64,000 bases of DNA from a virus: positions 1-64,000 of IMG/VR virus record IMGVR_UViG_3300006919_000042; one strand, written 5' to 3'. Below are positions 1 through 64,000 of the stretch, one piece after another. The position numbers were made by a program, and so were the translations under genes. The notes under the pieces were generated by a model, which was given only the letters and a program-made list of their open reading frames with translations, did not search any database and was not told the DNA's origin. The stretch's first letter is position 1. Every line of letters starts with the position of its first letter.

Positions 1-1370
1 CAAAAGGACTTTATGTAGATAGAAATCAAACAATACAATCACTAATTCATTTGATGAGAACTTTTCACAATCAAATGAGTAAAAGAGGGACATTATTAAT
101 ATCGACAACCACGACAGAAGATGTTGATGGAGACGACTTTGAGATTGATGGCGAATTATTAAGAGTCATCAGATATGATAAGCAGTGCGACGAGTTCATG
201 TTCGCCCCAAACAATCCTAATACGATTGGTTGGGTAGTGGACATCAACTCTCCGCTGAATAAATACATACACGATAATCCATTTCTAGTTAAATTATTTC
301 AAGACCCTACAGCAGCACCGTTGATTCAACCAGCGAGTGTTTCTCTAGTTACTGAGGATGGTTATGAAAATGTATTTAAGATTGAAAATGTACTTGATAC
401 AGAACAAGCTGGTATTGGAATAGCAGCTTTTGATGCAGACTTTGTGACTAACGTTGATCCGACAATCCCATATGAATTGCAATTTTGGGTTAAAGGTGAT
501 GGACTACTTTCAGCTACAATTGAAGGATATGACAAAGCTGACGTATTGACATTACCATCATTAACCATTCCAATCATCACAAGCACTGAGGCAATCAAAT
601 CAGCAAGTCTTGCAAATACTACTACTTGGTTCTTAGTTAAGATAATCATTTATCCTACTAACGAAGCGATAGTAACACAACCTGCAATTCAAAAGCCGAA
701 TATTGGTGTTGGATGGAATCTTAAATGGAAAGCAGGTACGTGTAAAGCAGGTATCAAAGTGTTGATGGATAGAACGATAGCAGCAAACACTCCACCTACA
801 ACAGTGGATCAGATAATTGCTGGAGTAGCAAACGATGCTTTAGTTACGTTGACACTAGATGATTTAATAGCAGAATATAACGACATTGAAGATAATCCAT
901 TTGAGTCAATTGACATCACAGCTTTTTCGGGACCTGGAGATTTATTATTAGATTCAGTCGCGATAGCAGGGTTTCCACAGACGGTGACTAAACAAGAGAT
1001 AATCGATGGGAAACTACAATTTGATGATGATGGGACAGTACTGACGAGCAAAGATATTACAATTACCTATGATGTAAATGACGAACAACCAATAGGTAGT
1101 GATGGTGATATTTTGTATATTCGTGATGTAATTTTTAAGCCACTTAAAACTACTTATGGAAAAGGGATCATTGGATCTCCACTATTAGTGGAAACTTGGC
1201 TGAAGAATAGAAGTGAGTTGTCAAACCAGAACGTCAATGAAATTATTACACAACTAATTCCACATAATGTTTCGGCGCAGAACAACTTCTTATTGGAAGA
1301 ATCCAAGACTGGATTACTTCCAATCTTAAAAGGACTATATGAAGAACGTTATGAAGACTTATATCAATAA
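1..1370 (+). CDS. Tail fibre/baseplate-type structural protein (5' partial)
   Basis: The frame is open from the first bases of the window (codons begin at position 3), so the gene starts upstream; the TTG and ATG at 51-56 are probably internal. At least 455 residues remain. The sequence is rich in Thr, Asn, Asp and Ile, with alternating beta-strand-like stretches and no catalytic motif, typical of phage baseplate or fibre proteins. It lies directly upstream of other fibre-type genes ending in a collar-domain protein. I recognise no specific family; the structural role is inferred from composition and position. Confidence 0.6.
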   Translation, partial: KGLYVDRNQTIQSLIHLMRTFHNQMSKRGTLLISTTTTEDVDGDDFEIDGELLRVIRYDKQCDEFMFAPNNPNTIGWVVDINSPLNKYIHDNPFLVKLFQDPTAAPLIQPASVSLVTEDGYENVFKIENVLDTEQAGIGIAAFDADFVTNVDPTIPYELQFWVKGDGLLSATIEGYDKADVLTLPSLTIPIITSTEAIKSASLANTTTWFLVKIIIYPTNEAIVTQPAIQKPNIGVGWNLKWKAGTCKAGIKVLMDRTIAANTPPTTVDQIIAGVANDALVTLTLDDLIAEYNDIEDNPFESIDITAFSGPGDLLLDSVAIAGFPQTVTKQEIIDGKLQFDDDGTVLTSKDITITYDVNDEQPIGSDGDILYIRDVIFKPLKTTYGKGIIGSPLLVETWLKNRSELSNQNVNEIITQLIPHNVSAQNNFLLEESKTGLLPILKGLYEERYEDLYQ

Positions 1371-1372
1371 AT

Positions 1373-2052
1373 ATGGCAGATGATTTAAAAACAATAGACC
1401 AACAGATTGATACAGCAATCAATCCAGCTGCATTGCCAGGACAGATTCTTCATTATCTCATAACGGATTACTACATGCAATAATTTCCGCTGTAGGAAAA
1501 CTTGCAGGGTACCCTTTTACAGCAAAAGCATCAGGACAAGCACCTCAAGGAACGCTTCTATGGAATGATAATGCTATGGATGGATTAACGTCATTTGTAG
1601 TGACAGTTAGTAAACTAACTGCAGATGGAAATGATTTTGGAACAGTGCTAGGCAGTATTGTTAATGGAGATATTATCAAATTCAAAGATTTTGAAGGTAA
1701 GAGTGCATTGCTACAATATCAATCACACGTAGCAGCAACAGACGGATTTGCAAACGATACATACGACATTACAGTAATAGGATTTGCTGAGAATCCTTCG
1801 TTCACATATACAACAGAGGAGAATATTTGTATATTAGATCTTCTTGGTGGCGGAGGTTCGGGAGCAACAATATTTTGGGTGGACAAGCCACTAATAATCA
1901 AAAGTCCCGCAAATTCGAGTAATGGGATATTGGAGATTGGCGATTATGTAGAAACATTTATAACAGCAACGCGATTAATCAAGGGAATATATCTTGGAGG
2001 AGATCAAACACTTCCAGCAAGCTACACTATCCTAGATGAAATCAATTTTTAA
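1373..2052 (+). CDS. Tail structural protein, frame broken by one apparent missing base
   Basis: An ATG at 1373 opens a frame (MADDLKTIDQQIDTAINPAA) that stops at 1481-1483, while the next frame carries a well-formed continuation (SSLSHNGLLHAIISAVGKL) running without stop to 2052. Adding one base near 1444-1446, for example restoring CAGAATTC from CAGATTC, joins the two into a protein of about 226 residues. The ATG follows the upstream stop by 2 bases, as expected for the true start. The intact piece alone can be read from an internal ATG at 1576. The sequence is beta-rich with a Gly-rich GGGGSG turn. It is probably a baseplate or fibre accessory; no family is recognised. Confidence 0.6.
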
Positions 2053-2061
2053 TAATTAACT

Positions 2062-3993
2062 ATGGACTTAAAATTCTCAAATAATCTATTTCTAGGCTTT
2101 GCTGAACTGTCGCAATTGAAAGAATCTTTGAAGCAAGAAGGGTATGAGAAATTACTCAAGCAGGCGATTACTTCATATGGAATAGCTAAGCCTACGAGTA
2201 CCAGTACATTTTCAGCACTGAAAGTTAGTTCATCAGGAGTAGGGCAATTAAGCATTGCTGCAGGAATTGCTATCGATAGTGATTTGAATATCATTGATGT
2301 AGTAGAAGATCAAGTTGATGCATTAACTGTACCAGGAGATGGTGTTACAAGATTTGTGATAGCATCATACAAAACAACTTTAGTAGAGCAAGGGACTGTT
2401 GACATTTCAGCAGATGGAGTAGTCACAGGAACTGATACTGAATTCACTCAACGTTTAAGAGGACAAGGAAACTTTCCTTCAAAAATAGTATTCGTTAATG
2501 CTGACTTTGACCCTGATGTAGATACGCCAGTTGAGTATGAAGTTCAAGCAGTACAGAATGATACATTAGCTAGTCTAAATATCGCTGCAGGGGTAATTGC
2601 ACCAGCGACTGGAGTTAGATATGCAGTAGTTGGTAGTTTTACACCAGGTATTGTTGTTCCGGATGCTGATAAGTACCCATTAATATTAGATGGATATACG
2701 ATAGAGCTTAGATTATCAAGCACATTAATTACAGACAAAGAATTTTTATTAGCAGATGTAAACTACAATGGGGTTACACTTGAGATCAATGATAGGAGAG
2801 AAGAGAATATTTATAGCTTCTTAGACATTGAATTAGCGTCGATTACAGACGTTAATCCATTGATCGGGATACATAACATCAAATACGATACAATCAACGC
2901 TGTACGCGAAAAGAATTTAGTAGAGCTCGGTTGGGGTCTTAAATCACTCAATGGCAACTGGACAGTGAATCAAGGACTACAAGAAGTCACTATCACACAA
3001 GCATCAGGTGGAATCTGGGATGACATTTCTCAATTCGCAGCTGGACAGTTGGATGGCTGGAGAGTAGTGTTTGAAGAAACTGGTCAAACAATTAAAGTTG
3101 AGCAATCAACAATTGGCGCTAGTTCAATAATATTGACACTATCATTTGACCCTGAATATCCATCAACTGGAGCAATCTGTGTTGTTCCAAATAGTGATAT
3201 AGTAGAAATTCAGATATCTAGTGTAATCAATCCTACAGCAAACAAAGAACTTTCATTTTCTGCCAAACAAGGCTTTGCGATAATTCCTTGTGAAGCTGGA
3301 GTAGTGAATAACATCAAATACAGACACATTAAAGGAGATTTGACTACTCCATTTAGAAATCTTAATGACGGCGATTATCTTAATGAAGAATCATTTGATG
3401 CAACTGGAACGCCAAATGCAACTCCAGTAATAACAACATATGTGAATGGAGACATTACACCAACATTAAGTACTGATCTTAATTTAGCATTATTAAATAA
3501 AGTGCTTAGTCCTGGATTTGTTATTGATTTCTTTGGAACATTAGCTCAGGCAGAAGCTCAGGTTGGATTTGTTGTTTGTGATGGTAGATTAATTACTGAT
3601 GCAACATCTATATTTAATGGAGGTAACGCACCTAATTTAAAAGGTAGAGTGATAGTAGGACACGATCCAGCAGCATTGGATTATAATGAAGAAGGAAATG
3701 TACGAGGATCAGACAAAATCAATCTTACAGTAGCACAACTAGCAGCACATACACATCCAGGAACTACAGAGAATGATGGCGTTCATCAACATGCGATTCA
3801 AGACACTATGATTCCAAATGTAGGATCGAATCAACTGACAAACATAGACAACACACCTGGATCATTTGGAAACGCATCTACAGAAGTAGATGGTGCTCAT
3901 CAACACGCCTTCACTACAGATTCTACTGGTGATGGAGCTGACATTGATATAAGACAAAAATATTTTGTACTACATAAATTAATGAAATTATAA
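2062..3993 (+). CDS. Tail fibre protein with C-terminal collar domain
   Basis: This 643-residue protein ends in a phage tail-collar domain (about residues 490-643). It shows the usual order: GFVIDFFGT start, VVCDGR, NLKGRVIVGHDP, then paired His motifs (AHTHPG, HQHAI, HQHAF) and the terminal KYFVLHKLMKL. Such domains form the metal-containing knitted trimer tip of short and long tail fibres. The N-terminal 480 residues are beta-rich and probably attach to the baseplate and form the shaft. The role is host-surface recognition. The domain is recognised with good confidence; the receptor cannot be told. Confidence 0.8.
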   Translation: MDLKFSNNLFLGFAELSQLKESLKQEGYEKLLKQAITSYGIAKPTSTSTFSALKVSSSGVGQLSIAAGIAIDSDLNIIDVVEDQVDALTVPGDGVTRFVIASYKTTLVEQGTVDISADGVVTGTDTEFTQRLRGQGNFPSKIVFVNADFDPDVDTPVEYEVQAVQNDTLASLNIAAGVIAPATGVRYAVVGSFTPGIVVPDADKYPLILDGYTIELRLSSTLITDKEFLLADVNYNGVTLEINDRREENIYSFLDIELASITDVNPLIGIHNIKYDTINAVREKNLVELGWGLKSLNGNWTVNQGLQEVTITQASGGIWDDISQFAAGQLDGWRVVFEETGQTIKVEQSTIGASSIILTLSFDPEYPSTGAICVVPNSDIVEIQISSVINPTANKELSFSAKQGFAIIPCEAGVVNNIKYRHIKGDLTTPFRNLNDGDYLNEESFDATGTPNATPVITTYVNGDITPTLSTDLNLALLNKVLSPGFVIDFFGTLAQAEAQVGFVVCDGRLITDATSIFNGGNAPNLKGRVIVGHDPAALDYNEEGNVRGSDKINLTVAQLAAHTHPGTTENDGVHQHAIQDTMIPNVGSNQLTNIDNTPGSFGNASTEVDGAHQHAFTTDSTGDGADIDIRQKYFVLHKLMKL

Positions 3994-3997
3994 CAAT

Positions 3998-4917
3998 ATG
4001 AAATTGTATTTCACAGGAGCAGACGGATTTGGAGATGAACAGAGTAGTAGTTTACTTTCGTTAGGAGGATATCCTTCTGCATCACAAGTACCAGCTGCAG
4101 GAATTGATAAGATATTTGGTGGAATCTCACAAAGAGATTTGCGAAACGGTAGTGTAATTACAAAAGCAGTGGTGTTAAAGAATACAACAGCAACTGATCC
4201 AGTTACTGGAGCTAAGATTTACTACAACAACAACTCAGATTTTCCAGTTGCAAATTATAGATTCGCAATCGTTACATTAGCATTAGACGATTGTGGCAAA
4301 GCAATAATGGAAGAGATAGCAAATCCTTTTGACAAACCTAATAGTGCAGTATTTGTTGATGCTAAAGGACTTTCAAATGCACTAACATTTCCTGACATTC
4401 CAGCAGATTCTTATGTAGGAATTTGGATTGAAAGATCAATTAATGTTCTTAAAGGAAAAGAGTCTTTGTCGTGTGACTTTCTATTGGCAGGGTATGACGT
4501 AGTTCCTGAGGCAAATCAAAGCACAATTCAATTCTTAGATCCAGCATTATTAGCTGGAGAATATTTCACAATTGATACAAGAGTAAATAAATATGTTATA
4601 TGGTTCAATGACGGTGTAGCTGCAATGCCAGCGATTACTAGTTCATATGAATTATTGATTATAGCTTATGCTGTTGGAAGTGAAACTGCAGATACACTTG
4701 CAGCTAAGGTTAATACCAAACTTCAAGAAATTCCTGTCCCACGAGGAGAAATGATTTCAACAGTTGCAACAGACACCGTAACAGTAACAATATAGAGCCA
4801 GGACCTATAGGTGATCCAATCATTAGCAATGCTAACGTTGTGATCGCATCAATAGTAAGTGGAGTGAGTGATAACTTAGAAAAAGTTGAAGACGTAGAAT
4901 TAATTATTACATATTAA
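3998..4917 (+). CDS. Fibre-associated structural protein, frame broken near its end
   Basis: The first frame reads 265 residues and stops at 4793-4795. The -1 frame then continues with PGPIGDPIISNANVV and ends at 4917, 36 bases before the next gene. One missing base near 4788-4792, for instance an A in ACAAATATAG, would join them into about 306 residues. The main part contains VLKNTTATDPVTGAKIYYNN and looks like a beta-sandwich virion protein. It starts 4 bases after the collar-domain fibre stop, so it is probably co-translated and may be a fibre accessory or adhesin. The family is not recognised. Confidence 0.55.
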
Positions 4918-4919
4918 TT

Positions 4920-4948
4920 TTGCTATTATAGATATTGGAAGTATATTT
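4920..4948 (+). promoter_or_regulatory. Promoter, TTGC/AGATATT/TATATTT
   Basis: TTGC at 4920-4923, AGATATT at 4930-4936 and TATATTT at 4942-4948 match the recurring phage promoter. The downstream ATG at 4954 lies only 5 bases past the -7 box, so the transcript would be leaderless or nearly so. Confidence 0.55.
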
Positions 4949-4953
4949 ATGAC

Positions 4954-5532
4954 ATGAAGCTCCGTCTAATAGTAGGGGAATTGTACCATTATTTTGATTG
5001 TAAGTTTTACAACAAAGAATTTAAAATCGTCGAATTAAAGAACGCTCATATAATTACAGACTTCTTAATCAACGTGCATAAAGACTTTAACTTACAGTCA
5101 ATTAATCATCAATTCATTTTTAAGTATTTAATGTTTCAATATGACTTTTGGAACGACCAAGAGATTACCGGATTTGGCAATCACACTAGGTTAGGAACAA
5201 TATTCAGTAAGAAAGGATATCTTAGATTTCAAAAAGCACTTAAAAATGACAAGTTTAGTTGGTACAATGCAGAGAAAACCCTTCAAGATAAGTACGGAAT
5301 CAACAGATCATTTCTAATTAGATATAGAGCTAAGCAGAAGCGAGATTTAACAATTTTGAGTGTAGATGAAGAATCAGAAAAGAAGATCTTTGAAGATGGT
5401 GATGTTCAGTTAGTTCATTGTATAGACAGTACCACTTTATTCAATCACGTTAGTGAGGTTTGTATGGCATGTCCAGCAAGAGTGAAGTGTAAAAGATTAT
5501 TGAAAGTGTATTATAAGTATTTACATCAATAG
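4954..5532 (+). CDS. Unknown 192-residue protein with C-terminal Cys cluster
   Basis: The protein is basic with no recognised domain. The C-terminus carries CMACPARVKCKRLL (about residues 170-183), a Cys-rich patch that could bind zinc or an iron-sulphur cluster. The preceding promoter leaves almost no leader, so this start is well placed. It begins the rightward cluster leading to the HNH protein and the terminase. Confidence 0.6.
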   Translation: MKLRLIVGELYHYFDCKFYNKEFKIVELKNAHIITDFLINVHKDFNLQSINHQFIFKYLMFQYDFWNDQEITGFGNHTRLGTIFSKKGYLRFQKALKNDKFSWYNAEKTLQDKYGINRSFLIRYRAKQKRDLTILSVDEESEKKIFEDGDVQLVHCIDSTTLFNHVSEVCMACPARVKCKRLLKVYYKYLHQ

Positions 5533-5537
5533 AGGAT

Positions 5538-5873
5538 ATGAAGCAAATATCAAAGAAGAAAGCAGCGCGGAACAGGTCATATAAGGCTGTTTGTGAAGAG
5601 ATATTACAAGAACGGGAAAAGATATGTCAAGGTTGTGGAACCGCCGACAGATTAAGTTTTAGTCACCTAGAACCGAGATCTTTTAGTATTGTTAATGAAG
5701 CAAACAAAGCGATGATTCACATTCATTGTATGACGTTTGGGGGATTTGAGGGATGTCACGATAAGTACGAGCAACATAGATTTTCTGAGTTGAAAGATGG
5801 TGATGAAATAATGGAAGCGTTGATTGAATACGCACCAGATTATTTAAGAATAATTGAAAATAAAATAACATGA
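5538..5873 (+). CDS. HNH-type endonuclease-like protein
   Basis: This 111-residue protein has the layout of small phage HNH nucleases: CQGCGTAD (first zinc pair), SHLEPRS (first catalytic His region), then HCMTFGGFEGCHDKYEQHR (second pair and the last His). Small HNH proteins of this type often sit beside phage terminases, where they assist DNA packaging cleavage; the terminase here is about 1.4 kb downstream. A basic N-terminus (KQISKKKAARNR) fits DNA binding. It overlaps the next gene by 4 bases (ATGA). Confidence 0.7.
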   Translation: MKQISKKKAARNRSYKAVCEEILQEREKICQGCGTADRLSFSHLEPRSFSIVNEANKAMIHIHCMTFGGFEGCHDKYEQHRFSELKDGDEIMEALIEYAPDYLRIIENKIT

Positions 5874-6394
5874 GACCACATTTAGAATATACCTCAGACG
5901 AATATGCTCAAGAAGCAGATGCACGAGGAGTGAGGCCGATTAGCGAGATTGATTGTGAGATAATTGAAGTTTTACACAATATGTTTATGAAAGGAGAACC
6001 TACTCAGATTCCATTAGGAGTAATTCTAGGAGGATGGAAGCATAATTCAGATGAACAGACTTTAAATGAAATTACCGATTATAGTAATGGAATAATTTCT
6101 GTAGTGGTGCCTGACGAAGATTTGGATGAACACTTTGCAAAACTACATCACGCATACATCAAGATTAAAGAATACACCTTCAAGGTGATGAAAATATATT
6201 CAATTGGACCGGAAGATGCCTATGAAGGTGACCGACCAATTTACAACATCGTGATTAACAAAGGACCGTTACCAGCGAATCGCTCATGGTATGAGAACAC
6301 TAGAATCAAGTGTTACACTTTAGAAGAGCGTGAAGAATTAATTAAAGTGTTAGAGACAAAATTGAACTCAATACACTTATGTAAATACATATAA
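5870..6394 (+). CDS. Unknown 174-residue protein
   Basis: Soluble, mildly acidic protein with no recognised motif. Translation is probably coupled to the HNH gene through a 4-base overlap and to the next gene (gap of 1 base). Position in the terminase operon is the only clue to function. Confidence 0.55.
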   Translation: MRPHLEYTSDEYAQEADARGVRPISEIDCEIIEVLHNMFMKGEPTQIPLGVILGGWKHNSDEQTLNEITDYSNGIISVVVPDEDLDEHFAKLHHAYIKIKEYTFKVMKIYSIGPEDAYEGDRPIYNIVINKGPLPANRSWYENTRIKCYTLEEREELIKVLETKLNSIHLCKYI

Positions 6395-6395
6395 A

Positions 6396-6638
6396 ATGGA
6401 AGAGAACAAAAGCCCGTTGACGTTATATCCAGGAGTGGATTTTACCTCAGCTAAATTAATTGAATTCTTGAACAAGAAGTACACACACAAGAAGACAGGA
6501 CAACCATTTACTACTGGAGATATCCAGCAGTATTTGAAAAGAAAGCATTTACCAAAACCTTACGGAGGACATCCAATTAACATTGTAGAGTGTCCTGAGA
6601 TAGGAGTGAAAGTGATTCGTGTATTTTTTGATTTATAA
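6396..6638 (+). CDS. Small basic protein, possible DNA-binding
   Basis: This 80-residue protein has a segment, KTGQPFTTGDIQQYLKRKHL, that could form a helix-turn-helix (about residues 30-50). The fold is not certain. It sits between two coupled genes in the packaging/nuclease operon. Confidence 0.55.
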   Translation: MEENKSPLTLYPGVDFTSAKLIEFLNKKYTHKKTGQPFTTGDIQQYLKRKHLPKPYGGHPINIVECPEIGVKVIRVFFDL

Positions 6639-6641
6639 GAT

Positions 6642-7298
6642 ATGAAGGTAGCAAACTTTATTGTTTGGGATCTCGAAACAGGAGGTTTCAAAAAAGAAGA
6701 AAATGGTCTCGCAGAAATTGCGCTGATCGCGTATGACTCAGTCACATTGGCTGAAATTGATCGATATGAAGCAATCGTTGCTCCATATGAACAGCCGTCA
6801 GGTGAAATGAGTACCTACACAAGTGGAGCACTCAATGCCAATGGATTAACCATGAGGCAGATTAATGCAGGTAAAGATGCTAAAACTGTTGCAAATGAAG
6901 TGAAAACATTTTGTTTGAAGCATAAAATATCTCTGAGAGGGGGAATGGGTAGGTGTGTATCAGTAGGACATAACATCGTCAAATTTGACATTCCATATTT
7001 GACATACTTCCTAGAAATATTCAAAATCAAATACAATGATTTGTTTCAAGAGATTCCATTTGATACAATCTTGTTTACAAGACTGAGGTGGAGTAGAGAC
7101 GGATCAATTGCAAATCATCAATTAGGAACCGCTTGTTCAGCTGCAGGAATACAGTTGATTGATGCGCACAGAGCAATGAACGATGTCGAGGGAAATGCTC
7201 AGTTAGCAATTGCCTTTATTAAAGGAATGAGAGAGCAGCAACAAACAGCAACAGCAGTATTACAAAACAATAGACTCCGAGAAAAGTTCACATACTAA
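6642..7298 (+). CDS. DnaQ-like DEDD 3'-5' exonuclease
   Basis: The protein has the three exonuclease motifs of the DnaQ superfamily: ExoI WDLETGG (residues 9-15), ExoII GHNIVKFDIPY (about 109-119), and ExoIII HRAMNDVEGNA (about 178-188), the DEDDh form with catalytic D, E, D, H and D. At 218 residues it is a free-standing exonuclease. The phage polymerase III alpha downstream has a degenerate PHP domain, so this protein is a good candidate for the proofreading subunit (inference). The terminase start follows its stop immediately. Confidence 0.85.
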   Translation: MKVANFIVWDLETGGFKKEENGLAEIALIAYDSVTLAEIDRYEAIVAPYEQPSGEMSTYTSGALNANGLTMRQINAGKDAKTVANEVKTFCLKHKISLRGGMGRCVSVGHNIVKFDIPYLTYFLEIFKIKYNDLFQEIPFDTILFTRLRWSRDGSIANHQLGTACSAAGIQLIDAHRAMNDVEGNAQLAIAFIKGMREQQQTATAVLQNNRLREKFTY

Positions 7299-9002
7299 AT
7301 GAACAAACATCTTCAACTACCATTAACTCCAGTAACGGTGCGCAAGACTCAACTGACACTAAATCAGTTAAGGGACACTTATAGTCTAGTTGATGATATG
7401 ATTTCCAATTTTGATGAAAAAGCAATTTTGGAGTTATCATCAGGGAATGAGTCAGATGTCGATGCGATGTTGGATATTCTAATTGATGAAACAGCAGCAG
7501 TAATCACTGCGGGAAACAAAACAATCGATAGTAGTAGATATGGATATCTTGATGCATTTACTGCATCAGTTGAAGAGACTTTGAGAGTACGTTCACTCAA
7601 CTACTTTATTTTAGCATGCCTACCAGACTTCACATTAGGATGGCATAATATTGAATGGAGTAACTTACTTCAAATGCATAGATTGTTATGTGTACTTGCT
7701 GCGAGAGATCATGGTAAGTCATATCACTTTAGTTACGCATACCCACTTTGGCAGATGTATCGCTACAAAGGAAAAGGAACCGTTCTTAATAAGGTTCCTA
7801 AGGAACTTCAAATGGCCAAAGAAGGGTTGTTAATTACCAATGAGTACAAATTAGCAATGCACTTACTTGCAATCATAAAAGATGAGATTGAAAACAATGA
7901 CATCTTACGAGCAAGATTAATGCCTGATAGTAAACGTGAGGGTTGGGGTAAGGAAAAAATTACAACTAAAACTGGTGCATCATTAGCAACTAAATCTGCG
8001 ATGAGTAAGATTCGTGGATATCACCCGACTTACATCATACTAGATGATTTCTTAAATGAATCATCATTATATTCTCAAGAACAGCGTGAGAAATATCTTA
8101 ACGTATTCTTAGCTATAATTATGCCAGCACTTTCGCCAGGAGGACAATTGGCGATGGTAGGGACACCATTCTTTGAGAAGGATTTATATGCATACTTGAA
8201 AGATAAGGATATGTTCAAAGTACTTGAATATCCAGCGATCTTCCCTGATGGTAAATTACTATTCCCTCAAAGACACACATACAAGAGTCTAATGGAGAAG
8301 CGTCAGCTACTTGGGTCATTGGTATTCTCAAGAGAGATTTTAGTTAAACCAATTTCAGATGCAGCTGCAATCTTCCCGTATGATATGCTACGTAATGCAA
8401 TCAAGGGTCAGGATAGTGTTGATTTAATCAACAACATCGACAGTAGTCAGAGAAAGTTTGTTAAGATTGTAGTAGGATGTGATTTCGCTATATCATCTGC
8501 AATTGGAGCAGATTATAGCGTATTCACAATATTAGGTGTAGATGAGCTTGGAATCATTCACTTGTTAAATTGCTGGAGAAAGAAAGGAGCAAGTTATGCT
8601 CAGCAAGTTGGTGCGTTGAAGAAAATCAATAAAGATTTCAGACCCGATATCATGTATGCAGAGGATAATGGTATGCAACAAATCTTCATTCAAATGATGG
8701 AGGATGCGAACCTACCAGTAGTTGGAAGAACAACTACTGCGAAGAATAAAAAATCTTTATACGAAGGCATTCCGTCATTAGCGGTATTGTTCGAGACTAG
8801 AAGAATCAAATTCCCATACGGAACTCAGAGAGCGAAAGACTTAACTGATTTATATTTTTCTGAACTGAATAGTATTACGTACATTCAGAACACTGGAAAA
8901 TTAGAGTCAGTAAACCAACACGAAGATACTTCAATGTCTCTTTGGTGTGGAGTAAGAGGAATCAAAGGAGATGTCAAAGACTTTGACTTCTCATTTATAT
9001 AA
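7299..9002 (+). CDS. terL: Terminase large subunit
   Basis: This 567-residue protein has an N-terminal packaging ATPase with Walker A AARDHGKS (about residues 134-141) and Walker B YIILDDF (about 244-250). A GTPFFEKDLY segment about 45 residues further fits motif C. The C-terminal RNase H-fold nuclease starts at VVGCDFA (about 390) with further acidic residues (ADYSVF, YAEDNG). It docks on the portal, drives DNA into the prohead and cuts the concatemer. Length and order match phage TerL. It starts at the stop of the exonuclease gene and is followed after 10 bases by the helicase. Confidence 0.92.
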   Translation: MNKHLQLPLTPVTVRKTQLTLNQLRDTYSLVDDMISNFDEKAILELSSGNESDVDAMLDILIDETAAVITAGNKTIDSSRYGYLDAFTASVEETLRVRSLNYFILACLPDFTLGWHNIEWSNLLQMHRLLCVLAARDHGKSYHFSYAYPLWQMYRYKGKGTVLNKVPKELQMAKEGLLITNEYKLAMHLLAIIKDEIENNDILRARLMPDSKREGWGKEKITTKTGASLATKSAMSKIRGYHPTYIILDDFLNESSLYSQEQREKYLNVFLAIIMPALSPGGQLAMVGTPFFEKDLYAYLKDKDMFKVLEYPAIFPDGKLLFPQRHTYKSLMEKRQLLGSLVFSREILVKPISDAAAIFPYDMLRNAIKGQDSVDLINNIDSSQRKFVKIVVGCDFAISSAIGADYSVFTILGVDELGIIHLLNCWRKKGASYAQQVGALKKINKDFRPDIMYAEDNGMQQIFIQMMEDANLPVVGRTTTAKNKKSLYEGIPSLAVLFETRRIKFPYGTQRAKDLTDLYFSELNSITYIQNTGKLESVNQHEDTSMSLWCGVRGIKGDVKDFDFSFI

Positions 9003-9012
9003 ATCGTAAATA

Positions 9013-10383
9013 ATGGCAAAAGCATTAACCGGAAACTTCCTAAATGAAATGTTTAGAGCATGCACTAGAAAACAGACACTGTTTTTAGTAGCAAAAGATC
9101 ATCTGAAATACAACTATCTACCGTCAGAAGAATACAAAGAAATTTGGAAATCTATGTGTGATCACTTCGACATGACTACTAGATTAACCACTACAGGGAT
9201 ACTAGCGGAAGAATTCGTTGATAATAGAAAGGTTATCAAAGTTCTGAGTGCAATACGCAAGTCAGATGAAATTAATGAATTAGACGCCGTAGAACAGCTT
9301 GAAAAATTTATAAAAGAGAAGATGTTTATCGAGGTATATGATAAACTACCTGAGCTGTACAATAAAAATGATAAGCAGGGAGCATTCACTTTAATGTTTG
9401 AAGCAAGTGAGAAACTATCTCAATTCACACTGAAGAGTGGACAATACTACACAAAGATTTACAAAGATTTACTCAAACGACATGACCAACGATTATTAGA
9501 TAAAGAAAATGAAGATGCCTCAGGTAAGGGGATAGGTAAAGTACCAACTGGAATCAAGCCACTTGATGACTTATTACTTGGAGGAATTGCTAAAGGTAAC
9601 GCAATGTTAATTATGGCAGCTTCTGGTGTAGGTAAGAGTAAGATGGCTAAATTTGCAGGAGTGAGTGCTTCAAGAAGGGGATTTAGAGTCTTACACATTC
9701 AAGGTGAGGGAACTGAAAAAGAAGCTCGTGATGCATACGATGCAGCAATTATGGGAGTGAATACTCACCGCTTGAAGTATCATACTCTTAGCTTAAAAGA
9801 TCGAACTGAGCTAGATAAAGCAGTTAATCAAATCCAACATTTTGATGGAGAGATTTATCTGAAAGCATACGAGCAATTCGGAGCAGCAACTTATAGGGAC
9901 ATTCGAGACTATGTGGTGGACATCACTGAAAAAGAAGGACCTATCGATTTATTGATTGTTGATTACCTTGAATTATTTGATCCAGGAAATGGTAAGAAAT
10001 ATTCAACAAGTAACGAAGGAGAGAGAGCTCGTAGGTTGGCATGTGCAGAACTATTCACAAACATTTGTGTTGAGTTTAATATTGCTGGAATAATTCCTAC
10101 TCAAGCTAATGATATTGCACCGTTACTATTTAATGACGCAACATTTCAATTGACACGACACAACATCTCAGAAGCGAAAGCTGTAGTACGTCCGTTCCCA
10201 TATTTCGTTACATTGAATCAATCAATTGATGAGAAGCGTGAGAGAGTATTGAGATTGTATGTCGACAAGGCAAGGTTCGTTGACCAAAGTGCTGAGCCAG
10301 TGATACACATCTGTACAAATTATGACGTAGATAGATTCTACGACCACATAAGCACCGTAACTAAATTTGGATATGAGTTCTAA
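9013..10383 (+). CDS. Replicative DNA helicase, DnaB/gp41-like
   Basis: 456 residues. The RecA-type helicase core begins at PTGIKPLDDLLLGGI (about residue 176), with Walker A ASGVGKSK (about 203-210) and Walker B LLIVDYLELF (about 313-322). The helical N-terminal region is where DnaB-type proteins bind primase. The next gene encodes a primase overlapping its end, giving a helicase-primase pair. The start follows the phage leader AAATCGTAAATAATG. Confidence 0.88.
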   Translation: MAKALTGNFLNEMFRACTRKQTLFLVAKDHLKYNYLPSEEYKEIWKSMCDHFDMTTRLTTTGILAEEFVDNRKVIKVLSAIRKSDEINELDAVEQLEKFIKEKMFIEVYDKLPELYNKNDKQGAFTLMFEASEKLSQFTLKSGQYYTKIYKDLLKRHDQRLLDKENEDASGKGIGKVPTGIKPLDDLLLGGIAKGNAMLIMAASGVGKSKMAKFAGVSASRRGFRVLHIQGEGTEKEARDAYDAAIMGVNTHRLKYHTLSLKDRTELDKAVNQIQHFDGEIYLKAYEQFGAATYRDIRDYVVDITEKEGPIDLLIVDYLELFDPGNGKKYSTSNEGERARRLACAELFTNICVEFNIAGIIPTQANDIAPLLFNDATFQLTRHNISEAKAVVRPFPYFVTLNQSIDEKRERVLRLYVDKARFVDQSAEPVIHICTNYDVDRFYDHISTVTKFGYEF

Positions 10384-11437
10384 CATGACATTCATTCAAA
10401 AGAAAGTAGTAGAATACTTTCAACTGAATACCAATTATAAGTCAGCTAAGGGCTGGATTTATGGTGGCAAATGTCCTTGGTGTAATAATTCAGATAAATT
10501 TGGAGTAAAGCTCAATCAAACAACCGCACAATATAAGAATCAAATATCGTACAACTGTTTTCACGGATCATGTCAACAAAGGGGAAGCGAATTCAAGCTA
10601 CTCAACCACATTGGGTTGGGACATTTATTGAAACATGGTGAATTTATAGGAGAAAAGGAAAAGATAAAGAATACACTGTTTGCGGAGGATGAGGAATCAT
10701 CGAGCATTGAAGTTGAAGAGGTGTCTTTACCATTAGGCTTCAGAAGGGTCCTCAGTGACCCGTACCTAGAAGGTAGAGGATTTGAACCATGGCAATTTCA
10801 GTATTACATCATTGGAAGAACTAAGTGGTATGCACCACTAAAAGACTATGTACTATTTTCAATTACAGAAGATGGTAAACATAAAGGGTATATTGGAAGA
10901 TCGACATGGAGTAGGGAGCAAATGGATGATTATAACGCATCAATAAAGCTATTCAATGCTACTTGTGATAAAGAGAACCGCAAAAGGGAGCATGTCAAGT
11001 TCAACAATGAGGGCGGTGTCGATTTTGGAAAGTTGTTATTTGGATTTGATGAAGTAACCGAAAACACCGAAGAGGTGATATTAGTAGAAGGGGTAACTGA
11101 CAAAGCAAACGTTGACAAACTTCTCAGATTAGATAAGAGTGATAAACTCAAGTGTTTATGCACATTTGGTAAGAAGATCAGTGAATCTCAAATCCGAAAA
11201 CTGAAAACTAAAGGGATATCAAAAGTAATTTTAATGTATGACCCTGATGCAATAGATGAATCGAAAAAATATAGTATTGAGTTAGAATTGTGGGATATAA
11301 GAGTAAAAGTTGGATATTTACCAGACAAAGATCCAGGTGATCTGAACCGAGAAGAATTGACAACTGTATTGTCACAGACACAAACGCCAAATCAATTTGC
11401 TAGCTCAAAAATGCAAAAAAGAAAATTAGGAAAATGA
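10373..11437 (+). CDS. DNA primase with zinc finger and Toprim domain
   Basis: The N-terminal zinc-binding domain shows CPWCNNSDKFG (about residues 34-44) and CFHGSCQQRG, the DnaG-type Cys pattern. The Toprim domain has ILVEGVTDKANV (about 235-246) and MYDPDAID, giving the catalytic E and DxD-like acids. It synthesises RNA primers for the lagging strand with the helicase whose end it overlaps. I chose the ATG at 10373, inside the helicase end; an ATG at 10385 just after that stop is also possible. Confidence 0.87.
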   Translation: MSSNMTFIQKKVVEYFQLNTNYKSAKGWIYGGKCPWCNNSDKFGVKLNQTTAQYKNQISYNCFHGSCQQRGSEFKLLNHIGLGHLLKHGEFIGEKEKIKNTLFAEDEESSSIEVEEVSLPLGFRRVLSDPYLEGRGFEPWQFQYYIIGRTKWYAPLKDYVLFSITEDGKHKGYIGRSTWSREQMDDYNASIKLFNATCDKENRKREHVKFNNEGGVDFGKLLFGFDEVTENTEEVILVEGVTDKANVDKLLRLDKSDKLKCLCTFGKKISESQIRKLKTKGISKVILMYDPDAIDESKKYSIELELWDIRVKVGYLPDKDPGDLNREELTTVLSQTQTPNQFASSKMQKRKLGK

Positions 11438-11943
11438 ATAAATCGAGACACCAATCACTGTATGACTTTTTACAAGCACTACAATTAGAGTACGTAAGTG
11501 CAGAATTAAGAAGCAAAATCTATACATCAAACAGTGACAAACGCTACTATAAGCGAGTGATGAGTCATAAAAAAGAGAAGATTGAAGATATTTCACTACG
11601 AAATGATCTGAATACAATATTTACCGACGATTCAGTTAAGAAGGAAGTCTATGCATTAACACATACTAAGTTTGGGATACCAACTTTCGTGTATCGCAAC
11701 GATGAGGACAAAGCAAAATTTGAAGAATCAGATTTACTCAACTATTTCTCAGTTGGATCAGAAGTCAAAATTCAAGGTGATGATGAGAGCGTCGAAATAG
11801 GAATCATTGTAGATGCTCAGCAATTTGAGAATAAATGGAATGATGGAAATAACGATATAGATAGCATCCCTATCGTAGTAAAGAAGAGAAGAGATCAGAA
11901 CGAAGCAATAGTGCTCGTATCGCAGATCTCAAGAATATTATAA
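11434..11943 (+). CDS. Unknown 169-residue protein
   Basis: Basic N-terminal half (KRYYKRVMSHKKEKIED) followed by an acidic beta-type C-terminal half (VEIGIIVDAQQFENK). It overlaps the primase by 4 bases, so it is likely co-translated with the replication proteins. No family recognised. Confidence 0.6.
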   Translation: MNKSRHQSLYDFLQALQLEYVSAELRSKIYTSNSDKRYYKRVMSHKKEKIEDISLRNDLNTIFTDDSVKKEVYALTHTKFGIPTFVYRNDEDKAKFEESDLLNYFSVGSEVKIQGDDESVEIGIIVDAQQFENKWNDGNNDIDSIPIVVKKRRDQNEAIVLVSQISRIL

Positions 11944-11963
11944 CAATTTTAAAATCGTAAATA

Positions 11964-12461
11964 ATGGGAAGAAAGTACCAATCTACTAAGATCTTTGACA
12001 ACTATTCTGTCGCTCTTAGACAATGGAAAGCAGCACATAGCCACTGCCAATTACTACACGGCTACGCATTAGAATTTAAGGTGATCTTTGAATCAGTAGA
12101 GAAGGACATAGATAAGCAGTTAGATGAGATGAACTGGATTATGGACTATGGTGGATTCAAATCAACAGATGCACAACCTACTCCAGGAAATGGACTGAAA
12201 GATTGGATGAATGATATGTGGGATCACACGACATTAATCGAGAAAGACGATCCACAACTAGAAACATTTCAATACATGGAGGAATTAGGTCTATGTAAAT
12301 TGAAAGTGATGGATGCAATGGGAGCAGAATCATGCGCTAAATTAGTATTCGATCATTTTAGCGAGAGACTCGCACTTACTGGAGGAGGAAGAGTAAAAGT
12401 ATTTTCAGTTGAGTGTTGGGAAGCTAAACGTAACAGTTCAATCTACACAGAAAATGGATAG
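11964..12461 (+). CDS. queD: 6-carboxytetrahydropterin synthase QueD
   Basis: This 165-residue protein carries the QueD/PTPS motifs: AAHSHCQLLHGY (residues 24-35), holding the zinc-binding His residues and the catalytic Cys; WIMDYGGFK for the substrate region; DHTTLI with the catalytic Asp-His; and VECWEA with the conserved Glu. It converts 7,8-dihydroneopterin triphosphate to 6-carboxy-tetrahydropterin, the second step to 7-deazaguanines. It begins the modification cluster, with the AAATCGTAAATAATG leader, and overlaps queE by 8 bases. Confidence 0.88.
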   Translation: MGRKYQSTKIFDNYSVALRQWKAAHSHCQLLHGYALEFKVIFESVEKDIDKQLDEMNWIMDYGGFKSTDAQPTPGNGLKDWMNDMWDHTTLIEKDDPQLETFQYMEELGLCKLKVMDAMGAESCAKLVFDHFSERLALTGGGRVKVFSVECWEAKRNSSIYTENG

Positions 12462-13227
12462 AATCATAGATTATAAAAAAGTGCTACCGATTGTCGAGGT
12501 TTATACTGCAGTACAATCAGAGGGTAGCAGAGCGGGTTATCCGACAGTAGTAATTAGAACTACTGGATGTACCCACAGATGCTTCTTCGGTGAAGGAGGA
12601 TGGTGTGATTCGTGGTACACGAGCATTCATCCTGAGAAAGGTAAGTTCACATTTTATAGTATTGTTGAAATGTATTACAATAATCCACACATCAAAGAAA
12701 TGATGTTAACTGGAGGAAGTCCTACAATGCACCCGAAATTAGTGAATGAGTTAACACACTTTGCTCACGAACATGGTATCTTCATTACAATGGAAACTGA
12801 GGGGAGCCATTTTATCAAGACAGACTATCCAATTGATTTGATCTCACTCAGCCCTAAATTAGGTAACTCAATTCCAGTATTAGGAGAAACGACACCGCAA
12901 GGCAAGATTGTTGATGAGAGAATGATTAAGCAACACAATAAGCTGCGATTGAATATGGGAGCAATGTTAGATACCATTGCATATCATAAAGACTATCACA
13001 TCAAACCAGTTTGGGATGGAGATGATATGAAAACGCTAGAAGAAATCAAAAAATTGATATTCTTATTAGACGTACCTGAGGATAAAGTGTGGTTTATGCC
13101 TGCAGGAGATAGTAGAGAAGCACTATTCAAGTCATATCCATTAGTATTTGATTGGGTAAGAGACAATGGATATAGAATGACATGGAGACCACACATTATA
13201 GCTTTTGAAGATGCTAGAGAAGTTTAA
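12454..13227 (+). CDS. queE: 7-carboxy-7-deazaguanine synthase QueE (radical SAM)
   Basis: 257 residues from the ATG at 12454. Radical-SAM cluster cysteines are C39, C43 and C51 (CTHRCFFGEGGWCD), a C-x3-C-x7-C spacing rather than the common C-x3-C-x2-C. QueE family features follow: AVQSEGSRAG at the start, MLTGGSPTMHP, METEGSHF and SLSPKLGNS. It makes 7-carboxy-7-deazaguanine (CDG) from 6-carboxytetrahydropterin. A longer frame reaches 12409, but the ATG at 12454 overlaps the queD end by only 8 bases and gives the normal QueE N-terminus. Confidence 0.9.
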   Translation: MDRIIDYKKVLPIVEVYTAVQSEGSRAGYPTVVIRTTGCTHRCFFGEGGWCDSWYTSIHPEKGKFTFYSIVEMYYNNPHIKEMMLTGGSPTMHPKLVNELTHFAHEHGIFITMETEGSHFIKTDYPIDLISLSPKLGNSIPVLGETTPQGKIVDERMIKQHNKLRLNMGAMLDTIAYHKDYHIKPVWDGDDMKTLEEIKKLIFLLDVPEDKVWFMPAGDSREALFKSYPLVFDWVRDNGYRMTWRPHIIAFEDAREV

Positions 13228-13282
13228 ATTAAGTAATCATTTATACAAACATCATATCGCATAAAATTATTAAAAACTGCCA

Positions 13283-13892
13283 ATGGCAATATTCACAGAA
13301 CTGAGGAAGAAAAAGCAAAGATGATTGCTGAAGGCGCAGTTCATTATGGAAATTTTTTAACAGCTATGGGCTTTGATTGGAGAGCTGATCAGAATACAGA
13401 GAATACTCCGTTCAGATACGCTAAAAGTTGGGTGGAGGACATGATTAGTGGAACAATAGGAACACCACCTAAGATCACTGCATTTCCATCTGATCACTAT
13501 GATGGTATCGTACTTCAAAAAGATATTCCATTCAGTTCGATGTGTTCACATCATAATCGTGAGATCACTGGAAAGGTTCATATTGCGTATATACCAAGTG
13601 ATGGTGGTGAAGTAATAGGATTATCTAAGATGAACCGACTAGTTGATTTCTATTCAAGAAGACCTCAAATTCAAGAAGGTATGACGATGCAGATTTACGA
13701 AGCATTGAATGAGGTTCTTAAGGACAATAAAGGTATTGCAGTTATTGTTAAGGAGAACATGGCTGCGTAAAATGTAGAGGAGTGAGACATCACGGTGCTG
13801 CAATGATAACATCCAAATTAACTGGATTCTTTTTTGATAACAAATTAGGAACTCGCGTTGAGCTATTCAACCTAATCGCAAACCATAAATAA
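13283..13892 (+). CDS. folE: GTP cyclohydrolase I FolE, broken by two apparent single-base deletions
   Basis: The central part (13321-13770) shows the FolE core CSHHNREITGKVHIAYIP, GLSKMNRLVDFYSRRPQIQE. Upstream, the ATG at 13283 leads into the core if one A is restored (ATGGCAAATATT), giving MANIHRTEEEKAKMI. Downstream, the core stops at 13768-13770, but the -1 frame encodes the missing FolE C-terminus (KCRGVRHHGAAMITS to ELFNLIANHK) and ends at 13892, overlapping the next ATG as TAATG. The second zinc-ligand Cys (in KCRGV) lies in that tail, so the truncated form should be inactive. FolE makes dihydroneopterin triphosphate from GTP, the first pathway step. Confidence 0.85.
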
Positions 13893-14407
13893 TGAAAGAA
13901 TTAATCGCTGACTACAAGATTCGACGATACTGCAAGCGACTTGCGAACGAAATATCTGCAGATCATCACACTAATGGACAGTCCGAAGAGATTGTGTTGT
14001 TAGGAGTAATGAATGGAGCTATGCCTTTCTTAGTCGATTTGTCAAGATTGATCGACCCTAAGATTCCAGTGATTATCGATACAGTGAAATGTAGCAGTTA
14101 TACTGGAATGTTCACAAAAAGTAAAGTTAAAATGAGCAAAGCTCCTGATAATGACTTATCATACAAGACTGTAATTATAGTCGAGGATATAGTTGATACA
14201 GGAGATACAATGACATTTTTAGTCAATAAACTTAATTCAAAATACAATCGTATTGACTTGAAAGTGTGTTCGTTATTGAAAAGAAGAGATTGTAGATTCA
14301 GAGTTGATTATCTTGGACGGATAGTCGATGAAGGTTTGTGGTTAATAGGCTATGGACTAGACGATGATGGATTTAAACGTAACTTAAAAAGTATATTCAT
14401 AAAATGA
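13892..14407 (+). CDS. hpt: Hypoxanthine/guanine phosphoribosyltransferase
   Basis: 171 residues with type I PRTase features. The PRPP loop is IIVEDIVDTGDTMT (about residues 94-107), with GVMNGAMPFLVDLSRLI near the N-terminus, a flexible-loop SSYTGM, and the C-terminal GYGLDDDGFKRNLKSI typical of HPRT. It converts hypoxanthine or guanine plus PRPP to IMP or GMP. Inside a 7-deazaguanine cluster it could recycle guanine released from DNA by the transglycosylase (inference). It overlaps folE (TAATG) and dcd (4 bases). Confidence 0.87.
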   Translation: MKELIADYKIRRYCKRLANEISADHHTNGQSEEIVLLGVMNGAMPFLVDLSRLIDPKIPVIIDTVKCSSYTGMFTKSKVKMSKAPDNDLSYKTVIIVEDIVDTGDTMTFLVNKLNSKYNRIDLKVCSLLKRRDCRFRVDYLGRIVDEGLWLIGYGLDDDGFKRNLKSIFIK

Positions 14408-14931
14408 GATTAAATGCAAAACAGATCCTTGAAAGAGGGATCATCACCGGAGAGATTACTAATGATCAGATAGCACAAGTTGGTATTGATTTGAGAGTAA
14501 TCGAAATTGAGAGAGTTTTTGGTGGAGGAGTAATTCCTAGAGAAGGGAAAACACTTCTAGCCAAACGTGAAAAGGTCAAGAGACAGTCGCCAACTGAAGT
14601 AAAGTCACTAGGACTTACTGGAGCAGTTTGGATGTTAGAGCCTGGTGTATATGATATTACATTCGCAGAAGGATGTGACATGGCACCTAATGTGTCTGGA
14701 AGAATCATTCACAGAAGCTCTTTGTTGAGAAACGGAGGGATTTTGAGATCAGGTGAATTCGATCCAGGATTTAGTACTAAGAACATTGGAGCAGTTATGA
14801 CAATTAACATACCAATGTTGATTGAATTTAAAGCAAGATTAGGTCAATTCATAGTTGATGAAAACGAACCAGTCAATCCAGAAGACTTATATAACGGTCA
14901 ATGGCAAGGAGATAAACAAAGAAAATCGTAA
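14404..14931 (+). CDS. dcd: dCTP deaminase family protein
   Basis: 175 residues of the dCTP deaminase/dUTPase fold. Motifs are GIDLRV near residue 30, the substrate-binding GRIIHRSSLLRNGG (about 98-111), and EFDPGF (about 118-123). It deaminates dCTP to dUTP, or in bifunctional forms to dUMP, feeding dTTP synthesis. Coupled to neighbours by 4-base and 1-base overlaps. The family is clear; mono- versus bifunctional cannot be told. Confidence 0.8.
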   Translation: MRLNAKQILERGIITGEITNDQIAQVGIDLRVIEIERVFGGGVIPREGKTLLAKREKVKRQSPTEVKSLGLTGAVWMLEPGVYDITFAEGCDMAPNVSGRIIHRSSLLRNGGILRSGEFDPGFSTKNIGAVMTINIPMLIEFKARLGQFIVDENEPVNPEDLYNGQWQGDKQRKS

Positions 14932-15845
14932 TGAAAACAGAAATCGTAGTAAAGTTTAATATCGAAGGACTCCACGCATGGCCTGGAGTAGTAGAGAACG
15001 ACAAGCTCAAAGAAGCTGTTGGATTTCTTCAATTTCCTCACAGACATCAATTTACATTCAGAGCAACTAAGCAAGTATCTCATGCAGATCGAGATATTGA
15101 AATCATTGATTTGAAGAGAATTATGATTCACTATCTATTTACCCAATATGGTAAACCACCAGTTCCAAAAGCTGAGGGGCTTTATAACAGCCACTGTGAC
15201 TTTGGCAATCAATCATGTGAAATGATTGCTCAAGAGTTAGTGGAAAAGTTTGAATTATCTTCATGTGAAGTACTTGAGGATAATGAGAATGGTGCAATAG
15301 TGACGGTTAATCAAGGAGAACCAATACCACCAGCAATGAAAAAACCGTACGAAGAAATTGAAATAGCAGACCGAATAGGTAAGGGAGCTAGAATAGTGTT
15401 CCTCTGTGGTGCATTATGTAGTGGAAAATCTTACTACAAAAAAGCATTGTTAGAACAAGAGCAGAACAATGGATATCTTGCATTAGGTATGGAAGCATCT
15501 GATATTGTTAAGAATATTCTCAAGAAAGAAAGCAGAGCTGATCTTCAAGGACATCCTGAATTAGATGTTGAGATTGTTAAAGCGATTGATGGTATGAGAG
15601 ATATGAGTAAAGATGATAGTATTCTAATAATAGTGTCTGGAGTACGTCAAAAAACGATTTTGCAGGCGTTTCCTAAGTCTGAATGTATTTGGGTAGATGC
15701 TTCTGAGTCAATTCGATATGAGCGCTTTAAAAACAGTAAAAAAGACGAAGATGTTTCACTACTTGGATTCACTCAAGCCAATGAACGAGATAATGAGTTA
15801 GGATTAACAGAACTTAAACAATATATTTTTAACCGTAATAAATAA
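14931..15845 (+). CDS. QueD-like domain fused to a dNMP/dephospho-CoA-type kinase
   Basis: 304 residues in two parts. Residues 1-135 resemble a diverged QueD/PTPS fold: FPHRHQFTF replaces HGHxYxV, then EIIDLKRIM, NSHCDFGNQSCEMIAQELV and a final acidic strand CEVLEDNENGAIV. Residues 150-304 form a P-loop kinase: FLCGALCSGKS (about 156-166), a dispensable lid, WVDASESIRYERF and ERDNELG near the end, as in phage deoxynucleotide kinases and CoaE. The lone QueD-like domain may act on CDG or its precursor (for example as a decarboxylase); the kinase may act on a nucleotide. Both roles are inference; the two-domain layout is visible. Confidence 0.65.
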   Translation: MKTEIVVKFNIEGLHAWPGVVENDKLKEAVGFLQFPHRHQFTFRATKQVSHADRDIEIIDLKRIMIHYLFTQYGKPPVPKAEGLYNSHCDFGNQSCEMIAQELVEKFELSSCEVLEDNENGAIVTVNQGEPIPPAMKKPYEEIEIADRIGKGARIVFLCGALCSGKSYYKKALLEQEQNNGYLALGMEASDIVKNILKKESRADLQGHPELDVEIVKAIDGMRDMSKDDSILIIVSGVRQKTILQAFPKSECIWVDASESIRYERFKNSKKDEDVSLLGFTQANERDNELGLTELKQYIFNRNK

Positions 15846-15849
15846 AACT

Positions 15850-16635
15850 ATGGACTTTTACGCAATACCGCCACTAAACAATTTAGATTTAATGCATAAA
15901 GGAGATCGATATTTCTGTCTCGCACAACTTTATATTGAACATCAGCATTATAGAGACTTCTTTAAGAGTCTTCCTGATACTGCATGGGTGACGTTAGATA
16001 ATGGAGCTGGTGATCACGATTTAGTTACTGAAGATATTTTATTTGAAGTGATGAGAGACTTAATGCCAAGTGAAGTAATTCCTCCAGATATTCTCTTCAA
16101 TGCTGACCAAACAATAATCAACGCAAAGAGATTCCACAGAAGAATGTGTGAAGAAGGTCTTTGTGATGACATTGAAGTATTCTTTTGTCCTCAAGGAAAG
16201 AATCAAAAGGACTGGCTAGAATGCTATCATTGGGGACTACATACATCTTGGGTTAAAACTCTAGGAATGAGTAAGATTGGAGTTCCAAAAGCATGGGTTG
16301 GATCAATAAATGATCGAGGAATTATGGAAGGTAGAATCAACGCATTCAACTATTTGAGAGTGAATGAAATGTTAAACAAGCCACTTCACTTCTTAGGTAT
16401 GGGAGATCCAAGGGAATATGCCTATTACAAACAATTCAGTGAATTTGATTGTGTTAGAAGTAGTGATAGTTGCAACTCAATTTGGAGTGCGATGAATAGT
16501 ATCAATTGGGCTGATGGAGAGTTTGTGAGAATTCCTACACCAAAAGATTATTTCAATAGAGAAATTCCGAAAGACTTAGTAATTGAGCATATAATCAAAA
16601 CAAACATTAATTACTTGAAACTATCAGTTCGCTAA
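15850..16635 (+). CDS. dpdA: DpdA-like deazaguanine DNA transglycosylase
   Basis: 261 residues with TIM-barrel tRNA-guanine-transglycosylase-like signatures seen in phage DpdA: WVTLDNGAGD (about 46-55) with a candidate catalytic Asp, PPDILFNADQT, FFCPQGKNQKDW (about 111-122), HFLGMGDPREY and SSDSCNS near the C-terminus. DpdA exchanges guanine in DNA for a free 7-deazaguanine base. It closes the queD-queE-folE cluster by 5 bases, which strongly supports the assignment over tRNA TGT. Subfamily not determined. Confidence 0.8.
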   Translation: MDFYAIPPLNNLDLMHKGDRYFCLAQLYIEHQHYRDFFKSLPDTAWVTLDNGAGDHDLVTEDILFEVMRDLMPSEVIPPDILFNADQTIINAKRFHRRMCEEGLCDDIEVFFCPQGKNQKDWLECYHWGLHTSWVKTLGMSKIGVPKAWVGSINDRGIMEGRINAFNYLRVNEMLNKPLHFLGMGDPREYAYYKQFSEFDCVRSSDSCNSIWSAMNSINWADGEFVRIPTPKDYFNREIPKDLVIEHIIKTNINYLKLSVR

Positions 16636-16654
16636 CATCACTAATACTGCGCAG

Positions 16655-16684
16655 TTGCAGAATAAATATAAAAGTACTATCTTT
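16655..16684 (+). promoter_or_regulatory. Promoter, TTGC-N19-TATCTTT
   Basis: TTGC at 16655 and TATCTTT at 16678-16684, with AAATATA between. It is followed by the leader TAATCGTAAACTATG. It serves the HTH gene and probably the polymerase operon. Confidence 0.65.
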
Positions 16685-16702
16685 ATAGTCTAATCGTAAA
16701 CT

Positions 16703-17161
16703 ATGTCAATTACCCAAACACTTAAAGACGGTACATTTTTCGTAACAGATGATAAAGACGTAATGTGTATATTCGAAAAGAGATATGTATCAGGATTAAT
16801 GATTTCAGATTATCCTGGAATTATTCAATCAATTGAGATCACAAAAGAGGTTGTTGCAGACGCATACTTACTCGACAAAAAACAATTTGTAGATAAGTAT
16901 GAAGAGAGATTACTTCCTAAAGCACTACTAACAACATTGCAGTTATATAGGACTTTGAGAGATATCATTGTTGATGAGAAGGTTGTGATTAAAGCTGAGA
17001 AGAAAATCATCACAAAGGCACCGAAAGGTTCGAGACTTCAACAAGTGAAAAACTTAATTGCTGCAGGTATAATCAGTCCAAAAGAAATTGCAAGCCACTT
17101 AGGAACCAATGCAGCTTATGTATCAACCTTAATCCGAAAGATCAAAAATGAAAATGAGTAA
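16703..17161 (+). CDS. Small protein with C-terminal helix-turn-helix
   Basis: 152 residues. The C-terminal 40 (LIAAGIISPKEIASHLGTNA, then AYVSTLIRKIK) form a clear helix-turn-helix of the MarR/LuxR-like tri-helical sort. The N-terminal part has no recognised motif. With its own promoter upstream of the polymerase, it could regulate the replication operon. It overlaps the next gene by 14 bases. Confidence 0.65.
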   Translation: MSITQTLKDGTFFVTDDKDVMCIFEKRYVSGLMISDYPGIIQSIEITKEVVADAYLLDKKQFVDKYEERLLPKALLTTLQLYRTLRDIIVDEKVVIKAEKKIITKAPKGSRLQQVKNLIAAGIISPKEIASHLGTNAAYVSTLIRKIKNENE

Positions 17162-17783
17162 TGATATAGCAAGTAAGCTCACAGGAAAGAACTTACAGGA
17201 CGCTACAGAGAATCAAATAAAATCTGAGCTGAAATTATTCATTAAGGATAATGGTGGAGAGGATTTTCTAATTGATGATGACCTAATTACTTTGATTGAG
17301 TTAGCAGCGATATATTCAGACGTCACTGACATTGATGCTAAGATTGCTGATGTTCAAGCAGAACAAAACAACCAACCACTACCAACATATAAGAGAGTTG
17401 GATGTGTGTTACGTACAGCAGATCCAAAACACAAGAAGATTGTTGAGAAGATAGCTGAGTTGATTTGCAATTTTCATTTAGACTTGACTTTTGTAATTAA
17501 AGATAAAGGCATAGCGCTAATTGATGCAACTAATGCAGTATTCACATTTGAGAATCTCAGACAGATTGAGGGAATGTCGACAGAATATAGTGGTATAGTT
17601 ACATTATCAAATATCAAAACAGATGAAGAGTTACAGAAAGTTGTTAGCCCTCAATATTATAGAGATAAGACTTGGGACTTTTTAGGAAGACTCAAGCGCT
17701 GTGAAGGAAAGTACTTTACTGTTACCGAGCTATTAGACTTGGTTGCAGATCGCAAAATAATCACATTCGACCGTTATGAATAA
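17148..17783 (+). CDS. Unknown 211-residue protein upstream of polymerase
   Basis: No recognised domain. It is acidic in the first 80 residues and mixed alpha/beta after that (YKRVGCVLRTADPKHKKIV). Its end overlaps the DnaE start by 8 bases, so a role with the polymerase is possible but unproven. Confidence 0.6.
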   Translation: MKMSNDIASKLTGKNLQDATENQIKSELKLFIKDNGGEDFLIDDDLITLIELAAIYSDVTDIDAKIADVQAEQNNQPLPTYKRVGCVLRTADPKHKKIVEKIAELICNFHLDLTFVIKDKGIALIDATNAVFTFENLRQIEGMSTEYSGIVTLSNIKTDEELQKVVSPQYYRDKTWDFLGRLKRCEGKYFTVTELLDLVADRKIITFDRYE

Positions 17784-20700
17784 AGAATTAGAAAATTGGT
17801 TTTTCGACAATTACATTAACTACGAAAACTACGGAGCAAATAAGTATAAGACTGCATTAGGAATAATGCAGTTATTGCCGTACAGCAATTGCATTGATGT
17901 TGAAGAAAATCAAATGGATTTACATTTGACTTATGATATTTCAGAAGATATTATAGATCAGAAGATCGATTATGTGATTTACAAATTTGGTGGGAAGTTT
18001 TACTATAACCCAATCACAGAGATTTCTAACGTTGAGCTCAAAGAACTAAAGTACATAGGAGACTACACAGAATATTTACCGAAGAATGAAGAGTCACACG
18101 TGTTCGCTGGTGTTCACGGTAGGTATGAGGTGATGAGCGGTACTCGTGACTATAAAGATTGGTGTAAAAAAGCAAAATTTCTACAATACAAGACACTTGC
18201 AATTTGTGAGAAGAATACTTTAGCTGGAACACTACCATTTCAAATGGCATGTAACAAAGCTGGATTAAACGCAATCATAGGATACTCAGCTTCGGTTGAA
18301 AATACTAACGGAGATGTCTATCAACTCAAGTTATTTTGCATTAACCATAGTGGTTGGATCAATTTGCTTGAGATCAATACAATTATCAACATTGACAATG
18401 AAGGAGTAATTGATGAAGCAGATTTGTTACCACTACTCAAAGGACTTGTCGCGGTGATTCCTCCAGGAATGCATTCACATAGAGCAGTATTATCACAATA
18501 CAATAAACACGCAGACAAAGCGTTCTTTCAGATTACAACAAACGAATATCTTTCAAATCAAAAAGACGAGACAGTACTGATATCTAGCAAGGAGTATATT
18601 GATAAGGATATGGATATAATCAATCCAATTCTAATTAGTGATGCATATTGCTTAGACCTAGAAGACACTCATATTAAACAAGTACTGAATAAGCAGGGTT
18701 CTGTTAAGCAAGAATATGCTACATCAAACCACTATCTACGTAGTTTTCAAGAGCTTGCAGACGAATTTGCAAATCTATTTGAACTCAAGGATATGAGATA
18801 TCCACAAATTTGGAATCAATCAGTCAATTCACTAGCGTGGATCAATAATCAATGTAAATTTAATATCAATACAAAAGAACTATTTTTGCCCAAATATGAA
18901 ATGACCGACAAAGAGGTTGTTAAGTATGGGACGCCTGAGAAGATGTTTGAGATGTTAATTTATGAAGGCTTGATAAAAAAGTTTCCTGATAATGTAGCTC
19001 AGTCTGATGATATCTGGAAAAGAATTCACATGGAACAAGATGTAATCACTAGAGGTGGTTTTATTGACTATTTCTTAATTCTATGGGACATCATCAATTG
19101 GTGTAAAACACAGAACATTCAAGTGGGACCTGGAAGGGGATCAGCTGCAGGATGTTTGATATCATATTTGCTAGGTGTAGTTAAAATTAATCCACTTCAA
19201 TTTGGATTAATCTTTGAGCGGTTCCTAAATGAATCTCGTATCAAAGAAGAGATGCCAGATATTGATTTAGATTTCGCGTCAGACAGAAGAGATGAGGTGA
19301 TTGAATATATGAGGACCCGATACGGACACGACTTTGTTTGTAGAGTAGGGACGTATGGGACACTACAGATGAGAGGTGTGATTAAAGAACTTGCACGTGC
19401 ATATAGTTACAATGGGACCTATGAAATGAACTTCATAACACACCTAATTGAAGACAACGAAGATTGGCAATTCATATTCAAGAATTCATTAGGAAATCCA
19501 GTACTGAAAAACTTCATTGTTGATAATCCTGAGATAGTAAATGATGCAAAGATTGTATTTAATTCAATCAAGTCAACATCAATGCACGCTTGTGCTACAA
19601 TTATAGTACCAAAAATTAAAGATAAGGATGGAAACTTATTAAATATCTATCAACAAATTCCTGTCAGAAAAGAGAATGGAATGGTCGTTAGTGAGTGGGA
19701 GGGAGATATAATGGCAGATGCTGGATTCTTGAAAGAGGATATCTTATCAACCAAACAGATGGCTAAGATCGGTCACATATTTGATTTAGTTAAAGAGAGA
19801 ACTGGGATACAACTTGACATGGAGAAGATTCCACTTGATGACCCTGAAGTATTTAATCTATTCAAACAAGGGTATAATCAAGACGTATTCCACTTTGGAT
19901 CTACTGGATTAACATCATATTTGAAGCAATTGAAGCCTGACAATATTGAAGAGCTTATTGCAGCAATTGCATTATATCGTCCAGGAGCAATGGCATCTAA
20001 TTCACATACACAGTACGTTAAGTTTAAAGACAAAGAGCTGCGAGCTACATATGATTTCGGACTAAAAGATGTCACTCAAGATACTTACGGACTGTACATA
20101 TATCAAGAACAGATTATGAAGGCTGTGCAGGTATTAGGTGGGTTTACAATGACCGAAGCAGATGGTGTTAGAAAGGCAATGGGTAAAAAGATAAAGTCTA
20201 AGATGGACAGTTATCGTGTTCAATTCCTTGAGAATGCAGTACAGAAAGGTTGTGATGAAAAAGAAGCAATATTAATTTGGGATAAGTTAGAGGTGTTCTC
20301 AGGATATGGATTCAATAAGTCGCATGCTGCAGCATATGCAGTAATTGGTTACTATTGTAATTGGCTAAAACATCATCATCCACTAGAATTCTGGACAGTA
20401 GCATTTCAATTTGCTGATGAGAAGAAGATATTGGATTATGTAGGAGAGATTCATAGAGTAGGGGACATCGAGATTGTTGCACCAGATATCAATAATTCAC
20501 AAATGGAGTTTAAGAGTGATGTTGAAAAGAACAGAATTTACTGGAACCTAAGTAGTATCAAATTTGTAGGTGAAGTTGCATCAACTGATATTATAGAAGA
20601 GCGAACTAAAAACGGCAAGTTCTTTAGCATGGAAGAGTTCACTGAAAGACTCGGTGGCAAATCTGTTAATAAAAGAGTTGTTGAACAACTGATTCTTGCT

Positions 20701-21276
20701 GGATGCTTTGATGATATGTATAAAGTGGTTAATCCTAGAGAGCGATTCAAAGCACTAGAAGACTACTACACAACGACTAAGCATAAAATGAAGGAGGAAT
20801 TTTCTGATAATAAGTCAGTGGACTACTACTGGTCAATCAAGCAGTCAGAGGTAAGTAAATTGAGTAATTTAGATTACGATAAGCTGATTGCAGAATCTAT
20901 GTTTGCGCCATTTAGTGATAAAACATATATAACATTAGAGAAATTGAATTCACTCAAACTTGGTACCGACAAAAGTAAGACAGCAATCATCGCTGGAATG
21001 GTAGAAGAGATAGTAGTTCGTAAGACTAAAGACAAAAGATCGTATTGCGTGATAACAATCCAACAGCATGATGACAAAGCCTACATCAGAGCTTGGCCAC
21101 AGCAATTAGAATTAGTGGAAGATGACCCGAGATTTTTTCAGTTAGGGCAACTCATTGCATCAAACGAAAAGAAACTCGCAATTTTCAGAGGAAAGTTAGC
21201 ATACAACTCATATATAAACGGTAATGAGTTAGTGATGAGTGATAGGCTACAAGGACCAATGTTACAAATTTTCTAA
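17776..21276 (+). CDS. dnaE: DNA polymerase III alpha subunit (DnaE-like)
   Basis: 1166 residues with the C-family polymerase layout: PHP region (about residues 110-220), palm with GPGRGSAAGCLISYLLG (about 451-467) and PDIDLDF (about 495-501) carrying catalytic Asp residues, fingers with LYRPGAM and the GYGFNKSHAAAYA motif, then an OB-fold tail (TAIIAGMVEEIVVRKTKDK). In the PHP region HxH is replaced by GVHGRY and TDH by CEK, so metal-dependent proofreading there is probably lost. A phage with a bacterial-type replicase instead of a family A or B enzyme is uncommon. Confidence 0.93.
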   Translation: MNKELENWFFDNYINYENYGANKYKTALGIMQLLPYSNCIDVEENQMDLHLTYDISEDIIDQKIDYVIYKFGGKFYYNPITEISNVELKELKYIGDYTEYLPKNEESHVFAGVHGRYEVMSGTRDYKDWCKKAKFLQYKTLAICEKNTLAGTLPFQMACNKAGLNAIIGYSASVENTNGDVYQLKLFCINHSGWINLLEINTIINIDNEGVIDEADLLPLLKGLVAVIPPGMHSHRAVLSQYNKHADKAFFQITTNEYLSNQKDETVLISSKEYIDKDMDIINPILISDAYCLDLEDTHIKQVLNKQGSVKQEYATSNHYLRSFQELADEFANLFELKDMRYPQIWNQSVNSLAWINNQCKFNINTKELFLPKYEMTDKEVVKYGTPEKMFEMLIYEGLIKKFPDNVAQSDDIWKRIHMEQDVITRGGFIDYFLILWDIINWCKTQNIQVGPGRGSAAGCLISYLLGVVKINPLQFGLIFERFLNESRIKEEMPDIDLDFASDRRDEVIEYMRTRYGHDFVCRVGTYGTLQMRGVIKELARAYSYNGTYEMNFITHLIEDNEDWQFIFKNSLGNPVLKNFIVDNPEIVNDAKIVFNSIKSTSMHACATIIVPKIKDKDGNLLNIYQQIPVRKENGMVVSEWEGDIMADAGFLKEDILSTKQMAKIGHIFDLVKERTGIQLDMEKIPLDDPEVFNLFKQGYNQDVFHFGSTGLTSYLKQLKPDNIEELIAAIALYRPGAMASNSHTQYVKFKDKELRATYDFGLKDVTQDTYGLYIYQEQIMKAVQVLGGFTMTEADGVRKAMGKKIKSKMDSYRVQFLENAVQKGCDEKEAILIWDKLEVFSGYGFNKSHAAAYAVIGYYCNWLKHHHPLEFWTVAFQFADEKKILDYVGEIHRVGDIEIVAPDINNSQMEFKSDVEKNRIYWNLSSIKFVGEVASTDIIEERTKNGKFFSMEEFTERLGGKSVNKRVVEQLILAGCFDDMYKVVNPRERFKALEDYYTTTKHKMKEEFSDNKSVDYYWSIKQSEVSKLSNLDYDKLIAESMFAPFSDKTYITLEKLNSLKLGTDKSKTAIIAGMVEEIVVRKTKDKRSYCVITIQQHDDKAYIRAWPQQLELVEDDPRFFQLGQLIASNEKKLAIFRGKLAYNSYINGNELVMSDRLQGPMLQIF

Positions 21277-21283
21277 ATAATGG

Positions 21284-21312
21284 TTGGTTATAAATATAAA
21301 ATTATTATCTTT
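21284..21312 (+). promoter_or_regulatory. Promoter, TTGG-TATCTTT
   Basis: TTGG at 21284 and TATCTTT at 21306-21312, then the leader ATAAATCGTAAAAATG to the gene at 21334. Spacing is one base shorter than the common form. Confidence 0.6.
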
Positions 21313-21333
21313 AACGAAATATAAATCGTAAAA

Positions 21334-22008
21334 ATGGAATCACTAGTAAAATTCACACAAGAACATTTATCAAAACTAAATGACGCTCAACTCCGTAAGG
21401 TATTGAGAAAGGACTTTGGGTTCGCAAAAGGAACTAGCATCATGAGCTCACAAGAGCTTGTCGATCAAATTCTAAAGCTCAAACAAGCAAAACAAGATGA
21501 GATTGACGCAAATAGTGGCTTAGATGAAGATGTAATTTATACAGATCTTACAAGGAGTGAGTGGAAGATTGAGAAAATTAAAGATGGTGTAGTGCATATC
21601 TATAATGCAGATGGTCACAAAACCAATACTACAATCACTTCAATGAAACAAACATTCTCTCAGATGAGATACACCAAGTTCACTGTACAAGCTGCAGCAG
21701 AAGTTGATGAGGTAGTAGAACAAGATGTTACAGAACAAGATGTTACAGAAAATGCATGTACTCAAGTAGAGATGTTTGATGAGGCACCGGAACCTAAAGT
21801 GGATGTATTAAAAAAGAGTAAAATTGAAATCACAGTTGATGGTAAGAAGATATCTAAAAGTGGAATAGTTCGTGCATTAATACAGCGTGAGAGTGAAGCT
21901 GGAAATGACTTCAACTCAGGTTCAATTATGAAAATGTTGGAAGCTGAGCATGGATTAAAGATTCATCGTAGTTTCTGCTCTTCATTAATAGCTAAAGCCA
22001 AAGTCTAA
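21334..22008 (+). CDS. Unknown protein with SAP-like N-terminus and helical C-terminus
   Basis: 224 residues. Residues 8-45 (LSKLNDAQLRKVLRKDFG, then SSQELVDQILKLK) resemble a SAP/Rho-N helix-extended-helix nucleic-acid-binding unit. An acidic linker contains the short repeat EQDVTEQDVTE. The C-terminus (KISKSGIVRALIQRESEAG) could be a winged helix. It lies between DnaE and a UvsY-like gene, so a DNA-associated role is likely; no exact family. Confidence 0.6.
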   Translation: MESLVKFTQEHLSKLNDAQLRKVLRKDFGFAKGTSIMSSQELVDQILKLKQAKQDEIDANSGLDEDVIYTDLTRSEWKIEKIKDGVVHIYNADGHKTNTTITSMKQTFSQMRYTKFTVQAAAEVDEVVEQDVTEQDVTENACTQVEMFDEAPEPKVDVLKKSKIEITVDGKKISKSGIVRALIQRESEAGNDFNSGSIMKMLEAEHGLKIHRSFCSSLIAKAKV

Positions 22009-22529
22009 TGTCGCAAAAAGAAACAGTAACCATACCTCTAAGAGGTAAGGTCGTAAATCTACACTTCACTGAATTTGGTAGTGATGTTGATGTAGATGAA
22101 TTGTGTAGAATTGATTACTCAAATATGTACGCTGAGCTAATTACAATATCATCATTGATGAATCGTGTTGGATTGTGGAAAGCTGAGGCAGATAATGCAG
22201 AACAGGAAGCTAGACTTGAAAGAGATGTTGTCATTGCTACAGCTGCAGAGAGAATAGAACAAGAAGAGTTGCCAAAGAAACTAACTGGACCTCAAATGAC
22301 CAAGAAGCTCGATTTAGATCCGGTAGTAATGAAAGCACGTAGAGTTCGTTTACGAAAAGGAAAGGAAGCTGCGTACTTAGATTCACTGTATTGGGCCGTA
22401 AAAAGTAAAGAAAAGAAGGTGGGAGTCATCGGAGAAAAGATGAACTTGACGCCAGAAGAATTTGAGAATAATCTCATTGAAGGTGTCTGGAATGGCATTT
22501 TAGTAAATACGAAGAAAAAATTAATTTAA
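22008..22529 (+). CDS. Possible UvsY-like recombination mediator
   Basis: 173 mostly helical residues. The pattern of YAELITISSLMNRVGLWKAE followed by a long charged helix and a C-terminal YLDSLYWAVKSKEKKVGVI resembles T4 UvsY-type mediators, which help load recombinase on SSB-coated DNA. The gp32-like SSB, RecA and gp46/47 homologues nearby support this. Similarity is by layout only, so the call is tentative. It overlaps the preceding stop. Confidence 0.4.
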   Translation: MSQKETVTIPLRGKVVNLHFTEFGSDVDVDELCRIDYSNMYAELITISSLMNRVGLWKAEADNAEQEARLERDVVIATAAERIEQEELPKKLTGPQMTKKLDLDPVVMKARRVRLRKGKEAAYLDSLYWAVKSKEKKVGVIGEKMNLTPEEFENNLIEGVWNGILVNTKKKLI

Positions 22530-22539
22530 AATCAAAATC

Positions 22540-22890
22540 ATGAAAAAAGTATTATTTATTGTATTAGTAGCATTGTTCACATTTAGTTGTGCAGAAGATG
22601 AATGCACTCAAGACTGTTATGTAGTTGAAGTAGGGTCCTCTGCGAGAGGAATTAGTACTAAAGGAAAAGTATTCGTTTGTCATAAAGGCAGTACGTTGGA
22701 AATTGAGCAATCATCATTGCAAGAACACTTAGATCACGATGATACTGAAGGTAAGTGTGAAACATTGTCAGTTGGTGGTTTAACATATGGAAATGGAATT
22801 AACGTTGAGATAGCTTGTAAGTATGACTTACCATTCATATCAACAGATCCTGATACCGGAAAACAGTATCTATATACAGAATCAAAGTAA
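22540..22890 (+). CDS. Small secreted lipoprotein
   Basis: 116 residues. The signal peptide KKVLFIVLVALFTFSC is followed by AEDE, a type II lipobox with an acidic stretch after the Cys, as in Bacteroidetes lipoproteins. Five or more further Cys residues suggest disulphides in the mature part. It would sit in the host envelope, perhaps altering adsorption of other phages (inference). Confidence 0.65.
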   Translation: MKKVLFIVLVALFTFSCAEDECTQDCYVVEVGSSARGISTKGKVFVCHKGSTLEIEQSSLQEHLDHDDTEGKCETLSVGGLTYGNGINVEIACKYDLPFISTDPDTGKQYLYTESK

Positions 22891-22928
22891 CAAGAATATA
22901 CGTTCTTTAACATAAATTATTTTCGATA

Positions 22929-22986
22929 AAGACTTAGCTGTGATGCTATTGTTGGGACCCGAGTTCGATTCTCGGCAGCTCCACCA
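22929..22986 (+). ncRNA. ssrA: tmRNA acceptor piece (3' half placed first)
   Basis: Reads as the 3' part of a tmRNA. T-stem CCGAG/CTCGG (22959-22963 with 22971-22975) encloses a TTCGATT loop, then CAGCTCC (22976-22982), discriminator A and CCA ending at 22986. CAGCTCC pairs with GGGGCTG at 23078-23084 over 7 bases including the G3-U70 wobble, the alanine identity signal. Upstream, CTTAG, TGCT and ATTGT can pair with TTAAG, AGCA and GCAAT of the downstream piece as helix H2. The left end is approximate. Confidence 0.75.
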
Positions 22987-23077
22987 ATTGGGATCCTTGA
23001 AGCTGGATGGTAACGAAAGAGATTAGAGAAAGCCTTGGCAATGTGCCTACGTCTCTTTCCCCTCGCCGTATAACCCT
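22987..23077 (+). other. Intervening segment between tmRNA pieces
   Basis: About 91 bases joining CCA to the 5' GGGG of the coding piece; in permuted tmRNA genes this part is cut out. It can fold: GAAAGAGA near 23015 pairs with TCTCTTTC near 23052, enclosing a GGCA-ATG-TGCC hairpin. No ORF is apparent. Confidence 0.6.
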
Positions 23078-23218
23078 GGGGCTGACTGGTTTTGACTGCA
23101 ATTTGTAAGCAATTAAGAGAAGATAATTAATATAACTCCAAAAGTTATAAACCTTTTTGAGCCTCAGCTTAGAGCTGTGGCATAAGACGTCTGGGACGTA
23201 CGACAACGTCCCTTTTTT
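23078..23218 (+). ncRNA. ssrA: tmRNA coding piece (5' half placed second)
   Basis: Begins GGGGCTGACTGGTTTTGAC, the tmRNA 5' end as in Bacteroidetes. GCAAT (23098), AGCA (23108) and TTAAG (23113) supply the other strand of H2. A pseudoknot follows: stem TATAACT/AGTTATA (23131-23137, 23143-23149) whose loop CAAA pairs with TTTG at 23156-23159, in the place of PK1. A short frame ends RAVA-stop at 23183-23185, a possible degron tag; another ends ASA-stop at 23170-23172. The rest of the usual pseudoknots are missing, and a terminator ends the gene. The compactness is unusual. Confidence 0.7.
23193..23218 (+). terminator. Rho-independent terminator of tmRNA gene
   Basis: Perfect 7-bp stem GGGACGT (23193-23199) / ACGTCCC (23206-23212), 6-base loop, then six T. 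Confidence 0.85.
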
Positions 23219-23274
23219 AAGAATCAATCGATCCGACAAGATCAAATAGATAATTATTAATCAAATTTAAACAC

Positions 23275-24591
23275 ATGGAAAACAAACCATTTGACCGTAG
23301 TGCCTATAAGGCTACTAGCGTTTCGACCTTAAAAGAGGACGAAGAAAAAGTAAAAGAGCTCACTGGGAATAACCTGGGAGACAGAATCGCATTCTTGAAA
23401 TTACCACCAGGTAAAAGTAAAGTCAGAATATTCCCTGCTCATCTTGATGCAAAATCATTCTGTTATGCACGTACAGTTCACTTCTTAGAATTAGAGTCTA
23501 AGGACAAGGATGGTAAAACGGTTAAGAATGACGCTGGTCAGACAGAATTCAAAAGACGTCCAGTATTCAATGCCAAAATCCATGGAGCATTCCCTAAAGG
23601 AGTTGAGCCAATTGACATCATCGACGATTACATCTCGCGTGTATTTAAGAAAGCACATGCTGAGATCCAAGATGACACTCAACGAAAGAACTACCTCAAT
23701 CCACTTACATTTTTGAAAACTGGAATTATTGGTAAGACCAAATGGTTGGTGTACGCTAACGTGTATAATGAGAATGGTGTGCCTGAGTTTGGTAAACTAG
23801 AAATGGCTACCACTGTCAAAGATAAGTTGAATGAAATTTCAGCAAACCAAGATGGTGAAGGACCGATGACAGTTGACCCATTCACAGATCCAGATGATGG
23901 AAGATGTGTATTTGTTACATACACTCCAGATGAGAAAGATCCGAAGAAGAAGTATTCTGCTGCAATTGACTTTATGAAGCCAACACCGTTGACAGATGAA
24001 GAGATGCAGAATTGGGCTAGTCAAGATTCGTTAGAGAAGCAATTAGTTGGTTCGTATTCATACAGTGATTTCATGAATGCTGTCGCTGGACTTAAAAGGT
24101 TTGATGACCAAAGTACTCACTTACTAAGAGCAAACGGATTCTCTGCAGGATATGGTATCTTTGCTGATGAAGACTTCTTAGATGTATGTGAAAAAGTTGC
24201 CACTTATTTCCCTGAGAAATTTGAAGATGCTGCAGAACCTAACAGTTTTATTGATGGACCTGAGAAAGTCGAGACTCACAAAACTGAGGCAACGACTGAG
24301 AAAGTTTCGCCATTGAAAGCACCAACATTAGAAGAGATGAGTTTAGACCAGTTAGCAGCATATGTTGACAAGCAAGGTTTAGATGTAACCATTCTTCCAG
24401 ATGATGCTGAGGCAGATGTCATTCAAGCAATTCGTGACGAAGAAGCAGATCAAATTGGAGACGTTGCAGCAACTACACCAAATGCAGAAGCAGACGGTGA
24501 AAAAGCATGGGAGGATTTAACTAGTGATTCTGCAGAAGAAGTTGTAGAGACTAGAAAAGCAAGAGGTACAAGAAGTACTCAACTAGATTAA
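23275..24591 (+). CDS. Single-stranded DNA-binding protein, gp32-like
   Basis: 438 residues. The core (about 1-320) has FLKLPPGKSKVRIFPAHLD, aromatic-rich strands and ADEDFLDVCEKVATYFPEKF, resembling T4-type gp32 ssDNA-binding proteins. The last 120 residues are strongly acidic, like the protein-interaction tails of SSBs. It would coat ssDNA at forks and recruit helicase and recombination proteins. Its neighbours RecA, gp46/47 and a UvsY candidate agree. A leucine/acid-rich segment in the tail (LEEMSLDQLAAYVDKQGLD) may be a second small domain. Confidence 0.7.
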   Translation: MENKPFDRSAYKATSVSTLKEDEEKVKELTGNNLGDRIAFLKLPPGKSKVRIFPAHLDAKSFCYARTVHFLELESKDKDGKTVKNDAGQTEFKRRPVFNAKIHGAFPKGVEPIDIIDDYISRVFKKAHAEIQDDTQRKNYLNPLTFLKTGIIGKTKWLVYANVYNENGVPEFGKLEMATTVKDKLNEISANQDGEGPMTVDPFTDPDDGRCVFVTYTPDEKDPKKKYSAAIDFMKPTPLTDEEMQNWASQDSLEKQLVGSYSYSDFMNAVAGLKRFDDQSTHLLRANGFSAGYGIFADEDFLDVCEKVATYFPEKFEDAAEPNSFIDGPEKVETHKTEATTEKVSPLKAPTLEEMSLDQLAAYVDKQGLDVTILPDDAEADVIQAIRDEEADQIGDVAATTPNAEADGEKAWEDLTSDSAEEVVETRKARGTRSTQLD

Positions 24592-24607
24592 GAGTAGGAA
24601 CCCTGGA

Positions 24608-24640
24608 AAATGCCACCGCTGATTCATGTGGCATTTTTTT
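24608..24640 (+). terminator. Terminator after SSB gene
   Basis: Stem AAATGCCAC (24608-24616) / GTGGCATTT (24628-24636) with an 11-base loop, followed by further T to 24640. Confidence 0.85.
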
Positions 24641-24651
24641 AAACTATCGTT

Positions 24652-25689
24652 ATGAGCAAACCGGTATTTACAATTATTACAGATTTACATCTTCAAGACG
24701 ATAACGTCAATGAGGTTGTTTCAGTTGTTGAACAAGCAATTGAAAAGACAGCACAATTAGGACTTCACTGGATTTTCTGTGCAGGAGACATTTTCAATTC
24801 AAGAAAGAGTCTGAGCTTCACAGTACTACAAGCGTGGAGTAACCTATTAGAATACTGTATGTCACATGATGTGTGTATGGTAGGTATTCCAGGAAACCAT
24901 GATAAATTAGATTACACTTCAAAAAGCAGCTATTTAGACATCTTCAAGGACCATCCCAACTTTATGTTGTATGATGAGTACGGATGTAAGGAGATAGTTG
25001 ATCAAGAAATATATGTTCATTTAATACCATACTTTGATGAGAAATCAGAGTTTGCAAATCAATTTGCAAAAGTAAAGATGCAACCAAACGCAATGAACTA
25101 CCTAATAACTCACATTGCAATAAACGGAGTAAGTAACAACGATGGTAGTGTAGTAGATACTGCAATCACACCAAACTCATTTCATAAATTTAAGAAGGTA
25201 TTTGTTGGACATTATCACAACAAACAAGATGTACTATCCAACATACATTACATTGGATCTATTAGACAGAATAATTACGGAGAGGACACTGATAAAGGAA
25301 TGATAGTGATATATGAGAATGGATTTCATGAACAAATCAAACTTAATTCAATTGAATATCACACAGTAAAGATTGATATTGATAAAGCAAGTGACGAAGA
25401 GATTACCAAACTATGCACCAAATGGGGAGATTCACAAAACAATGTTAGGTTCAAGTTTGAAGGAACTAAAGCAAAAATTGACGCACTAGATAAAACCAAG
25501 TTCGATTTACTCGATATCGATGTTAAGTGCACTTACAACGATCCGAATGTAGATTTGTCATATAAAGATGCTGTGACATTCACTGGATTTGATAAGGAAA
25601 GTATAATTGAAGAATGGGACGGATTCTGTAAAGAGAATCTTGAATTGGATCATAAATTAGGAACCGAATACTTACAAAAAATATTATGA
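24652..25689 (+). CDS. Recombination nuclease, SbcD/Mre11/gp47-like
   Basis: 345 residues with the metallophosphoesterase motifs of Mre11-type nucleases: DLHLQDDN (about 9), CAGDIFNSR (about 43), GIPGNHDKLD (about 80), THIAING (about 150) and VGHYHNKQ (about 184). It forms a complex with the SbcC/Rad50-like ATPase encoded after recA and resects DNA ends for recombination-dependent replication. It overlaps recA by 4 bases. Confidence 0.88.
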   Translation: MSKPVFTIITDLHLQDDNVNEVVSVVEQAIEKTAQLGLHWIFCAGDIFNSRKSLSFTVLQAWSNLLEYCMSHDVCMVGIPGNHDKLDYTSKSSYLDIFKDHPNFMLYDEYGCKEIVDQEIYVHLIPYFDEKSEFANQFAKVKMQPNAMNYLITHIAINGVSNNDGSVVDTAITPNSFHKFKKVFVGHYHNKQDVLSNIHYIGSIRQNNYGEDTDKGMIVIYENGFHEQIKLNSIEYHTVKIDIDKASDEEITKLCTKWGDSQNNVRFKFEGTKAKIDALDKTKFDLLDIDVKCTYNDPNVDLSYKDAVTFTGFDKESIIEEWDGFCKENLELDHKLGTEYLQKIL

Positions 25690-26651
25690 GTAAAGAATCA
25701 GCAATTGCAGACCTAGAAAAAAGATACGGTAAAGGGTCGATTGGAAAGGTCAAGGACTTTGAGAAGATTGATATACCGCGCATAAACTCAGGTCTATTGT
25801 CATTAAATCATCACACTGGTGGAGGATATCCTAGAGGAAGAATCATTGAAATTTATGGTCCTGAGTCATCAGGTAAGACCACACTATGTCTACATGCAAT
25901 GGCAGAAGAACAGATGCTTGGCAATACCGTAGCATTCATAGATGCAGAGCACAGTTTTGATAGAGACTACGCAGAAGCATTAGGTATGGATGTTGATGAG
26001 ATGATTTTAGGTATCCCTAGTAATGGTGAAGAAGCAATGGAGCAAGTTCGTGGATTGATTGCTGGAGGAGGAGTAAGTTTAATTGTGGTTGATTCTGTAG
26101 CAGCAATGATACCTAAAGCTGAAATGGAAGGAGAAGTTGGTGATTCTAAGATGGGTCTTCATGCAAGACTAATGTCCCAAGCATGTAGAATGATATCGGG
26201 ACCTGCTGAGAAAACTAAAACTACAGTAATGTTCATTAATCAATTACGTATGAAGATTGGTGTGATGTTCGGCAATCCTGAGACTACCACTGGTGGTAAT
26301 GCACTAAAGTTCTACGCATCAATTAGATTAGATGTCCGTGGAAGTACTCAGATAAAAGACAAAGAGGGAACATCAATTGCACGTAAAACTAGAATCAAAG
26401 TAGTTAAGAATAAAGTAGGTAAACCATTCGGAGGATGTGAAATAGACATGACTTTCGGTCAAGGATTTGATGTTATTGCTGAGATGCTCGATATGGCAGT
26501 TGAGGCTAAAATCATAAATAAAAGTGGATCTTGGTTCAGTTATCAAGAGACTAAACTTGGACAGGGTCGTAATGCAGTAATAGAATTACTGCGAGACAAC
26601 ATCGAGCTTCAAGATGAAATAAGAGAACAAGTAGTAAAAGCAATCGTATAA
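25686..26651 (+). CDS. recA: RecA/UvsX recombinase
   Basis: 321 residues. Walker A GPESSGKT (about 58-65), the Glu in IDAEHSFD (about 85), Walker B LIVVDSVAAM (about 129-138), the L2 region FGNPETTTGGNALKFY (about 196-211). It polymerises on ssDNA and exchanges strands. It is shorter than cellular RecA, lacking most of the C-terminal domain. It is flanked on both sides by overlapping gp47- and gp46-like genes, forming one recombination operon. Confidence 0.92.
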   Translation: MSKESAIADLEKRYGKGSIGKVKDFEKIDIPRINSGLLSLNHHTGGGYPRGRIIEIYGPESSGKTTLCLHAMAEEQMLGNTVAFIDAEHSFDRDYAEALGMDVDEMILGIPSNGEEAMEQVRGLIAGGGVSLIVVDSVAAMIPKAEMEGEVGDSKMGLHARLMSQACRMISGPAEKTKTTVMFINQLRMKIGVMFGNPETTTGGNALKFYASIRLDVRGSTQIKDKEGTSIARKTRIKVVKNKVGKPFGGCEIDMTFGQGFDVIAEMLDMAVEAKIINKSGSWFSYQETKLGQGRNAVIELLRDNIELQDEIREQVVKAIV

Positions 26652-28543
26652 TGTGGCATGTTAAAAAATTATCGTTAATAGACTTCATGTCTCATCGTGA
26701 TACCGTCCTGGAAATAGTCCAGGACCAAGCGACAATGATATATGGAATCAACAAAACTAACAAAGGTCAGAGTAGTAATGGAAGTGGCAAAAGTGCAGTT
26801 CTTGAGGGAATTGTCATAGGTGTATTTGGAGAGCCATTACGAAAAGTATCAACAAAAGTAATGGTAAGACGAGGAGGTCCTACTCATGCAAATGTGATAC
26901 TAGAACTACATAACGACAAGTTAGATCACACCGTAATCATTACAAGAACAGTATTCAAGAATACCAAGTCAAGTGAGGTAGACATTACAATCAATGGTAT
27001 AGCACCACAAGGACTTCAACGTAATGGAGCAAACAAGTATGATGTTCGTGAAGCGAATAAGTGGATATTGAATCAAATTGGAATATCAAAAGAAGACTTA
27101 TTGAATTACTTTTTGGTTAGTAAAAAGCAATATAAATCATTCTTTGCATTAGGAGACGTTGCTAAGAAGGAAGTGATAGGAAGATTCAGTCAATCAAATC
27201 AGATTGAACCAGTGTTTGAAGTAATTAAATCAGAGATCGATCATATAACTTCGAGTAAAACGCTGATAGAACAGAAAATTACCGCGAATAAAACAAAGAT
27301 CGACGTGTACCAGGAGCAATTGGATAGATTTGATCTAAACGCGTTGCAAATCAACGATAAACAAGCCGAACTAACTTTGCAAGATAATCTACTTACACTT
27401 AAAGAGAAAACTAAGCCGCTTGAAATATTAATTCAAACACTGAATGGTACGTTAGATCAACTTAATTTGCAACTCAATACAATTCCAAAGGTTGAAGGCG
27501 ATAGTACTAAGGATGAACAAACATTGAAAGAGTATAACGCTGAGCTTGCTGGATTTACTACAGAGGCAAATGAGGTAATGAATAAACTGACTGAGTATGA
27601 GAATAATTTAAGAGGAGCAATCAACTGTCCGAAATGTCAACATAAATTTAATCCAGGAAAGGTTGATGTCGATATGGAGAAGCAAGAAGAGCTTAAAGCA
27701 AAGGCGATTAAATTAGTTGGTGAGATTAATGTTGATGTAACTGCAGTTAAGGCGGACATTAAAAAGGTTGGAGAAGCAATTAGTGTTCGTGATCAAAAAT
27801 TGGCCGCTAGAAGAGCGATTGTCCGCGCGAAGCAGTTAGAAATTGATGATAAGACTGCAGAGATCACTCGTGAGACTAGAAACTTGACAAATAATAAAGC
27901 GTCAATAAAGTCAGTTGAAGACCAGATAGCAATCTTGAAGAATAAGGTAATAACTGATCCAACTGCAGATTTGGAAAAGAGTATTAGAGATCACACTAAC
28001 GCTAATATGGAGCATCAAGGTAAAATTGATGCACTAGACATTAAGTTAGGTGATAAGAAGCAGTGGGAGAGTCATTTCATTCGATTTAAAACGCACTTAT
28101 CGAACAAAACAATAGGTGTAATGCAGGCTCATTGTAATGAATACCTAGATAGAATAGGGACAGACCTATCACTGAACATTGAGGGGTACAAAGTTAATCG
28201 CGATAAAAGTATCCGAGAAAACATAACAACCAATGTTTTGAGAGATGGCGTTGATGAAGGAGTATTGGATGCTTTCTCAAGTGGAGAAGAAGCTAAAATC
28301 ATCGTTAGTATGATATTGACGCAGCAGAAGTTAATTAACTCAAGTTGCGCAAATGGAGGATTTGGCTTATGTTTCCTAGATGAAATAATCGAATCAGTCG
28401 ACACCGTAGGTATATCTGGATTGATGACAGCACTAAACAGTTTAGGGCAAACAATTGTAGTTATCACGCACGGAACGTTCGACCAACAGTATGAAAATAC
28501 ACTAAGCGTAGTTAAGAAAAATGGAATCTCCGAAATTAGTTAG
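26651..28543 (+). CDS. Recombination ATPase, SbcC/Rad50/gp46-like
   Basis: 630 residues. Walker A region GQSSNGSGKSAVLEG (about 36-50), long coiled coils, a zinc-hook CPKC at about 325, the ABC signature FSSGEEAKI (about 541-549), Walker B LCFLDEIIES (about 572-581), and a terminal His switch in VITHGTF. It dimerises through the hook and gates the gp47-like nuclease. Its size matches phage gp46 rather than the longer cellular SbcC. Confidence 0.9.
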   Translation: MWHVKKLSLIDFMSHRDTVLEIVQDQATMIYGINKTNKGQSSNGSGKSAVLEGIVIGVFGEPLRKVSTKVMVRRGGPTHANVILELHNDKLDHTVIITRTVFKNTKSSEVDITINGIAPQGLQRNGANKYDVREANKWILNQIGISKEDLLNYFLVSKKQYKSFFALGDVAKKEVIGRFSQSNQIEPVFEVIKSEIDHITSSKTLIEQKITANKTKIDVYQEQLDRFDLNALQINDKQAELTLQDNLLTLKEKTKPLEILIQTLNGTLDQLNLQLNTIPKVEGDSTKDEQTLKEYNAELAGFTTEANEVMNKLTEYENNLRGAINCPKCQHKFNPGKVDVDMEKQEELKAKAIKLVGEINVDVTAVKADIKKVGEAISVRDQKLAARRAIVRAKQLEIDDKTAEITRETRNLTNNKASIKSVEDQIAILKNKVITDPTADLEKSIRDHTNANMEHQGKIDALDIKLGDKKQWESHFIRFKTHLSNKTIGVMQAHCNEYLDRIGTDLSLNIEGYKVNRDKSIRENITTNVLRDGVDEGVLDAFSSGEEAKIIVSMILTQQKLINSSCANGGFGLCFLDEIIESVDTVGISGLMTALNSLGQTIVVITHGTFDQQYENTLSVVKKNGISEIS

Positions 28544-28823
28544 AGAAAAATTATATGTTCATGCAGGGACGTTTGCTGAGTTTCAGCGCTACGCGAAAGC
28601 TAACATTGACTATGATTGTGAATATATTGTAGATGACAATACTCTTCGTGGCAAGCAGCCTGGAAGAGTTATTCGTATTGACACCTATCAAGAGAAATGG
28701 AACGACCAGGCAATTGAAGAATCAATACAAACAGCACTAGAACAGTGGGAAGCTAACGCACCACAAGGACCAATTCAAACTAATGAAGATGGTGAAGACA
28801 TGACAAGTTATGGAGTCTCATAG
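28521..28823 (+). CDS. Unknown 100-residue protein
   Basis: No motif recognised; AEFQRYAKANIDYDCEYIVD suggests a small alpha/beta fold. It overlaps the gp46-like gene by 23 bases and the RuvC-like gene by 14, so it belongs to the recombination operon. Confidence 0.55.
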   Translation: MESPKLVREKLYVHAGTFAEFQRYAKANIDYDCEYIVDDNTLRGKQPGRVIRIDTYQEKWNDQAIEESIQTALEQWEANAPQGPIQTNEDGEDMTSYGVS

Positions 28824-29370
28824 ATATATAGGAATAGATCCAGGAAAGTCCGGTTATTGGGTAATGCTTGATGGAACTGGTAAGGTTGTTAATCACGACA
28901 AAACACCACTAGTTGGTAGAGCTTACGATAAACAATCAATGGTACAATTACTTCAAGAATGTGCTGCTCTAACTAAGTATGTCAGAGTTCATGCAGTACT
29001 TGAAGATGTTCATGCGAATGTAATTGGAGGGAAGGCAAGTAACTTTGATTTAGGAAATGGCAAAGGACTCTGGGAGATGGCGCTGATGGCACTTAAAATA
29101 CCTCATACAATGGTCACTCCAAAAGAGTGGCAGAAATATATGTTTCAAGGAGCCAAGACTCAGTATCAACCAACCAAAAGAATAACCAAAAAAGGCACTG
29201 CAGTTAAAAAGGTAGACACCAAAGCAACCGCCCTACTCGCAGCAAAAATGCTTATGCCGCAGCAAGACTGGAGAGTGGTAGGTAAGACTGGAAAATTTAC
29301 AACAAAAATCGACGATGGATTTGTAGATGCGTATTTAATGGCGGAATATTGTAGAAGAAAATTTAAGTAA
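28810..29370 (+). CDS. RuvC-like Holliday junction resolvase
   Basis: 186 residues with the RNase H-fold resolvase pattern: YIGIDPGKSGYW (about 6-17) with the first Asp, VLEDVHAN (about 59-66) with the Glu, and KIDDGFVDAYLMAEYC near the C-terminus with the paired acids. It resolves branched recombination and replication intermediates before packaging. It completes a set with RecA, SSB and gp46/47. Confidence 0.82.
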   Translation: MESHRYIGIDPGKSGYWVMLDGTGKVVNHDKTPLVGRAYDKQSMVQLLQECAALTKYVRVHAVLEDVHANVIGGKASNFDLGNGKGLWEMALMALKIPHTMVTPKEWQKYMFQGAKTQYQPTKRITKKGTAVKKVDTKATALLAAKMLMPQQDWRVVGKTGKFTTKIDDGFVDAYLMAEYCRRKFK

Positions 29371-29372
29371 AA

Positions 29373-29678
29373 ATGATTACATATAACTATTGTTGTATTC
29401 AAGATGATTGTGAAGTGTCTGGAATTATTCCTATTAAGAAGGAAGAAGAGCATGAAGACCGCGTAGAGTACTGTTATGGCTGCGATAAACCATTAAAGCA
29501 TGTAGGTCAACTGTGTAATGTAGCTATTCGAGGAGACATTCAAAGTAGAATGTTACGCAACCAAGCACACTTCAAGAGAAGAGCTAAAAGGCACTCAGCT
29601 AGTGAAGACCAACAGGCATTAAAAAAGAAACGTCAAGACGAGGAGTTCGCAACAATGGGACTTCATAAAAAGAAATAG
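29373..29678 (+). CDS. Small zinc-ribbon-like basic protein
   Basis: 101 residues. The N-terminal half has CCIQDDC and CYGC spaced as a zinc ribbon; the C-terminal half is very basic (FKRRAKRHSA, LKKKRQ). Nucleic-acid binding is likely; the specific role is unknown. Confidence 0.6.
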   Translation: MITYNYCCIQDDCEVSGIIPIKKEEEHEDRVEYCYGCDKPLKHVGQLCNVAIRGDIQSRMLRNQAHFKRRAKRHSASEDQQALKKKRQDEEFATMGLHKKK

Positions 29679-29679
29679 T

Positions 29680-29991
29680 ATGCAACACGTAAAGAACAAC
29701 GAGCACAGAACAATGATTGATTTCCTTGAGTTGCTCAACAGTATTGGTTATAATATCGTATCAATCGACAACACATTTTATATATTTACTGCCTTTCAAG
29801 AGGTAGATGATGTAATTAATGAAATTGAACTTACTGGCAAGAATGCTACATTCTTAATCGAGAATACAGTAGCAACTGCAGCAGCCAATATTTTAAAGAA
29901 GAACGAGCTTATTAGCAGAATCGACGAGATTCCTAGTAGAAGAAGAGTTTTTCATCCAAACACCTTATACGTAAAATATTTATCAAGCTAG
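29680..29991 (+). CDS. Unknown 103-residue protein
   Basis: Alternating helix and strand pattern with no known motif. It is tightly packed between neighbours (1-base gaps), supporting a real gene. Confidence 0.5.
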   Translation: MQHVKNNEHRTMIDFLELLNSIGYNIVSIDNTFYIFTAFQEVDDVINEIELTGKNATFLIENTVATAAANILKKNELISRIDEIPSRRRVFHPNTLYVKYLSS

Positions 29992-29992
29992 A

Positions 29993-30265
29993 ATGCAAGA
30001 TATTGTTATTAGGAATGTCCTAATTATTCAAAAGTCACAGTTAAAAGCATACGTTAGAAGAGAGATGTTAAAACGACCTGGCTTAATGAGTCATGTCACT
30101 AATCGATCAGTGTTAGAAGCACTTATATTCATTAAGGGATATGCTAGTGCAATTGAAAAGGACATAATGTTACCCGTAATCAAAGCTGAAGTTCAACAAC
30201 TATTGTTGGAGCAAGGCCTAAAATATATAATACAAAAAATTGAATCGACACTTAAAAATTCCTAA
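29993..30265 (+). CDS. Unknown 90-residue protein
   Basis: Basic, mostly helical (VIRNVLIIQKSQLKAYVRRE). The next gene starts inside its end. No family recognised. Confidence 0.5.
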   Translation: MQDIVIRNVLIIQKSQLKAYVRREMLKRPGLMSHVTNRSVLEALIFIKGYASAIEKDIMLPVIKAEVQQLLLEQGLKYIIQKIESTLKNS

Positions 30266-31088
30266 AGACTGTTTCCGTCGCTCTAAGGACCGCAATATCT
30301 TAACAGATGTTTGCTTCTACTATGAGCTTAAAACGATCTCAGACAATGGCTTTTTCGCCAAAGGAACGTTGAATTCACTTCATAAAGAGCTAGAATATTC
30401 TCAATCTAATATATGGAAGAGACTTGCCCGTCTAGTTAAACTTAAACTAATAAAACAAAACGCCAATGGATATCAGGTCGTATCATACGACCAATTGTTT
30501 GAAGTGTTAGGATATGACCTAACACCAACCGAAACACGTAGAGGAACGTTTAAAATACATAGGGTTCCGCTACAACAATGCAAACATATAAAGGACTTGC
30601 TAGCTTTCTTAGAGATAAGAGACAACTTAAAAAGCCAAGTTTACAGAGCCTTCAATAATCTGAGACGAACGGATCAGTACACAGGACAAAAACTTTACTG
30701 CGCTAATAATGAGGATAGAAAGAAATATCTGAATGAATATGCGAACAAAAATTACGTACAGATGATTGTCAGTAACGATCAGAATATCGAACTTTGTAAT
30801 ATGTTAGAAGCATTTGGGAAAGGAAAGAGTACACATTGTAATCCAGACGTTACATTATCCCTACAAGGGATTTGTAATCTATTAGGGTTATCTAATACTT
30901 CTTGCGCCCATTTAATTATCAACCGTTTAGTTGCTCAGAAGAGATTGACTAGTACTAGGAGAGAAGCGTTCATCGAAACCACTACTTTAACCTACACTGA
31001 ATTCAAAGCAAAATATTCTGATCAATATACTATGAGAAACGGAATGATATTTAGAACTTTAAGTAATCAACTTACTTGTATCAATTAA
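30240..31088 (+). CDS. Winged-helix DNA-binding protein
   Basis: 282 residues from a TTG start, the only available start since a stop lies just upstream. Residues 35-75 (NSLHKELEYSQSNIWKRLAR, LVKLKLIKQ) form a clear winged helix, and a second HTH-like stretch is near 210-235 (LSLQGICNLLGLSNTSCAHL). It could be a transcription regulator or replication initiator. It ends the recombination operon, before the array of accessory promoters. Confidence 0.6.
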   Translation: MNRHLKIPKDCFRRSKDRNILTDVCFYYELKTISDNGFFAKGTLNSLHKELEYSQSNIWKRLARLVKLKLIKQNANGYQVVSYDQLFEVLGYDLTPTETRRGTFKIHRVPLQQCKHIKDLLAFLEIRDNLKSQVYRAFNNLRRTDQYTGQKLYCANNEDRKKYLNEYANKNYVQMIVSNDQNIELCNMLEAFGKGKSTHCNPDVTLSLQGICNLLGLSNTSCAHLIINRLVAQKRLTSTRREAFIETTTLTYTEFKAKYSDQYTMRNGMIFRTLSNQLTCIN

Positions 31089-31140
31089 TAACACTACTTA
31101 CCTCCCTGAGGTAGATAATAAAAGCTATATATAAATCTAT
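31089..31140 (+). other. Short inverted repeat TACCTC-CCT-GAGGTA
   Basis: Perfect 6-bp stem at 31099-31104 and 31108-31113 with a 3-base loop and no T tract. It may be an operator or weak terminator after the winged-helix gene. Confidence 0.35.
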
Positions 31141-31287
31141 ATGAATGATTTAGAATCAAAATATATATTTTTACCAGAACCAGAGAAGCCATTTGTTAGG
31201 TGTATACTCAACGAGACTATTCTAGTGCGCTACAACACCAAAGCATGGGAACATCCAATCGAAATGAACACACTTTGTTTGAATTAA
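31141..31287 (+). CDS. Small protein, 48 residues
   Basis: ATG at 31141 to TAA at 31285-31287; sequence starts MNDLESKYIFLPEPEKPF. No recognised family. Size and codon use fit the other small accessory genes. Confidence 0.45.
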   Translation: MNDLESKYIFLPEPEKPFVRCILNETILVRYNTKAWEHPIEMNTLCLN

Positions 31288-31310
31288 TTAGGAAATAATG
31301 CACCAAAAAG

Positions 31311-31340
31311 TTGCACCATAGATATATAATGGGTATCTTT
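31311..31340 (+). promoter_or_regulatory. Promoter, TTGC/AGATATA/TATCTTT
   Basis: TTGC at 31311, AGATATA near 31320, TATCTTT at 31334-31340. It precedes the small membrane protein gene and its AAATCGGAATATTATG leader. Confidence 0.75.
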
Positions 31341-31394
31341 ATCTCAGAATAAAGCACGAAGCCTTATTTGAATCACAACTTAAATCGGAATATT

Positions 31395-31535
31395 ATGAAA
31401 ACTTTAAACAACATTTTAAACACAGACACAGTAACAAAAGTAGGTTATTTAATCGCTGCTACATTAATCACATTAGCTATTACAGCTGCAATCTTTGCAG
31501 TAAACAACCCTGAAAGAATTTCACTTTCATTTTAA
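31395..31535 (+). CDS. Small single-pass membrane protein, 46 residues
   Basis: ATG at 31395 after the conserved leader. One hydrophobic segment (VGYLIAATLITLAITAAIFAV) spans most of the protein. It may be an early host-membrane modulator; the promoter and leader make it a real gene despite its size. Confidence 0.65.
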   Translation: MKTLNNILNTDTVTKVGYLIAATLITLAITAAIFAVNNPERISLSF

Positions 31536-31563
31536 TACTGCACTAAAATAATGCACTTAAATG

Positions 31564-31592
31564 TTGCATAGAGATATAAAATGTGTATCTTT
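31564..31592 (+). promoter_or_regulatory. Promoter, TTGC/AGATATA/TATCTTT
   Basis: TTGC at 31564-31567, GAGATATA, TATCTTT at 31586-31592. It decides the start of the next gene at 31624, since an in-frame ATG at 31561 lies upstream of the promoter. Confidence 0.8.
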
Positions 31593-31623
31593 ATGCAACA
31601 TTAATCGTTTAAATACATATATT

Positions 31624-32472
31624 ATGTCACTACAAATCGGATTCGCAACACAGTTCTTCACTCTTTGGAGCGTAGGAGAACCTTTCAAACATTTTTTTAA
31701 TAAGTATGACTTTGAGTACAGAACAAGTATTCAATACCTTAGAAACCTTTCTAAGGATGAAGCTAAAGCAATTGACAAAGCAGTTAAATTTGGTGCTACA
31801 GATACATCAGTACATGAGTACCTAAGAGGTAAGAGTCAATCATTCACAGTTAGTGGATCAAAAGGAACTGATCGTCCAGATTGGGAATTTCCTGATGGGA
31901 TTCATAGACATGGATTTGGTGATATCAGAAAATTTGGTATTGCTCAGGAAGGTGAAGATCCGATGACTAGGGGATTCGTTGAGAGAAAAGCTGATAAGAT
32001 CAAAGCTCTATGGACTTTGTACTTGAAGAAAGAGATACTTTTCGGTGAGAATAGTGCTCGTCCTGATTGGATTCGTCCATGCGTATATGCTAGAAGACAA
32101 CTTATTAACTTAGGTGTAATCGTTAAGCATGATGGTCAGTATATGACTCCAGCACAAGTTGAGAAACATGATGCTAGAAAAGCACTTGAGGTAATAAAGA
32201 ATACTGCAACTGCAGGTCATCACGAGAATGATGGTGATAAAGTTCAATTGAACCTGAAACAGATTGATTCATTTGGATTTGAAAGTCAATTCGGATACAC
32301 TCACATCATTACTTATATCGACGACCAAAACCGTCTATTCAAATATATGGGAGCTTCTGCACCAGGAATATCTACGGAGAATTTCTCAACAATAAAATGT
32401 ACAATTAAGCACGCTGAATATAAAGAGGTCAAAGAGACTAAGATTCAGAGAGCTAGAGTATTAACTAAATAA
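31624..32472 (+). CDS. Unknown early protein, 282 residues
   Basis: The frame extends to 31561, but the promoter lies inside that extension, so the ATG at 31624 (MSLQIGFATQ) is the start. The C-terminal region (GYTHIITYIDDQNRLFKYMG, then KCTIKHAEYKEVKET) looks like an OB-type beta barrel seen in some phage early proteins. The N-terminal part is basic. No firm family; strong promoter suggests high early expression. Confidence 0.6.
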   Translation: MSLQIGFATQFFTLWSVGEPFKHFFNKYDFEYRTSIQYLRNLSKDEAKAIDKAVKFGATDTSVHEYLRGKSQSFTVSGSKGTDRPDWEFPDGIHRHGFGDIRKFGIAQEGEDPMTRGFVERKADKIKALWTLYLKKEILFGENSARPDWIRPCVYARRQLINLGVIVKHDGQYMTPAQVEKHDARKALEVIKNTATAGHHENDGDKVQLNLKQIDSFGFESQFGYTHIITYIDDQNRLFKYMGASAPGISTENFSTIKCTIKHAEYKEVKETKIQRARVLTK

Positions 32473-32483
32473 AATCGGAAATC

Positions 32484-33308
32484 ATGTCAGACGAAAAATT
32501 ATTAGACAAAATTAAAAAATTAATCACCCTTGCAAATGATGCAGGGGCAACGGAAGCAGAGGCAGATACTGCAATGAGTATGGCCAACAGACTGTTATTA
32601 ATGCACAACCTTACAATGGCTGATGTCAAGTTAAAGCCTGATGCTAAGTTTGAACGTAAGGATGGCGCAATCATCATTGGTGAGGGTCATCACGAAGGTA
32701 GTTGGGAAGATGCATTGATGGCAGTATTATGTCAATTCAATATGTGTTCAAGTATTATTCATAGAACAAAAGGTCTTCGTAGAGCTGGCATTACTATTAT
32801 TGGTGCCAAAGCTAATGTTGAGATCGTACTATACTTATTTGATAGTGCACGTAATATGTATAGAGGACTTGCAAGTAAACGTTACAGTGAATACAGTAAG
32901 GCTATTGTTAATTTGTTCAAGCCACATGGTTATGATAGAAAATCACTTTACAAATTGACTCACAACGACCTTTATTCTAACGGTAATAAGGACCGAGTTT
33001 TAGAACGTAGAGGTGTTTGGAGACCACAATACCTAAAAGGATGTGTATGTGGCCTGCAAAACAAGTTACAAGCGCAAAAAGATGAGATGATGCAACAAGA
33101 ATATGCTGGAGGTATGGAATTAATGTTAGTTGATAACATGAAAGAGCTTGAAGAATTTGTTAAAATGGAATTTGACAATCTTAAACAAGGTAAGTCAAGA
33201 CAGATGCCAACTAGAAAACAGGCATTCTCAAAAGGAGTTAGAGATGCTCGTGAAACTGAATTGGTTCAAGGACTAGGAGACTTCACTCCATCAGAAAAAA
33301 TTGCATAA
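32484..33308 (+). CDS. DUF2786 domain protein
   Basis: 274 residues. Residues 1-48 match the DUF2786 pattern (LDKIKKLITLANDAGATEAE, ADTAMSMANRLLLMHNLT). The middle contains SWEDALMAVLCQFNMC, commonly following this domain. The function of DUF2786 proteins in phages is not known. The leader is AAAATCGGAAATCATG. Confidence 0.7.
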   Translation: MSDEKLLDKIKKLITLANDAGATEAEADTAMSMANRLLLMHNLTMADVKLKPDAKFERKDGAIIIGEGHHEGSWEDALMAVLCQFNMCSSIIHRTKGLRRAGITIIGAKANVEIVLYLFDSARNMYRGLASKRYSEYSKAIVNLFKPHGYDRKSLYKLTHNDLYSNGNKDRVLERRGVWRPQYLKGCVCGLQNKLQAQKDEMMQQEYAGGMELMLVDNMKELEEFVKMEFDNLKQGKSRQMPTRKQAFSKGVRDARETELVQGLGDFTPSEKIA

Positions 33309-33313
33309 AAAAG

Positions 33314-33343
33314 TTGCACTAAAGATATAGGATGTGTATCTTT
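33314..33343 (+). promoter_or_regulatory. Promoter, TTGC/AGATATA/TATCTTT
   Basis: TTGC at 33314, AAAGATATA, TATCTTT at 33337-33343, 23 bases apart start to start. Confidence 0.75.
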
Positions 33344-33367
33344 CCGTAGAATTAAAATCGGAATATC

Positions 33368-33619
33368 ATGGAATACATTGTAATTTTAGGAAAAGGATCA
33401 GTTAAAGGAACAACAATTCCCACGTCATTAAAGGTGTGGTCATCTAAATTCAATCGTGAGGTTGGAGATAAGATCACATTTGAAGGAGAAGTTTGGACAG
33501 TGCAACAAGCAGAGCTTTCATCTAAACAAGAAGCTATTGAATTGAAGAATAGCATCATCGAACTCTTTATCGAGAAAGGATATTGGAAATCAGTAAGAAC
33601 ATTTAGAACAAAATTTTAA
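33368..33619 (+). CDS. Unknown 83-residue protein
   Basis: Beta-rich small protein (VILGKGSVKGTTIPTSLKVW). It has its own promoter and the AAAATCGGAATATCATG leader, and precedes the rIIA homologue. Confidence 0.6.
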   Translation: MEYIVILGKGSVKGTTIPTSLKVWSSKFNREVGDKITFEGEVWTVQQAELSSKQEAIELKNSIIELFIEKGYWKSVRTFRTKF

Positions 33620-33637
33620 TAATAAAATCGGAAAATC

Positions 33638-35815
33638 ATGAAATTAGTACAAGAATCGTTTAATGACACAGTAATGGGATCTGAAAAAGAGATGAATTTC
33701 TCTATCAGTGACGATAATCCTATCATCTTCGAAATCCTTAGAGATAAGATGTATAGCAATAAGATCGGTAGTATCTGTAGAGAAGTATCTTCAAACTCAC
33801 GTGATGCTAATAGAGAAGCTGGAAATGCTGATCTACCAATTGAGATCACAATTATCAAACCATCAGATAAGATTAATATCAACGCATTAGTTGGTCACTT
33901 GAGTATATCATTCAAGGATTATGGTGTTGGAATTACTCCTGACCGTATGGAAAACGTATTCGTAAAGTATGCTGCGTCAACTAAAAGAGATACAAATTCA
34001 CAAACCGGTGGATTCGGATTAGGTGCAAAGACACCATTCGCATATACTGACACTTTCACAATCGTTACAATTTGTAATTGGGAAGGAAAACTTCAGAAAT
34101 TCACATATACTGCAATGATTGATGCTAGTAGAAAAGGTAAGATGATACTTTTTGAAACTGAGGATGCTCCAGATCAATCTACTGGAACTCAGATAATTAT
34201 ACCAATTAACACTCCAAATGACAGAGCACAATTTGAGAGAGAATGTGTAAACTACACATCATTCTGGGGAGTTGGTCAGGTTAAGTACAATGGATTTGAG
34301 AATGAGCCTAGTGTAAATGCAATCATTCAAGACACAGATCAGTTCACGATATATTATAATGAAGACCTTGACAAAAGGTATAAGTTACTTATTGATGGTG
34401 TGCCTTATCCACTTGACAGAGACTACGTTAAAGTTAGTCGTTTAGGATTAGGTAGTGGATATTGCTTAGCTCTAAAATTTGGAGTTGGTCAACTGAATAT
34501 CAGTGCAAATCGTGAGTCAATCCAATATGATGACGCTACAGTTAAGAAAATCAACAAGTTATATGCTGATATCAAAGCTGATATCCTTAAAATGTTTGTT
34601 GAGAAATTAAGTAGTGCAGACAACTATTTAGAGGCTTGTATCAAACATGCTACAGTTAATGCTAAGTTTCATGATATCAGATACATTGAAGATATTGACA
34701 CTCGATTAATCGCATATGCATTTGCTGATGGTGGATATGGTAGTGAGAGAGGAATTCTTTGGGATTGTAAAAGACAAGTGTTGAAATCAAATGATTATGA
34801 AGGGAAGAAGATAATCACTAGATTTCAATTCAAACACCATAAGGTGATCTTTGTTAAGAATCCAGGCACTTATGATAAAGTGAAGTACGCAGAGACTTCA
34901 TCATTTGGAATTAGCCCACGTAATATCAAGATTGCAAAATACTACGGGGACAAGAAGAGAAACATCAGAAGAAACCGCACTATTTGGGATGAGCAGATTG
35001 CCAATGAAATGGATACATTTATGTTAATCGTTCCAACCGGCGATGATGTTAAAGGTCAGAATAATGAAATGCTTGCATTTCAAGATGTTGGATTTGAATT
35101 CAAGATGTATGGTGATGTGCCAATGAAGAAGGGTGATTCAACTTACAGTAAGTACGTTAAACAACCTAACGTTTGGGTTAAATGTAGAGAATTCAACAGT
35201 AGCATTTATAACGATAATGAGAGCTTTGATTTAGATATAGACAGAGCAACGTTGAAAATTAATCCCACACAAGGAAAAACCAAAGATTTTGTGTACTATA
35301 TGATTGATACATTGAAGGACGCAAATGAGGTTTGTTCGTGGAGAAAACATACTATGTTCAAAGCGCTAACTAAGTTAGGTGGAAAAAGAGTGATATTAGT
35401 CAATGAGAGATCACATAGAAACTATATTTCTAAGATGAAGATGCAAAGTGCAGACGATGCATTTAAGGCTCTTAGAACGAAGCATTTGGCTGCTTGGACG
35501 GTACAGAGAGATTTGAAAGCAATCAAACGATTCTCAAGAGATTGTGGCTTTCCTGAGAAAGGAATTGAGAAGCTCCCTGAGCTGTTTCCAAAAGTATTGG
35601 TTGAAGCACTAACAACTGATACAGATAAACATCACAATTTCAATGAGTTATGTGGAGATAAGATTCCAGCATTAGATATCAATAAGATGAAAGAGGACAT
35701 TAATGCAATGAATAAAAAGTATCCAATGTTGAAGCCATTCATATATAACAGAGGAAGTGGAATCACAGCAGAAGAATTAACTCACGTCAGAAATTACATT
35801 AAGACAGTTGTGTAG
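33638..35815 (+). CDS. rIIA: rIIA-like protein with GHKL ATPase domain
   Basis: 725 residues. The N-terminal GHKL (Hsp90/MutL/gyrase B type) ATPase domain shows REVSSNSRDANRE (about 48-60, N box), FKDYGVGI (about 89-96, G1 box) and GGFGLGAKTPFA (about 119-130, lid). This is the T4 rIIA family, linked to resistance against membrane-depolarising exclusion by resident prophages. The rIIB-like gene follows directly, as in T4-like phages. The leader is AAAATCGGAAAATCATG. Confidence 0.82.
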   Translation: MKLVQESFNDTVMGSEKEMNFSISDDNPIIFEILRDKMYSNKIGSICREVSSNSRDANREAGNADLPIEITIIKPSDKININALVGHLSISFKDYGVGITPDRMENVFVKYAASTKRDTNSQTGGFGLGAKTPFAYTDTFTIVTICNWEGKLQKFTYTAMIDASRKGKMILFETEDAPDQSTGTQIIIPINTPNDRAQFERECVNYTSFWGVGQVKYNGFENEPSVNAIIQDTDQFTIYYNEDLDKRYKLLIDGVPYPLDRDYVKVSRLGLGSGYCLALKFGVGQLNISANRESIQYDDATVKKINKLYADIKADILKMFVEKLSSADNYLEACIKHATVNAKFHDIRYIEDIDTRLIAYAFADGGYGSERGILWDCKRQVLKSNDYEGKKIITRFQFKHHKVIFVKNPGTYDKVKYAETSSFGISPRNIKIAKYYGDKKRNIRRNRTIWDEQIANEMDTFMLIVPTGDDVKGQNNEMLAFQDVGFEFKMYGDVPMKKGDSTYSKYVKQPNVWVKCREFNSSIYNDNESFDLDIDRATLKINPTQGKTKDFVYYMIDTLKDANEVCSWRKHTMFKALTKLGGKRVILVNERSHRNYISKMKMQSADDAFKALRTKHLAAWTVQRDLKAIKRFSRDCGFPEKGIEKLPELFPKVLVEALTTDTDKHHNFNELCGDKIPALDINKMKEDINAMNKKYPMLKPFIYNRGSGITAEELTHVRNYIKTVV

Positions 35816-35837
35816 AACATATATAGTAAGTATCTTT
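35808..35837 (+). promoter_or_regulatory. Promoter, TTGT-TATCTTT
   Basis: TTGT at 35808 and TATCTTT at 35831-35837, ahead of the rIIB-like gene at 35867. Confidence 0.65.
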
Positions 35838-35866
35838 AAACAATAATAATCGTAAAATAATTCACC

Positions 35867-37372
35867 ATGAGTAAAAAAATCAAAGCAATCGTAAGTGAGA
35901 AAACAATCGTTATCCACTACGACGGGAAAAAAGTTAACATCCAAAAACAGACGGATCAAACACTATTCCAAGAAGTATCTCTGTTGATTGACAACAAAGA
36001 TGAAAAGGCATTAATTGCCAAATTCAAATCGATCAAAGAGATCGCAGAAAAATTCTCCAACAAGATGATTGAAGTTGATAATGATGGCAAAGCCACTCTG
36101 AAAGGAAGTGACCGAGTTATTCCACCTGCAGTGATTAAGAAGATGTTAGAGCTTGAAAAAGACCAACAAGACTTCTTACCACTAATCAGATTCTGGAGAA
36201 AACTTCAAAAGAACCCTAGTACTAATTCACGTGAACAACTTTATGGATTCATGCTTGCCAATCATATTCCGATTACAGAGCAAGGTGACATAGTTGTTGA
36301 AAAAGGAGTTAGTCAAAAACGAGGTGGAGTTCCAGGTCATTTAATTGACGGACACTCAGGAACAGTTGATAATAGTGTTGGACAGACTGTAGAAATGCCT
36401 AGAAGTGGTGTCGTTGATGATCCAAAACAAACTTGTAGTCGAGGACTTCATGTTGGAGCACCTGACTTCGTTAGAAATCACTGGAACCAAAAGATCATCA
36501 TTGAATGTGTAGTTAATCCTGAGGACGTAGTATCTGTTCCAGTTGATTATAGGAACACCAAGATGAGAGTTTGTAAGTATAAAGTAATGGGATATAGTTC
36601 TAAGAGTGAGAGAACTAATCAAGTCGTTGCAGTATCCGATTTTGTTACACTACCAAGTGAGGCTGTATTGAAACTTCTTAAAGATGGTGTTGAAGGTGGA
36701 AAAGAGCAGAATGAGCCTAATGAGAAGCAGGCTGTAGTTACTAGCATTAAAGTCAATAAATCAATTACAACTACCAATGAGTATGTTGAAACATTGAGTA
36801 AGATGACTGCAGGTAAAATCATCACACACGTTGAGGAGGTTACAGGAACGAAGATTACCCTTAATCCTAAGAACAAGAAAGCCATCATCAAGAAAGGTGC
36901 TGAGTTACTTGAGATATTCCACACCACTAAACAGATTGCTGCGACGCAAGAAACTCAAGATGAAGTAATTGCTACTGTCAAGAAGCAAGAAACTGGTCCT
37001 TGGAGTGTAAGAATGACAAGTGCTGGTAGCAGTAAACTTGCAGTAGCTAAACTATATGTTGAACAATTCAATTGTGGTTTAAGAGCTGGTAAGCAGATGA
37101 TTGATAAAGCACCATTCGTTATGATATCAGGTGCTAGTAAAAGATTTGCTGAAAGATATGTAAAGCTGTTTACTGAGGTTGGTGCTAAGATGGAGACGTT
37201 CAAACCGAATGTTGATAAGAAAGAGATCGTTCTTTCAAACCACACAATTCCTCAACTAATTGGAATGGTACAAGCTAAATTCAATGAGAGAATTAAGAGT
37301 AGAGCGCCTAGAACAGAGGTTGAATCTATCACAAGAAAGCTGTATGAAAGTGCAGGTTATAAAGTAATCTAA
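35867..37372 (+). CDS. rIIB: rIIB-like protein with C-terminal L7/L12-like domain
   Basis: 501 residues. The N-terminal 270 residues match the rIIB family (GFMLANHIPITEQGDIVVEK, CSRGLHVGAPDFV, then VVNPEDVVSVPVDY). Residues about 380-445 (GPWSVRMTSAG, KLAVAKLYVEQF, LRAGKQMIDKAPF) resemble the C-terminal domain of ribosomal protein L7/L12. The tail may contain another small helical unit. It acts with rIIA in excluding the effects of prophage defence. The L7/L12-like addition is the odd feature. Confidence 0.75.
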   Translation: MSKKIKAIVSEKTIVIHYDGKKVNIQKQTDQTLFQEVSLLIDNKDEKALIAKFKSIKEIAEKFSNKMIEVDNDGKATLKGSDRVIPPAVIKKMLELEKDQQDFLPLIRFWRKLQKNPSTNSREQLYGFMLANHIPITEQGDIVVEKGVSQKRGGVPGHLIDGHSGTVDNSVGQTVEMPRSGVVDDPKQTCSRGLHVGAPDFVRNHWNQKIIIECVVNPEDVVSVPVDYRNTKMRVCKYKVMGYSSKSERTNQVVAVSDFVTLPSEAVLKLLKDGVEGGKEQNEPNEKQAVVTSIKVNKSITTTNEYVETLSKMTAGKIITHVEEVTGTKITLNPKNKKAIIKKGAELLEIFHTTKQIAATQETQDEVIATVKKQETGPWSVRMTSAGSSKLAVAKLYVEQFNCGLRAGKQMIDKAPFVMISGASKRFAERYVKLFTEVGAKMETFKPNVDKKEIVLSNHTIPQLIGMVQAKFNERIKSRAPRTEVESITRKLYESAGYKVI

Positions 37373-37380
37373 TTCACAAA

Positions 37381-37404
37381 AGGGCCATTAACGTGGCCCT
37401 TTTT
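37381..37404 (+). terminator. Terminator after rIIB-like gene
   Basis: Stem AGGGCCA (37381-37387) / TGGCCCT (37394-37400), loop TTAACG, then T tract. Confidence 0.9.
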
Positions 37405-37417
37405 AAATTCACAAAAC

Positions 37418-37630
37418 ATGATAGTTTATAGAGAAGAGAAAGGTGGACTGATTACATTAGATGTATCAACACTGACGGCTGAGGAACTGACTGAGGAAGT
37501 CTTAGACAGATTCTATGTAATAGTAAGAAAGAAGTGGTGGGAGTCTCATCGTAGATTCTTGAAGAGAATTGCTAAAGTTTATAAGCAAAAGTCAAACACA
37601 ATGGTAACATATAAAGGAAAAGTATTATGA
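37418..37630 (+). CDS. Unknown 70-residue protein
   Basis: Basic C-terminal half (VRKKWWESHRRFLKRIAKVY). It starts 14 bases after a terminator and overlaps the kinase gene by 4 bases. Confidence 0.55.
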   Translation: MIVYREEKGGLITLDVSTLTAEELTEEVLDRFYVIVRKKWWESHRRFLKRIAKVYKQKSNTMVTYKGKVL

Positions 37631-38238
37631 TAATAGCAATCTCCGGTAAGGCTGGATCAGGAAAGGATGAAGTAGGTAAGATTATTCAATATCTTACAAG
37701 TCCAAGTGCAATATCAAAAGGAACTTATACACATTGTCAACAGTACGGTCACGTATATGACGTTGACTTTGTAATTCATAAGTTCGCTGCAAAGCTCAAA
37801 TCAAGTATCGAGCATAAGTTTCCAAACGATTTCAATGCATTCTTGTGGGAGACCTCAGGATCTGAATATCGTGATGAAGTAATTAAATGCTTAGGAATGA
37901 CTCGTAGAGAGTTGTTGATTGATGAAGCAATGGCACTCAGAGGGATTAATAAGGATTATTGGGTAGCAGCATTGATGGGAGAATACACTCTAGCAAGAAA
38001 GTGGTTGATAACAGATATGAGATTTCCAAACGAACTTGAAGCTGTTGTTGAGAAACAAGGGTTCTGCTTACGTGTAGAACGTCCAGGAGCAAAGTTAATC
38101 GACTCAATCTCAGAAACTAGCTTAGACCACATCGTAGGTCAAGGAAAAGGCTTAGATGACGTAATCATCAATGATGGAACTATTGAGCAATTAGTTCAGT
38201 GCGTTCGTCATTGGATGATAGAGAGAGAGTTGCTTTGA
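37627..38238 (+). CDS. Deoxynucleoside monophosphate kinase, T4 gp1-like
   Basis: 203 residues. P-loop IAISGKAGSGKDEVG (about 3-17), then HKFAAKLKSS, GMTRRELLIDEA and WLITDMRFPNELEAV, the pattern of phage dNMP kinases related to adenylate kinase. It would phosphorylate dNMPs from host DNA breakdown and, in a modified-DNA phage, must handle ordinary dGMP since modification is made after synthesis. Confidence 0.8.
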   Translation: MIIAISGKAGSGKDEVGKIIQYLTSPSAISKGTYTHCQQYGHVYDVDFVIHKFAAKLKSSIEHKFPNDFNAFLWETSGSEYRDEVIKCLGMTRRELLIDEAMALRGINKDYWVAALMGEYTLARKWLITDMRFPNELEAVVEKQGFCLRVERPGAKLIDSISETSLDHIVGQGKGLDDVIINDGTIEQLVQCVRHWMIERELL

Positions 38239-38729
38239 ATTTAGTGACAATACATACTGACGGAAGCGCAGTCAATAACAAGACTGTACACAACTCAGGC
38301 CATGGAGGGGCTGGTGTGGTATTTCATCATGGTGAAAGAGAAGTGACTCGACATTTTGGGTCATTCAGAAATACCACATCCGCACGCATGGAAATCTTCG
38401 CAATCATTAAAGCACTCGAACTAACACGTCCAGGAGTTTTGATTAAATTATTCACAGATAATCAATACTGTAGTAATACAATAAATCATGATTGGTACAA
38501 TAAATGGATCACTACTCAAGCTGATAAAGCCAATATGGATCTGTGGAGACGATTCAAAAAGATATATCAAACACATACATGCAACGGTAGTAGGATTGAA
38601 GTGACTTGGATAAAAGGTCACGCAAAGGGAAAGTATATTCATAATGAGACAGCAGACCGTTTGGCCACTAAGGGTCGCCTAAAAGTCCGCGAGATTGTTG
38701 ACAACCGAGATGGATTCAAAAATTGTTAA
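38235..38729 (+). CDS. rnhA: Ribonuclease HI
   Basis: About 164 residues from a TTG that overlaps the kinase stop (TTGA). Motifs are IHTDGSAVNN (Asp), ARMEIFAIIKALEL (Glu), LFTDNQYC (Asp) and KGHAKGKYIHNETADRLA (His and last Asp). It removes RNA primers from lagging-strand fragments. A longer frame begins with GTG at 38199 but would add a tail overlapping the kinase. Confidence 0.85.
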   Translation: MNLVTIHTDGSAVNNKTVHNSGHGGAGVVFHHGEREVTRHFGSFRNTTSARMEIFAIIKALELTRPGVLIKLFTDNQYCSNTINHDWYNKWITTQADKANMDLWRRFKKIYQTHTCNGSRIEVTWIKGHAKGKYIHNETADRLATKGRLKVREIVDNRDGFKNC

Positions 38730-38813
38730 AAAATACAATCGAATAACCCATTCAAGAACTAAAGATTGTTAGTATTTTTATACTTCAATTTCAAAAAAAT
38801 AACACCCACCAAC

Positions 38814-40808
38814 ATGGCGAGAAAATTCAAACTCAAGCAAGCATTTATAGAGCAATACAAAACCAAAAAGCCTCCATTCGGATTTAATGGCTTGGGAGAA
38901 TTAACATACATCAGGACATATTCAAGAGTAAAAGCAGATGGGACCAACGAGGTTTGGTATGAAACAGTAAGAAGAGTAGTCGAAGGTACGTACAGAATTC
39001 AGCAGCGACATATTGAAAAGTATGGACTTGGCTGGAGTGAGTGGAAAGCTAATAATTCAGCTGAGGAGATGTATGATCGAATGTTCTCAATGAAGTTCCT
39101 TCCTCCTGGAAGAGGACTTTGGGCAATGGGAACAGCACTAACTGAGGAGCGAGATTTGTTTGCAGCATTAAACAACTGTGCATTCGTATCGACTGAGAAT
39201 ATTGGTTATAGTGGCGATGAAGCAGTTAAGCCATTTACATTCCTGATGGATATGAGTATGTTGGGAGTAGGAGTAGGATTTGATGTTCATGGAGAAAATA
39301 AGATTATTCTTGAAACACCTGATACAGAACAAATTACCTATAAGATTCCAGATACACGTGAAGGTTGGGTAGAGTCAGTTTCAATACTACTCAAGAATTA
39401 TTTCATGAAAGGACAGAAGCAAGTAGAATTTGATTATTCAGACATTCGTCCATATGGAACGCTAATTAAAACGTTTGGAGGTACTGCCTCAGGACCAGAT
39501 CCATTAATAGAACTACACAATCAGATCCGCAAGACATTCTCAGATAGACAAGATGAAAGAATCACTCAAACAGATATCGTTGATATCATGAACCACATTG
39601 GTTGCTGCGTAGTTGCAGGTAATGTCAGACGTACAGCTGAAATAGTATTTGGAAGTCCTAAAAGTGATGAGTATTTGAAGCTTAAAAGTTACACATACAA
39701 TGCAGAAAAGGGTATTTATGAAGGAGAAATGGCTCACAGAGCTGATTATGGTTGGACATCAAACAATAGCGTTTATGCTGAATTAGGAATGGATTATTCC
39801 AAAGTAGCTAATCAAACAGCACGTAACGGAGAACCAGGATATGCATGGCTACAGAATATGCAAAAGTTTGGAAGAATGGTTGATCCACCAAACTGGAAAG
39901 ATAAGAAAGCTAAGGGAGCAAATCCTTGTGTAGAACAAACACTAGAATCATTTGAACTATGTTGTTTGGTTGAAACTTTTCCTACACTACATACTGACAT
40001 GGAAGATTACCTAAAGACGTTAAAATACGCTTATTTATATGCCAAAACAGTAACATTAGGGAAGACTCACTGGAGTGAAACTAATAAAGTGATGCTACGT
40101 AACAGAAGAATTGGAACATCACAAAGTGGAATTGCACAATTTGTTGAGAAGCACGGATTAGAAACTTACAGACAATGGTGTAATAATGGATACAATACAA
40201 TTCAAGCATACGATGAAGAGTACAGTGATTGGTTATGTATTCCAAGATCGATCAAAACAACTAGTGTAAAGCCAAGTGGAACAGTAAGTCTGTTGCCAGG
40301 AGTTACACCAGGAATGCACTATCCTGAGGCAGCTTGGTATAAGAGAAGAATCAGAATAGCTACAACCAGCGCACTTGTACAGAAATGTATTGATGCTGGA
40401 TATCACGTTGAGCCTGATGTAGTTAGTAGTAAAACAATGGTAGTTACAGTTCCTGTTCACATTCCAGGAGTGAGAACAATTGATCAAGTGTCGATGTGGG
40501 AACAACTGTCATTAGCTGCATTCATACAGCATTGGTGGGCAGACAATCAGGTAAGTTGTACAGTAACTTTCCAAAAAGAAGAGGGATCGCAGATTAAAGC
40601 TGCGTTGAACTACTTTCAATACAAGCTAAAAGGGATCAGTTTTCTACCAAAGACGGAAGCAGGTGCGTTTGCACAGATGCCTTACGAAGAGATAACAGAA
40701 CAAGAGTATGAAGATAGCGTCAAAGGGATTAAAGCACTAGACTTTAGTGGTGTTGGAGAGGATAGTACTCCAGAGAAGTATTGTGACTCAAGCAGTTGTG
40801 AGATATAA
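38814..40808 (+). CDS. nrdJ: Class II (B12-dependent) ribonucleoside triphosphate reductase
   Basis: 664 residues from the ATG at 38814; the frame reaches 38766, but that part covers the promoter-like region. Features are NNCAF (redox Cys, about 121), NPCVEQ (catalytic N-C-E triad of the radical site, about 372) and ELCCLVE (second redox Cys), with a C-terminal CDSSSC pair for re-reduction. The layout fits monomeric adenosylcobalamin RTPR of the Lactobacillus type rather than NrdA. It makes dNTPs without oxygen or an iron subunit but depends on host cobalamin. Confidence 0.87.
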   Translation: MARKFKLKQAFIEQYKTKKPPFGFNGLGELTYIRTYSRVKADGTNEVWYETVRRVVEGTYRIQQRHIEKYGLGWSEWKANNSAEEMYDRMFSMKFLPPGRGLWAMGTALTEERDLFAALNNCAFVSTENIGYSGDEAVKPFTFLMDMSMLGVGVGFDVHGENKIILETPDTEQITYKIPDTREGWVESVSILLKNYFMKGQKQVEFDYSDIRPYGTLIKTFGGTASGPDPLIELHNQIRKTFSDRQDERITQTDIVDIMNHIGCCVVAGNVRRTAEIVFGSPKSDEYLKLKSYTYNAEKGIYEGEMAHRADYGWTSNNSVYAELGMDYSKVANQTARNGEPGYAWLQNMQKFGRMVDPPNWKDKKAKGANPCVEQTLESFELCCLVETFPTLHTDMEDYLKTLKYAYLYAKTVTLGKTHWSETNKVMLRNRRIGTSQSGIAQFVEKHGLETYRQWCNNGYNTIQAYDEEYSDWLCIPRSIKTTSVKPSGTVSLLPGVTPGMHYPEAAWYKRRIRIATTSALVQKCIDAGYHVEPDVVSSKTMVVTVPVHIPGVRTIDQVSMWEQLSLAAFIQHWWADNQVSCTVTFQKEEGSQIKAALNYFQYKLKGISFLPKTEAGAFAQMPYEEITEQEYEDSVKGIKALDFSGVGEDSTPEKYCDSSSCEI

Positions 40809-40861
40809 CTGTGGAAGTCTGATGTAGGATCCGTATATTTAAGCTCTTTAAAACATAACCT

Positions 40862-42400
40862 ATGAGTCGTTATACAACGAAAGCAAAGGAATTATCGAAT
40901 GAGATAAAACCGCTAGTAGAAGCAAATCCACTCTTATCAAATGTTAAAATAGCACAACTGATGGTCCTTAACGGGAATACATCAGGAGCTCAATACTTAC
41001 GACACATCGTAGGAGCATGGAAAGCAATGCAAGGGCTGTCAGATCAGGCACTACCACAAGCAAAAGCAATACCACCTGATACAATTGGTAAAGTAGCTTC
41101 ACCAACAGCTCCGAAGAAAGGAATTGAGATTAGAGGAGACCATATTGTTGTCAATTGGGATACTCAAACAATTATAACAACACTAGGAGATTGGGGTACT
41201 TACGTATCATCCTTCGATAGACATAGTTTAATTCAGAGAAAATATGTGTATTCGCATGGCAACGAGACAGCTGCGATTGTTGCAATGGAATTTGACTTTC
41301 CTCACACCAAAGCAGTTTATGTCTATGCAAGACTCCACGGATTTAGTAAAGCGTCTCCAGGACAAACTGACCTAGAATTTGAATTAGGTAAGAGTGTAGA
41401 GGACGCAGTTGAGGAGAATATCCAGACAATTAAGCGTAGAGTTTATAAAGGGACCAAAAAAGCTGAGTGGAAACAGACTCAAGAAGCTGCAACTAAGTGG
41501 TGGAACTTAGAGAATACATTACTAGAATCAATTGAAGTACTAGCTGCAGAACTTAAAGCTGAGAAGCCGAAACAACTACAATTCATCATACCTGAGACTG
41601 ACTATCAATTCGCAGCATTTGTAGGAATTACAGACGTACATTATCTCAAGATGTGCTATGACCATGCTGGAGGAATCACTTACAACAGAGAAATAGCAAA
41701 GACCAGACTTGAAGACCATGTAGTTAAATTAGCTGCAGAGGCTTCGCGTTACGGAAGACCTGAGAAGTTCTTTGTTACGTTAGGTAATGACAATATTCAT
41801 GTAGATGGTATTCATCAATCAACAACTAGATTAACAAGTCAACATGAAGCGAGTGATGGGATTTGGAGATTGGAGTTGAAGAACTACATACGTATTCAAA
41901 TCGACCTAATTAATTACTACAAACAAATAGCACCAGTCACTGTGATTCCAGTTAAAGGTAATCACGATTACGAAACATCAATAGCAATCCAAGCATTCAT
42001 TGACCTATATTATGAAAATGATGACCAAGTTGATGTGATTACCTGTCATGATGCACGTGCATATGTTCAGTATCATCAAGTATGTTTAATAACTACACAT
42101 GGAGATGAGCTCAAATCTATAAATAACTTGGAAAGCCAAATACACAAGTTAATAATGGGTGAGGCTAAGAATCAAGGAATTGATGTGATGGAGGTTGAGT
42201 ATTACATCATATTTCACGGACACGAGCACGTTGGATCTACAAGAGATCTTAATGGTAGAGTACAGAGAATAGGACTAAGCTCATTGAGTGACATAGATGA
42301 TTTCTGGCACAAAGCTAACGGGTATGTTGGTCGTCAACAAGAAAGTCAGATTATAATTATAGATCCAAAAAGAGGAAGAAAAGCAATTATGTACGCTTAA
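40862..42400 (+). CDS. Metallophosphoesterase with N-terminal HTH-like region
   Basis: 512 residues. The calcineurin-like phosphoesterase domain spans about 245-490: ITDVHYLKM, TLGNDNIHVDG, VIPVKGNHDYET, TTHGDE and FHGHEHVGSTR give the metal and catalytic residues. The first 60 residues (KIAQLMVLNGNTSGAQYLRH) resemble a helix-turn-helix. Substrate unknown; it could be DNA, RNA or nucleotide. Confidence 0.75.
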   Translation: MSRYTTKAKELSNEIKPLVEANPLLSNVKIAQLMVLNGNTSGAQYLRHIVGAWKAMQGLSDQALPQAKAIPPDTIGKVASPTAPKKGIEIRGDHIVVNWDTQTIITTLGDWGTYVSSFDRHSLIQRKYVYSHGNETAAIVAMEFDFPHTKAVYVYARLHGFSKASPGQTDLEFELGKSVEDAVEENIQTIKRRVYKGTKKAEWKQTQEAATKWWNLENTLLESIEVLAAELKAEKPKQLQFIIPETDYQFAAFVGITDVHYLKMCYDHAGGITYNREIAKTRLEDHVVKLAAEASRYGRPEKFFVTLGNDNIHVDGIHQSTTRLTSQHEASDGIWRLELKNYIRIQIDLINYYKQIAPVTVIPVKGNHDYETSIAIQAFIDLYYENDDQVDVITCHDARAYVQYHQVCLITTHGDELKSINNLESQIHKLIMGEAKNQGIDVMEVEYYIIFHGHEHVGSTRDLNGRVQRIGLSSLSDIDDFWHKANGYVGRQQESQIIIIDPKRGRKAIMYA

Positions 42401-42403
42401 TGG

Positions 42404-42433
42404 TTGCTAGATAGATATATAATATGTATCTTT
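42404..42433 (+). promoter_or_regulatory. Promoter, TTGC/AGATATA/TATCTTT
   Basis: TTGC at 42404-42407, AGATATA, TATCTTT at 42427-42433. It fixes the downstream start at a GTG preceded by AAAATCGGAAATC. Confidence 0.8.
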
Positions 42434-42463
42434 GACCATTATAAACAATTAAAATCGGAAATC

Positions 42464-42997
42464 GTGAACAAAAATGTAATAGTTATCACAAAAAAAGAGC
42501 AAGTACTGTTGAACAACTTTCCACAGTATCAGCCAATTAAAGGAGATCAATTTCATGGAGCAGTAACTGTTGCTTCTGCTAATCCAGCAAAATTTATTGT
42601 CAGTGTAGACGACGATGTAGTAATGTCTGAGGAGACATTCACTTCAATCTACGACAAAAGTAGTCTTAGAGCTGGATGGATTGATAGTACATTAACTATT
42701 CGCAGTCTTGAATTAATTAGACAAGAACTGATATCACTTCAAACAAAATACATCAACAACGACATCGATATAATTATATTGACTTACGGTTATAATGAGT
42801 TATTTGCAGACGTTAAGAATGCAGACATCATCAAACAAACCGGAGATTTAGTTCGTTTATGGAAGAAACAAACCAAACAATTAATGGGATTTGATATTCC
42901 TGTAGTTATTCAGATCAAACGTAGAGTAAGTTTGCTGTCAACTGAGGAAGAACAGAAGATAGATCGGTTGTTATTAACACATTTGAGTCATGAATAA
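42464..42997 (+). CDS. Unknown 177-residue protein with GTG start
   Basis: The start is the GTG at 42464, right after the conserved AAAATCGGAAATC leader; the upstream in-frame region is the promoter. The sequence alternates strands and helices (KNVIVITKKEQVLLNNFPQY, IIILTYGYNEL). No family recognised. It overlaps the next gene by 8 bases. Confidence 0.6.
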   Translation: MNKNVIVITKKEQVLLNNFPQYQPIKGDQFHGAVTVASANPAKFIVSVDDDVVMSEETFTSIYDKSSLRAGWIDSTLTIRSLELIRQELISLQTKYINNDIDIIILTYGYNELFADVKNADIIKQTGDLVRLWKKQTKQLMGFDIPVVIQIKRRVSLLSTEEEQKIDRLLLTHLSHE

Positions 42998-43214
42998 ACT
43001 GTATTTAAAAGCACTATGTACAGTTAATAGCTGTAGAAATAGAGAACAATTAGTTAGTGCATTGAGATATGTTGAGCTAATTAGAAAGATAGATCACTTT
43101 ACGTGGATTAGAGCAAAGGCTTATGCAGAGTCGGTGTTAAAATCATATGACAAGACATATAAAGGAAAAATACATTCACAAACAAAAACACATGATAATA
43201 GCAATAGATTTTGA
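42990..43214 (+). CDS. Unknown 74-residue protein
   Basis: Helical and basic. It overlaps its predecessor by 8 and its successor by 23 bases, consistent with coupled translation. Confidence 0.5.
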   Translation: MNKLYLKALCTVNSCRNREQLVSALRYVELIRKIDHFTWIRAKAYAESVLKSYDKTYKGKIHSQTKTHDNSNRF

Positions 43215-43587
43215 TGGAACGATATTTGAGGCTGAGTGGCCTGAGGTAGGATCTATAAGACTCAACGCAAAGAGAATTATAAACAGACTATTCAAAGAAG
43301 GTCACACAATTATTATCAACACGTGTAGAAGTGGTAGAGCAGAAGAATTAGCTATATTAGCACTAAACAAGAATGACATTGACTATCATCATATTAATGA
43401 GAACTGTCCAATTAGGCAGGCTGAATATCAAGGTGAAGATTGTAGAAAAATCAGCGCTGATGTATATATTGACGACAAGTGTGTAGGAGGATTGCCAACA
43501 TGGAATCAAATCTACTCAATAATAGATAAATTAGAAAATCCTGAGAATTATAAGACCTCAGGTAAGCGTAAAATGAATAAATTATGA
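43192..43587 (+). CDS. HAD-like hydrolase
   Basis: 131 residues from the ATG at 43192. HAD motif I is AIDFDGTIFE (residues 4-13) with the nucleophilic Asp; motif II is INTCRSGR; motif IV is DVYIDDKCVGG. It is like the small phage/bacterial 'BT0820-type' HAD phosphatases. Substrate unknown, possibly a nucleotide or end-repair phosphate. Confidence 0.75.
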   Translation: MIIAIDFDGTIFEAEWPEVGSIRLNAKRIINRLFKEGHTIIINTCRSGRAEELAILALNKNDIDYHHINENCPIRQAEYQGEDCRKISADVYIDDKCVGGLPTWNQIYSIIDKLENPENYKTSGKRKMNKL

Positions 43588-44171
43588 AAAAAATCGTAAC
43601 ATTGGCACTAATCCTATTATGGATAGGACCTGTCACAGCACAGTTTAAGTATGGAAAGAAAGATCCAGCACACTACTTTTACACAAACCTATCAGTTGAT
43701 GCCAATATGGCATTTGGCTTGAAAGACAATAGCAATACAGCAGCACCTGATCGAGGATTTGATTGGGACTTAGAGGTAGGAGTTAGAACAGATGAAATCG
43801 TTGGAGTATATATATTCTATGGTAGATTCAATGAATTTGATTACCAAAACTATGGAGCTGGTGTTGATGTATATATTCAACCACTGAGAGACTTTGGCAT
43901 TGACCTACACAATCCGTTTAATGGCAAGAGACTATTCAAAGTATTTGATGGCATTGAAGCTAGTATAGGAGCTTACTACTCAGCAATACTTAGAAAAGAC
44001 GGTAATGGTAATTGGGCAAGTGGTACATCATGGATAAGTCCCAAAGCTCAAATAATCTTTTGGAATGGTGACTTAGGTTTCACATTGAGTGGAAAGTTTC
44101 AAGGAAGACCTGAGCTTGGTAAGAGAGTGTTTGAAGGTCAGTTTGGACTAACACTAAAATTCGATAGGTAA
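43584..44171 (+). CDS. Secreted outer-membrane beta-barrel-like protein
   Basis: 195 residues. Signal peptide KKIVTLALILLWIGPVTAQ, then an amphipathic beta-strand pattern with repeated aromatic belts (LEVGVRTDEIVGVYIFYGRF, AGVDVYIQPL) and a C-terminal strand FGLTLKFDR ending near an aromatic residue. This is typical of small outer-membrane barrels of Bacteroidetes. A phage-encoded barrel could alter adsorption by competing phages; this role is inferred. Confidence 0.65.
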   Translation: MKKIVTLALILLWIGPVTAQFKYGKKDPAHYFYTNLSVDANMAFGLKDNSNTAAPDRGFDWDLEVGVRTDEIVGVYIFYGRFNEFDYQNYGAGVDVYIQPLRDFGIDLHNPFNGKRLFKVFDGIEASIGAYYSAILRKDGNGNWASGTSWISPKAQIIFWNGDLGFTLSGKFQGRPELGKRVFEGQFGLTLKFDR

Positions 44172-44401
44172 TGGATATCAGACAACAAATATGGGAGGCT
44201 CGTAATGCACACTTCAACAAGAATAGGCACGATCCGACAATAGTAATAATGACACCAAAGAATTACGCTGAACTTATCAGAGAACTTGCTGGCGATCAAA
44301 GAATTGGAAGTGATATGATTAATGGAGAACTCACTCAAATTTTTGGACTAGAACCATTCAGATCACACGACGTTGAACAAAATAAATTTATAATAAAATG
44401 A
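44171..44401 (+). CDS. Unknown 76-residue protein
   Basis: Contains PTIVIMTPKNYAELIREL, as in small phage proteins of the type-'MTPxxY' fold, but the family is not certain. It overlaps both neighbours by 1-4 bases. Confidence 0.5.
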   Translation: MDIRQQIWEARNAHFNKNRHDPTIVIMTPKNYAELIRELAGDQRIGSDMINGELTQIFGLEPFRSHDVEQNKFIIK

Positions 44402-44697
44402 TTACACAATTAATTAAGATTTTAGTATTAGCGTTCATCCAGAACATTAGCTTCACGTTAGTAAGTAGAAGTAGAAACCGTGACAACAAGAGATACCATG
44501 TAATTGCTGCAGTATTTTCAAACAGTATATGGTTCTTAACGTTTAGGGAATTAATCCTGGGAGACATGAACTACATCCTTTTTGTGCCGTATGTAATTGG
44601 TACAGTACTTGGAAGTGTATATGGAATGACCTTATCAATGAAGATTGAGAAGTGGTTAGGAGCATCTGCAGATGGACATTTATCAAAGAAAAAGTAG
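44398..44697 (+). CDS. Small polytopic membrane protein
   Basis: 99 residues with about three hydrophobic segments (LIKILVLAFIQNISFTLV, VIAAVFSNSIWFLTF, FVPYVIGTVLGSVYGMTL) and a basic tail. It probably inserts in the inner membrane. Role unknown. Confidence 0.6.
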   Translation: MITQLIKILVLAFIQNISFTLVSRSRNRDNKRYHVIAAVFSNSIWFLTFRELILGDMNYILFVPYVIGTVLGSVYGMTLSMKIEKWLGASADGHLSKKK

Positions 44698-44701
44698 AAG
44701 T

Positions 44702-44857
44702 ATGACTCAAGTAAAGAGCTTTACTGAAATTAACGCAGAACAGAAATGTAATGAGTTTCTCAAGAAGATAGGAGACGATGTCATTGCAGTATTTCCACAG
44801 TATAGCGCACTGTTAGGAAGATTAGTTTACACAGTACATTACACAGTAACACAATAA
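44702..44857 (+). CDS. Small protein, 51 residues
   Basis: The ATG at 44702 follows the previous stop by 4 bases. A frame from 44672 exists but would overlap that gene. Helical, no motif. Confidence 0.45.
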   Translation: MTQVKSFTEINAEQKCNEFLKKIGDDVIAVFPQYSALLGRLVYTVHYTVTQ

Positions 44858-44860
44858 AAG

Positions 44861-45022
44861 ATGTATCACACATTAGGACAATTATTAGTATTAGGATTGC
44901 TTGCAGTATTCATACTGATTTGTGCTTTGATAGTTATTCAAGTTGTCAAAGGAATCATTCAAATCCTTTATGAGATAATTGACCTTATCAAGTATCTAAT
45001 CAAAGCGATAGTAGGAAGATAA
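44861..45022 (+). CDS. Small hydrophobic membrane protein, 53 residues
   Basis: ATG at 44861, stop overlapping the next start (TAATG). One strong membrane helix (LLVLGLLAVFILICALIVIQ) then an amphipathic helix, a pattern shared by phage holins and small inhibitors. Function not known. Confidence 0.55.
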   Translation: MYHTLGQLLVLGLLAVFILICALIVIQVVKGIIQILYEIIDLIKYLIKAIVGR

Positions 45023-45147
45023 TGGCAGATCCAAATAGACCACCACTATCATTAAAGGTAGAAAAGAAACTAGAGCCGAAACTCACTCGTAGACAAAGAA
45101 GAGAGCTCGGACGCAAACTAAATAAGAAAATACGTGATGGAAGATAG
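45022..45147 (+). CDS. Tiny basic protein, 41 residues
   Basis: Starts MADPNRPPLSLKVEKKLEP and ends in an Arg/Lys-rich tail (LTRRQRRELGRKLNKK). Coupled to both neighbours by overlap. Confidence 0.45.
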   Translation: MADPNRPPLSLKVEKKLEPKLTRRQRRELGRKLNKKIRDGR

Positions 45148-45220
45148 AATAAAAGGTAAAATAATAGCAATAGCAATCTGGATGATTGCACTGTTAGTAG
45201 CAGCAATCTGGATAGGATGA
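45137..45220 (+). CDS. Tiny membrane peptide, 27 residues
   Basis: MEDRIKGKIIAIAIWMIALL and so on to GWIG-type end; a single membrane helix. It overlaps the previous and next genes (ATGA), which argues for translation. Confidence 0.4.
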   Translation: MEDRIKGKIIAIAIWMIALLVAAIWIG

Positions 45221-45390
45221 TACAAACAATTCAAGACGTAAAAGTAGGAGATTCAGTTAGTAATGCAATCAAAGGAGATGGTATAGTGATTAAGACAACT
45301 CCAAGAACAATAACAATCAAATTCGATAAGAGTACGTCTAAGCTGACATACAGACATAAAGACGCATACTTTTATCCATCAGACTTTTAA
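45217..45390 (+). CDS. Small protein, 57 residues
   Basis: Beta-rich KOW/Tudor-like sequence (VKVGDSVSNAIKGDGIVIKT, FDKSTSKLTYRH). ATGA overlap with the membrane peptide. Confidence 0.5.
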   Translation: MIQTIQDVKVGDSVSNAIKGDGIVIKTTPRTITIKFDKSTSKLTYRHKDAYFYPSDF

Positions 45391-45392
45391 TT

Positions 45393-45650
45393 ATGGAAGC
45401 AATAACAATTGAATTACCATTATGGGCACACTTACTGGTATTAAGTGCATGTGGATATACTATTTTTTCGTTGGTACGTTCGTTAGTAAAGAGAGATCAG
45501 CCGGCCGATGCACTGGAGACATTGGAGACGGTAACCAGAGTAGAGGTCATCGATAAGAGCGGAAGAGCATATGTTAAGATGAATACTGGAAAGGTGCAGT
45601 TGAGTATGCAAGATAGAGATAAGACGCTAAAGGTATTCATATCAAATTGA
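45393..45650 (+). CDS. Small membrane-anchored protein
   Basis: 85 residues. One N-terminal membrane helix (LWAHLLVLSACGYTIFSLV) followed by a soluble beta-type domain. Role unknown. Confidence 0.55.
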   Translation: MEAITIELPLWAHLLVLSACGYTIFSLVRSLVKRDQPADALETLETVTRVEVIDKSGRAYVKMNTGKVQLSMQDRDKTLKVFISN

Positions 45651-45741
45651 CCCTAGGGACATACCAAAAGGTCCCATAGGGACATAAAATTAATGCGTAT
45701 CTTTATTTGGTAAATAGGGACACACCATAACAATAGGCACC
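45651..45741 (+). promoter_or_regulatory. Regulatory region with TAGGGACAT repeats and hairpin
   Basis: Three TAGGGACA(T/C) copies at 45654-45662, 45677-45685 and 45715-45723. CCCTAGGGAC (45651-45660) can pair with GTCCCATAGGG (45671-45681) with a one-base bulge. A -7 box TATCTTT sits at 45698-45704. The arrangement suggests an operator-controlled promoter for the next gene. Confidence 0.5.
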
Positions 45742-46893
45742 ATGCAAGAAGAGGTACATAAAGATGTAGATAAAAGGGAGCAAGAAATACTTGCTAAGCC
45801 TGAGGGCGCACTATTAGTGGTGCCAGAGTCGGTTATCGATGTAGAATCATATAAGAAATATAGGGCACTCAAGGATAGTAAAGCGTTATTGTTACCTGAG
45901 CGCTTGATAGAAACCAGCGACATTCATACGGTGATTGACCCGATGGCACATTACGTTGCCAACACCAAGAAGATAGCACACCTACCGAGTGATGAACAAG
46001 ATAACATCATCAAACGTATGAAGTCAATCAAGGTGTTATACCTGCGAATTGGCGCGTTGAAGAAGTCTGCGTTTGGTTTAAAAAGAAGAAAGCACCATCC
46101 GTCCCTACTTATGGGACTACTTGATGAAAGAGGTGGGGAGCTGATTGAATACTTCGGACAGATGTTAACCGACGAAGAGGTGCATAAGATTGTCAATAAG
46201 GAATGGGGTTATGAAGCGTCCCTACATTCGATTAAGAAATTCCGGTTAGGGAACAAAGAGTTAATTGACCAAGCTAAAGATAAATTTGTAAAAGACTTCA
46301 GTTCTCTGCGACTATCGCATAAGAGAGGACGGTTAGAAGAGCTTCAAAAGATATTCATTGCACGAAAGTTAAAGTGGGAAACCACCAAGAATCGTGAGGA
46401 TGAGAAGATGTTGGTTGGGATACTTAGGGAGATCCGTAATGAGACTGAAGACAAGACCCTACGCATTGATGCTAACATAAATGCAAACATCAATGTATCA
46501 ATTCAGCACCACATTGAGAAAGAAGTTATGAATGGCCTGACCATCAATGATATCATACTGGCTAGGGCAGCGAGTAGAATGCAAGTCAACCCAGGATTCT
46601 TAATAAGTAGGTTACACAATTCAATTTATGCTAAGTTCAGTGGTTTCGCACCAAAAGACGAAGGTGTGGTAGAGTACCCATCTGCAATGGTGTATAATTG
46701 GAAAGAGATTAAAAAGCAGCATGATGAAGTTGGTGACTCTGACACAGAACTTACTGAGTGGGAAGATGTAACTGACGAAAAGAAAACTGAGGCACTAGAT
46801 ATTAAAGATGTCCTACTTGCAAAATTACGTCAGAAAAAGGACGATGTTAGTATCGCCAAAGATAGAGTACAACAAGCTAAAAAGAATCAATAA
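45742..46893 (+). CDS. Possible terminase small subunit or HTH regulator
   Basis: 383 residues. A central HTH-like part (EEVHKIVNKEWGYEASLHSI) is followed by a long basic helical segment (SSLRLSHKRGRLEELQKIFI) and a charged C-terminus. The pattern resembles terminase small subunits or phage DNA-binding regulators. Base use is somewhat richer in G+C than neighbours, and its control region has a distinctive repeat shared with the gene at 61944. Assignment is low confidence. Confidence 0.4.
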   Translation: MQEEVHKDVDKREQEILAKPEGALLVVPESVIDVESYKKYRALKDSKALLLPERLIETSDIHTVIDPMAHYVANTKKIAHLPSDEQDNIIKRMKSIKVLYLRIGALKKSAFGLKRRKHHPSLLMGLLDERGGELIEYFGQMLTDEEVHKIVNKEWGYEASLHSIKKFRLGNKELIDQAKDKFVKDFSSLRLSHKRGRLEELQKIFIARKLKWETTKNREDEKMLVGILREIRNETEDKTLRIDANINANINVSIQHHIEKEVMNGLTINDIILARAASRMQVNPGFLISRLHNSIYAKFSGFAPKDEGVVEYPSAMVYNWKEIKKQHDEVGDSDTELTEWEDVTDEKKTEALDIKDVLLAKLRQKKDDVSIAKDRVQQAKKNQ

Positions 46894-47072
46894 TGGAAGC
46901 AATACCATATCAAAAGTGCCCTAAATGTGATGGGCAAGGCTGTGTAAGCAAACCACCACACGTTGCTGGTGATGTTTATCAATGGACTAGTACAGCAACA
47001 TCATTCATTTGTGATGTGTGTGCTGGAAGTAAAGTAATTTTAATGTTTAAACCACAAGAAGATGTGGGATAA
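46893..47072 (+). CDS. Small double zinc-ribbon protein, 59 residues
   Basis: Contains CPKCDGQGCV and CDVCAGSK, a DnaJ-type pair of zinc-binding motifs. TAATG overlap with the previous gene and 11-base overlap with the next. Confidence 0.55.
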   Translation: MEAIPYQKCPKCDGQGCVSKPPHVAGDVYQWTSTATSFICDVCAGSKVILMFKPQEDVG

Positions 47073-47190
47073 TCCATTTTATAGCAATCCAGCAGTAGAT
47101 CTACTTGAACGTAAACGTATTGCTGCCAAGAAAAAGCATAATGCAACTTGTGCTCGCAACCGAGCTAAACGAAAAAACAAACGCAAATGA
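47062..47190 (+). CDS. Tiny basic protein, 42 residues
   Basis: Starts MWDNPFYSNPAVDLLERKR and ends in a Lys/Arg-rich tail. Overlaps both neighbours; could bind nucleic acid. Confidence 0.45.
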   Translation: MWDNPFYSNPAVDLLERKRIAAKKKHNATCARNRAKRKNKRK

Positions 47191-47642
47191 GCCGTTCAAT
47201 AGACATACCTACTGATAAGTTCCAAGATTTATATTTGGAGTACTTACAAGACGGATTTAACTCATTCAATGGATGGTTGCTAACACTAAGTGATGAAGAG
47301 TTCTTAGAACTACACCCTAAACTTAATTTAGATCCAGATAATTCAACTGATGATGAGGTAGATTATCAAGGCAACTTCATTTACATCACGTTGACTAAAA
47401 GTTCAGTAGTAACCGAAGATATGGTTCAGCGACTGTCATATGGCGACTTAATTGACAAATGGGACGAATTGTATGGAATAATAATGGCATCAGTTAATTT
47501 GATCTACTTATTAAAGAATGGGTATATTAAAACAGTACACAGATCAGATATCGATAATGATTGGAAGTTCGAGTTGACTGACTTAGGACACAATCAATTA
47601 AATCTTCCTGGAGAAGGTTTTCTCAAATTTAGCAAAAATTAG
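47187..47642 (+). CDS. Unknown 151-residue protein
   Basis: Acidic, helical; HTH-like hints near the C-terminus (VNLIYLLKNGYIKTVHRSD, FELTDLGHNQL) as in some winged-helix proteins. Start overlaps the previous stop. Confidence 0.5.
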   Translation: MSRSIDIPTDKFQDLYLEYLQDGFNSFNGWLLTLSDEEFLELHPKLNLDPDNSTDDEVDYQGNFIYITLTKSSVVTEDMVQRLSYGDLIDKWDELYGIIMASVNLIYLLKNGYIKTVHRSDIDNDWKFELTDLGHNQLNLPGEGFLKFSKN

Positions 47643-47643
47643 C

Positions 47644-47748
47644 ATGAAATTAACAATCGTAGTAATAATAGTTGGAGTGATTATAAACATATGGTTACTA
47701 TCACAAGCAGAAGATTATGATGATGATATACAAGACAGACATAAGTAA
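47644..47748 (+). CDS. Tiny membrane peptide, 34 residues
   Basis: MKLTIVVIIVGVIINIWLL followed by an acidic tail. One membrane helix or uncleaved signal. Confidence 0.4.
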   Translation: MKLTIVVIIVGVIINIWLLSQAEDYDDDIQDRHK

Positions 47749-47749
47749 T

Positions 47750-47887
47750 ATGCAGAAGATCCGAGCGATCTTCAGTGGTTATATCTTCAGGAGAACAGCT
47801 GATGGAGTAGGATACGTTAAATGCTCACAGAAACAGCATGACAGAATACTTCGACACAACATTTCATTAGAACTGGTTGCTCAATAG
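47750..47887 (+). CDS. Small protein, 45 residues
   Basis: ATG at 47750, stop at 47885-47887 inside the next promoter. Basic, no motif. Confidence 0.4.
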   Translation: MQKIRAIFSGYIFRRTADGVGYVKCSQKQHDRILRHNISLELVAQ

Positions 47888-47906
47888 ATATAAAGTAAGT
47901 ATCTTT
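47877..47906 (+). promoter_or_regulatory. Promoter, TTGC/AGATATA/TATCTTT
   Basis: TTGC at 47877-47880, AGATATA, TATCTTT at 47900-47906; the leader AAAATCGGAAAATCATG follows. Confidence 0.8.
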
Positions 47907-47930
47907 GTGTCATATTAAAATCGGAAAATC

Positions 47931-48287
47931 ATGAAAAATGCAATACACCACATCATCAACGTACGGTCAGGACAACAACCTTTGTACTACGACCATTTAG
48001 GTAACGACTACATCCCAACAATCAAAGAGCTACACACAGACGTGCAGAGTATGATATGGGGAATAGAGTTTAAAGAAGGTTACTTCTTTTCAATGATCGG
48101 AATCGCTGATCAGAGAGACTTGACTAAAGCTGAGTTTAACAAGCTATCACACGATTTTAGACACTACGAAAGAGAGATGCACCTTCACAATGAAGAACAA
48201 GGATTTGAGATGGATATGTCAGGTGATTGTAGAGAGCCAGACTTGAATCCTGGAGGAGGACCATATAACGTTGCAGATTGTATATAA
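47931..48287 (+). CDS. Unknown 118-residue early protein
   Basis: Has its own promoter and conserved leader. Acidic, with GYFFSMIGIADQRDLTKAEF; no family recognised. Confidence 0.55.
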   Translation: MKNAIHHIINVRSGQQPLYYDHLGNDYIPTIKELHTDVQSMIWGIEFKEGYFFSMIGIADQRDLTKAEFNKLSHDFRHYEREMHLHNEEQGFEMDMSGDCREPDLNPGGGPYNVADCI

Positions 48288-48290
48288 ACG

Positions 48291-48547
48291 ATGAAAGCAC
48301 GAACTAGAACATTATCACCCAAACAGATGAGAGAGAAGCTCGCAACTAAAATGAGGCATGCTGAAATGCTATCAATTAGTGAAGTGAGAGCTCATTATCA
48401 TAACCTATTCAAATCATTAAACCAGTAACATTAGAAACATTAATAGCAGATCAGAAAGATCGAATCGATAGATGTAATGCCAAACCAGGAGACAATGCTG
48501 TGATGGACTACATCAACGATATAAATGATGAATTAAAACAATCGTAA
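48291..48547 (+). CDS. Small helical protein, frame broken by one apparent missing base
   Basis: The first frame (MKARTRTLSPKQMREKLATK) stops at 48426-48428. The -1 frame continues KPVTLETLIADQKDRIDRCN and stops at 48545-48547, overlapping the next ATG as TAATG. Restoring one A in TTAAAACC near 48418 joins them into about 86 residues. No family recognised. Confidence 0.5.
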
Positions 48548-48828
48548 TGAAAAAACTAACAACACTATTCGTATTAGCACTAGCATTGAGCTGTGCACCC
48601 GACTCATTAGATGACCCGACAATATTCGAAAGGTTTGATCAGTCATATATTTCAGTAAGTGATGTATCTAATCAAGAAGGTCTTTGGACAGGGACAATGC
48701 AAGAATTTATTCAATCACCACTATATGTGTCAGGTAACAGTTATCACTTCGACATATACACGTTAGATTGTATACAACCGTGTGAAAGCTACAAATATTG
48801 CTGTTCATTCATAGAAACCATACAGTAA
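48547..48828 (+). CDS. Small secreted lipoprotein
   Basis: 93 residues. Signal KKLTTLFVLALALSC then APDS, a lipobox. The mature part has four further Cys. The second lipoprotein in the window; likely at the host envelope. Confidence 0.6.
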   Translation: MKKLTTLFVLALALSCAPDSLDDPTIFERFDQSYISVSDVSNQEGLWTGTMQEFIQSPLYVSGNSYHFDIYTLDCIQPCESYKYCCSFIETIQ

Positions 48829-48992
48829 TGGCACGCAACTATCATGGTAAACCGAACTATGACAATGATGGCTTTGAACCAAGTGTCATACCAGCATTGA
48901 AGCGTATGAACATACCACACCGCACAATAAAGGTGGGCAATAAGACTAGAGTAAGAGTAAAAGTAAGATTATCAGATGAAGAATTTTATTAA
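48828..48992 (+). CDS. Small basic protein, 54 residues
   Basis: Start at 48828 overlaps the previous stop (TAATG). Sequence MARNYHGKPNYDNDGFEPS, then a basic strand-rich tail. No family. Confidence 0.45.
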   Translation: MARNYHGKPNYDNDGFEPSVIPALKRMNIPHRTIKVGNKTRVRVKVRLSDEEFY

Positions 48993-49001
48993 CAAATTCT
49001 A

Positions 49002-49112
49002 ATGAATCAGCGATATAAAACAAAATACAGACCACGTAAACCAAAGAACGTAAATAAAGGTTCTAATGCTGCATTTCAATTGAGCATAGCTGAAAAAATG
49101 GTAAAGAAATGA
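49002..49112 (+). CDS. Tiny basic protein, 36 residues
   Basis: MNQRYKTKYRPRKPKNVNKG and so on; ATGA overlap with the next gene. Confidence 0.4.
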   Translation: MNQRYKTKYRPRKPKNVNKGSNAAFQLSIAEKMVKK

Positions 49113-49381
49113 ATGATCTAAAATACATAATCGTAAACATGAAAGGATGGCGCAAAGACCAAGCGAGAGCAATCATCTTCAATGGAATGGTTACACACAG
49201 TACAGTGGTACCTCAAGACTTTGAGTGCATTGGTGCTGGATTTATGATATTAGGTAACATAGATGGAAAGCTCGCAGCAAAGTGTTGGGGTAAGTCAGTG
49301 AGTTTAGATATCAAGAGCGACCCTATATTTGATGCACAGATCATTAGAAAGACATTAACAAGAACACACCCATACATATAA
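49109..49381 (+). CDS. Unknown 90-residue protein
   Basis: Mixed alpha/beta (KYIIVNMKGWRKDQARAIIF, GFMILGNIDGKLAAK). Coupled to the previous gene by overlap. Confidence 0.5.
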   Translation: MNDLKYIIVNMKGWRKDQARAIIFNGMVTHSTVVPQDFECIGAGFMILGNIDGKLAAKCWGKSVSLDIKSDPIFDAQIIRKTLTRTHPYI

Positions 49382-49383
49382 TC

Positions 49384-49530
49384 ATGAGTAGAGTATTCAA
49401 AGATGAAAAGGAAAAAGAGTTTGTTTGTAGGCAATGCGCCACTTTCTTAAACGCGAATGAATTGATGAAAGGGAAATGTCCTAATTGTGACAACGATGAA
49501 GATGTGTTTTTAAACGAAAATGAGGGATAA
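49384..49530 (+). CDS. Small zinc-ribbon protein, 48 residues
   Basis: VCRQCATF and KCPNCDND give a complete CxxC-CxxC zinc ribbon. It starts 2 bases after the previous stop and overlaps the next ATG. Confidence 0.55.
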   Translation: MSRVFKDEKEKEFVCRQCATFLNANELMKGKCPNCDNDEDVFLNENEG

Positions 49531-49727
49531 TGGCATTTTACACAGGAAGAGGAGTACCAGGCGACCCAGACTTTGAAATTGAAGAATTCAAAGGATTTCC
49601 GGTTAGTAAGTGTGGCAATTATTGGGGCAGCACTCAGGAGATTGCAGATAATGCATGGAGATCGGATGTTAAGTTGACAAGACGTGAAAGAAGAGCTCGT
49701 CAAAGAGCAAAAATATTTGGTAAATAG
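49530..49727 (+). CDS. Small protein, 65 residues
   Basis: Starts MAFYTGRGVPGDPDFEIEEF, with a basic C-terminus (KLTRRERRARQRAKIF). No family. Confidence 0.5.
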   Translation: MAFYTGRGVPGDPDFEIEEFKGFPVSKCGNYWGSTQEIADNAWRSDVKLTRRERRARQRAKIFGK

Positions 49728-49746
49728 ATATGAACAACATATCTTT
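49717..49746 (+). promoter_or_regulatory. Promoter, TTGG/AGATATG/TATCTTT
   Basis: TTGG at 49717-49720, AGATATG, TATCTTT at 49740-49746; leader AAAATCGGAATTATG. Confidence 0.7.
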
Positions 49747-49766
49747 AAAACATTAAAATCGGAATT

Positions 49767-49976
49767 ATGAATACACAAGCATTATTATCATTGTACGACT
49801 ACTTAGGCCACGCAGCTGGATCTGAATTAGGTAAAAGAGTAAATAACTTCGCAATGTCTCGAAATGAAGAGAATGAAACACGAGATGTTAAGACACAGAG
49901 CTATGAAGGTAAGATTCAACTATACCGTAGAGAGTTCTTAGATGAGTTCTTCGCAGCAAATCCACAAGACAGATGA
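49767..49976 (+). CDS. Unknown 69-residue early protein
   Basis: Promoter and leader directly upstream. Helical, starts MNTQALLSLYDYLGHAAGSE. Overlaps the next start by 4 bases. Confidence 0.55.
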   Translation: MNTQALLSLYDYLGHAAGSELGKRVNNFAMSRNEENETRDVKTQSYEGKIQLYRREFLDEFFAANPQDR

Positions 49977-50299
49977 TACTCAAAGCAACATTAATAAAAT
50001 ATAATCAAGTAGATAGTGATGGCAACATCTTCTTACCAGGAAGCATCAACTGCGGTAAAACGTGTTTTCCGATTACGTTAGCATTTGATGCTGGTAAGAT
50101 GATTGGCATTGGTATGGAGCTTGAGAACACTAAAGATGGTGTAGAAGGAGAGCTTCACATAACTGACGCAGATCAATATAGGTTCGCACACCTACTTGAG
50201 CCAGCAATTGGAGGAATAGTCAGAGAAAGAGATGGAAACAAGATTGCCAAATTCGACTTGAGAACAGTTGGTATGGTACCTAAACAAGATAAGTCATGA
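49973..50299 (+). CDS. Unknown 108-residue protein
   Basis: Beta-rich (IFLPGSINCGKTCFPITLAF). The GKT triplet is not a true P-loop. Coupled to neighbours by 4-base overlaps. Confidence 0.55.
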   Translation: MILKATLIKYNQVDSDGNIFLPGSINCGKTCFPITLAFDAGKMIGIGMELENTKDGVEGELHITDADQYRFAHLLEPAIGGIVRERDGNKIAKFDLRTVGMVPKQDKS

Positions 50300-50882
50300 A
50301 AAAGAATATTGGATCATTATTAGCAATGGCGCTGATGGCAGAGGGAATAGGAATGGGTATGGAAGGTGGAATACCAAATACATCATCAAAACGTGTTCGT
50401 GACCATAATAGAGTGAGAGTACCAGCCAAGAAAGTGATTCCAAAAGGATGTAAACAATATTTCTTCAATCAAAATGGATATTGGGACAATACAAGTGGTG
50501 AGAAGAACAGCTACTTTACATGCATTGCATCAAGTGATAAGGTTGCACACAAGAAATTCAACAAGTATCAACTAATCTTAATTAAACAATCATTTGATAA
50601 TCTGATACACATTGAGTGCTTACGTACTGGTAAGTGTCAGGAGACAGAAGGTCTAGTTGGCACCGAATACGAAGGAATATCTGTGTGTGACGATGGCTGT
50701 GTTCAGTTCAATCCAAGAACGAAAGGAGCAATATATATGCAAGCATTAGGAGATCGAGTATATTATTGCAATAATGTAAAGGACTGACAAAATCGACGGT
50801 ATGTGAGAACCCATCATGTCCAGATATGCCGTGCTGTGGGCAACCAAGAGAGATATGTGAAACTAATTGTAAAGGCAAATAG
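50296..50882 (+). CDS. Cys-rich protein, frame broken near its end
   Basis: The first frame gives 163 residues and stops at 50785-50787. The -1 frame continues with CKGLTKSTVCENPSCPDM, then PCCGQPREICETNC, ending at 50882, 2 bases before the next gene. Restoring one T near 50774 (AATAATTGT) gives YCNNCKGL, a CxxC pair, and a protein of about 195 residues with a zinc-binding-type tail. Confidence 0.55.
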
Positions 50883-50884
50883 AT

Positions 50885-51112
50885 ATGGCAATTCAAACAA
50901 TTGAAATCAGAGATGTTGGTGATGAGGTAGTCGTTTTATCAAAAAATGGAGTTGAGAGAGGGATAGTTGCACATCGTGATGTACAGAAAGACAATGCAGT
51001 CAAATATGCTATTAGAACTGAATCTCAACGTAATAACACACACCGATTATCACAAGAGGTGTTTGATGACATAGATCAATTATTAACGTACTATAAAGAC
51101 AAATTTGCATGA
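50885..51112 (+). CDS. Unknown 75-residue protein
   Basis: Beta-rich, possible SH3/KOW-like (VVVLSKNGVERGIVAHRD). A coupled ATGA overlap leads to an 18-codon frame at 51109-51165 that may not be a gene. Confidence 0.5.
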   Translation: MAIQTIEIRDVGDEVVVLSKNGVERGIVAHRDVQKDNAVKYAIRTESQRNNTHRLSQEVFDDIDQLLTYYKDKFA

Positions 51113-51206
51113 AAACAATCGCAGATCACAATTACTCTGCAATCGATGTTCGCAACAGAAAATAAGGTGTAGAGTTTTTTTTCCGATTTCTTTACATTTA
51201 CATTAG

Positions 51207-51236
51207 TCCCTGCGATTTTAAGTTGTGGGGATTTTT
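51207..51236 (+). terminator. Probable terminator
   Basis: TCCCTGCGA (51207-51215) pairs with TTGTGGGGA (51223-51231) using wobbles, followed by TTTTT. Confidence 0.6.
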
Positions 51237-51237
51237 G

Positions 51238-51267
51238 TTGTTTAATAGATATATATAAGTTATCTTT
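51238..51267 (+). promoter_or_regulatory. Promoter, TTGT/AGATATA/TATCTTT
   Basis: TTGT at 51238, AGATATA, TATCTTT at 51261-51267; leader AAATCGGAAATTATG. Confidence 0.75.
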
Positions 51268-51297
51268 AGTCATTATTAACATATTAAATCGGAAATT

Positions 51298-52059
51298 ATG
51301 CCAAGAAAATCAATTGTTACACCAGAGAACATCGCAGCATTGCGAGACTTCCTATTGAAGGTTAGAGCGACTAACCACGATGGCTTAAAGCCAAAAGTAA
51401 CATCTCAGCAAGGAAGAGACTTCCTTAAAGAGTATGACATTCCAAATCCACAAGGAGTATGGAAAATCTTAGTTAGTGAAGGATTCGTTAGAAAACGTTT
51501 GAAGTCACTTAGAGGTGGTATAGTATGGATCAATCCAGTAGTGCCATGTAATCAAATGGCTAAGAAAATCTACAAAGAAGCCACTGCATTTAGAGCTACT
51601 CAGAATCAGAAATCTCTTCAGAAGAAGAACACACCAGTTGTAGTTGTTCAAGGGAATCAAAAGCAGCCACTTACTATCTTAGATCAGAGAGTGTTAGATG
51701 TATTGTCACAATCATTCACTATTGAGCAAGCATATGAATGTGGACAAATTTTCAACCTTAATCGTTCGTCAATTGATCGATTAGTTCGTAAATTAATTGA
51801 CGCAAGTAAGATTGTAAGTAATGGTACACGCTCATGGGTTAAAGTTCCAAAAGACGTTGAGGTGGAGGCAACGGGAACATTAGTATCTAACCAAGAGGTT
51901 GAAAGTGTTGATCTAAACACTACTTACAAACAATCATTGAAGAATTCAATCAAGGTACTATCTGACAAGATGGAGAAGGACAAAATCCTAATCGAAGAAC
52001 TCAAGTTGGAGTATATTAATAACCAGATTGCATTGCTTCAATTGAAAAAGTTGCAATAA
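51298..52059 (+). CDS. DNA-binding protein with two winged helices and coiled coil
   Basis: 253 residues. The first HTH region is about 35-75 (TSQQGRDFLKEYDIPNPQGV), the second about 135-185 (RVLDVLSQSFTIEQAYECGQ, LNRSSIDRLVRKLID). A C-terminal coiled coil (KVLSDKMEKDKILIEELKLE) could mediate dimerisation. With its own promoter and terminator it is a good candidate for a phage transcription regulator. Confidence 0.65.
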   Translation: MPRKSIVTPENIAALRDFLLKVRATNHDGLKPKVTSQQGRDFLKEYDIPNPQGVWKILVSEGFVRKRLKSLRGGIVWINPVVPCNQMAKKIYKEATAFRATQNQKSLQKKNTPVVVVQGNQKQPLTILDQRVLDVLSQSFTIEQAYECGQIFNLNRSSIDRLVRKLIDASKIVSNGTRSWVKVPKDVEVEATGTLVSNQEVESVDLNTTYKQSLKNSIKVLSDKMEKDKILIEELKLEYINNQIALLQLKKLQ

Positions 52060-52125
52060 GCTCCGCAAAGCTACTTGCTGGCCACAGACGTGTGTAGATC
52101 AGTATTGTTAGCCTAAGAGTTTAAG

Positions 52126-52157
52126 TCCCTACATTATATCGATGTAGGGATTTTTTT
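52126..52157 (+). terminator. Terminator
   Basis: Perfect 9-bp stem TCCCTACAT (52126-52134) / ATGTAGGGA (52142-52150), then seven T. Confidence 0.9.
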
Positions 52158-52164
52158 ATTAAAG

Positions 52165-52194
52165 TTGCTAAAGAGATGTAAAGACCATATCTTC
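52165..52194 (+). promoter_or_regulatory. Promoter, TTGC/AGATGTA/TATCTTC
   Basis: TTGC at 52165-52168, GAGATGTA, TATCTTC at 52188-52194, immediately after a terminator and ahead of a secreted protein gene. Confidence 0.7.
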
Positions 52195-52223
52195 GAGCCT
52201 CATTAATATAAAACAATGTAAAA

Positions 52224-52691
52224 ATGAAAAAAGTATTATTAGTATTAGCATTGTGCTTCTCTGCGATGATCGTAGTAGCACAAGAAACAGTAAACAAGGC
52301 AGATATAATTGATCTAGCTGTGTACAAAACGTTAGATGCCGGAATGGGTACAGATATCTTCTTAGCTGAAGTAGATGTGACTTTAGTAGGTATCAATACA
52401 TCGGTAGGTTATATGTTTGCTGGTGGAGAGTCTACCAAGCAGATATCGCTAGGTTTAGGTAAATCAATTGATGTAGGAACATTAACTCTTACACCGTCTA
52501 TTTATGGAGCAACTCTTATCAATACCGGAGGAGGCGACTACATTTACGGTTTAGATGGAGAACTCGACGTCAAAGTATTTAATTGGTTGGCAGCAACTGG
52601 TAAGTATCAATGGACACAAAACAACAGTCAACCCTTTGCGCTGGATAACTTTGGAGCCAATTATTTGGTAGGAGTTAAGGTCACGTTATAA
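52224..52691 (+). CDS. Secreted outer-membrane beta-barrel-like protein
   Basis: 155 residues. Signal peptide KKVLLVLALCFSAMIVVAQ, then alternating strands (EVDVTLVGINTSVGYMFAGG, TLTLTPSIYGATLI) and a final YLVGVKVTL strand. It is in a single-gene transcription unit, with its own promoter and terminator on each side. It may modify the host surface in infection (inference). It is a second barrel-type protein besides the one at 43584. Confidence 0.65.
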   Translation: MKKVLLVLALCFSAMIVVAQETVNKADIIDLAVYKTLDAGMGTDIFLAEVDVTLVGINTSVGYMFAGGESTKQISLGLGKSIDVGTLTLTPSIYGATLINTGGGDYIYGLDGELDVKVFNWLAATGKYQWTQNNSQPFALDNFGANYLVGVKVTL

Positions 52692-52712
52692 AGAGAGACA
52701 TAAATTATTTGA

Positions 52713-52746
52713 AATCCCACATCTTAATTGGTGTGGGATTTTTTTT
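52713..52746 (+). terminator. Terminator
   Basis: AATCCCACA (52713-52721) / TGTGGGATT (52732-52740), 10-base loop, then T tract. Confidence 0.88.
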
Positions 52747-52757
52747 GCACTAAAAAG

Positions 52758-52787
52758 TTGCTCAATAGATATAAGTTGGTTATCTTT
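52758..52787 (+). promoter_or_regulatory. Promoter, TTGC/AGATATA/TATCTTT
   Basis: TTGC at 52758-52761, AGATATA, TATCTTT at 52781-52787; leader AAAATCGGAAAAATTATG. Confidence 0.8.
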
Positions 52788-52812
52788 AGGCATAATTAAA
52801 ATCGGAAAAATT

Positions 52813-53367
52813 ATGAAAACTCAATTAACACCTCAAGAAAGAAAAGCAGCCAAAGCTGCAAAAGAACGTCAACATCAGTTAGATAAAGCGTTCAAATTCC
52901 TTAGCAAACAGACCACTTTAATGAGAGAGCGTTATTATAACGCTGCTATCTCATTTGGTACACGTCAGATCGAGAATGCAATTACTGATATGGAACAGCA
53001 GATCGCAGAGCATGGTATGACAGATAATAGAAAACATTGGTTGAAACTACGTATGGATAGAAGAAACTACATTACTACTTCAAGTTGTGGTTGGTTGAAA
53101 GACGCAGAGGAAGTGTTCGACTCACGTTTAATTAAGATGTCAACAAGATTAGAAGAATTCGGATTCTTGAACAGTAGATTATATATGAAAGTAGCTAACG
53201 TTAATAGTGAAGACTCAAGAGAATTCAGTTTCGAGATTGATATCACTAAGTACGAACATGGTAAGACAGAACCAACTAAGGTAGGTACAGCTCACGCTCG
53301 TTTAATTTGGGTTGAGTGTACTGAGAAGACTTCACATTGGAGATTCATCTGCACAAAAAGAAAATAA
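52813..53367 (+). CDS. Unknown 184-residue early protein
   Basis: Basic and helical N-terminus (QERKAAKAAKERQHQLDKAF), beta-rich C-terminus (SREFSFEIDITKYEHGKTEP). No family recognised. It has a strong promoter and conserved leader. Confidence 0.6.
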   Translation: MKTQLTPQERKAAKAAKERQHQLDKAFKFLSKQTTLMRERYYNAAISFGTRQIENAITDMEQQIAEHGMTDNRKHWLKLRMDRRNYITTSSCGWLKDAEEVFDSRLIKMSTRLEEFGFLNSRLYMKVANVNSEDSREFSFEIDITKYEHGKTEPTKVGTAHARLIWVECTEKTSHWRFICTKRK

Positions 53368-53382
53368 TATTTATTATTAATC

Positions 53383-53406
53383 GAGTGCATCCTATAAGAT
53401 GCACTC
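53383..53406 (+). promoter_or_regulatory. Perfect 9-bp hairpin in leader
   Basis: GAGTGCATC (53383-53391) and GATGCACTC (53398-53406) with loop CTATAA. There is no T tract. It lies between two genes, just ahead of ACATCGGAAATTATG; it may be an RNA processing or attenuation element. Confidence 0.6.
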
Positions 53407-53423
53407 ACAATACATCGGAAATT

Positions 53424-53786
53424 ATGAACAAAAAGATGATTTTAGTAAGATTCGCATTCGGTCCAAGTATCGAGGTGAATAAAGTGTTGGTAGAGCACAT
53501 GACACAGAGAGGAAGTATGACAGTACTTCCAGGAGTTGTAGTAACTGTTTTTGACACAGATAGTACAATTGCTCAGATTGATACAGATCTACGTGCAATC
53601 GACGTATTTTACACTTTAAGTGAAATGAATGATGAAACATTCAAAGGTAACGTTCCAGGATTGGATGAAGGACCAGATCAAATCGGTGCACCTGAGATGT
53701 CACTTGAAGATCAACTTGCAGCTGCAGTTGCAGAACAAGATTATGAGAAGGCTGCATTACTACAAAAGCAGATATCTGCGCAGTAA
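53424..53786 (+). CDS. Unknown 120-residue protein with UVR-like C-terminus
   Basis: The ATG at 53424 follows the conserved leader; an earlier in-frame ATG at 53337 lies inside the upstream gene. The C-terminus (LEDQLAAAVAEQDYEKAALL, QKQI) resembles a UVR/UvrB-UvrC interaction helix pair. The rest is alpha/beta with no motif. Confidence 0.55.
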   Translation: MNKKMILVRFAFGPSIEVNKVLVEHMTQRGSMTVLPGVVVTVFDTDSTIAQIDTDLRAIDVFYTLSEMNDETFKGNVPGLDEGPDQIGAPEMSLEDQLAAAVAEQDYEKAALLQKQISAQ

Positions 53787-53801
53787 TCAGTAAGTTAAGT
53801 A

Positions 53802-53830
53802 TAAAAGGCTCCACATTGGGGCCTTTTTTT
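53802..53830 (+). terminator. Terminator
   Basis: AAAAGGCTCC (53802-53811) / GGGGCCTTTT (53817-53826) with one wobble, then T tract to 53830. Confidence 0.88.
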
Positions 53831-53831
53831 T

Positions 53832-53861
53832 GTTGCAAGAAAGATATATAAAGTGTATCTT
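53832..53861 (+). promoter_or_regulatory. Promoter, TTGC/AGATATA/TATCTTT
   Basis: TTGC at 53832-53835, AGATATA, TATCTTT at 53855-53861. It starts 1 base after a terminator T tract and drives the deacetylase-like gene. Confidence 0.85.
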
Positions 53862-53892
53862 TATGTATTATTAACAGTTAAAATCGGAAATC

Positions 53893-55035
53893 ATGAGAAA
53901 ATCAGTTAAATTTTTATACAATCACAAGCAAGTTTGCGTTGAGAACATCGCAGATAGTAGTTTTAGTAAATCACCATTGAAGCCTATGCTTTATATGAAG
54001 GATGTTGTAGCACGTTTAGGTAAGTCAGGACTAATTGACATTATATCGAACTTCAAGCCATTCAGAACACGTGACTTTAAGAACGCACACACAGATGAGT
54101 ATGTCAACGATTTCTTCACAGGAGGTCCTAAAAGAGAGTCGAACAGTATTCCTTGGAGCAAGAAACTTGCCAATTCAGTTAAGTGGACAAACAGTAGTCT
54201 TTACAATGCAGTTGAACAATCATATTTAGATCCAAACAATCTTTATGTTAGTCCTACAAGTGGCTTTCATCATGCTGGACCAAACGGAGGTATGGGATTC
54301 TGTACATTTAGTGGTCAGGTGATTGCTAGTTTGAAGATGTACCGTAAATATGGTGTTAAAGGTGCTTATTTAGATTTAGATGGTCACTATGGTAACAGTA
54401 TCGGTGATTCAAGAGAATTTGTTCAAAACAAATATGGTTGGAACCTAGATGATATCATTCAAATGAACATCAACCCAAGAGGAACGGGATCTCAATATAT
54501 TGATGATTTCGTGATGAGCTTAGGTACATTAGCTAATAAGATCCGTCAAGGTGACGTTGATTATATCGTATGGTGTCATGGTGCTGATTCTCACAAGGAT
54601 GATGACTTAGGTAGCCAATTAACTACCAATGAGTGGAAGAGCGTTAGTTCAATATTCTATACTTGGTTAAACAAATTAGAGCTTGAACTTGGACGTAAGA
54701 TTCCTTTGACATTATCGTTATTTGGTGGGTACAGAAGAGATGATTATCAAAGTGTTATCAACTTACATCTTAGTGATTTGATGATAGGTATATCAGTATT
54801 GCTTGGGAAGTTCATGCCAATCGATGATTTAGAGATTAAAGATAAAGTCAGAGTAGTTGACACTACCATCTACATAGATGAAGGTGACTTAGCTGATATG
54901 ATTGATATCACAGGATTGAGTAGAAGCGTTTGTAAATCAGCTCTAGTGAATGCTAAAGGTGATTTCGAAGATGCATTCAAAGCTCTTGATGAAAACAAAG
55001 TTGAAGGCAAGCAAACAAAATTGGTGTTATTTTAG
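53893..55035 (+). CDS. Histone-deacetylase-fold amidohydrolase with UBA-like tail
   Basis: 380 residues. It shows the order of HDAC/acetylpolyamine amidohydrolase motifs: SGFHHAGPNGGMGFC (about 122-136) with the charge-relay His pair, AYLDLDGHYGNS (about 157-168) with zinc ligands Asp and His, WCHGADSHKDDDLG (about 226-239) with the third zinc ligand Asp, and FGGYRRDD (about 276-283) with the catalytic Tyr. Residues about 333-372 (ITGLSRSVCKSALVNAKGDF) resemble a UBA/EF-Ts-type helical domain. It would remove acetyl groups from lysine or polyamine; substrate unknown. It has a strong early promoter and the leader AAAATCGGAAATCATG. Confidence 0.8.
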   Translation: MRKSVKFLYNHKQVCVENIADSSFSKSPLKPMLYMKDVVARLGKSGLIDIISNFKPFRTRDFKNAHTDEYVNDFFTGGPKRESNSIPWSKKLANSVKWTNSSLYNAVEQSYLDPNNLYVSPTSGFHHAGPNGGMGFCTFSGQVIASLKMYRKYGVKGAYLDLDGHYGNSIGDSREFVQNKYGWNLDDIIQMNINPRGTGSQYIDDFVMSLGTLANKIRQGDVDYIVWCHGADSHKDDDLGSQLTTNEWKSVSSIFYTWLNKLELELGRKIPLTLSLFGGYRRDDYQSVINLHLSDLMIGISVLLGKFMPIDDLEIKDKVRVVDTTIYIDEGDLADMIDITGLSRSVCKSALVNAKGDFEDAFKALDENKVEGKQTKLVLF

Positions 55036-55040
55036 TAAAT

Positions 55041-55060
55041 TGCCGAAAATTAATTCGGCA
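55041..55060 (+). promoter_or_regulatory. Hairpin covering the start codon of the next gene
   Basis: TGCCGAA (55041-55047) and TTCGGCA (55054-55060) form a perfect 7-bp stem with loop AATTAA; its last base is the A of the ATG at 55060. The stem would hide the start and suggests translational control. Confidence 0.6.
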
Positions 55061-56790
55061 TGAATATTGACAACATACAAAAAGGAGATTACATTTTCAT
55101 TGATGGTCCGCTAGATAGTAAAGCTGTAGTAAACAGACTTGCCAATTTAGGGGACCTTCCGACGTTCATTGAGAGCGTCGATGTAATAAAGGCATTTGGA
55201 GATATGAATCAAGATGTCACAGATCTTGTATCAAAGGCTAGAAACATCGGAAATCTAGTTGCAGTTAAGCGTATGATGGTTAGTAAGAATGGCCGAGCAT
55301 ACATGAAGACTGTTTATGTCAAGAAAGAAGAGATTGAAGAAAGTCCGAAAACCAAACGATTCTTAGAGCAACATGAAGCTGAAATGGGATTGAGTGCTGG
55401 AGATAAGGTTACAGCTAAGTTCGTTGGATACAGCACTGGAACTAAATATGAATTTGAGCACTTCAAAGTAAAAACAATCACTGCAGATAAAGTGACGTTA
55501 GAATTCACTAAGCCATTTACAGCAAACAGAAACTACACATATTCAGTAGGAGCAGAAATAGTAGTACCAAGATCGAGTTCTCCTGATTGGAACCCAGACA
55601 CATCATTCGCTAAACCTAAAGTGGTGGCACCAACACCAGTTGTAGCTGATATGAAGGTAGTTGAGTCGATTGATGATATATCAGTAGGTGACGAAGTATT
55701 AGTTAAACAAAGAGGTGATGCACCAGATGTACCAGGAGAGATCCGCTACATACATCCTGCAGGTAATTTTATCGACATCAAAGTAGGCACCAAAGTATTG
55801 CGTAGAAAACTAGGTAGATTTTCAATTGGTAATATACCAACAGCACAGCCATTAACCATTGCTGGAATAAGTGATTTAACACAACATGGAATTGTTGTTA
55901 GTTTACCAGGTGTGCGAACCATTCCACGTATTGATAGAAATCGCGTTATAGGAACAGAAGATTATCAAGCAACAATTCGCGTTGACAGATTCGGCAATCC
56001 AAATGATAGAGGGAGAAGTAGAGCAACGGTTACTAGACAACGAAACACATACTATTCAAGAACAGATGCTGAGATGGCAGCACTACAAGGTTCACAGACC
56101 TCTGATGCACTTGATAAATTCAATGAAGCATTTCCAGGAATCAACCTAGAGCAATATGCAAACGAAACCAAAGCCGCTTTTAGAGCAGCTTATCCTGGTA
56201 TCAGTGATAGTTCAATTGGTGAGATTAAGATTGATATCAACAGAGACGGTGGGTTTGGATTAGCTATTGATAATAGCAAAATAAGAATGACGCGTAAGTT
56301 TAATGCTACAGCTAAGTCAGTATATCATTCATACTTCGTAGTTAAAGGTGGCACATCTGCACAAGGAAATGGAGTAGGTAAAGGTTTATTTAGAGCACTT
56401 TATAAACAATATAAGAATATGGGAATCAAGAAAATCTCAGTTAGTGCTAATATTAATGTTGGTGGTTATGCTTGGGGAAGATATGGTTTCACAGCAGGAA
56501 ATGCACAAGCAGAAAGGTATGTTCGATCATTTGAACAAAATGTTGGTCGTGAGAAAGCTGGATACACAATCACTCGAGAAGATGCTCAGACAGCAAGACG
56601 TGTTTATGAGGATTGGACCAATGCAAATGGATCTGATGCTAGATTTCCAATGAACTTACTGTGTTGTATAGGAACGAATAATAAAGCAGGGAAAGGAATA
56701 CTACTTAACACAAGTTGGAGTGGTGAATTAAACCTAACTAACACCAGACAGAGAACACACTTTGAGAATTACATAGGATTTAGTGGCTAG
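55060..56790 (+). CDS. Multi-domain protein with C-terminal GNAT acetyltransferase-like domain
   Basis: 576 residues. The region about 420-480 has GNAT features: VYHSYFVVKGGTSAQGNGVG (motif A with Q-x-x-G-x-G for acetyl-CoA), LFRALYKQYKNMGIKKI, then GGYAWGRYGF like the closing GNAT motif. The N-terminal 290 residues hold repeated beta domains, with KNGRAYMKTVYVKKEE akin to the G-K-x-W motif of proteins at 58-61 kb. It follows the deacetylase-like gene by 24 bases, so the two may form an acetylation/deacetylation pair. Alternatively it is a virion-associated enzyme. The domain call is good; its activity is inferred. Confidence 0.65.
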   Translation: MNIDNIQKGDYIFIDGPLDSKAVVNRLANLGDLPTFIESVDVIKAFGDMNQDVTDLVSKARNIGNLVAVKRMMVSKNGRAYMKTVYVKKEEIEESPKTKRFLEQHEAEMGLSAGDKVTAKFVGYSTGTKYEFEHFKVKTITADKVTLEFTKPFTANRNYTYSVGAEIVVPRSSSPDWNPDTSFAKPKVVAPTPVVADMKVVESIDDISVGDEVLVKQRGDAPDVPGEIRYIHPAGNFIDIKVGTKVLRRKLGRFSIGNIPTAQPLTIAGISDLTQHGIVVSLPGVRTIPRIDRNRVIGTEDYQATIRVDRFGNPNDRGRSRATVTRQRNTYYSRTDAEMAALQGSQTSDALDKFNEAFPGINLEQYANETKAAFRAAYPGISDSSIGEIKIDINRDGGFGLAIDNSKIRMTRKFNATAKSVYHSYFVVKGGTSAQGNGVGKGLFRALYKQYKNMGIKKISVSANINVGGYAWGRYGFTAGNAQAERYVRSFEQNVGREKAGYTITREDAQTARRVYEDWTNANGSDARFPMNLLCCIGTNNKAGKGILLNTSWSGELNLTNTRQRTHFENYIGFSG

Positions 56791-56813
56791 AAAGATATAA
56801 AAGATGTATCTTT
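56784..56813 (+). promoter_or_regulatory. Promoter, TGGC/AGATATA/TATCTTT
   Basis: TGGC at 56784, AAAGATATA, TATCTTT at 56807-56813, overlapping the end of the GNAT gene. Confidence 0.7.
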
Positions 56814-56837
56814 ATTGATTATAAATACAATACAATT

Positions 56838-57044
56838 ATGAATAACAATGAAGTTTCAGTTGAACTCGCTGGCGACAATGGGTTTACGATAGAGACACAA
56901 GCAGCAGAAAGCTACGCTGACTATGAGGCGTACTTAGAATTGAAGAAATTGCAGTTTTCCGATGAAGATGCAGCAGCCCATATGGGTATGACTGTAAAGA
57001 AATTAAACATCATTATAGAAGCATACGATCCAGGAACAGAATAA
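56838..57044 (+). CDS. Small acidic protein with HTH-like segment
   Basis: 68 residues. The C-terminal part (LQFSDEDAAAHMGMTVKKLN) resembles a helix-turn-helix. It has its own promoter; it might be a regulator of the late genes that follow. Confidence 0.5.
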   Translation: MNNNEVSVELAGDNGFTIETQAAESYADYEAYLELKKLQFSDEDAAAHMGMTVKKLNIIIEAYDPGTE

Positions 57045-57048
57045 TTAC

Positions 57049-57055
57049 TATCTTT
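57049..57055 (+). promoter_or_regulatory. Putative -7 box TATCTTT
   Basis: TATCTTTG at 57049-57056 fits the Bacteroidetes -7 element but there is no clear -33 TTG and no AGATATA, so it may be a different (late) promoter class. Confidence 0.4.
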
Positions 57056-57079
57056 GAGACAAAATTAAAATAGAAACAG

Positions 57080-57544
57080 ATGACAGACCAACAATTATTT
57101 TATCAGTTGATTCAATCAATATCTTCCGAGACTAGCGTTTCAGTCAACACAACAGAAGCAGAGCAGCTTTCAGTAGTAGCTCAATTTTTATCGAAGTTAA
57201 AACCACAAAAGACAATTGCAATGAACATAAGTCAAAGTGGTGGAGCAGTTGCTCCGGATATGATTATGGTACTCAACGAAACAGAATATCAAGTTACGTG
57301 GACCTATGTAGCGGTAGGCTCGTATGCCTTCGTATTACCAGGAGACCTAACAAGTAAGGCGTTGTGGATAGTTGGAGGAGGATATGAAAGTTCTCAATCT
57401 CAAATCACAGCATCAATAGTCTATTCTTCAAAAACCGACGAGACATCCTTTGGGGTATCGACGAGAGAGGGCGCTGGTTGGCCGTTAACGTCAGCAGAAG
57501 GTCTGTTAGACCTACTTTCTTGTAAGTTAGAAATCTACGAGTAG
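57080..57544 (+). CDS. Putative virion protein
   Basis: 154 residues, beta-rich with many Ser/Thr/Gly (MNISQSGGAVAPDMIMVLNE). It resembles small head-decoration or tail accessory proteins but no family is certain. Overlaps the next gene's GTG start by 1 base. Confidence 0.5.
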   Translation: MTDQQLFYQLIQSISSETSVSVNTTEAEQLSVVAQFLSKLKPQKTIAMNISQSGGAVAPDMIMVLNETEYQVTWTYVAVGSYAFVLPGDLTSKALWIVGGGYESSQSQITASIVYSSKTDETSFGVSTREGAGWPLTSAEGLLDLLSCKLEIYE

Positions 57545-58029
57545 TGGATTATAGTGAAAACAGTCGTAGGTATAAAGAGTACTTAAAACAAACATCACAC
57601 TTAATAGATAACAATAGAGAAACTACGTATTGGGGCAATATTCCAGTACGTAGTCGCTTTTTAAGACCACTACACTTAGCATATAAGAGTGGAATGCGAT
57701 TCGTTGATTTAGGATGCGGAGCAGGCAATGTATTGCGATTTGCACACAATATTGGCTATCAAGTTACAGGAGTGGAGATTGACGGTAAATTTATTGAATA
57801 TATTGATGATTTTGAGTGGTACATTACCAACATGGAAGACTTAGAGCCAGCGTTTTATAAAAGGTTTGATGTAATATACAGCTACTTACCAATTAAGGAG
57901 GGAAAGCAACAATATTTAGACAAGATAGTCACTCACATGAACGTCGGATCATTCATACTTACACCTGACACACACATTAAAGATAAAAGATTGATTAGAT
58001 TAGAGGAGTATTTTTACAAAAGGATCTAA
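57544..58029 (+). CDS. SAM-dependent methyltransferase-like protein
   Basis: 161 residues from a GTG start. Motif I is FVDLGCGAGN (about 53-62), followed by VTGVEIDGKFIEY (motif II acid) and FDVIYSYLPI (motif IV). No DNA methylase NPPY motif. Substrate unknown; it may act on a virion protein or small molecule. Its upstream residues are short for the family. Confidence 0.7.
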   Translation: MDYSENSRRYKEYLKQTSHLIDNNRETTYWGNIPVRSRFLRPLHLAYKSGMRFVDLGCGAGNVLRFAHNIGYQVTGVEIDGKFIEYIDDFEWYITNMEDLEPAFYKRFDVIYSYLPIKEGKQQYLDKIVTHMNVGSFILTPDTHIKDKRLIRLEEYFYKRI

Positions 58030-58058
58030 TTTACCACTGAACTCGTGGGGACTTTTTT

Positions 58059-58088
58059 TTGGGTCGCAATCCAATAATAAGTACCTTT
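58059..58088 (+). promoter_or_regulatory. Promoter, TTG-TACCTTT
   Basis: TTG at 58059-58061 and TACCTTT at 58082-58088, 23 bases apart; AGATATA is absent. It fits the plain Bacteroidetes promoter and may be a late promoter. It excludes the longer in-frame start at 58059. Confidence 0.55.
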
Positions 58089-58106
58089 AGACAAATTATC
58101 ACACAC

Positions 58107-59402
58107 ATGGACTTAGAACAACAAATCAGGAATCAAAGAGTAGAACGAGCAAATCAATTACGCAAATCAATGTCATCTGACATATCCAAAGGAGGGGCCT
58201 TAGGTCAGGAAGGTGAAGTAAGAACATACGCAAATGGGAAAAAGTATAAGAAAACGGGTAATAAGTGGGTTGAAGTGGGCTCTGATAAGAAGTCTAAGAA
58301 GCAAGATGAAAAGGGCGGTGAGAAGAATAAAGCGCAGGCTGGAGAATCTTCTGTAGATCGACACGAGACAGCTCAACTTACGCACATGAAATCATTAGTT
58401 GAGAGTGGAGATCATGCAAAAGCATATGAAATCTACCAATCACTATCTCCAGAAGCTCAGAACGCTGTGCCTCAAAATATTGTCAATGATATGGTTAAGG
58501 ATGGTCACTCTGAAAAGACTGATCCAGCTAAAGAGATATTTGAAGACAAAAAAGACGTAAAGAAGGAAGAGAAGCCTGCTGAAAAACCTACTGAGAAGAA
58601 AGAATCTCTCAAAGTAGGAGATACATTTGATATGTATGGAAGAGAAGCTAAAATTCTTTCAATTGATGGAGATAAAGCTACAATTCAATGGGGTAATGGA
58701 GATCCTATGACGCAAGATAAAGCAGGTTTAGAAAAAATGAAGAATGAAGGACCTGAGTTACAAAAAAAGATTGATGCGATAGATGAGAAGAATAAGCAAA
58801 AAGAGCAACAGAAAAAAGAAATACAAGCATCTGTAAAAAATGTAATAAAAGAAGCTCTTGGAGGCGATTTGAGATTAAGTTCAGTTTCAGAAAGAGGAGG
58901 AAGATATAGTCAAGGAAGCGTCACTCCAGAACAGAGAGCTAAGGTATTATCTGCGTTCAAGAATGCAGATAATTCAGTTAAAACAGATGCAAAAGGAACG
59001 TATGATGGAGATACTGGATATTTAGATTTTGGATCTCATACAGTACATTTAATAAATGCACGAAATAAACCAGAGGAGAGAATTGCATTTGAGATAAGGC
59101 CTAAGCGAGACGTTCAAATCAAAAAGGCTTGGGATACATTAGGTTTTACTAAAGCAGAAGACCTTAAAGGTGGTCTTGCAGACGGAATGTCATGTGGAGA
59201 TATAGCTAAGAAGCATGGTGTAACAAAAGAGGCTATTGAAGCGCAATTAGCAATGGGGATTAAAGTGGAAATGGAACACACCAACGATAAGAGTAAAGCA
59301 TCAGAGATTGCACACGATCACTTATTTGAAGATCCAAAATACTACACCAAACTCGCTAAGATGGAGAGTGTAAAGAAATCATTTAAAATACTAGGACTAT
59401 AA
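58107..59402 (+). CDS. Structural-type protein with N-terminal Y-x-NG-K-W motif (paralogue 1)
   Basis: 431 residues from the ATG at 58107. The N-terminus has a helix then RTYANGKKYKKTGNKWVEVG (about 48-67), a motif shared with the next two genes. A Lys/Glu-rich region follows, then a segment with NKPEERIAFEIRPKRDVQIK, and a helix-turn-helix-like GDIAKKHGVTKEAIEAQLAM. It could be a virion-internal or scaffold-type protein; family not recognised. Confidence 0.5.
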   Translation: MDLEQQIRNQRVERANQLRKSMSSDISKGGALGQEGEVRTYANGKKYKKTGNKWVEVGSDKKSKKQDEKGGEKNKAQAGESSVDRHETAQLTHMKSLVESGDHAKAYEIYQSLSPEAQNAVPQNIVNDMVKDGHSEKTDPAKEIFEDKKDVKKEEKPAEKPTEKKESLKVGDTFDMYGREAKILSIDGDKATIQWGNGDPMTQDKAGLEKMKNEGPELQKKIDAIDEKNKQKEQQKKEIQASVKNVIKEALGGDLRLSSVSERGGRYSQGSVTPEQRAKVLSAFKNADNSVKTDAKGTYDGDTGYLDFGSHTVHLINARNKPEERIAFEIRPKRDVQIKKAWDTLGFTKAEDLKGGLADGMSCGDIAKKHGVTKEAIEAQLAMGIKVEMEHTNDKSKASEIAHDHLFEDPKYYTKLAKMESVKKSFKILGL

Positions 59403-60598
59403 TGGACCAAATTAGAAAAGCGATATTACAACAACAGCTTGAAAGAGCTGAGAACATAGCTGAAACCTTCGAGAAGGGTCAGGCACTTCCTAATGGTACT
59501 ATACGTAGAAGACCTAATGGCAACTTCATCAAAACACCTGCAGGGTGGAAGTATCATTCAAGTTTGAGTGCTAATAGTTCAAATGCTGTTGAGAGTGCTA
59601 ATAATGCACAAGCAGTGAGAAATGCACCAGCACCACAACCACAATTGTTGGGGATAGTTGATAATCAAAAAGTTTATAATATGCCATCTAGTCCGGAAAA
59701 AGAGTCCGCTGAATATGTTGGATTAGTAGAAAGTCAGAGAGCATATAAAAGAATAGCAACTAAACCTTCAATGCCTAAAGTAGGCGCTAGTGTTAAAATC
59801 AGTCAGCAAGGAGCTAAGCTGATATCACTACAGCCATTTGAAGGAAAAACTCTTACAGTAGAAAAGATTGTTGATACCGGACTGATAAGTGAACCTCAAC
59901 AAGTTAAGGTGACTGATGGTAAGGGAAGTTCGATCATTGTTAGTGTAAAAGACCTTCAACCAGTAAAGGAGGCTACTAAAGCTGCATCAAAAGAAAAGAT
60001 TACTACATTCGCTAATATGAGTGATGAAGGCAAGAAGGAATTAACAAAAATTGTTACCGATCCAAGTTTAGAGAAATTAAGCTCTTGGAATGGTGACCGA
60101 AACAATAAGATAATAGAGATGGTCTCAGCTAAATTTAAGCTCGATCCATCAAGAGAAGCTAAAGAGCAGGTTGTTGCTTTATATAAAGAAAGAAGTGCTG
60201 TAAAGAAACTTGCAATAAGTGCAATTTTAGATAAGTATCGACCTAATCACGGTAAGCCTATAACTAAACAAGCTGTTAAAGAGGCTATGCAAATCGACCC
60301 AAAAACTGCTCAGACGTTGATGAATCATAAGCTCAGAGCGGCGAATTGGGAATCGAGTGGCAATCCATCAAGTCATCAAACAATCAAAGGAGACAAATTA
60401 ATAATCAGAATGCCAAGAGGATCTCGTGATTGGGATAGACCGAAAGGGAATGATAAGACTCAGATGAAAACAATTATGAGTGACTTAGGATTTAAGTTGT
60501 TGAAGGAAGATTTGACTGATCCGTATGAATGGCAAGATGATAAGGGAGGTTCGGGAACGTCGAGAGATGATCAATTCACATTCAAAATGCCTAAATAA
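59402..60598 (+). CDS. Structural-type protein with shared N-terminal motif (paralogue 2)
   Basis: 398 residues. Residues 1-50 (GQALPNGTIRRRPNGNFIKT, PAGWKYH) match the next gene's N-terminus closely. The rest is Lys-rich with a SH3-like stretch (VGASVKISQQGAKLISLQ). It overlaps both neighbours by 1 base (TAATG), consistent with coupled translation. Function unknown. Confidence 0.5.
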   Translation: MDQIRKAILQQQLERAENIAETFEKGQALPNGTIRRRPNGNFIKTPAGWKYHSSLSANSSNAVESANNAQAVRNAPAPQPQLLGIVDNQKVYNMPSSPEKESAEYVGLVESQRAYKRIATKPSMPKVGASVKISQQGAKLISLQPFEGKTLTVEKIVDTGLISEPQQVKVTDGKGSSIIVSVKDLQPVKEATKAASKEKITTFANMSDEGKKELTKIVTDPSLEKLSSWNGDRNNKIIEMVSAKFKLDPSREAKEQVVALYKERSAVKKLAISAILDKYRPNHGKPITKQAVKEAMQIDPKTAQTLMNHKLRAANWESSGNPSSHQTIKGDKLIIRMPRGSRDWDRPKGNDKTQMKTIMSDLGFKLLKEDLTDPYEWQDDKGGSGTSRDDQFTFKMPK

Positions 60599-61044
60599 TG
60601 GACGATATACAAAAAGCAAACCAAGCACAACGATTACAAGTACAAGAAAACGTAGAGACGATGTCTAAGGGCGAATCTCTACCCGTTGGCACAACTCGTA
60701 CTCATGGAGGTAGAACTTTCATTAAAACGCCAGGAGGATGGAAATATCATGGTAAAGGAGCTGCAAGTGTAAAGTCAGGTACTGATGCGAAAGCAGCTAG
60801 TACATCACATACATCTTCAGTTGAGAAAGTAAATGACATTACATTTGTGGTTGATATTAAAAGTCAATATGGAACAACTCGTCAAACATATTCAAACGTT
60901 CAAGAAGCGAATAGAGCTAAGAAGCAAGTTGATGATGCATTCAGATCAGGTAGCATCAAATCAACAGGTGATGTAGGTAAAGTACTTAACAGTAGTGGTA
61001 ATTCAGATAAAATATACGGCGATTTATACAAATTGAAATCATAA
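60598..61044 (+). CDS. Structural-type protein with shared N-terminal motif (paralogue 3), first part
   Basis: 148 residues. Residues 20-48 (GESLPVGTTRTHGGRTFIKT, PGGWKYH) repeat the motif of the preceding gene. The frame ends with TAA at 61042-61044 and continues open in the same frame afterwards, so this may be the first part of a longer protein split by an in-frame stop. Confidence 0.55.
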   Translation: MDDIQKANQAQRLQVQENVETMSKGESLPVGTTRTHGGRTFIKTPGGWKYHGKGAASVKSGTDAKAASTSHTSSVEKVNDITFVVDIKSQYGTTRQTYSNVQEANRAKKQVDDAFRSGSIKSTGDVGKVLNSSGNSDKIYGDLYKLKS

Positions 61045-61860
61045 GGAAAGATCACTCAACAAGAATGGGCTGGAATGAAGAATGACGTTGCTGCTGGAAA
61101 GAGTGAGAAGGTCAATAAGATGATTGCTGCGATTAACACTAAATCTAAGGGAGCTGGTCAAGGAAAGCATATAGGTGATATGACTCCAGCTGACAAACAG
61201 AAGTGGGCAGCTCAATTAGGAGTTGATACTAAAGGCAAAAGTGCATCTCAAATCAATAAACTACTTGTTGAAAAGAATGTCGACAGACAGATTGCTAATT
61301 TCAAAGCAAGTAAGAACGATAAGATGTTGGATGGATTATCTATGGCAGCGAGAATGAGAGGAGATAAAGATTCAGCAGCTCAATATCAAGCTAGAAAAAA
61401 CAGACCTGCAAGTGAACGTAGGCCAGTTGGTAAACGTGAACCAATGACATTCAGAGAGATACTTGCTGACCCTAAAGGGAAAGCGATATTTGAATCAATT
61501 GAAGAATATATTGTTGATCTACGAGATGACCCAACAAGAAAAGAGCATTTAGATGGTTTAAAAGATGCGGTACAAGAACTTGAAAGAGGTAGTGGTTACA
61601 AATACGACATCTCAGAGCAATTAGCAGCAGCTAAAGACAGTAAAACTAAAAGTAGGACTGAATTAGATAGAATCAGATCAGTCTCTCACAATCTATCTGC
61701 TGGAAATCATGCAAGTAGTGCCAATAACTTGACTAGAAAGATAAAGAACCTTCAAAGAGAAGATAAGACGAGACCATCAGGTCAGAAGAGAACACTTCAC
61801 ATTAAAGAATTACAAGCAAAGCTGAAAATTCAGACAGCACTTTATAACGAGAAGAAGTAG
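61045..61860 (+). CDS. Continuation of paralogue 3 after an in-frame stop
   Basis: The same frame resumes directly after the stop (GKITQQEWAGMKNDVAAG) and runs to 61860; the first ATG is at 61075 (261 residues). The C-terminal region is basic and helical (TRKIKNLQREDKTRPSGQKR). There is no promoter, leader or gap at the stop. It is either a real separate gene starting at 61075, a nonsense mutation, or a base-call error. Confidence 0.55.
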   Translation, partial: GKITQQEWAGMKNDVAAGKSEKVNKMIAAINTKSKGAGQGKHIGDMTPADKQKWAAQLGVDTKGKSASQINKLLVEKNVDRQIANFKASKNDKMLDGLSMAARMRGDKDSAAQYQARKNRPASERRPVGKREPMTFREILADPKGKAIFESIEEYIVDLRDDPTRKEHLDGLKDAVQELERGSGYKYDISEQLAAAKDSKTKSRTELDRIRSVSHNLSAGNHASSANNLTRKIKNLQREDKTRPSGQKRTLHIKELQAKLKIQTALYNEKK

Positions 61861-61862
61861 GT

Positions 61863-61902
61863 TAGGGACATTTGGTTGATTAGTTGATTGAAGTAGGGAC
61901 AT
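61863..61902 (+). repeat. TAGGGACAT direct repeats
   Basis: Copies at 61863-61871 and 61894-61902, same word as at 45654 and 45677. They precede the nuclease-like gene. Confidence 0.5.
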
Positions 61903-61926
61903 CTTTCGGGACGTCCCTACTTTTTT
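61892..61926 (+). terminator. Terminator with GTCCC stem
   Basis: AGTAGGGAC (61892-61900) / GTCCCTACT (61913-61921), perfect 9 bp, then T tract. It ends the paralogue operon. Confidence 0.88.
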
Positions 61927-61931
61927 GTTGG

Positions 61932-61938
61932 TACCTTT
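61932..61938 (+). promoter_or_regulatory. -7 box TACCTTT, near-leaderless start
   Basis: TACCTTTA at 61932-61939 lies 5 bases before the ATG at 61944; the transcript would have almost no leader. Confidence 0.45.
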
Positions 61939-61943
61939 ACCGA

Positions 61944-62399
61944 ATGAATTTAACCACGAAACAACTTGAGCTCGCTGTGATCAGTTATGAGAAGCAGGCT
62001 GAGCTGAAAAGCGTTAGAACGTCCCTACCATGGGAGTGTGACGTTTTAACTGTTTCAAAAAGTAGGTATGCAACCGAATGGGAGATCAAGAGGTCCCGCT
62101 CAGATTTCAAAAGTGATTTCAAGAAACCAAAGCACATCAAGTTCAAGAGAGGGCAAGGTGGTCACATCAAGTATTTCTGGTTTGTGGTACCTAAAGGATT
62201 GGTTCGTGAGAGTGAAGTACCATCGTATGCTGGCCTAATGTATGTTAATGATGAGATGGTGTGTAGTATAGTTAGAAGACCTAAGCGACTGAAGTGCAAG
62301 AAGATAGGTGATGCTACTATGAGAAAATTGTACAGATCTATGATGTTTCGATTTTTAAAGTTGAACTTCGATGGAATGAAAACAAACTTTTTATTTTAG
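61944..62399 (+). CDS. MmcB-like PD-(D/E)xK nuclease
   Basis: 151 residues from the ATG at 61944, after the terminator and -7 box. CDVLTVSK ... EWEIKRSRSDFKSDF (about 26-58) gives the Asp and E-x-K of a PD-(D/E)xK core, then KKPKHIKFKRG, the pattern of the MmcB/DUF4 repair nuclease family. It could act on damaged or foreign DNA. G+C and repeats in front of it differ from neighbours, as at 45742. Confidence 0.6.
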   Translation: MNLTTKQLELAVISYEKQAELKSVRTSLPWECDVLTVSKSRYATEWEIKRSRSDFKSDFKKPKHIKFKRGQGGHIKYFWFVVPKGLVRESEVPSYAGLMYVNDEMVCSIVRRPKRLKCKKIGDATMRKLYRSMMFRFLKLNFDGMKTNFLF

Positions 62400-62429
62400 T
62401 TGCATAAGAGATATAACTTAGTTATCTTT
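62400..62429 (+). promoter_or_regulatory. Promoter, TTGC/AGATATA/TATCTTT
   Basis: TTGC at 62400-62403, AGATATA, TATCTTT at 62423-62429; leader AAAACCGTAATTATG. Confidence 0.8.
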
Positions 62430-62459
62430 ATGTCATGTTAATCATTTAAAACCGTAATT

Positions 62460-62699
62460 ATGTTTACCAAAGTAATAGGAAAATTCAAGAAAAGCAGAGA
62501 AGACGAAAGGAACATGGTCATTGCAGGTATTGTCACGACAATAACTGACAACGTAGTACAGTTCACTCACGAAGAGATCGCAGATATTATTCAGAGATCA
62601 ACTGATAGAGTGATTCAAGTACAGAAGGATAGAAGAGCTGCAGTTAGAGCAGAGCTTAATTCACTAAACTCAACAATCAAACAAATACAAAACAAATAA
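62460..62699 (+). CDS. Unknown 79-residue early protein
   Basis: Helical, charged (KKSREDERNMVIAGIVTTIT, then a coiled-coil-like C-terminus). It has a full promoter and precedes the macro-domain gene by 2 bases. Confidence 0.55.
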   Translation: MFTKVIGKFKKSREDERNMVIAGIVTTITDNVVQFTHEEIADIIQRSTDRVIQVQKDRRAAVRAELNSLNSTIKQIQNK

Positions 62700-62701
62700 T
62701 C

Positions 62702-63184
62702 ATGAAAACCATAAAAGGAGATTTAATCAAACTAGCACTTCAAGGTGAGTTTGATGCAATAGTGCACGGATGCAACTGTCACAATGTGATGGAAGCTGGA
62801 ATTGCTGCACAGATAAAAAGATACTTTCCAGCAGCATATCAGGCTGATGAGGTGTTTGCAGATGGTATCTCAAACTATAACAAATTAGGATGCTTATCAT
62901 TTGCAGACATTGAGGTTCATGGCGATGAAGATGATATTACTACAGTAACCGAAAGATTCACTGTTGTAAATGCATACACACAATATGATTTGGGACGTAA
63001 TCTTGATGAAGATGCACTAATAATGTGTTTGAAGAAGATTAATCACTACTATAAAGGAAAGAGTGTAGGGTTGCCTCAAATAGGTTGTGGAATTGCAGGA
63101 GGCAATTGGGCAGTAGTTAGTCAACTAATAGATAAATATACACCGGATTGTGATGTCACAGTAGTGATGTACGATCCGAAATAG
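62702..63184 (+). CDS. Macro-domain protein
   Basis: 160 residues. HGCNCHNVMEAGIAAQIKRY (about 23-42) is the ADP-ribose-binding loop 1 with the Asn; GLPQIGCGIAGGNW (about 124-137) is loop 2. Related to Poa1p/MacroD-type ADP-ribose-1''-phosphatases. It may remove or bind ADP-ribose made by host NAD-based or ADP-ribosylating defences; the role is inferred. Confidence 0.8.
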   Translation: MKTIKGDLIKLALQGEFDAIVHGCNCHNVMEAGIAAQIKRYFPAAYQADEVFADGISNYNKLGCLSFADIEVHGDEDDITTVTERFTVVNAYTQYDLGRNLDEDALIMCLKKINHYYKGKSVGLPQIGCGIAGGNWAVVSQLIDKYTPDCDVTVVMYDPK

Positions 63185-63373
63185 CATAACAGTGAGGGTG
63201 ATGGATGCAGTAGAACCTGGTCAAGTTCACATCAGGTCTGAAATACGTCTGCTACGATCAACAAAGAGTTCCCTAACAGCCCATTGTGGGTGATTTAATT
63301 ACTCGTTGATTCATGGTCAAGGAAGATTCATCAGGAGAGAGCATAACTTCTAAAGACGTTTTAAGTGAATATT
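63185..63373 (+). other. Intergenic stretch without a clear gene
   Basis: No supported ORF apart from a 30-codon frame. Short complementary words (ACCTG/CAGGT at about 63215 and 63233) suggest some RNA structure. It ends in a strong terminator, so it is a long 3' untranslated region or a small RNA. Confidence 0.35.
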
Positions 63374-63400
63374 TGCCCCTGAGAAATCAGGGGCATTTTT
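63374..63400 (+). terminator. Terminator
   Basis: TGCCCCTGA (63374-63382) / TCAGGGGCA (63387-63395), GAAA tetraloop, then TTTTT. Confidence 0.92.
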
Positions 63401-63401
63401 A

Positions 63402-63434
63402 TTGGTGTGAATTCAACTTAGTTTCGTATCTTTG
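63402..63434 (+). promoter_or_regulatory. Promoter, TTGG-TATCTTTG
   Basis: TTGG at 63402 and TATCTTTG at 63427-63434, no AGATATA; matches the plain Bacteroidetes consensus. It follows a terminator and precedes the gene at 63458. Confidence 0.6.
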
Positions 63435-63457
63435 CAACGAATAAAATTCAGAAAAGA

Positions 63458-63826
63458 ATGAAACCACAAGTTAGAAATTCCGGAAATATAAGCACTGGAG
63501 AACATCACTCGTTTGAGTTCAACCTTGCAGATGAAGCTCCGAACAAAAGCATATCAATTCCAGCATTAGGATTCAATCAAGCATCATTGAGTTTACTTAC
63601 AATAGGTGCTACAGGAACAAGTGGTACTGCAGTAGTTGAACAAACAGTAACTAATGGAGGTGTTCAAGGAGCATTGCCAACGCCAGTATCATTGATATTA
63701 GGAGCTGGTGTAAGTTTACAAGCATTCGGAATAGCTTTTAGTGGACAAAATCTTGTGATTGATTTCACACCTTGCACATTTGGGGTTGTTGGGAAGATTA
63801 AGTTTGACGTAGTATTGAAACGATAA
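63458..63826 (+). CDS. Putative virion protein
   Basis: 122 residues, beta-rich, Ser/Gly/Ala-rich (SISIPALGFNQASLSLLTIG). It looks like a small decoration or tail protein similar in style to the gene at 57080. Family not recognised. It has its own plain-type promoter. Confidence 0.5.
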   Translation: MKPQVRNSGNISTGEHHSFEFNLADEAPNKSISIPALGFNQASLSLLTIGATGTSGTAVVEQTVTNGGVQGALPTPVSLILGAGVSLQAFGIAFSGQNLVIDFTPCTFGVVGKIKFDVVLKR

Positions 63827-63851
63827 TAATTTTTAATCCCTACAAGTATCT

Positions 63852-64000
63852 ATGGATGAAGGTAACAACACTATGTTAATCATAGGCGCAATTGCTACGA
63901 TTGTCGGAATAGTAGCAGCACTATTAAAGATTTACTCCGACAATAAAACTCAAATCAGAAAAGCAGCTGAAGTTGAGCAAAGAACGAAAAATGAAATCTA
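63852..64000 (+). CDS. Small membrane protein (3' partial)
   Basis: ATG at 63852, open to the window end. One membrane helix (MLIIGAIATIVGIVAALLKI) followed by a charged helix (KTQIRKAAEVEQRTKNE), like phage holin-accessory or virion membrane proteins. It continues past the window. Confidence 0.5.
   Translation, partial: MDEGNNTMLIIGAIATIVGIVAALLKIYSDNKTQIRKAAEVEQRTKNEI

What the first reader, a model, noticed from the sequence alone, without database searches (positions are those of the whole stretch)
22929..23218. Circularly permuted two-piece tmRNA in a Bacteroidetes-type phage
The tmRNA 3' part (T-arm, CAGCTCC-ACCA ending at 22986) lies upstream of the 5' part (GGGGCTG at 23078). The two ends pair over 7 bases with the G3-U70 alanine signal, and three blocks pair as helix H2. 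Bacteroidetes hosts are known to have a one-piece ssrA; permutation is established for alphaproteobacteria, some betaproteobacteria and cyanobacteria. A permuted phage copy would be a separate origin of the split form.
Basis: partly seen in the sequence, partly recalled or inferred. Interest (0 to 1): 0.92.

Follow-up and report, generated by a model that had tools for sequence, protein, structure and literature searches.

The report
Phage-borne two-piece tmRNA gene
A virus of Bacteroidota bacteria carries a rearranged, two-piece version of the ribosome-rescue RNA (tmRNA) whose sequence is of its hosts' one-piece kind; related viruses of the same bacteria carry it too, so this looks like a further, virus-borne origin of the split form.

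Summary
Window 22915-23218 holds a complete circularly permuted tmRNA gene. The acceptor piece comes first (T-arm, CAGCTCC, encoded ACCA ending at 22986), then a 91-nt spacer, then the coding piece from 23078 (7-bp acceptor stem with G3-U70, tag PKVINLFEPQLRAVA, TAA, terminator). ARAGORN misses it; Rfam tmRNA_permuted finds it (52.4 bits). That score alone is not proof, since one-piece genes can reach it, but no one-piece reading exists here. It is not alone: 18 distinct members (IMG/VR contigs, Chryseobacterium phage MA9V-3, Maribacter phage Panino, three crAss-like phages, a Zeaxanthinibacter prophage) share the layout and a long-range helix whose strands match only within the same gene (0 of 100,000 re-pairings as good). 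Their tRNA-like part groups with one-piece tmRNAs of Bacteroidia (98/100). Of 395 Bacteroidota genomes only the prophage carrier had a permuted gene, beside its own one-piece gene. Best reading: a working two-piece tmRNA using host SmpB, from a separate permutation in Bacteroidota phages; a formal tree test cannot reject a single origin of permutation. Permuted phage tmRNAs are known, and some of these records already carry an automatic 'SsrA' label: a new variant of a known kind.

The parts
22902..22912 (+). boxA-like leader GTTCTTTAACA, as seen upstream of several relatives and of Bacteroidota one-piece tmRNA genes
   Evidence: only match to GTTCTTT[AG]A in the 64-kb window; similar leaders; role inferred
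22915..22986 (+). acceptor (3') piece of the tmRNA; the 5' end is inferred from the distal helix, the 3' end is the encoded CCA
22915..22924 (+). distal long-range helix, acceptor-piece strand AATTATTTTC
   Evidence: 10-bp pairing with 23119-23128; same-place helix with different sequence in most relatives; found in a free fold
22933..22951 (+). H2 strand on the acceptor piece (CTTA, TGCT, ATTG blocks)
   Evidence: sequence; duplex prediction
22959..22975 (+). T-arm CCGAG-TTCGATT-CTCGG
22976..22986 (+). 3' strand of the acceptor stem CAGCTCC, discriminator A and CCA
   Evidence: 7/7 pairing with 23078-23084, no other partner nearby
22987..23077 (+). intervening segment (91 nt), predicted to be removed
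   Evidence: between the two pieces; folds no better than shuffles (z -0.55); length 16-263 nt in relatives
23078..23218 (+). coding (5') piece of the tmRNA; start fixed by the acceptor stem, end inferred at the terminator
23078..23096 (+). GGGGCTGACTGGTTTTGAC, acceptor stem 5' strand plus D-loop, Bacteroidota-type signature
   Evidence: the exact 19-mer hits genome contigs almost only in Bacteroidota
23099..23117 (+). H2 strand on the coding piece (CAAT, AGCA, TAAG blocks)
   Evidence: sequence
23119..23128 (+). distal long-range helix, coding-piece strand GAAGATAATT, ending 9 nt before the resume codon
23138..23185 (+). tag reading frame PKVINLFEPQLRAVA and stop TAA; resume codon CCA by homology to GGC/GGT in relatives
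   Evidence: homologous tags GKVIQMNNAPVRLAA, GKTINLFREVAIAA, GKTITMVPQPLRAVA, GKVMNVSFAPTVRQFA
23193..23218 (+). intrinsic terminator: 7-bp hairpin GGGACGT/ACGTCCC and six T
   Evidence: 1 found, 0.3 expected

Best explanation
This is a working circularly permuted tmRNA gene of a Bacteroidota phage. One transcript (leader, acceptor piece, 91-nt spacer, coding piece, terminator) folds so that the acceptor stem closes over the spacer. RNase P is expected to cut before G23078, and 3' processing ends the acceptor piece at A22986. The two pieces stay together through the 7-bp acceptor stem, H2 and a 10-bp distal helix that sits just before the resume codon, about where one-piece tmRNA has PK1. Host AlaRS charges it (G3-U70, A73). 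With host SmpB it enters stalled ribosomes and adds A-PKVINLFEPQLRAVA. Shown by sequence: the permuted order, pairings, tag homology, terminator, and a family of relatives with covariation. Inferred: processing, charging, tagging and tag-driven degradation. By sequence it is a Bacteroidia one-piece tmRNA that was permuted in phages, apart from the alphaproteobacterial, betaproteobacterial and cyanobacterial permutations.
For: Rfam tmRNA_permuted hit over the cut-off. The T-loop and the acceptor partners exist only in permuted order. 18 distinct family members: acceptor stem 7/7 with G3-U70 in all 18, with complementary changes at pairs 5-68, 6-67 and 7-66. Long-range helix: strands of the same gene pair better than strands of different genes, 0 of 20,000 and 0 of 100,000 permutations as good. 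All 17 relatives lack an encoded CCA, so a chargeable 3' end there needs cleavage at that point. Tag homology. Host type: neighbour proteins match Bacteroidota phages, Shine-Dalgarno-like sites at 2 of 59 ORFs and some TATCTTTG promoter-like sites. Ancestry: signature 19-mer almost only in Bacteroidota genomes; TTTGGAC linker also of Bacteroidia type; set with Bacteroidia one-piece at 98/100. Chromosomes: 0 of 394 with a permuted gene besides the prophage carrier.
Against: No RNA data. The CM score is only 5 bits over the cut-off, and one-piece genes can score as high. The window's own duplex energy is not exceptional against shuffles (440 of 2000 as good); its distal helix length is more so (127 of 5000). 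The resume codon is Pro and the tag ends in AVA instead of AA, so the tag may be weak or altered (a relative, L161, has the same end). AU tests on 70 columns do not reject one common origin of permuted genes (p 0.18-0.35). True betaproteobacterial and most cyanobacterial comparators could not be fetched. Members and Bacteroidia rows were partly found through the shared 5' motif, which favours their grouping.
Confidence: 0.85

Rival explanations
1. The gene descends from a permuted tmRNA of another lineage (alpha, beta or cyanobacterial) taken up by phages, and later converged on the Bacteroidia tRNA-like sequence to suit host SmpB and AlaRS.
For: Permuted tmRNAs are known in phages of those lineages (PMC9004378). 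AU tests do not reject a common clade of permuted genes (p 0.18 and 0.35).
Against: Both pieces carry Bacteroidia characters (GGGGCTGAC.GG.TTTGAC; TTTGGAC; resume context AACTGGC). The free tree joins phage and Bacteroidia one-piece rows at 98/100 and sets alpha permuted rows apart at 100/100. Alpha genes have a different T-loop and D-loop. L013 keeps a host-like spacing and a GEN- tag.
Confidence: 0.2
2. It is a decoy, not a tagging RNA: the phage makes the tRNA-like part to occupy SmpB and block host trans-translation, as proposed for the tRNA-like-only gene of mycobacteriophage DS6A.
For: No SmpB gene in the phage record. Pro resume codon and AVA tag end are unusual. A tRNA-like-only phage tmRNA inhibits tmRNA (PMC4131195; PMC11915505).
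Against: A full tag frame with stop, homologous tags in relatives (most ending in AA, VA or FA) and a helix at a fixed distance before the resume codon all point to kept coding function.
Confidence: 0.12
3. It is a copy of the host gene carried to repair the attachment site after integration into ssrA, as suggested for the tmRNA of Maribacter phage Panino.
For: Phages do integrate in tmRNA genes; the Panino authors propose it (PMC11590407).
Against: A permuted gene cannot restore a split one-piece gene, and the Panino copy is itself permuted. In the Zeaxanthinibacter lysogen the one-piece gene lies on another contig and the permuted gene lies in the prophage region with tRNA-Met and tRNA-Ile.
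Confidence: 0.02
4. Artefact or fragment: halves of a one-piece tmRNA shuffled by assembly or decayed.
For: A single virus record from a metagenome-type collection (G000); ARAGORN finds nothing.
Against: Same order in many independent records, including isolated phages MA9V-3 and Panino and a bacterial isolate genome; intact acceptor stem, helices, tag and terminator.
Confidence: 0.01

Closest known systems
Rfam RF04321 tmRNA_permuted (alpha, beta and cyanobacterial two-piece tmRNA)
   Same: Order acceptor piece - spacer - coding piece, G3-U70 acceptor stem, T-arm, H2, tag and stop in the coding piece
   Different: Built from three bacterial lineages; the window gene has Bacteroidia-type sequence, about 60 nt from the 5' end to the resume codon (59-63 in most members), a distal helix before the resume codon, and lives in phages while the hosts keep a one-piece gene
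Two-piece tmRNAs of aquatic phages (e.g. Methylophilales phage Melnitz, Pelagibacter phages; PMC9004378)
   Same: Phage-borne permuted tmRNA
   Different: Melnitz's gene is related to alphaproteobacterial permuted genes, and phage genes are said there to follow cyanobacterial, gamma- and alphaproteobacterial lineages; no Bacteroidota lineage is described in the passages read
tmRNA 'SsrA' features in Chryseobacterium phage MA9V-3, Maribacter phage Panino and crAss-like phages cr50_1, cr10_1, cr114_1
   Same: Same family as the window gene: permuted, Bacteroidota-type linker, similar layout and tags
   Different: Records carry an automatic label without comment on permutation; their 3' ends lack an encoded CCA, and the cr114_1 spacer holds a tRNA-His-like gene
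One-piece tmRNA of Bacteroidia (RF00023; tags GENNYALAA and similar)
   Same: Near-identical tRNA-like part (window 84% over 69 columns to L019), GGC resume context as in the phage relatives, boxA-like leader in several
   Different: Hosts: one RNA, resume codon about 95 nt from the 5' end; phage gene: two pieces, about 60 nt, nothing after the tag but a terminator hairpin

Membership tests
circularly permuted (two-piece) tmRNA | 3' acceptor segment lies upstream of the 5' coding segment on the same strand | tested here: met
circularly permuted (two-piece) tmRNA | 7-bp acceptor stem between the pieces with G3-U70 and discriminator A | tested here: met
circularly permuted (two-piece) tmRNA | covariance-model match over the curated cut-off | tested here: met
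   RF04321, 52.4 bits against 47; specificity at this score is imperfect
circularly permuted (two-piece) tmRNA | H2 and further long-range pairing between the pieces, kept by covariation | tested here: met
circularly permuted (two-piece) tmRNA | tag reading frame with a small hydrophobic C-terminus and stop | tested here: met
   PKVINLFEPQLRAVA*, homologous to tags ending in AA; the AVA end departs from the usual AA
circularly permuted (two-piece) tmRNA | transcript is cleaved into two RNAs and works in trans-translation | not testable with these tools
   needs RNA and protein experiments
alpha/beta/cyanobacterial permuted lineages | sequence of the tRNA-like part groups with that lineage | tested here: inconclusive
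   free tree: groups with Bacteroidia one-piece rows, not with alpha permuted rows (98/100); AU test does not reject the union; beta and most cyanobacterial rows not available
one-piece tmRNA (RF00023) | 5' segment upstream of the 3' segment, about 350-400 nt apart | tested here: not met
   no partner in that order; RF00023 matches only the 3' end at 34.1 bits, below its cut-off of 47

The most novel reading that the evidence does not exclude
A further independent permutation of tmRNA arose in tailed phages of Bacteroidota (now in Crassvirales and in other flavobacterial phages and a prophage) and is kept there while the hosts retain the one-piece gene, so infected or lysogenic cells run a one-piece and a two-piece tmRNA side by side, with different tags.
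Probability: 0.65. Interest if true: 0.72.

Novelty: new variant of a known kind. Interest (0 to 1): 0.58.

Why it matters
In the literature held here the split tmRNA has three bacterial lineages of origin. A lineage whose tRNA-like part is of Bacteroidia type but which was found only in phages and a prophage suggests that permutation can arise and spread in viruses without the host ever switching. It also gives natural cells (a Zeaxanthinibacter lysogen; Chryseobacterium and Maribacter with their phages) in which a one-piece and a two-piece tmRNA with different tags can be compared directly: does the phage RNA outcompete the host RNA, what does it tag, and what does the phage gain? It also speaks against a published guess that such a copy restores an interrupted host gene. 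Practically, ARAGORN misses several members and RF04321 has false positives, so phage annotation can be improved.

Tried and rejected
DNA-pattern scans demanding encoded CCA found no relatives in viral or genome collections, because the relatives lack an encoded CCA; the 5' 19-mer worked instead. BLASTN of the window tmRNA against named phages gave only tRNA-Ala fragments, and other members gave nothing or mostly tRNA and T-arm fragments. The two nearest polymerase relatives in IMG/VR (L002, L003) lack the gene, as do two Cbastvirus phages. RF01850 gave no match over its cut-off in 200 Pseudomonadota and a cyanobacterial-type pattern gave only two permuted rows, so the outgroup sampling stayed thin. 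The spacer was considered as a structured RNA: no further Rfam match and no excess stability. Low-scoring RF04321 hits in Pseudomonadota were examined and two proved to be one-piece genes. SmpB was sought in the phage record and not found. Papers: no held paper found describes a Bacteroidota-phage permuted lineage; Sharkady and Williams 2004 is not held, Mao et al. 2009 was not read, and supplements could not be opened.

Full report
**Observation.** The sequence at 22915-23218 reads as a permuted tmRNA gene. T-arm 22959-22975, acceptor 3' strand CAGCTCC 22976-22982 and ACCA to 22986 precede a 91-nt spacer and the coding piece, which starts GGGGCTG at 23078. The stem is 7/7 with G3-U70. Rfam's permuted-tmRNA model matches 22936-23185 with 52.4 bits, cut-off 47, while ARAGORN reports nothing. 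Because RF04321 scores of 50-57 bits turned out to fall on one-piece genes in two Pseudomonadota genomes, I did not rely on the score. Within 22101-24000 the only GTTCGA T-loop is the one at 22963, CAGCTCC has no complementary 7-mer upstream (22401-22960) and GGGGCTG has none downstream (23091-23800), so no one-piece reading exists.

**Anatomy.** In addition AATTATTTTC (22915-22924) pairs with GAAGATAATT (23119-23128), 9 nt before the resume codon, and a free fold of the whole transcript finds this helix, the T-arm and the acceptor stem together. The tag, placed by homology to relatives, is PKVINLFEPQLRAVA followed by TAA at 23183-23185. A terminator hairpin with six T follows directly, so there is no room for the pseudoknots that follow the tag in one-piece tmRNA. 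A boxA-like GTTCTTTAACA, the only such site in the window, lies just before the acceptor piece; boxA-like leaders also precede several relatives and host one-piece genes. Its role here is inferred.

**Host.** G000 is an 88,235-base virus record. Its polymerase (DNA polymerase III alpha type) is closest to Chryseobacterium phage MA9V-3, Cellulophaga and Tenacibaculum phages. The protein encoded just after the tmRNA matches Bacteroides phages, a gut phage record and the Chryseobacterium phage. Only 2 of 59 ORFs have a Shine-Dalgarno-like site, and some intergenic TATCTTTG motifs of Bacteroidota promoter type are present, though the motif is not in clear excess overall. The ribonucleotide reductase is nearest to actinobacterial phages, a sign of gene exchange. 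No tRNA gene was found in the record and no SmpB, so the RNA would have to use host SmpB.

**Relatives.** The exact 19-mer GGGGCTGACTGGTTTTGAC returns essentially Bacteroidota chromosomes in GTDB genomes, nearly all with one-piece tmRNA. In IMG/VR the same and a degenerate motif return many contigs with permuted genes. Named records follow: Chryseobacterium phage MA9V-3, Maribacter phage Panino and crAss-like phages cr50_1, cr10_1 and cr114_1. One bacterial isolate, Zeaxanthinibacter sp. PT1, has a permuted gene next to tRNA-Met and tRNA-Ile, in a region with phage DNA polymerase and integrase genes, as well as a one-piece gene on another contig. Among 395 Bacteroidota genomes this is the only one with a permuted match; 60 of 61 have a one-piece match.

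**Covariation.** In 18 distinct members the acceptor stem is always 7/7 and always has G3-U70, with complementary changes at pairs 5-68, 6-67 and 7-66; members were selected for a 7/7 stem, so the changes, not the 7/7, are the evidence. The long-range helix before the resume codon has unrelated sequences in different phages but pairs within each gene. Re-pairing strands between genes never reached the observed sum (0 of 20,000 by energy; 0 of 100,000 by helix length). For the window the helix exceeds all 34 mismatched combinations. All 17 relatives lack an encoded CCA after the discriminator; in them a chargeable end needs cleavage at that point, which favours two separate RNAs.

**Ancestry.** Both pieces have Bacteroidia characters: the short D-loop with TTTGAC and the linker TTTGGAC before the T-arm. 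In a tree of 70 columns the phage genes and Bacteroidia one-piece genes form a set with 98/100 support (with one long stray row), and the window's nearest rows are Bacteroidia one-piece genes. Alphaproteobacterial permuted genes form a set of their own with 100/100 support. L013 retains one-piece-like spacing (104 nt) and a GEN- tag like the hosts. Holding all permuted genes together costs 23 log units but is not rejected by the AU test (p 0.18; phage plus alpha p 0.35), so separate origin is favoured, not proved. Whether permutation happened once or more within these phages cannot be told.

**Function.** The simplest reading is full trans-translation: alanine charging by host AlaRS, host SmpB, tag addition, release. 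The unusual Pro resume codon and AVA end could alter efficiency or fate of tagged proteins; phage L161 shares the RAVA end. A decoy role is possible but does not explain the kept tag frame and resume geometry. Repair of an integration site is contradicted by gene order.

**Known or new.** Permuted tmRNAs in phages are known: 53 of 133 unique phage tmRNAs in a survey of a 2021 database, 50 of them aquatic (PMC9004378), described there as following cyanobacterial, gamma- and alphaproteobacterial lineages. The 2025 tmRNA database holds 79 phage sequences and models permuted genes from three bacterial lineages (PMC11915505); its supplement, which may contain some of these phages, could not be read. 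Panino's tmRNA was noted without mention of permutation in the passages found (PMC11590407), and Cellulophaga phage Calle has a tmRNA (PMC8776804) not examined here. No held paper found names a Bacteroidota-phage permuted lineage.

Noticed in passing
L006/L011, L292 and L161 (spacer between the tmRNA pieces): A 93-nt block inside the spacer is 85% identical between phages whose tags differ, including a possible hairpin TTTTAGG...CCTAAAA; a third contig with this block also has a permuted tmRNA. The removed spacer may hold an RNA of its own.
   Followed up: partly
L167, L168, L169 (crAss-like phages cr50_1, cr10_1, cr114_1): The spacer is 97% identical over 100 nt between cr50_1 and cr10_1 and holds a T-arm-like piece; in cr114_1 a tRNA-His-like gene lies inside the spacer.
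   Followed up: partly
L167 871-1037: RAGATH-22 RNA motif (155.6 bits) upstream of the permuted tmRNA of crAss-like phage cr50_1.
   Followed up: no
L288, L289 (G432:C42, G463:C47): Rfam RF04321 gives 50-57 bits, over its cut-off, on one-piece tmRNA genes of Pseudomonadota: false positives of the new permuted model.
   Followed up: yes
window 53893-55035: Phage ORF with a histone-deacetylase-like domain (PF00850, E 4.5e-18), unusual in a phage.
   Followed up: no
window 23132-23148: The resume codon sits in the loop of a small hairpin (ATAACT-CCAAA-AGTTAT); L069, L171 and L010 could form similar ones by sequence.
   Followed up: no
L013 and L157 downstream of the tmRNA 3' segments: A shared stretch GAGGACAACC.TTAAGA.AACCAC...AGGAGACAGAGATGTTA follows the T-arm in a permuted and in a one-piece viral tmRNA locus.
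   Followed up: no
L004, L008, L014: One-piece viral tmRNAs with Bacteroidota-type 5' ends and short tags (ATVKLAMAA, AKVKLAMAA) placed 186 nt from the 5' end by ARAGORN.
   Followed up: no
window 38766-40808: Ribonucleotide reductase closest to actinobacterial phages (45-47% identity) although the phage is of Bacteroidota type.
   Followed up: no
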